Source of the DNA: Gammaproteobacteria bacterium 45_16_T64
Lineage (GTDB): Bacteria; Pseudomonadota; Gammaproteobacteria; Pseudomonadales; Ketobacteraceae
Length of the DNA stretch: 32,377 bases
Reading direction: 5' to 3'
Assembly: GCA_002162955.1 (NCBI GenBank)
Contig: MABD01000030.1
Coordinates: 285,935-318,311, forward strand
Both the position numbers and the translations under genes were made by a program. Below are positions 1 to 32,377 of the stretch, piece after piece. The notes below the pieces were generated by a model that did no database searches, was not told the origin of the DNA, and worked only from the letters and a program-made list of their open reading frames with translations. Each line of letters starts with the position of its first letter. The first letter of the stretch is position 1.

Positions 1-462
1 TAGTATTTTTCTTAACCCCGAGGTCAATGATAAAAGCGAATCGTGGCTTAGCGCCCTCATGTTTTTTTTCACGATAATGGCGCGCTGTGTATTGCCCTTT
101 GGAAATACCACTCGCTTGTCTATGTCAGTGTTTCGCCGCTGTATGTGGCCGAATAATTGAAGTAGATTTCGCGTTGGAATCTTATCTGCTATCGATAAGA
201 ATTCATCTATGATCATGGCTTGTGCATCATCACTTTTTTCTATGCCTGTTTTTTGTAGTAAGCGCTGTAGTCGGGTTTCTTGTTTGGGTTGGCTTAGCCG
301 TAATAAGTGATCGAGTTTACGCCCGAATTCTCCTGGGCGGGTTCTTAATAACCGAATGGCGCCCGTAATATCCTTGGTGTTAAGCGCGTATTCAATTCGC
401 CCATAAAAGCTCTCTAATGTTTGATTGTTTCTGGCCATTTTTAGCAATGGAATACACTTTTT
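1..462 (-). pseudogene. Continuation of the helical protein in the +1 frame, cut by the window edge
   Basis: From base 462 down to base 1 the minus strand is open for 154 codons in the frame +1 to the preceding ORF. It reads KKCIPLLKMARNN, then a segment with RLLRTRPGEFGRKLDHLLRL, then LLQLFGHIQRRN and RVVFPKGN. The composition is that of a real helical protein, and the frame overlaps the end of the upstream ORF exactly at a homopolymer A6. It is most simply the C-terminal part of the same gene, separated by a one-base insertion. That could be a sequencing error, a real mutation, or transcriptional slippage. A -1 ribosomal shift at this site reaches a stop within six codons and cannot produce the fusion. 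The gene continues beyond the window. Confidence 0.75.
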
Positions 463-1297
463 TGGAGTAGTCTCCGACGTGTAAGTTGTGAAATAGTCGT
501 ACCCATTTGTTGCGATGACGGCCGATATCTTCTTCGTTAATGACTCGTTCCAACTGAAGGCTGAGGTTCTTGCGTAATTGGCGCGGCAATGAAATAAACG
601 TTGTGTTTGTGGCTAGTGAAATATCTCCTTCTGATAAGTAAGTAGCGATGCGTAAGATATCGGTAGCACTTTTTACCAAAGGGCTGATGTCTTGTGATTG
701 CGCCAACATAATTGCAGCGACTACACATTTGTTCTCAGCAAAAGGGATGACTTCAGGAAAGATCCGTTGATCTTTAGGCAGGTTCAACATAAACCACTCA
801 AGAATTTTCTTATCAGTGTCTGACAGCGAGTCGTTAGAGGCTAATAGTGCGGTAAATATTCCCTTTACTTGGTTGTCAGTGGTGAGTGCTATTTCTTGAA
901 ATTTTGTGGCTTCAAAAGCATAGTGGCGTGGAAGCTTGTCGGTGTCGGGTAGCCATTGGCCTAGGGACCAGTAGTGGGTGATGGCATTTAGATACAGTTC
1001 CATGTCAGATATATCGATAACTTGTCGAGGGAAGTTTGGGTACATGGGGGTGTAGTTGATGTGCGCCCCTTTACGTTGTCGTAACGTAGTTATTAATTCT
1101 TGGGCGAATAAGGTGAGGTTGTTATTACTCAACTGCTTGGTGGCAGTGAGTAATGTTTCAGACATGATGTATCCCAACTGCATGAGTTCGGCGTTTAGCG
1201 TCAATGCAGCAGCAAGGTTATCTACTGTGGAATCTAATGGTGTTGTGTTGACTACAACACCATCTAACTTGCTGAGCGTAATGGTCATTTTATTCAT
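392..1297 (-). CDS. Uncharacterised helical protein, N-terminal part ending at a frameshift
   Basis: A 301-aa reading frame with no signal peptide or membrane segment, rich in predicted alpha helix (my reading). I do not recognise a named domain. The coding sense continues past the stop: near residue 277, at an A6 run (plus-strand T6 at 458-463), the +1 frame is open to the window edge and carries clear protein-like sequence. The last 24 or so residues of this frame (after GDYSKK) are therefore probably not native. Dropping one A from the run would join the two frames. The gene begins about 80 nt downstream of the Y-RNA-like element on the same strand, so it is a candidate partner of that RNA. 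Ro60 is itself made of helical repeats plus a vWA domain, but I see no clear TROVE signature here. Confidence 0.7.
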   Translation of the reverse strand: MNKMTITLSKLDGVVVNTTPLDSTVDNLAAALTLNAELMQLGYIMSETLLTATKQLSNNNLTLFAQELITTLRQRKGAHINYTPMYPNFPRQVIDISDMELYLNAITHYWSLGQWLPDTDKLPRHYAFEATKFQEIALTTDNQVKGIFTALLASNDSLSDTDKKILEWFMLNLPKDQRIFPEVIPFAENKCVVAAIMLAQSQDISPLVKSATDILRIATYLSEGDISLATNTTFISLPRQLRKNLSLQLERVINEEDIGRHRNKWVRLFHNLHVGDYSKKVYSIAKNGQKQSNIRELLWAN

Positions 1298-1379
1298 GGT
1301 TATTCTCTACTGGTAAATATAAGTGAGTGGCAGCGCTAATTTTCAATTGGAATGAGTTAGAAGGAAGCGGCTGCCATAG

Positions 1380-1525
1380 CCTATAAGGTGAGGGGAGTAG
1401 AAAATCTAATTTATGCTAGTGCGCTACCAACTGCGCCACCGGCACAGTAGCACCGGGCTGGACTCGAACCAGCGCCCCCTAGCTCCAGAAAAATAGAAGG
1501 AAGATTTTCTATAGCCTCGCCTAGG
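1380..1525 (-). ncRNA. yrlA: YrlA-like Y RNA with a circularly permuted tRNA-like module
   Basis: Read on the minus strand, the 3' half of a tRNA comes first and the 5' half second. The parts are: anticodon-stem 3' strand GCTAG (1483-1479), variable loop GGGGC, T-arm GCTGG-TTCGAGT-CCAGC (1473-1457), acceptor strand CCGGTGC (1456-1450), a TACT cap, acceptor strand GTGCCGG (1445-1439), T8 G9, D-arm GCGC-AGTTGGTA-GCGC (1436-1421), A26, and anticodon-stem strand CTAGC (1419-1415). All stems pair; the acceptor has two wobbles (U2-G71, G3-U70). The tRNA tertiary partners are present (U8-A14, G15-C48, G18/G19 with T55/C56). There is no anticodon loop. Instead the ends continue into a bulged helix: TAGAAAATCT/AGATTTTCTA (1511-1502 with 1407-1398), GGCGAGG/CCTCACC with one C-A mismatch (1521-1515 with 1393-1387), and CCTA/TAGG. 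A capped acceptor stem with the anticodon arm replaced by a long stem is the known design of bacterial Y RNAs bound by Ro60/Rsr. True transcript ends are unknown. Confidence 0.8.
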
Positions 1526-1818
1526 GTATCGCTTAATTCGTGCCAGTTTTGTGTTGTACTTTTTAGATTAGTCTAAGCATTTGATATATAAGTATATTGT
1601 CTGTATGTGATTGGCAGTGCTTATTTGATCGGATGAGGATAAAGTATCGAATAAGATAGAAAATATTATATATGGATAGTATGTTTCTGGATTGTTGGGC
1701 TGTCCTTTGACGGTGGTAGCAGTATTACTTGCTGAATTGTTGAGCAAAAGGTCTACACTGGTGAAGATATTACCCGTGAGTAGTGGGTAATCTTGCGTCG
1801 TTGTCAGCGAGGTGTGCC
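1526..1818. other. Intergenic region between the Y RNA and the solute-binding gene
   Basis: About 290 bases without a credible gene. The stretch is AT-rich near 1580-1680. It must contain the promoter of the minus-strand Y RNA and that of the plus-strand gene starting at 1819. On the minus strand TATACT (within the plus-strand sequence around 1590-1600) is a possible -10 hexamer, but I see no convincing -35. Minus-strand ORFs overlapping this area have low-complexity, shadow-like composition. Confidence 0.4.
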
Positions 1819-2604
1819 ATGGGAACAAAATCAAGGTGGCGGTGGGTGTTTGCTGCGTCTTTGCTATTGGTCTGTGTTTCGTTGTCGGTGTCAGGGGATG
1901 ACAACGATAGAGTGATAACACTCGTTGCGGATGAGTGGTGCCCCTACAACTGCGTGGCAAATAGCACAGAAGAAGGTTTTGTTATTGATATTGCGCGTGC
2001 AGTCTTTGAACCGAAAGGTTATGCCATTCACTATAAAAGTGTGCCTTGGACCCGCGCCGTACTTAAGACTTTGTCCGGTGAATATGATGCGGCAGTAGGG
2101 GCGACTAAGCCGGAGCTGCCGACTGCCATCTTTCCGCAACAATCTTTTGGTTATTCGACAAATTATTTTGTTGTGAGTGTCGATAGTATGTGGGAGTTTA
2201 CTGGCGTTGAATCGCTGAAGAATATTCGCCTTGGTGTCATTCAGGATTATGATTACGGTGATGATATTGCTGCCTATCTTGCGCGAGAGGCCGGGTCGGA
2301 CAATATTGTGATAATGAAGGGCGATGGCATCTTTGAGCAATGTCTGCGTCTTTTGGTGGTAGGCAGAATTGATGCGTGTCTTGAAGATAAGAATGTTGCT
2401 TTTTACTCAGTGAAAAAGCTGGGCTTGTTGGGTAAGGTCATGTTGGCAGGGAAAACAGATATTGATCAAGCGTTATATATTGCTTTTAGCCCTAAGAATA
2501 AGCATTCAGCGTTATATGCAAAGATGTTTTCAGAGGGATTGGATGCTTTGCGAGAGTCTGGGCAATTGAAGGCGATTCTAGCGCGCTACGGTTTGTCAGA
2601 TTAG
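1819..2604 (+). CDS. Periplasmic solute-binding-like protein (SBP_bac_3 family)
   Basis: About 261 aa from the ATG at 1819, preceded by GAGGTG; earlier in-frame starts would add residues in front of the signal peptide. The N-terminus is a classic signal peptide (MGTKSRWRWVF then a hydrophobic stretch ending in VSG). The mature protein has the two-lobe layout of family 3 amino-acid-binding proteins: an opening strand with ADEWCPYNC, a segment FVIDIARAVFEPKGY, and the closing GQLKAILARYGL helix. No permease or ATPase gene is nearby. Such orphan proteins in marine gammaproteobacteria are often not transporters but ligand sensors or signalling accessories. The specific ligand cannot be read from sequence. 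Confidence 0.85.
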   Translation: MGTKSRWRWVFAASLLLVCVSLSVSGDDNDRVITLVADEWCPYNCVANSTEEGFVIDIARAVFEPKGYAIHYKSVPWTRAVLKTLSGEYDAAVGATKPELPTAIFPQQSFGYSTNYFVVSVDSMWEFTGVESLKNIRLGVIQDYDYGDDIAAYLAREAGSDNIVIMKGDGIFEQCLRLLVVGRIDACLEDKNVAFYSVKKLGLLGKVMLAGKTDIDQALYIAFSPKNKHSALYAKMFSEGLDALRESGQLKAILARYGLSD

Positions 2605-2704
2605 TGAATCAGAATACTATCTAGCAAGAATCGGGTGGTGATAATTGGGGTGGCCATTATAGTAAGCGCTATTGTACCAAATTCATTAATCACGAGGAAT
2701 ATTC

Positions 2705-3556
2705 GTGTTGTATCACGCCGACATAAGTGACCAGGAATTGCATAGAAAAATAAAATCCAGCGAATTAACGTTAGGAGGAAATTCTCACCTTCGAATTTTT
2801 GGTGCGCTAGATTGCTGGTCAGGAAAGAGAATGAAGCGCGAGAATCGCGTGTTTTTTATGTCGCGAGAAGAAGCGCTTGAAGCGGGTTATAGACCCTGTG
2901 GACATTGTATGAAGATTGATTACGACCAGTGGAAACCCAATAGTGATCAAGATTTGTTTCCCCGTGAAATAGATCCAACAGCTAACCTTTTATCGGGTGA
3001 CAGCATCGTAAATGATTATGGTCAAGTAATATCTTTTGATAGTGCAGTGGAATATTTTTCACGTTTGTGTGAGGAAATTCAGTGGCGGCATGACGAAGCA
3101 GTGATGTTTGGAAAAAAAATAGTGACCAAGCGAAAGGTGGCGTGGTATGGCAGTCGCCGTTTTGAGTACGCTTATTCCAATACGACTAAAGTTGCATTAC
3201 CTTGGGTCGATGTATTGGTTGAGCTTAAACAGTTGGTGGAGCAGCGAACAGGGGAACAATACAATTCTTGTCTGTTAAACCTGTACCACAATGGCTCTGA
3301 AGGTATGGCCTGGCATAGCGATGATGAGCGAGATTTAAAACCACAGGGGGCAATTGCTTCATTGAGTTTTGGCGCTGAGCGAAAGTTCTCTTTTAAACAC
3401 AAAAAAACCAAGAAAGTGGTTTCAATGATACTCCGGTCAGGAAATCTAATTGTGATGAAAGGGCAGACTCAGGATTATTGGATGCATCGACTCCCACCAA
3501 CAAAAGTCGTGCATGAGCCAAGAATTAATTTAACGTTTAGAACTATTGTGGAATGA
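2705..3556 (+). CDS. alkB: Ada-like metal-binding domain fused to AlkB-type dioxygenase
   Basis: 283 aa from a GTG start with a good ribosome site (GAGGA, six bases upstream). Residues about 10-80 look like the Ada N-terminal zinc domain: FGALDCWSGKRMKRENRVFF then GYRPCGHC (C37, C65, C68). The fourth metal ligand of Ada is not obvious. Residues about 105-283 are an AlkB-type Fe(II)/2-oxoglutarate dioxygenase: WHSDDE gives H204 and D206, the distal histidine is H261 (YWMHRLPP), and RINLTFR supplies the 2-oxoglutarate arginines R273 and R279. AlkB enzymes oxidatively remove alkyl groups from N1 of adenine and N3 of cytosine in DNA or RNA. The fusion suggests alkylation-damage repair, with the Ada-like domain perhaps serving as a nucleic-acid-binding or structural module. 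It stands alone with no clear operon. Confidence 0.9.
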   Translation: MLYHADISDQELHRKIKSSELTLGGNSHLRIFGALDCWSGKRMKRENRVFFMSREEALEAGYRPCGHCMKIDYDQWKPNSDQDLFPREIDPTANLLSGDSIVNDYGQVISFDSAVEYFSRLCEEIQWRHDEAVMFGKKIVTKRKVAWYGSRRFEYAYSNTTKVALPWVDVLVELKQLVEQRTGEQYNSCLLNLYHNGSEGMAWHSDDERDLKPQGAIASLSFGAERKFSFKHKKTKKVVSMILRSGNLIVMKGQTQDYWMHRLPPTKVVHEPRINLTFRTIVE

Positions 3557-3738
3557 GCGGTTGGAGGTTTGATTGCCCCGCCTCTGTTTTATGGTCAATT
3601 AGCCGAGGGGAATTATCAAGCAATGAGGAGGCCCGCTTGTAAGCCATCTCCGTTATTAAATGTTTTATGTATCGCTGCTTTACTTTGTGGGCTACACTGA
3701 TGGCGTCAGGTGCAGGAAGCTCTATTTTCTATTCTCTT

Positions 3739-3747
3739 CCCCCCCCC
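3739..3747. repeat. C9 homopolymer in the leader of the STAS gene
   Basis: Nine consecutive C on the plus strand in the 258-bp gap upstream of the STAS/kinase/GGDEF-EAL cassette. Runs of this length are prone to slipped-strand length change and could alter promoter spacing. No function is shown. Confidence 0.5.
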
Positions 3748-3783
3748 AATCCTGTTGTATTTCTAATAGACGTGTATGGACGA

Positions 3784-3810
3784 GTGACCCCTTATTATTA
3801 AGTGGGGGCG
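3784..3810 (+). promoter_or_regulatory. Possible hairpin over the ribosome site of the STAS gene
   Basis: CCCC at about 3788-3791 can pair with GGGG at about 3804-3807, and TTA with TAA inside it, leaving a two-base bulge. The GGGG run is also the only Shine-Dalgarno-like sequence in front of the GTG at 3815. Pairing would hide it. This is inference from a short stem. Confidence 0.3.
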
Positions 3811-3814
3811 CGGT

Positions 3815-4297
3815 GTGACTATTGTGCGATTGCCATTGCTCGGTGATTGCGAACCGGTATTAAATGGATTAATTATGGCATCAGGGCAGGTAGCATTTAG
3901 TCGTAAACAGATTTCAGGTGAAGTGGCGATGATCGCCAATGAATTAACCAGTGATTGTATCTATACAGGGCTTTTTGGGGCGCTAGATTCTGCGCGCATG
4001 GCGGCTGTTAGCGATCGACTAACCGAATTGGCAAATGAAAAACAAAATGGAGTTGCCATTATCGATTTGGCTAACGTAGAGGCCATTGACTCTGCGGTGG
4101 CTGGTTATATGGAGAGCCTCGCAAGGACCCTAAAGTTTGTTGGGGTAAAGTGTATCTTTTGTGGTATCAGTGGCGATTTAGCGAGGACGATGGTTAATGC
4201 TGGTGTAGGCATGGGCGACTTTCCCATTGTTCGTGATCTAAAGTCGGCGCTTAAACTTGCTTTGAAGTTTAATGGTCAAGAGATTAGGAGTATTTAG
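3815..4297 (+). CDS. RsbS-like STAS domain protein
   Basis: 160 aa from a GTG. Residues about 38-150 form a STAS domain. The segment GVAIIDLANVEAIDSAVAGYM matches the RsbS/RsbR phosphorylation loop, with S93 in the IDS motif at the position of the RsbS phosphoserine. The approximately 35-residue N-terminal extension is not a recognised sensor domain, so this is closer to RsbS than RsbR. In stressosomes, RsbS-type proteins hold the RsbT kinase until phosphorylated. The next gene, 42 bases downstream, encodes that kinase type fused to a phosphatase, so kinase, phosphatase and substrate are encoded together. The start codon is uncertain; ATG at codon 21 is an alternative. Confidence 0.85.
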   Translation: MTIVRLPLLGDCEPVLNGLIMASGQVAFSRKQISGEVAMIANELTSDCIYTGLFGALDSARMAAVSDRLTELANEKQNGVAIIDLANVEAIDSAVAGYMESLARTLKFVGVKCIFCGISGDLARTMVNAGVGMGDFPIVRDLKSALKLALKFNGQEIRSI

Positions 4298-4339
4298 GTG
4301 TGTTCGTGCCAGCTTTGTAAGCCGGAAGGGTGCTGAGTT

Positions 4340-5338
4340 GTGAATAATCCTTACGGCTCAGAAGGTGTAGGCTTTTTTAATATTCGCGAAGAAAGAGACG
4401 TTTTTGATGTGACAAATATTGCGAGGAAGTTGGCTCTTGATATTGGATTGTCGCGGTTGGATTCGGGGCTTTTTTGTACGGCAACATCTGAGATTGCAAC
4501 TAATGCAATTCGTTATGGTGTGGATGCAAAAGTAGTCTTTCGTTTATGTAAAAATAATAAAGGTGTAGAGGTTCATATTACCGATAGAGGAGGAGGGATT
4601 GGGGATTTGAATCGTGCTATGACGGATGGTCATAGTTCAGCTCAAAGCTATGGTATCGGTCTTGGTGCAGCCAAAAGAAGTGTGGATGAAATGGAGGTAG
4701 ATACCGGTAGCCAGGGAACATCAGTTATATTGAGGAAGTACAAGCAGGTACCGAGTACTGATATCGATTTTGGTGTTGTATCTTTTCCGGCGGTGGATAA
4801 TACCATGAATGGTGACGGCTACTTTATCAAAAGTTATCATGGAGACAGTGTTCTTGCCTGTGTTATGGATGGCGGGAGACAATGCTATCAAACGGGAAGT
4901 GTTGAGTGTGTTCATTGTGTTAATGCCGTGCTCAGAGATAACTACACAAGGCCTCTCAATGAGATACTCCAGTTATGTGACGAGAGTGTTAAAAGAGCAG
5001 GTTATGTCGATGGTATTAGTATCGCAATTGTGCGCATTACGCCTGAGTGTGTTGAGACTACAATAGTGGGGTCCATTCAGATATTCTCATACCCAGATGT
5101 AGTATTAGATATGGAACCTTGTACGGGCCTGTTAGGTAAGAGTATGCCAGAAAAAATCCCCATTACCTGTATACCTCGCCCACCGGAATTTAATTTCTCA
5201 CTATATTCTGATGGTTTAGTTAATGTGAATTATGTGGCAATTCCTGCGGAAAGTAGTGTGCAGCGATTTACAGAAATTTTGTTCGATCATCATGCGAAAG
5301 CAGATGATGACTCAACTATTTTGGTGTTGGCGGGATAA
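4340..5338 (+). CDS. Fused RsbT-like serine kinase and RsbX-like PP2C phosphatase
   Basis: 332 aa from a GTG at 4340. Residues about 15-135 are a GHKL ATPase like RsbT: N-box E51/N55 (SEIATNAIRYG), the DRGGGIG box with D82, and SYGIGLGAAKRSVDEMEV, which is the RsbT/RsbW-type lid and G2 motif. Residues about 142-332 are a PP2C-type domain like RsbX: D177 (VMDGG), D291 (YSDGL) and the terminal ADDDSTILVL supply metal ligands, although the usual GHG after the first aspartate is absent. The protein should phosphorylate the STAS protein and also remove the phosphate. In Bacillus these are separate proteins. The stop overlaps the next start (TAATG at 5336-5340), implying translational coupling to the GGDEF-EAL protein, its likely output. 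Confidence 0.87.
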   Translation: MNNPYGSEGVGFFNIREERDVFDVTNIARKLALDIGLSRLDSGLFCTATSEIATNAIRYGVDAKVVFRLCKNNKGVEVHITDRGGGIGDLNRAMTDGHSSAQSYGIGLGAAKRSVDEMEVDTGSQGTSVILRKYKQVPSTDIDFGVVSFPAVDNTMNGDGYFIKSYHGDSVLACVMDGGRQCYQTGSVECVHCVNAVLRDNYTRPLNEILQLCDESVKRAGYVDGISIAIVRITPECVETTIVGSIQIFSYPDVVLDMEPCTGLLGKSMPEKIPITCIPRPPEFNFSLYSDGLVNVNYVAIPAESSVQRFTEILFDHHAKADDDSTILVLAG

Positions 5339-7017
5339 TGGGAACATATAGAGACGAAACAGTACATTTACGGAAATATCTCACGGGAATTGTGGGTAAT
5401 GCACCATTTGGTATTATTACTCTATCATCGAAGAATGAGGTCGGTATTATTAACGCCGATGCGGTAAATTTTCTTGGTTTCCCCTCTAGCACGCCTGATA
5501 ACTTATTGGATTTATACTACAAGAATATTTTTATTAACTTGCCCTCTTTCTTTGATGTATATGAAGATCTTCTTTCTAGAAAGAATGAGAGCGTCGCTAA
5601 TATTGACGGCGTTAATGTTGTCAATAAGACGCTAAATATAAAAATCAGGAAATTATTTAATGGTTGCTTAGTCATATTGGAGGATGTATCAAAACAAGCT
5701 GACTTGGAGAAGAGGCTTCGCTATCAGGCTTCACATGATTTTTTGACTCGATTATCAAATCGACAAGAATTCGAGGTTAAAGGAGAGAAAATTGTAAAGA
5801 AAGCGATTGCCCATGGTTTGCCTGGCGTGATCATATTTATTGATGTAGATCGTTTTAAGCCTGTGAATGATACTGCAGGGCATGAAGCCGGAGACGAATT
5901 GCTGATAAGAATTTCTTCAATATTACTTTCTAAAATTAGAGGGCGTGATATTTTAGCGCGCATTGGCGGAGATGAGTTTGCTGTATTGTTGGAAGACTGC
6001 TCGATTGAAGTGGCGAAAGCAATAGCTGAGTCAATGCGGGAGGCGGTTGAGAGCTACGTTTTTGTTTACTCAAGTTTTTCATTTAAGGTGGGTATATCCG
6101 CAGGCCTCGCTATATTTGGGCGGCATCCTGATAAACTAAGTACGGTTGTTAATGCTGCCGATAATGCCTGTCAAATTGCAAAGCGACAGGGTCGTAACCG
6201 GGTGCATATATCGGACTCTGATAGAGTGGAGTATGAAAAACACAAAGAGCAAGCTGACTGGTTGCCGAGAATTAATGAGGCTTTAGAGTGTGGGAGGTTT
6301 GTGCTTTTCGCTCAAGAAATATTGCGAATTGATGGGGTGAAGGATGATAAACACTATGAGTTGTTGATTCGCCTAAAGAATCAAGATGGTGGGTACGAAT
6401 CGCCAGGTGCTTTTATTCCCCCTGCTGAACGATATGACTTGATGTCTCAAATTGATCGCTGGGTCATAAAAAATGCGTTCGAATCAATATGTGATTATGA
6501 AGGGGTTTATTCTATCAATTTATCCGGCCAATCGATTGTAGAAGAGGATTTGGCTGGGTATATAGAGAGTTTGCAGTTTGAGTATCGGGTAGATCCAAAG
6601 AAGGTGATCTTTGAAATTACAGAGACGGCCGCAATTCATAATATTGACGCTTGTAATGCACTAATGTCTCATCTGCGAAGTAGAGGTTATCGATTTTCCC
6701 TTGATGATTTTGGATCGGGGCTTTCGTCTTTTTCATATTTGAAAAATATGTGTGTGGATTTCCTGAAAATAGATGGCTCTTTAGTCAAAGATATTGCGGA
6801 GGATCAAGCTTCATATGCAATGGTAAAATCCATTAATGAAGTAGGGCATGCATTGGGCTTGAAGACAATTGCCGAATTTGTTGAGAATGCAGATGTCTTG
6901 AAAAAGTTAGTAACTATGGGGGTGGATTATGCGCAAGGATATCATATCCATAAGCCTGAGCATGCAAACTCCTTTCTTGCTCATGATGCGGCCCTAATAT
7001 TGTATAAGGCGGTATGA
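5338..7017 (+). CDS. Sensor-GGDEF-EAL cyclic-di-GMP enzyme
   Basis: 559 aa. Residues 1-120 resemble a PAS-type sensor (NAPFGIITLS start, ending GCLVILEDVSKQ), followed by a short linker. The GGDEF domain (about 128-295) has an intact GGDEF at 210-214 and an RxxD inhibitory site (R201-D204) five residues before it, so cyclase activity with product inhibition is expected. The EAL domain (about 305-550) has ELL at 341-343 in place of EAL, a change seen in active enzymes. ITET, DDFGSG (456-461), the lysine of FLKIDG and E513 of IAEFVE are all present, so phosphodiesterase activity is also plausible. No membrane segments are visible. Coupling to the kinase/phosphatase gene suggests the stressosome-like switch controls it through the N-terminal domain. 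Its tail overlaps the convergent AraC gene by 24 bases. Confidence 0.93.
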   Translation: MGTYRDETVHLRKYLTGIVGNAPFGIITLSSKNEVGIINADAVNFLGFPSSTPDNLLDLYYKNIFINLPSFFDVYEDLLSRKNESVANIDGVNVVNKTLNIKIRKLFNGCLVILEDVSKQADLEKRLRYQASHDFLTRLSNRQEFEVKGEKIVKKAIAHGLPGVIIFIDVDRFKPVNDTAGHEAGDELLIRISSILLSKIRGRDILARIGGDEFAVLLEDCSIEVAKAIAESMREAVESYVFVYSSFSFKVGISAGLAIFGRHPDKLSTVVNAADNACQIAKRQGRNRVHISDSDRVEYEKHKEQADWLPRINEALECGRFVLFAQEILRIDGVKDDKHYELLIRLKNQDGGYESPGAFIPPAERYDLMSQIDRWVIKNAFESICDYEGVYSINLSGQSIVEEDLAGYIESLQFEYRVDPKKVIFEITETAAIHNIDACNALMSHLRSRGYRFSLDDFGSGLSSFSYLKNMCVDFLKIDGSLVKDIAEDQASYAMVKSINEVGHALGLKTIAEFVENADVLKKLVTMGVDYAQGYHIHKPEHANSFLAHDAALILYKAV

Positions 7018-8016
7018 TTTTCTTGCAGCAGAGGGTGATGTGCCGCACCAGCGCTGATAGCTTCGAGTGAAAGCGCTGAGGTTGTTGTAGCCGAGTAATG
7101 CAGCGATGTCGGTTAAGCGATAATGGGTACCCGATAGGTATTGATTGGCATGGGATAGGCGTACTGAATCGAGAAGCGCATTGAATGATGTCGACGATTT
7201 CGCTAGTTTGCGATGAAGGGTTCTTGTGGAATAGCCCATGGAGGCAGCGACGGTCTTGAGGTCGGCTTTTTGGCTAGGTAAGCAAAGTGCGATAACATTA
7301 GATACTTGATCAACGATATTGGTTTTTGATGCCATAGATGCACTGATTTTTTTACTCAGAGTCGCCGTCATTATTTCTGGTGTGACGTCCATAAAGGCAC
7401 GGTCAAAGGTGATGCGCAGCGAGTCAGTACCGAATGCGATCGGGCAGCGAAAGAACTGAGAAAATTGCTTGGCTACTTGGGGGGACGGTTCAAGTTGAGA
7501 GAAAAAACACCCTCGTATGGGATAGGAGTCACCGACTAGCCCTCGAAAAGTAACAATCGTACTTGCCAGTAAATAATTTTGAAACTGGGGGCGGTGGTAT
7601 AGGGTGGGTAGGTAGCAGTGGTAGTGTAACTCAACGGTGGATTCGCGAGGGATGACCTCTATCTCTAATCCAGAAACGATAAGTTGAAAATATTCTACGA
7701 TGGTATGAAGTGCTTCGGCCGCAGATTTACAGTCATAAAGCATCACAGAAAGCGGTCCCAATATTGTGATGTCTTGCCGTTGGGCCAGTGCAAAAGCGAT
7801 GTCGGGAAATGTCAGCGCGCTTGCCGTCGCTTCCAGCAATGCGATAAAGCGGTCAAAAGGAATGAGCATTTGCCCTCCGGTTATCGCTTCAATTGGCATC
7901 CCTACCTGGGCGCATAGCTCAACAATATCGCCACCTCGAGATAGTACGAGTTCTCCGAATTGGTTTAGAAAGCTGCTATTGACGTAAGGACAGTCGTGGG
8001 CGGTAGTTGGGCTCAT
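6994..8016 (-). CDS. AraC-family regulator with arabinose-binding-type N-terminal domain
   Basis: 340 aa. The first two thirds match the PF12625-type ligand domain of OruR/ArgR-like AraC proteins (for example the segment FALAQRQDITILGPLSVMLYDC). Residues about 235-340 hold the two AraC helix-turn-helix motifs (LKTVAASMGYSTRTLHRKL and LTDIAALLGYNNLSAFTRSYQRWCGTSPSAARK). It is transcribed away from the molybdopterin oxidoreductase gene, with 148 bases between starts. That gap holds a 20-bp direct repeat with a 21-bp period, typical of AraC operators. The simplest reading is that it controls the divergent oxidoreductase in response to its substrate. Confidence 0.92.
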   Translation of the reverse strand: MSPTTAHDCPYVNSSFLNQFGELVLSRGGDIVELCAQVGMPIEAITGGQMLIPFDRFIALLEATASALTFPDIAFALAQRQDITILGPLSVMLYDCKSAAEALHTIVEYFQLIVSGLEIEVIPRESTVELHYHCYLPTLYHRPQFQNYLLASTIVTFRGLVGDSYPIRGCFFSQLEPSPQVAKQFSQFFRCPIAFGTDSLRITFDRAFMDVTPEIMTATLSKKISASMASKTNIVDQVSNVIALCLPSQKADLKTVAASMGYSTRTLHRKLAKSSTSFNALLDSVRLSHANQYLSGTHYRLTDIAALLGYNNLSAFTRSYQRWCGTSPSAARKSYRLIQY

Positions 8017-8054
8017 CGATATTCTCCAGGTGCTTATCGTTAGTGTATCTCTAT

Positions 8055-8095
8055 TGGCGATAAAAGATAAATAAGTGGCGATTATTGGTAAATAA
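8055..8095 (+). promoter_or_regulatory. AraC-type operator: two 20-bp direct repeats
   Basis: TGGCGATAAAAGATAAATAA at 8055-8074 is repeated as TGGCGATTATTGGTAAATAA at 8076-8095, with 16 of 20 bases identical and a period of exactly 21 bp (two helical turns). It lies between the divergent AraC gene (start 8016) and the molybdopterin enzyme gene (start 8165). AraC proteins use two HTH motifs per monomer and bind direct repeats with this geometry. Confidence 0.7.
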
Positions 8096-8164
8096 TGATT
8101 TCTGATGCTGTTACTTTGCTGGAGTAGGTTTTACAACATAGGCAGCTAAGTGAGGGTTAGGTCA

Positions 8165-10354
8165 ATGGAATCAAAACATGTTATCTGTGCGACTTGTGAT
8201 ATCGCGTGCCAGCTAATCGCAACGCGAGAAAAGGGTGAGGCTCGCTTCACGTTAGCGGGAAACCTTGATCATCCCATTGCACCAGGAGCCATATGCGCCA
8301 AAGGAAAGTTGGCTCATGAGGTTTTCGAACACCCTAATCGTTTAACCAAACCATTAAAGCGGGTAGGGGAGCGCGGTGAAGGCAAATGGGAGGAGATTTC
8401 CTGGGAGCAGGCGTTAGGTGAAATCGCCGAGAAGCTTCAGGGTGTCATTAAGCAGCATGGCCCTGAAGCTTTAGTAGTCAGTAGTGGGCCTTGGAACTGT
8501 TCGACTGAATCGGGTATGACGCGACGCTTTATGAACCTGCTGGGCTCGCCGAATTACCTGTCACCTGTCGCTTTATGTTTGGGGAATACCGCGGCGGTCA
8601 ACCGTCTCACCTATGGTTGGATGCCGCTGCCTGATTTTGAAAATACTCAATGTATCGTGATGATGGGACATAACCCGCATAATCAATCGTGGGTGTGGGA
8701 GTATATTCGGTTGCGCTTAGCAGAGAAAAGAGGCGCGAAACTTATCTGTTTTGATCCTCGATTAAGTCAGACCGCCGATCGAGCTGATATTCATTTGGCA
8801 CTTAAGCCAGGGACGGATGGTGCGTTATGCATGGGCTGGCTACGTGTTATTGTTGAAGAAAAACTCTACGATAAAGCATTTGTTAAGAACTGGACGGTAG
8901 GTTTCGATCAGCTTAAACAGCGGTTGGCACAAGATTTCACCTTGGATAAAGTGTCGGAAATTACCGGTGTTTCTGTAGAGGACATCCAACAAAGTGCGCG
9001 TATGTACGCGACAGCGGAAAGTGCAATTATACCTTGGTCCCCGATTACGGACCAGCACGTAAGTAGTACATCTGCAATTCGTGCCATCTCCATACTCAGG
9101 GCCATTACCGGTAACTTGGATGCGCCGGGAGGGGAAATGTTAATGGGGGTGAACCCTAATATTATTTCTGAATCCGAAATTGAATTAACGCAAGCGCTAT
9201 CTGATGAACAGAGAAAGAAGCAGCTTGGTTATCACCAACACCCTGTATTTACATTTAAAGCGGCAGATTTGTTGAGTGAGCACAGTCAACGTGTTTTCGG
9301 TATCGAGTATCCTAATATTGTAAAAGGGGCTCATATGGCGGTACCTTCGCCGACCTTTAGGGCGATGGCTTATGGTGATCCCTATCCAGTGAAGGCGTTT
9401 ATCAGTATCGCCAACAATTCGCTGATGGGCTATGGCAATCAGACGCTGATCAAAGAGGCTATGTTGAATCAGGATCTGAATGTGTGTGTCGATTTATTTA
9501 TGACACCCACCGGTAATTTGTGCGATTACGTATTGCCTGGCGATACATGGCTGGAGCGCCCCAATCTCATGGATACGTATGAATGGTCGACAATGCTACA
9601 GTCTTCGTACGCATTATATGATCCCCCTGCGGAGTGTAAGAATGTGTATTTTTTCATAAAAGAACTGGCTCACCGTATGGGGTTGGCAGAGCACTTTCCT
9701 TGGGGGACGGTAACAGATCTATTTGATTACCGTTTGCAGCCACTTGGCATGTCGTACCAAGAATTTACCGATAATTACAAAATGAAATTCTCAGAATACA
9801 AATACTATAACTACAAAAAAACGGGGTTCGCAACACCCAGTGGTAAGGTTGAGTTGTACTCGTCGGTTCTTGAGGATCTAGGCTTTGACCCGTTACCCTA
9901 CTATCGCAATGTTCCTGAGCCTAATGCGGAGTATCCATTGAAATTTTTTGTGGGATTACGAGAGCCTCAGTTTTTTCAATCGGGTCAGCGTCATGCGCGC
10001 GTGTTGAGGAAAGGCAATCGAACGCCGCGAACCTTTGTTAATCCTATTGATGCGAAGAAATTTGGTTTGATTGAGGGCGAATGGGCCACTATCGAAACTC
10101 ATGTTGGTAAAATACATATGGAGGTATTGGTGAGAGATGATATACCGCAAGGTCTCATTCGTGTGCCTCATGGCTGGTGGTTACCAGAAGAAAATGATCT
10201 GGGGGCGTTCGAACATAATGATGGGGTTATTGTGCCTGATAGTGAAGAATATTTGGATCGAGAGCAAGGTATACCGCATCTCAAAGGGGTCCCCTGCAAA
10301 ATATACCCAAGGATTGAGCAGCGAGAATATATTGGGTTGAAGGGGGTCAAATGA
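8165..10354 (+). CDS. Molybdopterin-dependent oxidoreductase, catalytic subunit
   Basis: 729 aa from the ATG at 8165, which has TGAGGG eight bases upstream; a GTG at 8150 would add five residues. A [4Fe-4S] site is formed by C8, C11, C15 and C44 (CATCDIAC, then CAKG). It is followed by the bis-MGD fold of the DMSO reductase superfamily and a C-terminal MGD-binding barrel (FFVGLREPQFFQSGQRH to IRVPHGWW). C138, in SPVALCLGNT, is at the position expected for a cysteine molybdenum ligand, as in acetylene hydratase and thiosulfate/polysulfide reductases. No Tat signal is present, so it should be cytoplasmic. No iron-sulfur partner or membrane subunit is encoded nearby. The true substrate is unknown. 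It is too short for a typical assimilatory nitrate reductase and lacks the extra C-terminal domain of that enzyme. Confidence 0.88.
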   Translation: MESKHVICATCDIACQLIATREKGEARFTLAGNLDHPIAPGAICAKGKLAHEVFEHPNRLTKPLKRVGERGEGKWEEISWEQALGEIAEKLQGVIKQHGPEALVVSSGPWNCSTESGMTRRFMNLLGSPNYLSPVALCLGNTAAVNRLTYGWMPLPDFENTQCIVMMGHNPHNQSWVWEYIRLRLAEKRGAKLICFDPRLSQTADRADIHLALKPGTDGALCMGWLRVIVEEKLYDKAFVKNWTVGFDQLKQRLAQDFTLDKVSEITGVSVEDIQQSARMYATAESAIIPWSPITDQHVSSTSAIRAISILRAITGNLDAPGGEMLMGVNPNIISESEIELTQALSDEQRKKQLGYHQHPVFTFKAADLLSEHSQRVFGIEYPNIVKGAHMAVPSPTFRAMAYGDPYPVKAFISIANNSLMGYGNQTLIKEAMLNQDLNVCVDLFMTPTGNLCDYVLPGDTWLERPNLMDTYEWSTMLQSSYALYDPPAECKNVYFFIKELAHRMGLAEHFPWGTVTDLFDYRLQPLGMSYQEFTDNYKMKFSEYKYYNYKKTGFATPSGKVELYSSVLEDLGFDPLPYYRNVPEPNAEYPLKFFVGLREPQFFQSGQRHARVLRKGNRTPRTFVNPIDAKKFGLIEGEWATIETHVGKIHMEVLVRDDIPQGLIRVPHGWWLPEENDLGAFEHNDGVIVPDSEEYLDREQGIPHLKGVPCKIYPRIEQREYIGLKGVK

Positions 10355-10539
10355 TTAAGAAATTTAATGCGATAAAAGCTGAAGCAATGCTACCCATTGC
10401 GCAGTTTATCCTGAAAGAGCATAAGAACCCGATACTGCGCCAAGTGTCAAAATGGGCGGCAAGGGCGAACAGAAGGCGATATGGAAAGGATGCATTAGAT
10501 TTTCTTGATGAAGAAGCAACGCGGGACGCCGATTTTTAA
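10351..10539 (+). CDS. Small basic protein coupled to the molybdopterin enzyme
   Basis: 62 aa; the ATG overlaps the stop of the oxidoreductase gene (ATGA at 10351-10354), so translation is likely coupled. The sequence is a single helical stretch rich in lysine and arginine, with RQVSKWAARANRRRYGKDALDFLDEEATRDADF as its basic-then-acidic second half split across residues 30-62. No family recognised. The coupling suggests a chaperone, maturation factor or small subunit for the enzyme, but this is inference. It has no signal peptide or membrane segment. Confidence 0.72.
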   Translation: MIKKFNAIKAEAMLPIAQFILKEHKNPILRQVSKWAARANRRRYGKDALDFLDEEATRDADF

Positions 10540-10554
10540 AACACAGACTTCTGA

Positions 10555-12315
10555 TTAACCGAGCGTGGGCACGTGAAAGAACAGGGATACGGCCAAGGCG
10601 ATAAACAATATGCCTGATGTGGCTTGCCAAAATATTAACGGGTTGCGATCCAATAGCGCTGTTTGATAGTGTATTTTATACTTTGGATTAGGGTGTTGTA
10701 ATTCATGGAGGAATTCCGATACATCGTCGTAGCGGCGTTCTGGCTCGTAACGCAGGCCTTTTTTGATCGCACCATCAATCCAAATAGGCACTAGAGGGTT
10801 GAGTTCGTGGCAAGGGACATACTTCGTCTTCGAATAAGCCTTCGTGGTTCTGCATTCGTTGAGTTTTCCTGCAAAAGGCTCTTCACCAGTAAGCATTTCA
10901 TAGGCAATCACTGCCAGTGAAAAGATCTCTGATTGCATAGTACTTTTACCGTTTAATACCACCTCTGGTGCGGAATAACCCGCGGTGCCGAGTACTCCAT
11001 GTCGTTCTAAGGGAGTGGCTATTTCTGCAATGCCACTGATATAGCAAGACCCAAAGTCGACGATCTTAATCTCACCGTTTTTGTCGATCAGTATGTTGTC
11101 AGGCTTTATGTCCTGATGAAGCGTGTCCCGGCGATGTAGTGCTCGTATGCCTTTGACAATTTGCGCAAATAGATAGATGACATCCTGGATGGCGGGTTTG
11201 GGGTTTTCTTTTATCCAGCGCGTTAAGGTGATGCCTTCAATGAATTCGGTCAGGTAATAGAGGCATGACTTTGATCTTTCTGCATCGACAACTTTAACCA
11301 CATGGGGATTATTAATACGACAGCCGATCCAGCTCTCGACAATAAAGCGATCGATGTAGGCGGGTTCGTCCTCAAAATTTACTGAGGGTGTTTTCATGCA
11401 ATAAAGATTATTGCTCTTGGTGTCGCGAACTTGATATACCTGGCTACGGTTACTTGTGTGTATTTCCTTTTCTACCTTATAGCCATCGAGAATCATGCCA
11501 GGGCTTAAATCTGGGGGGAAAGGCAGTTCAGTGAGTTTTTGACAGACATCGTACATGCTTTGGCTGGGTAGTTGGTCGATGCGTAAAATTTGGCAGCTAA
11601 GGTTGTCATGGCTCTTTTTGCTGAGCGCTTGTTGTATCAATGCTTCGCAGCATTGTTCTAGTTCGTCATCAGAGGCAGTGGCTGAAAGGTTAAGAAGCGC
11701 TTGAGTCATATTGGCATTATTTAAGAAGTCATGGATGCCGTCGGTGCTCAGTAAAAAAATGTCGCCTTTGGCAAGGTCGACACTTCGGTAATCAACGTCG
11801 AGTTTTACGTCGAGCCCCATGGCGCGCGCAAGGTAAGACTTGTCTTCTCCGACAAATGCCGTGTGATCGCGGGTGAGTTGCTCCAGTCCTCCATCACGTA
11901 AACGGTAAATCCTGGAATCTCCAACGTGAAATATGTGGGCGCTGTGGGATTTAAATATGATAGAGCTGAACGTGCTAATGTAGCCTTTCTTGGCGTCGCT
12001 AAAATGGCGACCTTGGCTGTACAGCCAGCGGTTGAGGGCGGTGAGCACTTGAGAGGTGGATTTCTTAACGCTCCATGAGTCAGGGGTGGAGTAGTAGTCC
12101 GATAAAAAGTTATGGACGCAAGATTCGCTGGCTTCTTTGCCCGCTTCGGCAGCACTGACGCCATCGGCAATAACGGCGACAGCGCCCTTATTATTGAGCA
12201 AGCTACCTTTGGGGATGCGAATACCGATAGCATCTTCATTGTCTGCTTTAGCTCCCGCCACAGAGCGTTGCCCAATCGTAAATACGAGCTCGTTCTTGCT
12301 GTGTGACGTTGTCAT
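10555..12315 (-). CDS. Bifunctional PP2C phosphatase and Ser/Thr protein kinase, membrane-anchored
   Basis: 586 aa with a GAGGAG ribosome site. Residues about 10-248 are a PP2C phosphatase: D51 (IADGVSAAEAG), FHVGDSRIYRL, STDGIHD (D192) and SHDNLS supply the metal ligands. Residues about 278-540 are a eukaryotic-type kinase: K308, HQDIKPDN (H400-Q-D402, with Q in place of the usual R), DFG 420-422 and APE 449-451. The glycine loop is degenerate (IHTSNRSQVYQV). A hydrophobic segment at about 560-582 would anchor the C-terminus in the membrane. Similar fusions sit next to nitrate transporters in other gammaproteobacteria, so it probably adjusts nitrate uptake or assimilation. It follows narK after a terminator hairpin. 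Confidence 0.93.
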   Translation of the reverse strand: MTTSHSKNELVFTIGQRSVAGAKADNEDAIGIRIPKGSLLNNKGAVAVIADGVSAAEAGKEASESCVHNFLSDYYSTPDSWSVKKSTSQVLTALNRWLYSQGRHFSDAKKGYISTFSSIIFKSHSAHIFHVGDSRIYRLRDGGLEQLTRDHTAFVGEDKSYLARAMGLDVKLDVDYRSVDLAKGDIFLLSTDGIHDFLNNANMTQALLNLSATASDDELEQCCEALIQQALSKKSHDNLSCQILRIDQLPSQSMYDVCQKLTELPFPPDLSPGMILDGYKVEKEIHTSNRSQVYQVRDTKSNNLYCMKTPSVNFEDEPAYIDRFIVESWIGCRINNPHVVKVVDAERSKSCLYYLTEFIEGITLTRWIKENPKPAIQDVIYLFAQIVKGIRALHRRDTLHQDIKPDNILIDKNGEIKIVDFGSCYISGIAEIATPLERHGVLGTAGYSAPEVVLNGKSTMQSEIFSLAVIAYEMLTGEEPFAGKLNECRTTKAYSKTKYVPCHELNPLVPIWIDGAIKKGLRYEPERRYDDVSEFLHELQHPNPKYKIHYQTALLDRNPLIFWQATSGILFIALAVSLFFHVPTLG

Positions 12316-12355
12316 CGATACTCCTCGGTGATTCTTTTCTGTTGTTAGCGGGCAT

Positions 12356-12384
12356 TAAAAAAGGAGGCAAATGCCTCCTTTTTT
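12356..12384 (-). terminator. Intrinsic terminator between narK and the PP2C-kinase gene
   Basis: GGAGGCA (12363-12369) pairs with TGCCTCC (12372-12378) around a two-base AA loop, flanked by A7 on one side and T6 on the other, so it can act on either strand. It lies 22 bases beyond the narK stop and 41 before the kinase start. It may end the narK transcript or let only part of it read into the kinase gene. Confidence 0.75.
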
Positions 12385-12405
12385 AATTATAAGCGAGTGT
12401 GCTGC

Positions 12406-13872
12406 TTAGTGTACTTCAATTAGCTGTACTGTCCCATCGGGCATAACTTCTGCAAGTGCATTCTTAGGTTCGTCTAGGAACATAGATGCGACTGCGGCAA
12501 AAGCAATACCGCCAGCAATAGTCATAAAGAAGATGGAAGGTGATACGAGTGAGAATACGGTTAGGAATAGTACCGCACCGATATTGCCATAGGCACCAAC
12601 CATACCAGCAATTTGACCAGTTAAGCGACGTTTGATCAGCGGCACTACGGCAAATACACAGCCGGCTGCTGAACCGAGGAAGAAGGAGCTAACCACCATG
12701 ACGGCAACGGCCATAGCGATAGGCCACTGGTCATCGATTTGTGACATCGCAAAGAAGCCAATGGCAGCCCCTGACAATAGTATGACTAGGGATGTCTTAC
12801 GGCCAAACTTATCACTTATAAAGCCACCAGAGGGGCATGAAAGTACATCGGTGATGGCAAAACAGGCACCAAACATGCCGGCCAGTGACATGGGGATTAA
12901 AAAGGTATCCTTGAAGAATAAGGGAAGCATTGATACAACCGCAAGCTCCGCACCAAATGTTACCGCGTAAGCAATACTCAAAATGGCAACCTGCTTAAAA
13001 TTGTACTGAAGAATCTCTTCTACAGGGGTGACAAAAATCTCTTTGTTTACCTTGTAGATTTGACTGGCTTGGAATACGTAGATGGAAACTAAAATTCCGT
13101 ACACAATGTTTGCTGCGAATTCGCTGAGTAGGCCTAACCCGGCAACTTTCCATGTTAGTACAGCAAGCGCACCATACATTGGAATGTTCATTAGGAGGTA
13201 AAAGAAGAAGTCTCGCTTGGACGTTACTTCTAATCCACCAGATTTGTTGGGTTTGAAGTAGGTTGAGCCTGCTGGGGTGTCAGTTACTGACGCATAGTAA
13301 ATGCCAGAATAAATGAGTGCGATTACACCTGTAATTGCAGTCGCGTAGCGCCAGCCATCGTCACCGCCAATCAGTAAAGCTATGGTTGGCAAAGACAGTG
13401 CAGCTACTGCTGAGCCCACGTTCCCCATGCCTTTGTAGATACCTTCAGCGAGGCCCAATTGGCGGGCAGGGTACCACTCACTGATCATACGAATACCGAT
13501 GACAAACCCTGCACCGACAAAGCCCATCAGGAAGCGAGCGAGTGCAAGTACCTCAAAGCTGGTGGCTGCAGCGAAGAAGAAACACAGTCCTGACGTTGCC
13601 AGTAGCATGAGAGAGTAGGTTTTTCTTGGGCCGTATACGTCGACCAGCATACCGGTGATAATTCGAGCAGGTATTGTCAGAGCAACGTTAAGAATCAACA
13701 GAGTCTTGATTTGTTGGTCCGAAAGCCCCATTGATTCTTGAATAGCAATGAGTAACGGTGCGTGGCTGAACCACACGAGGAAGGTGACAAAGAATGCAAA
13801 CCACGTAGTGTGGAGAATCTTTGCTCTACCGGTGAAGGAGAGGAAGTTCGCTCTCAGGCTGGTATCTGTCAT
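12406..13872 (-). CDS. narK: Nitrate/nitrite transporter, NNP family of the MFS
   Basis: 488 aa from the ATG at 13872; a longer in-frame start adds 34 residues that overlap the promoter and are unlikely. There are twelve hydrophobic segments. The signature GFVGAGFVIGIRMISEWYPARQ, then GLAEGIYKGMGNVGSA, matches the glycine-rich nitrate motif of NarK/NasA. A second glycine-rich stretch (GQIAGMVGAYGNIGAVLFL) lies in the C-terminal half. No nitrate or nitrite reductase genes are in the window, but the downstream PP2C-kinase and the upstream sigma-54-like promoter fit nitrogen-regulated nitrate uptake. Confidence 0.93.
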   Translation of the reverse strand: MTDTSLRANFLSFTGRAKILHTTWFAFFVTFLVWFSHAPLLIAIQESMGLSDQQIKTLLILNVALTIPARIITGMLVDVYGPRKTYSLMLLATSGLCFFFAAATSFEVLALARFLMGFVGAGFVIGIRMISEWYPARQLGLAEGIYKGMGNVGSAVAALSLPTIALLIGGDDGWRYATAITGVIALIYSGIYYASVTDTPAGSTYFKPNKSGGLEVTSKRDFFFYLLMNIPMYGALAVLTWKVAGLGLLSEFAANIVYGILVSIYVFQASQIYKVNKEIFVTPVEEILQYNFKQVAILSIAYAVTFGAELAVVSMLPLFFKDTFLIPMSLAGMFGACFAITDVLSCPSGGFISDKFGRKTSLVILLSGAAIGFFAMSQIDDQWPIAMAVAVMVVSSFFLGSAAGCVFAVVPLIKRRLTGQIAGMVGAYGNIGAVLFLTVFSLVSPSIFFMTIAGGIAFAAVASMFLDEPKNALAEVMPDGTVQLIEVH

Positions 13873-13915
13873 TTTATATTCCAGGATGATTAACATTTTA
13901 GTTGCCCAGCAATAA

Positions 13916-13930
13916 GCAATAATTGGGCCA
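13916..13930 (-). promoter_or_regulatory. Sigma-54 promoter of narK
   Basis: On the minus strand TGGCCCAATTATTGC matches the consensus TGGCAC-N5-TTGC at all positions but one, with the -24 GG and -12 GC correctly spaced. Transcription would start near 13904, about 30 bases before the narK ATG. Confidence 0.65.
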
Positions 13931-13934
13931 TGAT

Positions 13935-14010
13935 GGTGCAGGTGCCGAAAGTTGGTGCGTTGTTCGGAGCGCACCTTAATCTGCGCACATTAATGGATCG
14001 TGAGCGCACC
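13935..14010. promoter_or_regulatory. Cluster of GGTGC/GCACC half-sites upstream of narK
   Basis: GGTGC occurs at 13935-13939, 13941-13945 and 13954-13958, and GCACC at 13971-13975 and 14006-14010, with a related GCGCAC at about 13984. This is directly upstream of the sigma-54-like promoter. GCACC/GGTGC are the half-sites of NtrC operators, but none is arranged as the classical 17-bp NtrC palindrome, so another activator is possible. Confidence 0.45.
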
Positions 14011-14174
14011 AATAATGAATGGGTAGTTTCCTTGGGTTGTAAGGTAGCTTTAGTGGCAGAGGTGGCGTCTCTCAGCGTTGAGGAGGCTAGGTATACTCGT
14101 TATGCTGAATAAATCTGTAGTGGTCTTTGTCGAGGGAGAGTGAGTGTTGTGCTGATACATCCAGAGCGTCAAAA

Positions 14175-14969
14175 ATGAATGAAGTGCTTATTCGGTTAGG
14201 GTGTTTTTTTGGTGCTTTTGCTTTATTTGCTACGGCCGAAGTCTTGTACCCCCGTCGTCAGCGGGTGGCGGCGAGATTGATTCGATGGACCAGTAATATT
14301 GGCATCTCGGCGCTAAATCAGCTTGTGGTACGCTTGTTTGCCCCTATTTCAGCAATGTTGTTGGCCGAGCTCTGTGCGTCGCAAGGCTGGGGGCTATTAA
14401 ATTTAGTACCACTGTGGAGTGGGTTGGCCATATTTTTGGCGATTATGTTATTGGACTTATCCATCTATGTGCAGCACTTGCTGTTTCATAGGGTTCCACT
14501 CTTTTGGCGCTTACATCGCGTGCACCATGCTGATACTGAATTCGATGTGACAACGGGTGTGCGTTTTCACCCGGTGTCAATTTTGTTTTCGGCAATGCTA
14601 AAGCTATTGATTGTATGGTTGATCGGTCCTCCCGCCGTTGCTGTGTTGATTTTTGAGGTTTTACTCAATATCACATCCCTCTTTAATCACAGTAATGTGT
14701 ACATTCCTCCTGCGGTTGATAGGGTGATTCGTCTATTGGTGGTGACTCCAGACATGCACCGGGTGCATCATTCGGTCGCTCGTTGTGAGACCGACTCAAA
14801 TTTTGGGTTTAATTTTCCGTGGTGGGATCGATTGTTTGGTACTTACAGGGCTCAGCCAGTGCAAGGACATGAGGGCATGGATATCGGTTTGGATGTTTTT
14901 CGTGCAGAAAAAGAAAGGCGTATGGATTTCATGCTGACCCAGCCTTTTCGAAATGAGAGTGATGAATAG
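14175..14969 (+). CDS. Fatty acid hydroxylase/sterol desaturase family protein
   Basis: 264 aa from the ATG at 14175; an upstream TTG would add 16 polar residues ahead of the first membrane segment. The di-iron histidine boxes are clear: HLLFH (101-105), HRVHH (114-118) and HRVHH (195-199), with more histidines in RFHP and FNHSN. Several hydrophobic segments span the membrane. Members of PF04116 hydroxylate or desaturate lipids, sterols or carotenoids; the substrate is not readable here. A small conserved protein follows 20 bases downstream. Confidence 0.9.
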   Translation: MNEVLIRLGCFFGAFALFATAEVLYPRRQRVAARLIRWTSNIGISALNQLVVRLFAPISAMLLAELCASQGWGLLNLVPLWSGLAIFLAIMLLDLSIYVQHLLFHRVPLFWRLHRVHHADTEFDVTTGVRFHPVSILFSAMLKLLIVWLIGPPAVAVLIFEVLLNITSLFNHSNVYIPPAVDRVIRLLVVTPDMHRVHHSVARCETDSNFGFNFPWWDRLFGTYRAQPVQGHEGMDIGLDVFRAEKERRMDFMLTQPFRNESDE

Positions 14970-14989
14970 CGTTTATTTAAGGAATAGTG

Positions 14990-15208
14990 ATGCGGCAAAG
15001 CTTACGTCAAAAAATTATCGAAGTGTGTGATAAGAAGGTGGCAGCAAAAGGCGACAATGTTGGATTATCGTTTTACGCTTTTTTTGCCAATAAGAACGAT
15101 GATCCTGAATTGCTGATGGAAGCCGCCAAATGGTGGATACTAGAGCACCGGCTGGACCATTTTGAGAAAGCGGTCAAAATTCGGGGAATGGTTATATCGA
15201 TGCCCTAA
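14990..15208 (+). CDS. Small conserved protein, DUF6500-like
   Basis: 72 aa from the ATG at 14990, with AAGGA six bases upstream; a GTG at 14987 would add one residue. The sequence (LRQKIIEVCDKKVAAKGDNVGLSFYAFFANKN, then EAAKWWILEHRLDHFEKAVKIRGM, read across residues 4-68) is soluble and helical. I recall this pattern as the DUF6500 family, with moderate certainty. It lies 20 bases after the hydroxylase gene and is probably co-transcribed. Function unknown. Confidence 0.75.
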   Translation: MRQSLRQKIIEVCDKKVAAKGDNVGLSFYAFFANKNDDPELLMEAAKWWILEHRLDHFEKAVKIRGMVISMP

Positions 15209-15247
15209 TAGGTGGTCGATTTGATGGAGAATAATGCACATTATATT

Positions 15248-15276
15248 TTGTTAATTTGGAAATATATTGCTAGATT
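15248..15276 (+). promoter_or_regulatory. Sigma-70 promoter of the TIGR02647 gene
   Basis: TTGTTA (15248-15253) and TAGATT (15271-15276) with a 17-base spacer, about 50 bases upstream of the ATG at 15325. Confidence 0.5.
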
Positions 15277-15324
15277 AAGAAGTGGAAATCCTAGGGATGT
15301 TTACCAATAGCGATTAGGAATACA

Positions 15325-15561
15325 ATGACTAATTCAAATGAAAAATTACAAGAAATTAGGCTGTTAAACCAATTTAATCTTAAGTCGAACACCGCGGGTA
15401 TCAAAGTGCATTCTCATGATGCCTCAGACGATATCATCGCGGCAGCAGCACGTTTGTATGATAAAGGTCTAACCGATCATGTGGATGGTGGGTATTTAAC
15501 TGACAGGGGCAGGGAAGCAGCGGATCATGCACAGTGTTTGATGCGATTGTTGGGGGGCTAA
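15325..15561 (+). CDS. Small conserved protein, TIGR02647 type
   Basis: 78 aa, ATG start. LNQFNLKSNTAGIKVHSHDAS, then AAARLYDKGLTDHVDGGYLTDRGREAADHAQ, matches the pattern of TIGR02647, a small winged-helix-like protein found across Pseudomonas and related gammaproteobacteria (recognition from memory). The function is not established; a DNA-binding role is often guessed from the fold. It has its own probable promoter and ends before a strong hairpin. Confidence 0.85.
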   Translation: MTNSNEKLQEIRLLNQFNLKSNTAGIKVHSHDASDDIIAAAARLYDKGLTDHVDGGYLTDRGREAADHAQCLMRLLGG

Positions 15562-15590
15562 GGGCGACGCTAAGCGTTACTTTCAAGAAG

Positions 15591-15626
15591 ACCATTACTT
15601 ACAACGAGACTGTTGCAAGTAATGGT
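15591..15626. terminator. Hairpin between convergent genes
   Basis: ACCATTACTT (15591-15600) pairs with AAGTAATGGT (15617-15626), continued inward by CAAC/GTTG across one mismatch, with a six-base loop. There is no T-run on either side, so it may protect mRNA ends or aid Rho-dependent termination for the two convergent genes. Confidence 0.5.
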
Positions 15627-15649
15627 GCTGTGTATTTACAGGTGGCGGA

Positions 15650-16777
15650 TTAGTGTAATTGACCCAATGACGTCTTGCTGTAATCAACGAGTTCATCGAG
15701 TCTATTTTCTTTTACCTTAACGGCCCATTCAGGATCTTGTAATAAGGCTCTACCAACGGCGATTAACTCAAACTCACCTTGATCCAGCCGGGTGTGAAGT
15801 GTGTCGAGGGAGTCTGGTGCAGAGCCCGCATGCTCACTCATGTCTCGTTTCTCTTCATCAATAAAACTGGTATTCAGGCCCACAGAACCGACGGCAATGA
15901 CAGGCTTTCCTGTGAGTTCTTTTGTCCAACCGGCAAGATTGAGATCAGACCCTTCAAACTCAGCATCCCAAAAACGGCGAGTAGAGCAGTGGAAAATGTC
16001 CACGCCAGCATCCACTAACGGCGTTAAGAATTGTTTGAGGGCCTCTGGGGTTTCCGCCAATCGCGCAGAATAGTCTTGTTGTTTCCATTGTGAGAAACGG
16101 AAGATAATCGGGTAGTCATCTCCCACGCGTGCTCGGATTGCGTTAACAATTTCGACAGCAAAGCGGGTGCGGCTCACTAAGTCGCCACCATAGCTATCTT
16201 CGCGTTTATTGGTGCCTTCCCAGAAAAACTGATCGATTAAGTATCCATGGGCTCCATGAACCTCAACGCCATCAAAACCGACTTCTTGCGCATCTGCTGC
16301 TGCTTGTGCAAAAGCCTCAACAACGTCGTTAATATCTGCTTGGCTCATGGCTACACCGTTTTCTTTGTTGGGTGTCATCAAGCCAGAAGGGCTATACCCT
16401 GGTACTGATGCATCAGGTTCAGCCCCTTCTTTCCGGATAGCACCCACATGCCAAAGCTGAGGCACTATTTTGCCTCCAGCCGCGTGTACGTCATCAACCA
16501 CTTTTTTCCACCCAGCTAAGGCTTCAGCGCCATGCATAAACGGAATGTTAGGATAACCATTGGCAGCTTTGTGGTTAACGCAGGTGCCCTCTGTAATGAT
16601 TAAGCCGACCTCATTTTCTGCGCGGCGCTTATAGTACGCAGCTACCAAGGGATTTGGGATATTCTTGGGTGAAAAAGAGCGTGTCATCGGTGCCATGACA
16701 ACACGATTGCTGAGCTGTAAATTGCCTAGAGATATGGGGGTGAAAAGAGTCTTGTCTTTGTTCATATTGGATTCCAT
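15650..16777 (-). CDS. Old Yellow Enzyme family NADH:flavin oxidoreductase
   Basis: 375 aa from the ATG at 16777, which overlaps the TetR stop (TAATG); ATG at 16765 is an alternative. The TIM-barrel FMN features are MAPMTR with T32, PQLWHVG with Q107, the substrate-binding pair H174 and H177 in EVHGAHGYL, and the DQFFWEGTNKREDSYGG segment. The C-terminal phosphate-binding region is GKPVIAVGSVG then LIAVGRALLQDPEW. OYEs reduce activated double bonds of alpha,beta-unsaturated carbonyls, and some act on nitroesters or N-ethylmaleimide. Coupling to a TetR repressor resembles the nemR-nemA arrangement of E. coli, where electrophiles induce the reductase. Confidence 0.93.
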   Translation of the reverse strand: MESNMNKDKTLFTPISLGNLQLSNRVVMAPMTRSFSPKNIPNPLVAAYYKRRAENEVGLIITEGTCVNHKAANGYPNIPFMHGAEALAGWKKVVDDVHAAGGKIVPQLWHVGAIRKEGAEPDASVPGYSPSGLMTPNKENGVAMSQADINDVVEAFAQAAADAQEVGFDGVEVHGAHGYLIDQFFWEGTNKREDSYGGDLVSRTRFAVEIVNAIRARVGDDYPIIFRFSQWKQQDYSARLAETPEALKQFLTPLVDAGVDIFHCSTRRFWDAEFEGSDLNLAGWTKELTGKPVIAVGSVGLNTSFIDEEKRDMSEHAGSAPDSLDTLHTRLDQGEFELIAVGRALLQDPEWAVKVKENRLDELVDYSKTSLGQLH

Positions 16778-17346
16778 TAGGTCTGCCCCGTCGCGAGGCG
16801 TTTTAGCTGTTTGATGGAGCAATGGAAGGCTTCAGGGCCTTGGGATTGAGCAAAATAGAGTGCACCTTTAGCGGTGCAAATAAAGAGATAAGCATTGGCT
16901 AATGCTTCACCTTCAAAATGAAGTTCTTGCCTGTCTTTACCTTCCTCAAAAATTCGACGAACCCATTGGATTTCAAAGGCGTCGAGTTCCTTTACCGCTT
17001 CTTGCATCTCAGAGGGGAGAAGGTTGAGGTCGTGGTGGAATGCACACAATGGGCAGACTTTCTTTTCTTGCATAATCCAATATAGGGAGCCTTCTAAGTA
17101 AGCTTCTAAGCGGTCCCAGGCATGGTCATGATTGTCTTCGATACGATTAAATGCACGATCAAGCCAGTCCTGGGACCAGTGACACAGAGCCATGCCTAAA
17201 TCGTCTTTTTTAGGGAAGTGGTGGTGGATACTGGCTTTCGCGATACCGAGTTCTCGAGCGAGATCTTGGTAACTGAAGTCGGTATAACCTCGAGTGCGTA
17301 ATAGGTCGGAGGCGAGCTCGACGATTTGTTGCTTACGATTTTGCAT
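16777..17346 (-). CDS. TetR-family repressor of the OYE reductase
   Basis: 189 aa. The N-terminal HTH (about 8-55) reads TDFSYQDLARELGIAKASIHHHFPKKDDL, a canonical TetR recognition helix. The ligand domain contains KVCPLCAFHHDLNLLP, with two cysteines three residues apart (CPLC) near residue 98, which could sense electrophiles or oxidants as the cysteine of NemR does. The gene is first in an operon with the OYE gene (one-base overlap), and a 20-bp palindrome lies 12 bases upstream of its start, so it probably represses itself and the reductase. Confidence 0.92.
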   Translation of the reverse strand: MQNRKQQIVELASDLLRTRGYTDFSYQDLARELGIAKASIHHHFPKKDDLGMALCHWSQDWLDRAFNRIEDNHDHAWDRLEAYLEGSLYWIMQEKKVCPLCAFHHDLNLLPSEMQEAVKELDAFEIQWVRRIFEEGKDRQELHFEGEALANAYLFICTAKGALYFAQSQGPEAFHCSIKQLKRLATGQT

Positions 17347-17357
17347 ACCAAGATCGT

Positions 17358-17377
17358 AACCTACCTACTGGTAGGTT
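17358..17377. promoter_or_regulatory. TetR operator palindrome
   Basis: AACCTACC at 17358-17365 and GGTAGGTT at 17370-17377 form a perfect inverted repeat around TACT, 12 bases upstream of the TetR gene start. The position and symmetry fit a TetR autoregulatory operator. The repeated GGTAGG/GGGTAGGG next to it (to about 17385) may extend it. Confidence 0.75.
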
Positions 17378-17456
17378 GGGTAGGGTCATTTATGACAAGA
17401 GTGGGTTGAAAAAGGCACTAAAATTGACAACTGGCCGGTTTGGAGGTGCTGCCGCA

Positions 17457-18122
17457 TTAGGTTGCGATTGAGGTAGGCCCCACAAGGTGGAATGCTATGG
17501 CCCAAAAGTGGCAAAAAGCACCACCGATAACAAATAGGTGCCAGATTTCATGGAACCCAAAGTGGTTTGGGATGGGGTTTGGCCATTTTGTACCGTAGAT
17601 GACGGCACCACCGGTATAGCTCAGTCCACCTGCGATGAGCCAGGTAAGGGCATCTTCACTGAGGCTGTCGGATAAGGGAGAAATGGCAAATATAATCATC
17701 CAGCCCATGCCAATGTATATGAGTGTAGATAACCAACGTGGTGCTTGAAGCCAAAAAATCTTCAGTAAGATTCCCGCGATAGCGAGGCCCCAAATAACGC
17801 CAAATAACGTCCAGCCCACATTATCGCGTAATGATACGAGGCAAAAGGGTGTGTAGGTACCCGCGATAAGTACAAAGATCATCATATGATCGATACGCTT
17901 CCAGGCTTTTTGTCCTTGCTCTGTGATGGGCAGCAGGTGGTACATAGCGCTGGCGGTAAACAGCAATATCATGGAAGAACCAAATATCGAGAAGGAGATG
18001 ATATGCCATAGATTGCCATAAAGCGCGGCATTGACTGTCAGTACGCAAAGCCCTGCGATGGAAGCAAAGGCGGCAGCTAGGTGGCTTAGGCCGCTAAAAG
18101 GTTCTCTGAATATGTGTTGCAT
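17457..18122 (-). CDS. trhA: Hemolysin III/PAQR family membrane protein
   Basis: 221 aa, seven hydrophobic segments. The metal-site motifs of the HlyIII/PAQR family are present: SAMYH with H62, KRIDHMMIFVLIAGTYTPF (D78, H79) and FHEIWHLFVIGGAFCHF (H191, H195). E. coli YqfA/TrhA is the family relative and has been linked to membrane energetics and lipid homeostasis; haemolysis is not a general property. The gene is flanked by unrelated genes and its promoter is not obvious. Confidence 0.92.
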   Translation of the reverse strand: MQHIFREPFSGLSHLAAAFASIAGLCVLTVNAALYGNLWHIISFSIFGSSMILLFTASAMYHLLPITEQGQKAWKRIDHMMIFVLIAGTYTPFCLVSLRDNVGWTLFGVIWGLAIAGILLKIFWLQAPRWLSTLIYIGMGWMIIFAISPLSDSLSEDALTWLIAGGLSYTGGAVIYGTKWPNPIPNHFGFHEIWHLFVIGGAFCHFWAIAFHLVGPTSIAT

Positions 18123-18234
18123 AATTGGGTAAACACTTGTTTATCGAGTGGCGGAGTAGGCATCATACACGTCTGTCCTAATGCCTGCTAGCGCCGCTCG
18201 GTTGAAGTGTCGCATTGTCTAGCGAGTCAGTGAA

Positions 18235-19590
18235 TTATCGTATATCAATGGTGCGGCCAAGTAAGGATCCCGTAACTGTAGAGGTGCTTCGGGCTGGCGG
18301 TAATTCTTTACTGGTGAAATCGCGGTAACTCATCAGTGGTCGCTCCATCATGAAATAAATAATGGCGGAAATACAATAGGTGAGGCATACGGCAATGAGG
18401 AAGGCTACCAACAGCGAATTCATATTGTCGTAATCGCAATTGAACCCCATGGCAGGGCAGCTGCCAGCCATAATGGATATCACGCCCATAACGATAGGGA
18501 GGTGAATCAAGTAGGCACAATAGGTGAGTTGTGCAAAGGGATACCAGAGTCGTAACGAGAAAAACCAGGTCAGTGGTCGTATCATGCTTACTTTGCATAA
18601 CATGCCAAGGAAAAGTAGAGACATACAGAAGGAATAGAGGTTACGTTCAAATCCATACAATAACGTGAGTTCAAGATCCGACAATTCGACGGAAGTTTTC
18701 AGCACATTATATTGCAGAATACATCCTAGACATAGGAGTGCCGCGAGTAGGGATAGTTTCCCACCGATGGTGTGGTTAAATAAATGGCTAACTTGAACGT
18801 GGTAGAAACGATATACGTAGAGGGCTCCGATACCACAAATGAAGGCGCCAAAGCGTGTGTATAAATTATCATACAGTACAGAGTAGTAATGGCCTTGCAG
18901 ATCCATATCGATCATTTGTTGTGACATTTGTACGCCGTACAATCTATCGTCAGTGATATAAATAACAAGACGGATCAGGCTTGAGAATGCCAATAAACCC
19001 AACAGCCAGCGCATGACGTATTGTGTCTTGGTTAATACATAGAGGGTGAGTAGTGGGAAGATTAAATAAAACTGTTCCTCAACTGCAAGGCTCCAGGTCC
19101 AGGGAGCTGCGGTTTCTTTGTGTGGGAAAAAATTATTGATATACAGTAAATTCTGCCAGAGGTTTTCCCTGTGTGGCAGATTGGCAAGATAAAATAAACC
19201 CGCCACCAAAAGATACGTTGGCATCAGTCGCATAAAGCGACGGTAATAAAAACGCGATAATCGGATGTTGCCGGTTTTTTCGTGTTCGTGGAAAAGTAAT
19301 CCAGCGATAAGAAATCCGCTCAACACAAAAAACATATCCACCATTAAGTGCCCGTTCCACATCCAGTCGAGAAACCAAGGCGTATTGTCTACCTGAAACG
19401 ATAATAACGGTTCGTCGGTTTTCCTAAATGCCGCGGTTAACATGGCGGCAGATGCGACTATATGCACGAGAATAACCCACATCATACCGATCGCTCGAAA
19501 TCCATCGAAAATTGGGTAACCCTTTTGAGGGCGATAAAAAAGGTGCTGGAATGAACGCTTGGGTGAGAATGCTGAAACAAGCTTTCCCAT
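18235..19590 (-). CDS. Acyltransferase-3 family integral membrane protein
   Basis: 451 aa from the ATG at 19590, chosen because GAGG lies six bases upstream; the GTG at 19602 would place its start on that ribosome site. It has about ten membrane segments. The R-X10-H catalytic motif is FDGFRAIGMMWVILVHI (R32, H43), and WSLAVEEQFYLIFPLL is the second hallmark. Family members (OafA/YrhL type) move acetyl or other acyl groups across the membrane onto surface glycans, lipopolysaccharide or peptidoglycan. The acceptor is not identifiable. No other glycan genes are adjacent. Confidence 0.92.
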   Translation of the reverse strand: MGKLVSAFSPKRSFQHLFYRPQKGYPIFDGFRAIGMMWVILVHIVASAAMLTAAFRKTDEPLLSFQVDNTPWFLDWMWNGHLMVDMFFVLSGFLIAGLLFHEHEKTGNIRLSRFYYRRFMRLMPTYLLVAGLFYLANLPHRENLWQNLLYINNFFPHKETAAPWTWSLAVEEQFYLIFPLLTLYVLTKTQYVMRWLLGLLAFSSLIRLVIYITDDRLYGVQMSQQMIDMDLQGHYYSVLYDNLYTRFGAFICGIGALYVYRFYHVQVSHLFNHTIGGKLSLLAALLCLGCILQYNVLKTSVELSDLELTLLYGFERNLYSFCMSLLFLGMLCKVSMIRPLTWFFSLRLWYPFAQLTYCAYLIHLPIVMGVISIMAGSCPAMGFNCDYDNMNSLLVAFLIAVCLTYCISAIIYFMMERPLMSYRDFTSKELPPARSTSTVTGSLLGRTIDIR

Positions 19591-19660
19591 AAATGGCCTC
19601 ACAGAACGACAGTGTCAAAACGGTTATGGATTGTACATAGGTGACATGTGTGTTGTAAGG

Positions 19661-19680
19661 CAATTCATGGGAATGAATTG
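19661..19680. other. Perfect 8-bp inverted repeat between ETF-QO and acyltransferase genes
   Basis: CAATTCAT (19661-19668) and ATGAATTG (19673-19680) around GGGA. It lies 62 bases after the ETF-QO stop and 71 before the acyltransferase start, both on the minus strand. It could be an operator for the acyltransferase or a 3'-end hairpin; there is no T-run. Confidence 0.45.
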
Positions 19681-19742
19681 CGACAGGGGCGTTTAACTAA
19701 ATTTCAATACTGACTTTGCAAACCCTATCGCAAATATGCACA

Positions 19743-21398
19743 TTACATATTGGGGTAATTGGGTCCTCCACCTGCTTCGGGTGCTCGCCACTCAATATTC
19801 TGCATGGGATCTTTTATGTCACAGGTTTTGCAATGAAGACAATTTTGGGAATTAATTAATAATTCTTTTTTATCGTCGTCACCATCGATTATTTCATACA
19901 CACCGGCTGGGCAATATCGTTGCGCTGGCTCATCAAATAATGCAAGGTTATGGCGAATGGGAATATTTTTGTCAGTTAAGATTAAGTGACAAGGTTGGTC
20001 TTCCGCATGGTTGGTGTTGGACAAAAAAACCGAATCTAATTTGCTAAAGGTAATCACGCCGTCCGGTTTGGGATAGGTAATGGGTTTGCTTCTTTCTGCA
20101 ATACGCAATGATTCGTGATCAGGGATCGGGTCGTTTAGCGTGATGGGAAGTTTACCCCCTAAAATATTGGTATCAAGAAACGATATTGCTCCGCCAATAA
20201 GATCACCAAACCGGTGTCGCGCTGGTCCGAAGTTACGTTGAAACTGTAGCTCTTCATAAATCCAGGATTGTTCAAATTTTTCGGTGTAGCTAGTAAGTTC
20301 TGTGTGCTGTTGATTATTGGTTAAGGCATCGGTGATCGCTTCGGCGGCAAGCATGCCCGATTTCATTGCGGTATGACTGCCTTTGATTTTTGCGTTGTTA
20401 AGGGTGCCCGCATCACAGCCCACTAGGATGCCACCCGGAAAGACCATTTTAGGTAATGATTGTAATCCACCCTTTGCCAGTGCTCGTGCACCATAGCTGA
20501 TACGTTTACCGCCCACTAAAAATTGCTTTATTTTGGGGTGTAATTTCCAGCGTTGCATTTCGTCAAAAGGGCTGCAATGGGTATTGGTGTAAGATAAATC
20601 GGTGATGTACCCCAGAGATACTTGATTGTTGTCCAAGTGATAACAGAACCCGCCACCCAATGCGCCGGTTTCTGCTGTGGGCCAGCCTGCGGTGTGAATA
20701 ACTAAGCCTTCGTTGTGTTGAGCTTCTGGTATCTCCCACAGTTCTTTTATACCAAGGCCATAGTGCTGTGGGTCTTTGTCTTTATCGAGTTGGTAATGTT
20801 GAATTAATTGCTTGCCTAGATGTCCTCTACAGCCTTCGCTAAACACGGTGTATTTTGCAATGAGTTCCATACCTGGCATATAGGAATCTTTCGGCTTACC
20901 CTGTTGGTCAATACCTGCATCTGCGGTGAGTACTCCGATGACTTGGTTGTCTTCACCGTATAAAATGTCAGCGGCTGAGAACCCAGGATAAATATCAACA
21001 CCTAACGCTTCAGCTTGCTCGGCTAACCAGCGACAGACATTTCCTAAGCTAACGATATAGTTGCCATGATTGCGTAATGTAATGGGCTCAAATGCTTTTG
21101 GAAATCGAATGGCTTTCTCTTGATTAGTGAGATAGTAAATTTCATCGCCTGTGACAGGAACATTAAGTGGAGCTCCCATGGATTGCCATTCAGGAAACAG
21201 TTCGTTCATTGCTGTTGGCTGCATGATCGCTCCAGATAGAATGTGTGCACCAACCTCAGAGCCTTTCTCCAATACGCAGACTGTTACATGGCTGCTTAAC
21301 TGACGAATTCGGCAGGCCGCTGCAAGCCCTGCGGGCCCTGCACCGACAATAACAACGTCGTATTCCAAGGATTCTCTTTGTTGTGTTTGGCTATTCAT
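19743..21398 (-). CDS. etfD: Electron transfer flavoprotein-ubiquinone oxidoreductase
   Basis: 551 aa. The FAD-binding GAGPAG is at 19-24, and FSEGCRGHLGKQLI and the GGILVGCDAGTLNNAKIKGSHTAM FAD segments (read in two parts) are typical of ETF-QO. The C-terminus holds the single [4Fe-4S] cluster with C496 and C520, C523, C526 (CLHCKTC). The enzyme passes electrons from ETF (fatty-acid beta-oxidation and amino-acid dehydrogenases) to ubiquinone at the inner membrane. The etfA/etfB genes are not in this window. A 16-bp palindrome with extra AGGGGTG copies lies in its promoter region, between it and the upstream MalT-like regulator gene, which may control it. Confidence 0.95.
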   Translation of the reverse strand: MNSQTQQRESLEYDVVIVGAGPAGLAAACRIRQLSSHVTVCVLEKGSEVGAHILSGAIMQPTAMNELFPEWQSMGAPLNVPVTGDEIYYLTNQEKAIRFPKAFEPITLRNHGNYIVSLGNVCRWLAEQAEALGVDIYPGFSAADILYGEDNQVIGVLTADAGIDQQGKPKDSYMPGMELIAKYTVFSEGCRGHLGKQLIQHYQLDKDKDPQHYGLGIKELWEIPEAQHNEGLVIHTAGWPTAETGALGGGFCYHLDNNQVSLGYITDLSYTNTHCSPFDEMQRWKLHPKIKQFLVGGKRISYGARALAKGGLQSLPKMVFPGGILVGCDAGTLNNAKIKGSHTAMKSGMLAAEAITDALTNNQQHTELTSYTEKFEQSWIYEELQFQRNFGPARHRFGDLIGGAISFLDTNILGGKLPITLNDPIPDHESLRIAERSKPITYPKPDGVITFSKLDSVFLSNTNHAEDQPCHLILTDKNIPIRHNLALFDEPAQRYCPAGVYEIIDGDDDKKELLINSQNCLHCKTCDIKDPMQNIEWRAPEAGGGPNYPNM

Positions 21399-21462
21399 TG
21401 CTCTCTCTCCGTGAATCAGTAACCCAGTGAGAACAGAATACGAGCAGTAAAGTGGGGGCGCA

Positions 21463-21499
21463 TCACCCCTAGGGGTGAATTAGGGGTGGGTTAGGGTGG
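21463..21499. promoter_or_regulatory. Palindrome and direct repeats upstream of the ETF-QO gene
   Basis: TCACCCCTAGGGGTGA at 21463-21478 is a perfect 16-bp palindrome. AGGGGTG recurs at 21482-21488, and AGGGTGG follows at 21493-21499. The cluster is 65-101 bases upstream of the ETF-QO start and just after the stop of the MalT/LuxR-type gene, so it is a candidate binding site for that regulator. Confidence 0.6.
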
Positions 21500-21512
21500 A
21501 GAATAGGGCAGG

Positions 21513-23036
21513 CTAGTTTTTCTGGGAAAGCTTGAGTAACGCTTGGGTACGATTCTCTACGCCCATTTTTCCATATAGATTACGAATATGTACTTTGAGT
21601 GTATTAAGGGAAATATTGAGTTCAGTGGCAATTTGCTTATTGGCCAAGCCTTGAGACACCAAATGCATTACTTCGGTTTCTCTGCTGGTTAAAAGATTAA
21701 CGTCCTGTAGATCTATTGTGCGTACTGGATTGTTGGTACCCGTTTTTGCAGGACTAGCCGGTATATTGAATTTCTTTTGGGCGTCGGGCGGTATGATGGT
21801 TAGCCATTGAGCGATACGTTCATTGTTCGATGACTGCGAATCATTTACATCGATAATTTGATGCAGTAAGCGCGTGCAGTGCTCCCAATCTTCTACGAGC
21901 ATCCATTGGTCGAGGGCGTCCTCAATATATCCAGCTTCTTCTAACCACTTAGCGGCATTGGCGCGTTTTGTATTTTGTTCCAATAATGGCTGTTCTGAAA
22001 ACTGATTCAGTAAGAACTGTCGAAATAGATCGTGATAGCGGTACCAAGTACCATGATTATCGAGGGGAATTAAAAAAAGATTACGTTGGTCGAGTTGCGA
22101 AATTGTGGTTAATCCGTGTTGAATATCCAACATACTATTGCATAAGCCAGCACAGAAGCGTGGCACGCTAGCGGTGGTGATCAAGAATTGTTGAAGTGAT
22201 GCTGTTTGCAATGCAAACACTTCTTCAAAAAGATAATCTGAAATATGTTTATTAAGTGAGCCCTGTTCTAACGAAGTCGGTGATAGCGATGGATTTTTTT
22301 GCAGTGACAGGGCTGCAAGCTGTAGCCCTGCGACCCAACCTTCACTGCGTTGAAACAACGTATGGATTTCTGAATCAATTAGTGACAATTGCATGGTGTT
22401 GTTAAAAAAAAGTTTGCCTTCGCTATAATTAAAAGCCAGGTCTTGCTCACATATTTCCAATAGTTGATTATTTGCTCTGCGTCTTGGTAAAGAGAGAGAG
22501 GGTTCACTTCTTGAGGTTAACACTAAGCGTAAACTGGGTGGTAGGTGGTCTAAGAAGAGATTCATTAAATGTAACGTGATAGGGTTAGAGGACGTACCGC
22601 AAATGGAATGAAAGTCATCCAATACCAGCGTTAATGGCTCATTCGTATTATTATTTGTACACAGTGCATCGAGATCGTTTAGTAACGATATGATGACCTG
22701 CTCAAAGATCTCGCTCTCAACCACGGGTGGTTGATGGTGACTGAGTTGCAGAAGTGCATCTTTGCCCAAACCTGGCTGGACATTTTGTAGGGCATTAATA
22801 ATATGCTGCCATAGAGTATACGGCGATGAAGCGGTTTGATCGATTGTCAACCAAGCAAAGGTGTGTGGGTGGGTGTGTAGCCATTGGCTAATTAATGTTG
22901 TTTTACCATATCCGGCCGGTCCAGATACAATAATGAGTTCCCCACCTGATGATTGATTGAGCTTTTCTATCAATTGATGCCGCATGACCGATTGTTTTCG
23001 AAGAGGTGGAATATAAAATCGGGTTCTTAGTAGCAT
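21513..23036 (-). CDS. Short MalT-like ATPase/LuxR transcription regulator
   Basis: 507 aa. A STAND-type NTPase is at the N-terminus: Walker A GPAGYGKT at 39-46, LTLVLDDFH as Walker B, LVLTSRSEP as sensor 1, then the winged-helix region EGWVAGLQLAALSL and YRYHDLFRQFLLNQF. The C-terminus is a LuxR HTH (about 445-505: LLTSRETEVMHLVSQGLANKQIATELNISLNTLKVH...). MalT-type regulators are usually about 900 aa with a long TPR sensor domain between these parts. Here only about 70 residues (including WLEEAGYIEDALDQWMLVEDWEHC) separate them, so the sensor is nearly gone. It lies directly upstream of the ETF-QO gene in the same direction. Confidence 0.9.
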   Translation of the reverse strand: MLLRTRFYIPPLRKQSVMRHQLIEKLNQSSGGELIIVSGPAGYGKTTLISQWLHTHPHTFAWLTIDQTASSPYTLWQHIINALQNVQPGLGKDALLQLSHHQPPVVESEIFEQVIISLLNDLDALCTNNNTNEPLTLVLDDFHSICGTSSNPITLHLMNLFLDHLPPSLRLVLTSRSEPSLSLPRRRANNQLLEICEQDLAFNYSEGKLFFNNTMQLSLIDSEIHTLFQRSEGWVAGLQLAALSLQKNPSLSPTSLEQGSLNKHISDYLFEEVFALQTASLQQFLITTASVPRFCAGLCNSMLDIQHGLTTISQLDQRNLFLIPLDNHGTWYRYHDLFRQFLLNQFSEQPLLEQNTKRANAAKWLEEAGYIEDALDQWMLVEDWEHCTRLLHQIIDVNDSQSSNNERIAQWLTIIPPDAQKKFNIPASPAKTGTNNPVRTIDLQDVNLLTSRETEVMHLVSQGLANKQIATELNISLNTLKVHIRNLYGKMGVENRTQALLKLSQKN

Positions 23037-23225
23037 AAATTATGGTTAGACTAGGCAGGTGAACTGGATGTTAGGTATCTTGCTCGCTTATATATCAGTT
23101 TGTTATGTTACACGAAAGCGTGTATGAAATAAGTACACTGGCCTTACTGTTGTACTAGTATTTAAAAAAGAGCGATAATTCCCTCTTAAGTAAGGGTTAA
23201 TAGAAATGGGTGGATGTAAGAGGTT

Positions 23226-25262
23226 ATGGTGGATGTAGAACGGTCTCTTAACGTGTTGGTGATAGATGACTCAGAAGCCGATGCGTTCTTAGTCATTAGA
23301 GAGCTCAAAAAGAGCTGGAAAAATATCACTTCTCGGCGTGTATGGGACGAAGTGAGTATGACCAGTGCATTGGATGCGGAAAGTTGGGATTTGATAATCT
23401 CTGATCACAATATGCCCACCTTTGATTCGCTCCAAGCGCTAGCAATTTATCATCACTATAATCTCGATATTCCTGTGATTATTGTGTCTGGTGTTATTGG
23501 GGAAGACATTGCGGTTACCGCGATGCGAAGCGGTGCCCATGATTACATCATGAAGGACAATATGGTGCGATTAGCACCCGCGGTCGAGAGGGAGTTAACG
23601 GAAGCTGACTCTAGGCGCGCCAGAGTGGCTGCAGAAGATGCGAATATCGCTAAGAGTTTGTTCTTAGCCAATATGTCCCATGAAATACGCACTCCGATGA
23701 ATGGTGTGGTGGGTATGTCTTCTCTGTTATTGGAAACCAGCTTATCGCCTGAGCAACGAGAATACGCCACTGCTATTCAGGCATCGGCAGACGCTTTGCT
23801 CGAGATCGTCAATGATATTCTGGATATATCTAAAATTGAGGCGGGTAAACTGGATATTGACCCCATCTCATTCGATTTAAGAGAAACGTTATCTGAGGTG
23901 GCTGAACTTGCCTCAATTAAAGCCAAAGATAAAGATGTTGCATTGCTGTTGGATGTAGATGGCGATATTCCAAAAACGCTAGTGGGTGACCCACTTCGTA
24001 TCCGGCAGATAATTCTCAATTTCTGTACCAATGCGATTAAGTTCACCTCAGAGGGTTGTGTCTCCATTTCGGTTCGGAATCAATATACCTATCGGCAGAA
24101 GTGCCACATGATAATATCCGTGGTTGATACCGGGATTGGTATGAATAGCGCGCAAGCGGAGACCATATTTGAACAATATACCCAAGCCACTACCGCAACC
24201 TCGCGGTTATACGGTGGAACGGGGTTAGGACTCAATATTTGTCGGAACTTGGCTGAATTGATGGGCGGCAGCGTTTCTGTCAAAAGCTCGCCAGAGAAAG
24301 GCTCAGTGTTTTCTTTTGATATTACCTTGCCTGTACACAGTGAATATGTACAGCCAACTTCTTTGCCACTTGAGAAATTACCCGTTGTTATTGTCAATGA
24401 ATTAGATCACGCCTATAACTGCCTTTCATCTCTATGCAGTATGCGTGGTGCTAAGGTGTTTCGGCATACGTTGGAAACGTTGGCTGAGAGTTTTGATGGT
24501 AGTGAGGGGGAGTGGGGCGGTAAGCGAACCTGCGTGTTCTTCGACACCCTCAAAAAAGGCACGGAAATTAGTGCGTTAATAAAGAAACGTCGGATCGAGC
24601 AGAAAGTTGTGCTCATATACAGCCCTTCCTTGCCGCTACGGGGGGACCTGCAATACTGTCAGGATCTTGGATTCAAGAGCTATATTTCACACCCAGTGAG
24701 AGAATCGACCTTTGATAAAGTTATGACTTATCTGTTAGCCGCAGACGTGACAACCCCAGATGTTGTGAGTAGTTATACCTTTAATGGCAAGGATAACCGG
24801 GTGTCTAACTCCCGCAGTAACAGTCAGCAGACCATTAATGTATTGCTGGCAGAGGATAATGTCATTAATCAAAAAGTGGCCGTGCGTATGTTGCAGAAAC
24901 TGAATTGCTCAGTGGATATAGCAGAGGACGGTAGCAAAGCGGTTGAATTTGCGACCAACAATGATTATGACCTGATACTCATGGATTGTCAGATGCCAGT
25001 GATGGACGGGTATAAGGCAACTGAAACCATCAGGGATCTAGAAAAAAATAGCGGTAAACATACGCCAATTATTGCATTAACGGCAGATGCAATGGATATG
25101 GATAAGAAGAAGTGCCTTGATTGTGGTATGGATGAACATATTGGCAAGCCAATTGGACGGGATGCATTGCGCAATATCGTACAGCACTACGCGAAGGAAA
25201 ATAATACTCGAAAACCCAATGGGGACCCATCGCCAAACCTGAGAGCAAGAGGCGCTGATTAG
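23226..25262 (+). CDS. Hybrid histidine kinase with receiver-HisKA-HATPase-receiver-receiver layout
   Basis: 678 aa, no membrane segment, so cytoplasmic. Receiver 1 (8-125) has DD14-15, phosphoacceptor D60 (LIISDHNMP) and K110. HisKA carries H152 in [10 protein letters not shown]. The HATPase has [15 protein letters not shown] and GGTGLGL. Residues about 395-515 look like a receiver remnant lacking the acidic triad and phosphoacceptor. The final receiver (about 545-665) is intact, with D587 in [11 protein letters not shown] and K in GKPI. A receiver at the N-terminus means it takes input by phosphotransfer from, or interaction with, another kinase rather than from a ligand. The output partner is not encoded nearby. 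Confidence 0.93.
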
Positions 25263-25275
25263 CGCCTCTTTATTG
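25248..25275 (+). terminator. Intrinsic terminator of the hybrid kinase gene
   Basis: AGAGGCGCT (25248-25256) pairs with AGCGCCTCT (25261-25269) around GATT, followed by TTTATT. The stem starts within the last codons of the gene and the stop codon lies at its centre. Confidence 0.85.
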
Positions 25276-25500
25276 TTAGGGGCTGAATTCTGCCTTAGCA
25301 CCACCACCCCTTTTTGTATCGTCTGTACAAAGCCAGCAGCTTTACCGTTAAAGACAAGTTTAATGCAGAGTGTTTTAGCAGCTAATGGCAGGCGTTATTC
25401 TTTGGGTTGTTTCTTCATTGACCATCTATAACGGAATTCGAAAAGCAAACCACTGCTATGATCGGTAGCGATTTACTTTTCGAGACAATACCTTCACGTC

Positions 25501-26115
25501 TTATTTTTTCACAATGCTTCTTCGACTGAGTTTTAGTCCCAATAGTCCGAGGGTGAACATTAGGATTGTTTCTGGCTCGGGTATTCTGACAGCAGTGAGG
25601 GCGTTGACAGTCATATATTCTCGCGAGGGCGCAAGAATTGGAGGGAATTTGGCGGAGCCACCGACATTGGGTGTGTAGTAGGACCCTAAATAATTGATCC
25701 CGGTATCCATGACAATATCGCTTGCTTGGTAGACCCAATCATCAGCGTTGGTGGTCCCGGCTAAATAGTAGGTAAGGCCTGCTAACAGGTTTACGCCAGT
25801 ACTGAGAAACCCATAACGAAACTCATCAATTAATGATTCCCCTGTTCCTGCGGATAGATCAACTAATCCTAACAGACTTCCCGATGCATCCCACAGACCC
25901 ACTTCATGATCGGCGCTGAGGCCGTCACTATTGGAATCAAAGAAACCTAACGCCGTCACCGTTGTATCTGTATCAGATGAAAATGCGTATCCCAGCGAAT
26001 GATCCTGGCTAAAATATACGGCTGGCTGGGTAAACGAACTCAGAATTGGTGTCGCGTGAGTGCTGAAAGATACCAGCGATAATATCGTCGCCAGGGAAAA
26101 AAGGTGTAGTTTCAT
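25501..26115 (-). CDS. PEP-CTERM sorted surface protein
   Basis: 204 aa with a signal peptide (MKLHLFSLATILSLVSFSTHA) and a C-terminal sorting tail: PEPETIL, a short hydrophobic helix, then RRSIVKK. PEP-CTERM tails are processed by exosortase and the proteins are usually exported to the envelope or the extracellular matrix. The body (about 30-170) includes TALGFFDSNSDGLSADHEVGLW and resembles DUF4082-like beta-sandwich domains, although I am not certain. No exosortase gene is in the window. It is divergent from the AraC gene across a 548-base gap. Confidence 0.88.
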   Translation of the reverse strand: MKLHLFSLATILSLVSFSTHATPILSSFTQPAVYFSQDHSLGYAFSSDTDTTVTALGFFDSNSDGLSADHEVGLWDASGSLLGLVDLSAGTGESLIDEFRYGFLSTGVNLLAGLTYYLAGTTNADDWVYQASDIVMDTGINYLGSYYTPNVGGSAKFPPILAPSREYMTVNALTAVRIPEPETILMFTLGLLGLKLSRRSIVKK

Positions 26116-26663
26116 TTTGTTGTGCCCCTTAATGTTATTGGATTCGCCAAGTTGGCTTATTTAAGGGGCAAGAAATACACCAAATGTAAGTGTTATTATT
26201 TTTGTATGTTTTTCAATGAGATGGGAGATCAAAATATTTCAATGGTCAGTTGAGTGGGTTAATTTTGATAGCATATTTTTATTTTGCGAAAAAATGAGGT
26301 TTGCATTCTGCATAATTGCAATATGCAAAAATAGTTGACTGCTCATATTTGAGCTTGCAGAAAAATCATAATGTATTTATTAACACTCCATTCGAGATAG
26401 TCCTAATTGAATTTCGTAAGGGCTGGCTTATAGATCTATAGGGTTTCTTGGTTGCTTTATTTAGAGTGATAATTAGCCACAACGACCTATATATTCCACT
26501 TTTTCAAACGCGTATCGTTAACCTATAAATAGAAAAACTGTGATCGAATCAACATAAATTAGGATGTTAATTTGACATCACGATTGATCTGCCTCAAAAA
26601 GCATGGCCGGAATTTTCGGTGACACATAAGAATAATAAGATCGCCAATTCGTGCGGTTAAGGT
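26116..26663. other. 548-base AT-rich gap between divergent PEP-CTERM and AraC genes
   Basis: No credible gene. It holds small dyads: TATAGATCTATA (26429-26440, a perfect 12-bp palindrome), GCTCA-TATT-TGAGC (26341-26354), and a region with TGCATTCTGCATAATTGCAATATGCA-like repeats of TGCA/GCAT at about 26302-26327. It must contain the promoters of both flanking genes. The dyads are candidate regulator sites, but none can be assigned. Confidence 0.4.
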
Positions 26664-26666
26664 GTG

Positions 26667-27704
26667 ATGACTCGAGGGTTGGTTGGAATGGGGAACGTAT
26701 ACGTACTATCTAGTTGGCTTGGTTCGTGTTTACATGGCTACCAGTTGTGTGGCTGGGACCGATCCGCAATAATTGAAGCGTCTGGAGTTGACGCTACATG
26801 CCTGACCAATACCTATTGCAATAGCGATGATGTGCTTGCTATTTTTGCGGCTGCAGAATTACTTTATGGTGATGCCATAGGGTTGGAGGCGCGCCGAGGG
26901 ATTGTCCCTAATACATTTCAGGCGTTATCCTTGGCGATACTATCGGCAGACACGTTGCGAGATGGATTAAAGCTGATGGAGAAATACAGCGCGTATATCT
27001 CGAATGCTTACGACTGTGTTTTACGTGAAGATAGTGATGACCCCGTATTCGGGTTTACGTTTACCGACTCGATTGAACTGCCTCAAACCGTAATGGATGC
27101 TATTTTGGCAACTACTGTGAGAACCTGTCGATTTTTGCAACCCCAGCATGTAACGATTAGCCAGGTGGATATTGCTTACACTAAACCGAAAAATGCAGAT
27201 GTGTACGCGAGTTATTTTAAAGCCCCCATTCATTGGGGGGCGAAAGAGTTTGCTCTGCACATAACCCCCGAATGCTTGTATTCACCTTCGATGCATGGCA
27301 ATCCCACTTTATTGAAACAGCACGAACATCAATGCAGTGAGGCCCTATCGGCGTTAGATTATTCTTCTTTCCTAATGGATGTGAAACGGTATATTCGCTC
27401 TAATCTTCGACAGGACGATGTGACCATAGAAAATGCTGCGCTTGCATTGAATATAAGTGTGCGGTCTTTACAGCGCCTCTTGCATCAGGAAAGAACAACC
27501 TTTAAACAATTATTGGATCAATTGCGTCAGCATCAAGCCAAACAATATATCGAAAATACCCCACAGAGTATTACGCAGATCGCCCATAGTCTTGGTTTTT
27601 CTGATGCGGGTAATTTTACTCGGGCCTTCAAGCGTTGGTTTTCCTGTTCGCCGAATCAATATCGCCAAAGTTATGTAAAACAAAATTTCGGTATGTCTAA
27701 ATAG
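26667..27704 (+). CDS. AraC-family regulator next to the di-haem lipoproteins
   Basis: 345 aa from the ATG at 26667 (GTG at 26664 and ATG at 26688 are alternatives). The N-terminal part is an arabinose-binding-type domain like that of the other AraC protein here (ALSLAILSADTLRDGLKLMEKYS). Residues about 245-340 contain the two HTH motifs (VTIENAALALNISVRSLQRLLHQE and ITQIAHSLGFSDAGNFTRAFKRWFSCSPNQYR). The first di-haem lipoprotein gene starts 93 bases downstream on the same strand. A 40-bp element in that gap is repeated before the second paralogue, making this regulator a candidate for control of both. Confidence 0.9.
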   Translation: MTRGLVGMGNVYVLSSWLGSCLHGYQLCGWDRSAIIEASGVDATCLTNTYCNSDDVLAIFAAAELLYGDAIGLEARRGIVPNTFQALSLAILSADTLRDGLKLMEKYSAYISNAYDCVLREDSDDPVFGFTFTDSIELPQTVMDAILATTVRTCRFLQPQHVTISQVDIAYTKPKNADVYASYFKAPIHWGAKEFALHITPECLYSPSMHGNPTLLKQHEHQCSEALSALDYSSFLMDVKRYIRSNLRQDDVTIENAALALNISVRSLQRLLHQERTTFKQLLDQLRQHQAKQYIENTPQSITQIAHSLGFSDAGNFTRAFKRWFSCSPNQYRQSYVKQNFGMSK

Positions 27705-27708
27705 TTAT

Positions 27709-27748
27709 TTGGCAGCTAATGATAATTAATCGGTTCGAGATGACATGC
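27709..27748 (+). promoter_or_regulatory. Conserved upstream element, copy 1
   Basis: Begins TTGGCAGCTAATGAT and ends ATGACATGC, 49 bases before the first di-haem lipoprotein gene. Its near-copy lies before the second paralogue (30572-30612). The first 15 bases differ at one position, the last nine are identical, and the middle is more variable. Confidence 0.6.
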
Positions 27749-27797
27749 GATTAGAGGAAGGAAACGCTAGAATTTTTCTTCTACAAAAGGAGAAGGT

Positions 27798-30536
27798 ATG
27801 AGAGGGGTTGTTCTAAAATCAACAAAGCTATTATTAACGAAGCTATTATTGATAATCTACACCGTCGGTATAATGTCAGGTTGTGGTGGAGCGGGTAGCT
27901 TTTCACCTGAAGCAGGGGATTATGCTGATCAACAGCGGGTAACGATTACGCATACGTCAGCGGATACTATTTACTACACCATCGATGGATCTTTACCTTC
28001 TACTGAAAGCCTCGTATATACACAACCTATCGACATATCGGAAAGCGCAACCCTCTATGCGTTACCTTATGTCGGTGGAAATCCAGGCGCGGTATTTTCC
28101 GCATCCTATAATATTAAACGGCCGACCCGTTTGTTAGTGGAGGCCGAAGCCTATCAGCGATTTCAAGATACGACCGCAGGTAATATGGGTGGTGCCTATC
28201 GACAAGATGATGTCGATATTGAACATACCAGTGATGTGGGTGCAGGTTTTAATGTGGGATGGACGGCGGCAGGAGAATGGTTGGAATACGACCTTATTTT
28301 TCATGCTGGTACCTATACGCTCGCATCCCGTATTGCATCCAATTTGGCTGGTGGCAGTTATTCGATTTTGATTGATGGGGTTGCCGTTGGCACGCGGGAG
28401 ATCAATGACGTGCGGGGATGGCAGAGCTTTTATACCGATACCGTTGGGCAGGTGACGCTTACAGAAGGGCATCATACGGTTCGGTTTTATATTAATGGCG
28501 GCGAGCTTAATCTTAATTGGATTGATTTTTCTCCGGTTGATAACACGCCACCACCAGTGCTAGGACAGATTACTCCGCTGTATGACGCGTCAACGGTGCA
28601 AGAAAGTGCCGTAAGTTATGATCGTGGTGATGCATTGGTGACGCGTTTTTCTGACCGTGCCCGTGATCGGCATGCCAAAGAAGATCAGTTTCAAGCCTAC
28701 GACCACTACCTTTCTCATTATTGGACCCACCGTACCGCGCGATTCGAATTTATCGATTATGTTGCAAAGGGCGGAAATAGTATTGATATAACCTTTATCA
28801 CCGAATGGCCCATTACTTACCCTTTTGAATTTAGAGCCTGGTATAGCGGTTATGGTTCGGTGGCACAGTATCATGGAAATTATGGTGCAGAAGGTATTGT
28901 GCAGGAGGGGCCAGGCACCTGGGATAATGACTTTCGAAAGGTCAGCAATGATGGTGAACAGTATAAATACACCCTAACGGTTGACGACTACCGCGCGTTA
29001 AATTGGACTGCATCCGATGGGCGAGTACCATTGGAAAGAGGCCAGAGGATGGAGATTGAAGTCAGTCAGTTTCTGAATGATGTGCCAGAAGGGCGTAATA
29101 ATTATTATGGCACGACATTTTTATATATTGTAGGTGAGGGGTTTGTACCATGGAAAACCGCTGGCAGTTGGGAGGATCAATCGTCTGAACGCGAGGATTC
29201 TTACCCCATAGCGGAGCGGGCTTGGTTAGGTGGAAAAACAACGCTGCCCTATAACTATACCGATGAACCCGATAATCATTTTATGCAGATGGCGACGAAT
29301 TTATCCAATGCCAATGGTCAGCCGTTTGTATTGGGTCGTCGCGTGCATCATACCCACTTTGATACCGGTCAACATGATGAAAGCCCAGATAACGGTTTTT
29401 TTAATGAACTGTCAGGCAAGGTGGGCACGCATTATATTAATACCTCCTGTGCGAGTTGTCATATTCGAAATGGGCGGGCGTCCATTGTTGATATCAATAT
29501 GCCCTTGGATAAATGGGTGGTCAAAATAGGCGATGGGGGTGGGGGTAGTGATCCGTATCGAGGTGGCGTACTACAGCCCCGCAATGTCAATGTTTCTTCC
29601 GAGCAAGGAGAGGGTGATGTAGTTATCGCATCTTGGTCTGAGAGCGATGGGTTGCGTTCGCCTAATTATATTTTTTCTAGTGGTGAGCCTGCGCGATTTT
29701 CTGCACGGCTTGCTCCACAGCTTGTGGGGTTAGGCTTGCTGGATGCCGTTGATGAAAGCACCATACTTGAGCGGGAGGATGCGACCGATCGTAATGGTGA
29801 CGGTATTTCTGGTAAGGCACAGTTATCGCTAGACCCTGTAACCGGTAATACACGCTTGGGACGATTCGGCTATAAAGCGGCAACATCTAGCTTAAAGCAT
29901 CAAATTGCAGCTGCGTTAAATTCAGATATGGGTGTAATGACATCGGTGCTGCCCATGCCGGATTGTGGTGTCACCCAGAGTACCTGTGGTAACGAGCATG
30001 GTGTGGAGCTTAGTGATGAGCATCTTAATCATTTGGTAAAGTACGTCGCCTTACTCGGTGTTCGTGCGCAACGTAACATTGATGACCCCCTGGTTGTGAA
30101 AGGACAGCAGGTATTTGAATCTACCGGTTGTGAAAGTTGTCATCGCAGTGCGATGCAAACAAGCGCATTTGCACCTTTGGCCGAATTGCGAAATCAGCTA
30201 ATTCACCCTTACACCGATATGCTATTGCACGATCTCGGTGAGGGACTTGCGGATAATCTCGGAGAGGGAGAGGCGACAGGTGCAGAGTGGCGTACGGCAC
30301 CGTTATGGGGTGTGGGGCTGTCGGCTTGTGTGACGGCGGGGGTGAGTAATTTTACAGGTCAGCAAGGTGATGAAGTGTGTATCCCTGATGCCAGTTATTT
30401 ACATGATGGTCGTGCGCGCACTATCGATGAAGCTATCCGTTGGCACGGTGGTGAAGCTGCAAATATTACGCTGGCCTATGAACAGTTATCAGCAGGTAAC
30501 AAACAAGCGCTCCTCGCGTTTGTCGACTCGTTGTAA
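27798..30536 (+). CDS. Lipoprotein with chitobiase-C-like, CBM6-like and di-haem oxidoreductase domains
   Basis: 912 aa, with a strong AAGGAG site. The signal peptide ends in the lipobox MSGC, with C29 as the lipidated residue. Residues about 35-108 match the chitobiase/hexosaminidase C-terminal type domain (ADTIYYTIDGSLPS). Residues about 113-245 look like CBM6 (VEAEAYQRFQDT, GWTAAGEWLEYDL, GGELNLNWIDF). Residues about 258-460 form a region conserved in the neighbour but unassigned. Residues about 465-912 are a DUF1111 (di-haem oxidoreductase/thiol oxidoreductase) domain with CASCH (551-555) and CESCH (778-782) haem c sites. The likely location is the outer membrane surface. Carbohydrate binding plus c-type haems suggests electron transfer near a polysaccharide, perhaps feeding oxidative enzymes; this is inference. 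Confidence 0.92.
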   Translation: MRGVVLKSTKLLLTKLLLIIYTVGIMSGCGGAGSFSPEAGDYADQQRVTITHTSADTIYYTIDGSLPSTESLVYTQPIDISESATLYALPYVGGNPGAVFSASYNIKRPTRLLVEAEAYQRFQDTTAGNMGGAYRQDDVDIEHTSDVGAGFNVGWTAAGEWLEYDLIFHAGTYTLASRIASNLAGGSYSILIDGVAVGTREINDVRGWQSFYTDTVGQVTLTEGHHTVRFYINGGELNLNWIDFSPVDNTPPPVLGQITPLYDASTVQESAVSYDRGDALVTRFSDRARDRHAKEDQFQAYDHYLSHYWTHRTARFEFIDYVAKGGNSIDITFITEWPITYPFEFRAWYSGYGSVAQYHGNYGAEGIVQEGPGTWDNDFRKVSNDGEQYKYTLTVDDYRALNWTASDGRVPLERGQRMEIEVSQFLNDVPEGRNNYYGTTFLYIVGEGFVPWKTAGSWEDQSSEREDSYPIAERAWLGGKTTLPYNYTDEPDNHFMQMATNLSNANGQPFVLGRRVHHTHFDTGQHDESPDNGFFNELSGKVGTHYINTSCASCHIRNGRASIVDINMPLDKWVVKIGDGGGGSDPYRGGVLQPRNVNVSSEQGEGDVVIASWSESDGLRSPNYIFSSGEPARFSARLAPQLVGLGLLDAVDESTILEREDATDRNGDGISGKAQLSLDPVTGNTRLGRFGYKAATSSLKHQIAAALNSDMGVMTSVLPMPDCGVTQSTCGNEHGVELSDEHLNHLVKYVALLGVRAQRNIDDPLVVKGQQVFESTGCESCHRSAMQTSAFAPLAELRNQLIHPYTDMLLHDLGEGLADNLGEGEATGAEWRTAPLWGVGLSACVTAGVSNFTGQQGDEVCIPDASYLHDGRARTIDEAIRWHGGEAANITLAYEQLSAGNKQALLAFVDSL

Positions 30537-30571
30537 TTCTTACGGTGTCTATTTTGTCACATGTCGCGTAA

Positions 30572-30612
30572 TTGGCATCTAATGATCACTTTATTGGGGC
30601 GAAATGACATGC
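30572..30612 (+). promoter_or_regulatory. Conserved upstream element, copy 2
   Basis: Begins TTGGCATCTAATGAT and ends ATGACATGC, 63 bases before the second di-haem lipoprotein gene. It aligns with 27709-27748 with one gap. It lies beyond the stop of the first paralogue, so it is not shared coding sequence. Confidence 0.6.
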
Positions 30613-30675
30613 ATCCCTTTCACCACACCTTTAAGATCGCTCGAAGGATATTACTGACTGTGCTTTGGAGCATAT

Positions 30676-32377
30676 ATGAGAGTTTCACCGAAAACACTAA
30701 TTGTGGCAGCCATGCTGGTTTTCCTTGTCGGGTGTGGCGGACAGGGCAGCTTTTCGCCTGACGCTGGTACCTATGATGATACCCAGCAGGTAACCATATC
30801 CCACAGTACAGCGGACACTCTCTATGTGACCACCGATGGTACAACACCTAACGTGAACAGTGAGGTGTATAGCAGTCCCATTGATGTTGCCGTGAATACC
30901 GTAATCCAAGTGTTGCCGGTTAATAAAGGCGTTGAGGGTGCGTTATTTCGTGCTGATTACATTATTAATCGTCCCGTGAGTGTGCGAATTGAAGCCGAAG
31001 ATTATCAGCGCTATGTTGATACTACCGTCGGTAATGACGGTGGTGTCTATCGGGATGATGATGTTGATATTGAGATAGCGGAAGATACCGGTGGTGGTTT
31101 TAATGTTGGCTGGACGGATAGCGGTGAATGGTTGGAATACGACATTACTTTATCCGCAGGCACTTATGATCTTAGTACTCGTGTGGCTTCCAATGTGGAG
31201 GGTGGCAATTATTCGTTACTAGTCGATGGTATTAGTGTGGGTTCAGATACACTTACAACAGTGAGTGGTTGGCAGTCATACCAAACTCGCTTGATCGGAA
31301 AAATCACGTTAAGTGCAGGAATGCATACGTTGCGAGTAGCCATTCATGGCGGTGAGGTTAATCTTAATTGGATTGAACTCACCCCGAGCGCTGTGATTGT
31401 TGAACCGCCCATGGGTGATATTGTACCGCTTTATAATCAGTCCACCCCATTAGAAAGTGTCATCGTTTATGATCGTGGTGATGCACTGGTGACACGCATC
31501 TCGGACCGTGGTCGTGATCGTCATGCGAAAGAAAATCACTTCCAAGCTTATGACCACTACCTTACTTTCTATTGGGAGTTTCGTACTGCCGGTATTGAGA
31601 TTATCGATTATGTGGCGAAAGGCGGCAGCAGTATACGCATGAACGTTAAATCCCAGTGGCGACTGCATGAGACACAAGCTGAAAATCGTTGGTGGTATTT
31701 GGGTAGAAATACGTTGGCGGAATACTGTGGAAATGGAGTAATGAATGAGATCGATAGTTTTCATTACTACAAAGATGAAAGTTGGAATTGCCGTGAAGGA
31801 AGGGAAATTCGTATCGGCGATAAACTGGAGTTTGAAGTTAGCCAATTTCTAGAAAAAACCTTGCCTCGTGGACGGGAGAACTATTACGGAACGACCTACT
31901 TATACATTGTGGGTGAAGGGATTGTGCCTTGGGAAACCACCCAGACAGGGCCTCATCAACCGGGTGTCGATTTTCAGCGGGACTCAATTAAAATTCCCGA
32001 GCAAGCTTGGTTAGGCGGTGACACTACGATTCACGCACAAGAAACGGCGGAGCCTGATGGTCACTTTATGCAAATGCCAACTAACCTGGGGTTTGATAAT
32101 GCACAGCCCTTTGTTCTGGGTCGACGCTTGCATCATACCTCTTTCTTGGATGGCTCTCATGATGAAAATCCTACTAATGGCACCTTTAATGAGATGGCGG
32201 GAAAAGCCGGAACGCATTATGTCAATCAACGCTGTTCAGAATGTCATGAGCGTAACGGTGGTGCGACACCTGCATCTGTGGGTGAGAACTTGGATAAATG
32301 GGTGTTTAAGGTGGCTGATGCCAATGGTAACCCAGACCCGATGATCGGCCGAGTATTGCAACCCAGTAATACTGGCG
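30676..32377 (+). CDS. Second CBM6-like/di-haem oxidoreductase lipoprotein, truncated by the window end
   Basis: Open from the ATG at 30676 (GGAG five bases upstream) to the window edge, at least 567 aa. The lipobox is LVGC with C20. It then follows its upstream neighbour domain by domain: chitobiase-C-like (ADTLYVTTDGTTPN), CBM6-like (IEAEDYQRYVDT, GWTDSGEWLEYDI, GGEVNLNWIEL), the unassigned domain (YDRGDALVTRISDRGRDRHAKE) and the start of the di-haem domain, with CSECH at 520-524. The middle of the unassigned domain differs strongly from the first copy while its two ends are well conserved. The second haem site would lie outside the window. The pair is a tandem duplication that has diverged. 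Confidence 0.9.
   Translation, partial: MRVSPKTLIVAAMLVFLVGCGGQGSFSPDAGTYDDTQQVTISHSTADTLYVTTDGTTPNVNSEVYSSPIDVAVNTVIQVLPVNKGVEGALFRADYIINRPVSVRIEAEDYQRYVDTTVGNDGGVYRDDDVDIEIAEDTGGGFNVGWTDSGEWLEYDITLSAGTYDLSTRVASNVEGGNYSLLVDGISVGSDTLTTVSGWQSYQTRLIGKITLSAGMHTLRVAIHGGEVNLNWIELTPSAVIVEPPMGDIVPLYNQSTPLESVIVYDRGDALVTRISDRGRDRHAKENHFQAYDHYLTFYWEFRTAGIEIIDYVAKGGSSIRMNVKSQWRLHETQAENRWWYLGRNTLAEYCGNGVMNEIDSFHYYKDESWNCREGREIRIGDKLEFEVSQFLEKTLPRGRENYYGTTYLYIVGEGIVPWETTQTGPHQPGVDFQRDSIKIPEQAWLGGDTTIHAQETAEPDGHFMQMPTNLGFDNAQPFVLGRRLHHTSFLDGSHDENPTNGTFNEMAGKAGTHYVNQRCSECHERNGGATPASVGENLDKWVFKVADANGNPDPMIGRVLQPSNTG

What the first reader, a model, noticed from the sequence alone, without database searches (positions are those of the whole stretch)
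1380..1525. Y RNA built as a circularly permuted tRNA
The minus strand carries every tRNA body element in rotated order (T-arm, capped acceptor, D-arm), with a 5-bp anticodon stem but no anticodon loop. The ends instead form a helix of 10, 7 and 4 bp broken by internal loops and a C-A mismatch. This is the YrlA Y-RNA design. Established: YrlA RNAs mimic tRNAs and bind Ro60/Rsr, which can tether PNPase. Unusual here: the tRNA mimic is extremely complete (all canonical tertiary pairs), and it is not next to a recognisable rsr or rtcBA.
Basis: partly seen in the sequence, partly recalled or inferred. Interest (0 to 1): 0.85.

Follow-up and report, generated by a model that had tools for sequence, protein, structure and literature searches.

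The report
New Y-RNA-like partner of Ro-like protein
The sequence encodes a small RNA that wears a rearranged tRNA on a newly recognised stem, and that stem is found beside one uncharacterised family of proteins in many kinds of bacteria, which suggests a second kind of Ro/Y-RNA machine linked to RNA repair.

Summary
In detail: the minus strand carries a complete circularly permuted tRNA body (21 of 21 pairs). Rfam YrlA scores it at half its cut-off (34.9 against 69 bits), and no TROVE/Rsr gene was found in the genome. The tRNA body sits on a stem that no Rfam family was called for: GG-CUAU-[8 bp]-UUCCUUCU...-[8 bp]-5 nt-CC. A second RNA with this stem but no tRNA lies directly downstream (1318-1385), then a gene related to NCBIfam NF041916 (MXAN_6230/SCO0854). 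The stem RNA flanks that gene in 39 of 40 loci and in 8 of 8 held-out plasmid-collection loci (of 30 records). In 149 genomes of a Paenibacillus order, 52 have both, 0 the gene only, 2 the RNA only. The predicted protein is a helical repeat plus TerD; behind TerD, three Ro60 structures are its longest well-fitting matches, at middling Z. A sigma-54-type site ends 10 nt before the RNA. Best reading: a Y-RNA-like RNA of a divergent Ro-like RNP in RNA repair. Transcription and binding are untested.

The parts
1388..1520 (-). RNA 1: Y-RNA-like RNA, about 133 nt, new stem carrying a circularly permuted tRNA
1390..1393 (-). outer helix 3' strand CCUC, pairs with GAGG 1515-1518
1515..1518 (-). outer helix 5' strand GAGG, followed by the conserved CUAU internal loop (1514-1511)
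1503..1510 (-). 8-bp helix 5' strand AGAAAATC (pairs with 1399-1406)
1399..1406 (-). 8-bp helix 3' strand GATTTTCT
1495..1502 (-). pyrimidine motif UUCCUUCU, invariant in the 32-row alignment A3
1457..1473 (-). T arm
1439..1456 (-). acceptor stem closed by UACU
1421..1436 (-). D arm
1479..1483 (-). anticodon-stem 3' strand (pairs with 1415-1419)
1415..1419 (-). anticodon-stem 5' strand
1318..1385 (-). RNA 2: same stem, short apical loop, no tRNA module
   Evidence: model R1 48.3 bits, E 5.7e-12
1531..1545 (-). sigma-54-type promoter TGGCACG-AATT-AAGC, 10 nt before RNA 1
   Evidence: 9 of 11 consensus letters; 1 of 2000 mononucleotide shuffles of the 92-nt stretch as good
392..1297 (-). first open piece (301 aa) of the gene related to MXAN_6230/SCO0854; the frame breaks near 431-462 and the gene continues beyond the window start
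   Evidence: NF041916 E 3e-33; separate tblastn pieces

Best explanation
RNA 1 and RNA 2 are small RNAs made from one sigma-54-dependent transcript that reads on into a gene for a Ro60-like protein with a TerD domain (relative of the MXAN_6230/SCO0854 family). The protein binds the shared stem (GG-CUAU / 8 bp / UUCCUUCU / 5 nt / CC), as Ro60 binds the base of Y RNAs. RNA 2 is the plain form; RNA 1 also displays a folded tRNA body without an anticodon, which recruits or decoys a tRNA-recognising factor (PNPase, a tRNA-modifying or a tRNA-cutting enzyme). Expression is switched on by RtcR when tRNAs are damaged. Shown by computation: the RNA structure and its covariation, the gene-RNA linkage, the promoter match and the predicted TerD fold. 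Inferred: separate small RNAs, binding, a Ro60-like body, RtcR control and the tRNA-related role.
Confidence: 0.64

Rival explanations
1. Cis-acting control element: the stem is a protein-binding operator in the gene's own mRNA, used for autoregulation or mRNA stability, and the tRNA body is an accessory that attracts a tRNA-recognising factor to the mRNA.
For: The 5' motif is on the gene strand in 62 of 62 cases and near the gene in 61; no hits listed away from the gene in 26 genomes.
Against: The RNA lies only downstream of the gene in 13 of 39 loci, only upstream in 24 and on both sides in 2 (counted); tandem copies with different apical modules occur; the sigma-54 start predicted from the site coincides with the 5' end of RNA 1; one genome has a strong RNA hit without a detected gene (G565).
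Confidence: 0.2
2. Genuine YrlA RNA whose Rsr gene was missed or lost.
For: Permuted tRNA module as in YrlA; RF02553 E 3.6e-6 on the short stretch.
Against: 34.9 against 69 bits; no TROVE in G000 or G003, nor in 20 of the 26 genomes searched; in the 6 that have TROVE, the R1 hits lie on other contigs (several are drafts).
Confidence: 0.06
3. A working circularly permuted tRNA gene, or remains of tandem tRNA genes.
For: Complete tRNA body in permuted order. The other two YrlA-like hits in this genome are tandem tRNA genes.
Against: No anticodon loop, a 4-nt cap instead of a CCA end plus spacer, ARAGORN finds nothing, and the module recurs on the same stem in distant bacteria.
Confidence: 0.02

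Closest known systems
YrlA bacterial Y RNA (Rfam RF02553) with Rsr and PNPase
   Same: Permuted tRNA body on a stem made by the RNA ends; a sister RNA nearby; beside the gene of a (possibly) Ro60-like protein; some relatives beside rtcB or near rtcR.
   Different: Other conserved stem motifs, below the YrlA cut-off, no TROVE protein found.
Ro60/Rsr (TROVE, PF05731)
   Same: Predicted helical-repeat body that aligns over 307-309 residues with three solved Ro60 entries.
   Different: No detectable sequence homology; a TerD domain, where Ro60 has a vWA domain (recalled).
MXAN_6230/SCO0854 family RING domain protein (NCBIfam NF041916)
   Same: Only NCBIfam family matched at E 0.001 by seven proteins of this set, P0002 with E 3.8e-111; an annotated member (L095, 1142.6 bits) also has the RNA.
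   Different: P0002 scores 372.7 against a cut-off of 600; searches of the library found no paper that names the family.
Salmonella rsr-yrlBA-rtcBA operon under RtcR
   Same: A Y-RNA pair plus a Ro-like gene behind a sigma-54-type site.
   Different: In the window's genome RtcR and its RtcB neighbour lie on another contig (C24).

Membership tests
YrlA (RF02553) | Permuted T arm - acceptor - D arm module | tested here: met
   21 of 21 pairs
YrlA (RF02553) | Score at or above the gathering threshold | tested here: not met
   34.9 against 69 bits; nothing at gathering in the window
YrlA (RF02553) | TROVE/Rsr partner in the genome | tested here: not met
   0 matches in G000 (97% complete) and in G003 (91% complete)
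YrlA (RF02553) | Binds Rsr and PNPase | not testable with these tools
   needs biochemistry
Ro60/TROVE protein | PF05731 match or profile homology | tested here: not met
Ro60/TROVE protein | Ro60 fold | tested here: inconclusive
MXAN_6230/SCO0854 (NF041916) | Curated score of 600 | tested here: not met
   P0002 372.7 bits, window piece P0001 115 bits; no other NCBIfam family at E 0.001
TerD domain | TerD fold in the C-terminal part | tested here: met
tRNA gene | Anticodon loop and tRNA gene call | tested here: not met
New stem RNA family (this report) | GG-CUAU / 8 bp / UUCCUUCU ... 5 nt / CC beside an NF041916-related gene | tested here: met
   RNA 2 by model. RNA 1 by motif and pairing only: R1, built on short forms, does not list RNA 1 of the window at E 1

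The most novel reading that the evidence does not exclude
Bacteria have a second, widespread Ro/Y-RNA system: a Ro60-like ring with a TerD domain in place of vWA, each gene with its own dedicated RNAs of a new family, some of which display a permuted tRNA, wired in part of the bacteria into RtcR/RtcB RNA repair.
Probability: 0.55. Interest if true: 0.92.

Novelty: new variant of a known kind. Interest (0 to 1): 0.87.

Why it matters
It gives an uncharacterised, widely annotated protein family a dedicated RNA and a testable mechanism, may extend the Ro/Y-RNA principle beyond TROVE proteins, and shows a tRNA mimic attached to a new stem. It also offers a direct test of what the tRNA part of Y RNAs is for, since RNAs with and without it occur side by side.

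Tried and rejected
Rejected: of the relatives' BLAST hits (22 of 145 genomes, the own included), only G003 is a full homologue; I looked at twelve hit loci, and the other eleven are ordinary tRNA genes (nine) or short chance matches (L020, L028). The other two YrlA-like hits in the own genome are tandem tRNAs. An operon with the RtcB about 9 kb away (C35:277167) was dropped: a DEAD-box helicase gene, a CBS-domain gene and a GGDEF gene lie between. A conserved neighbour gene was sought in 147 ORFs of 26 loci: no Pfam family matches more than 3 of them (first 25 of 177 families shown). Sigma-54 sites: 3 of 13 regions upstream of an RNA fit; of 13 further regions upstream of genes only Variovorax fits well. 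A possible site near the own rtcR was not pursued. PDB sequence search with P0002: nothing. In L051 the Rfam tRNA model gives a match over its cut-off that spans two neighbouring elements. Papers: searches for SCO0854/MXAN_6230, TerD/noncoding RNA/Y RNA/tellurite, RtcR+TerD, RtcR/sigma54/Y RNA/TROVE (first 20 of 79 listed), TerD+Ro60 and permuted tRNA/Y RNA listed nothing on this RNA that I could see; the library lacks most subscription papers, and Burroughs & Aravind 2016 and the Wolin-group papers on YrlA structure were not read.

Rows dropped: protein alignment A2 holds 26 of 40 loci; L078, L081 and L084 (stops inside the match), L074 and ten close Paenibacillus or Lachnospiraceae copies were left out. 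RNA alignment A3 holds 32 short elements of 27 loci; its rows were chosen by a script that requires pairing, so its pair counts lean towards the structure. L075's genome is not held, so 26 of 27 handles were searched. L048's contig begins inside the gene and no RNA was found on its downstream side. Of 30 plasmid-collection records 8 were fetched; the two Vibrio loci are near copies.

Full report
What is there. The minus strand of 1388-1520 folds as a stem that carries a complete tRNA body in rotated order: anticodon-stem 3' strand, variable loop, T arm, acceptor stem capped by UACU, U8-G9, D arm, anticodon-stem 5' strand; 21 of 21 pairs form. Letters for the usual tertiary contacts are in place (read from the sequence; the contacts themselves recalled). 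ARAGORN sees no tRNA. Shuffled windows almost never give such a module. The minimum-energy fold has z -2.43, with 4 of 200 shuffles as good.

Not YrlA by the tests available. Rfam RF02553 matches at 34.9 bits, half its gathering score of 69. Two other hits of that model in the genome are tandem tRNA genes, so the model is not specific at this level. No TROVE protein is found in the 97%-complete genome.

The nearest relative gave the key. Among 145 genomes, the own included, one other full homologue exists, G003, 81% identical over 140 bases; its acceptor and D stems differ and still pair. In both genomes a second hairpin with the same CTTCCTTCTA motif follows, and then a gene. The gene's only NCBIfam match at E 0.001 is NF041916, MXAN_6230/SCO0854 family, below that family's cut-off. 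It is one open frame of 729 aa in G003 and interrupted twice in the window's genome. The family is rare nearby: 2 of 321 genomes of the class matched NF041916 at 1e-10.

The RNA goes with the gene. Searching the genome collection with the protein gave 40 loci, by record title from Paenibacillus, Lachnospiraceae, Bacteroidales, Planctomycetota, cyanobacteria, Zooshikella and others (two peptide patterns were used, so this is a subset). A script found the same stem beside the gene in 37 of 40, and in the window; a covariance model raised that to 39 of 40; the exception, L048, starts inside the gene. All 62 occurrences of the 5' motif are on the gene strand and 61 lie near the gene. The model is built from 32 rows of 27 loci, so those match by construction; of the other 13 loci 12 match, several being close Paenibacillus copies. 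A tblastn search of the plasmid collection gave 30 records; I fetched eight (Niallia, Variovorax, four Streptomyces, two Vibrio), and all eight have the RNA next to the gene or one small gene away. In 149 genomes of the order that holds a Paenibacillus, the gene occurs in 52 and the RNA in 54, and all 52 gene-bearing genomes have the RNA; G565 has a strong RNA hit without a detected gene and G577 a borderline one (Fisher p 2.9e-38, without regard to relatedness). Four extra RNA copies each precede a second gene copy; a fifth second copy, in G607, has no RNA called.

Structure of the RNA. Outer helix ending GG/CC, internal loop CUAU against usually 5 nt, an 8-bp helix closed by a C-G that is invariant in A3, then UUCCUUCU and, on the far side, an AG just before the helix closes. 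Variants exist: L050 and several Streptomyces read CCAU for CUAU. Covariation is strong, with the selection caveat given under Tried and rejected; the control does not depend on it. No Rfam family was called for the stem: at gathering in the window and in 12 loci, and at loose E-values in stretches of the window, L051 and L053, where YrlA matches concern the tRNA-bearing elements. The apical module varies: a short loop in most, a permuted tRNA in seven RNAs (window, G003, two in L051, L066, L068, L072), and a T arm without the rest of a tRNA in L066:2970-3054, L068:4894-4976 and L049:3813. Nine of 60 distinct elements carry a T-arm hairpin by the strict test, which misses one of the two L051 modules. 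RNA 1 in the window is placed in the family by motif and pairing; the model R1, built on short forms, does not list it at E 1 and gives the other permuted forms 14.6-19.9 bits or nothing.

Regulation and pathway. A sigma-54-type site ends exactly 10 nt before RNA 1 in the window, in G003, and before the first RNA in Zooshikella; it was seen in 3 of 13 tested regions, and three other RtcR-bearing genomes lack it. In Variovorax the gene has a perfect consensus site, and rtcR lies in the divergent cluster with three small genes between. In L072 the order is rtcB, RNA, gene, permuted-tRNA RNA, all one way. The window's genome has RtcR beside RtcB on another contig. In Salmonella the RtcR-regulated operon holds Rsr, Y RNAs and rtcBA (PMC7790460, passages) and is activated by tRNA fragments (PMC8394870, passages); the same passages describe Y RNA tethering Rsr to PNPase. 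That RtcR works with sigma-54 is from the abstract start in a search listing (PMC9879122).

Verdict. The evidence supports a new Y-RNA-like RNA family tied to a TerD-bearing, probably Ro60-like protein. Binding, processing and function remain to be tested. After checking against the calls, the confidence in the best explanation was lowered slightly (0.66 to 0.64), because rtcR in Variovorax is near, not next to, the gene and two other rows tie with Ro60 in Z.

Noticed in passing
L066:2970-3054, L068:4894-4976, L049:3813-3944: RNAs of the same stem motif whose apical part is only a T-arm hairpin, possibly minimal tRNA mimics.
   Followed up: partly
L092 and L093 (Vibrio), about 3 kb after the gene: An annotated RNA ligase family protein lies near the SCO0854-related gene, on the other strand.
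   Followed up: no
G000 contigs C24, C35, C48, C57: The window's genome has five RtcB matches, probably four genes, and two RtcR matches.
   Followed up: no
window 431-462 and beyond the window start: The SCO0854-related gene is broken in two places in this genome: pseudogene or assembly errors.
   Followed up: partly
G565:C1:2159685-2159754: A strong copy of the RNA (E 4e-13) in a genome where no gene was detected.
   Followed up: no
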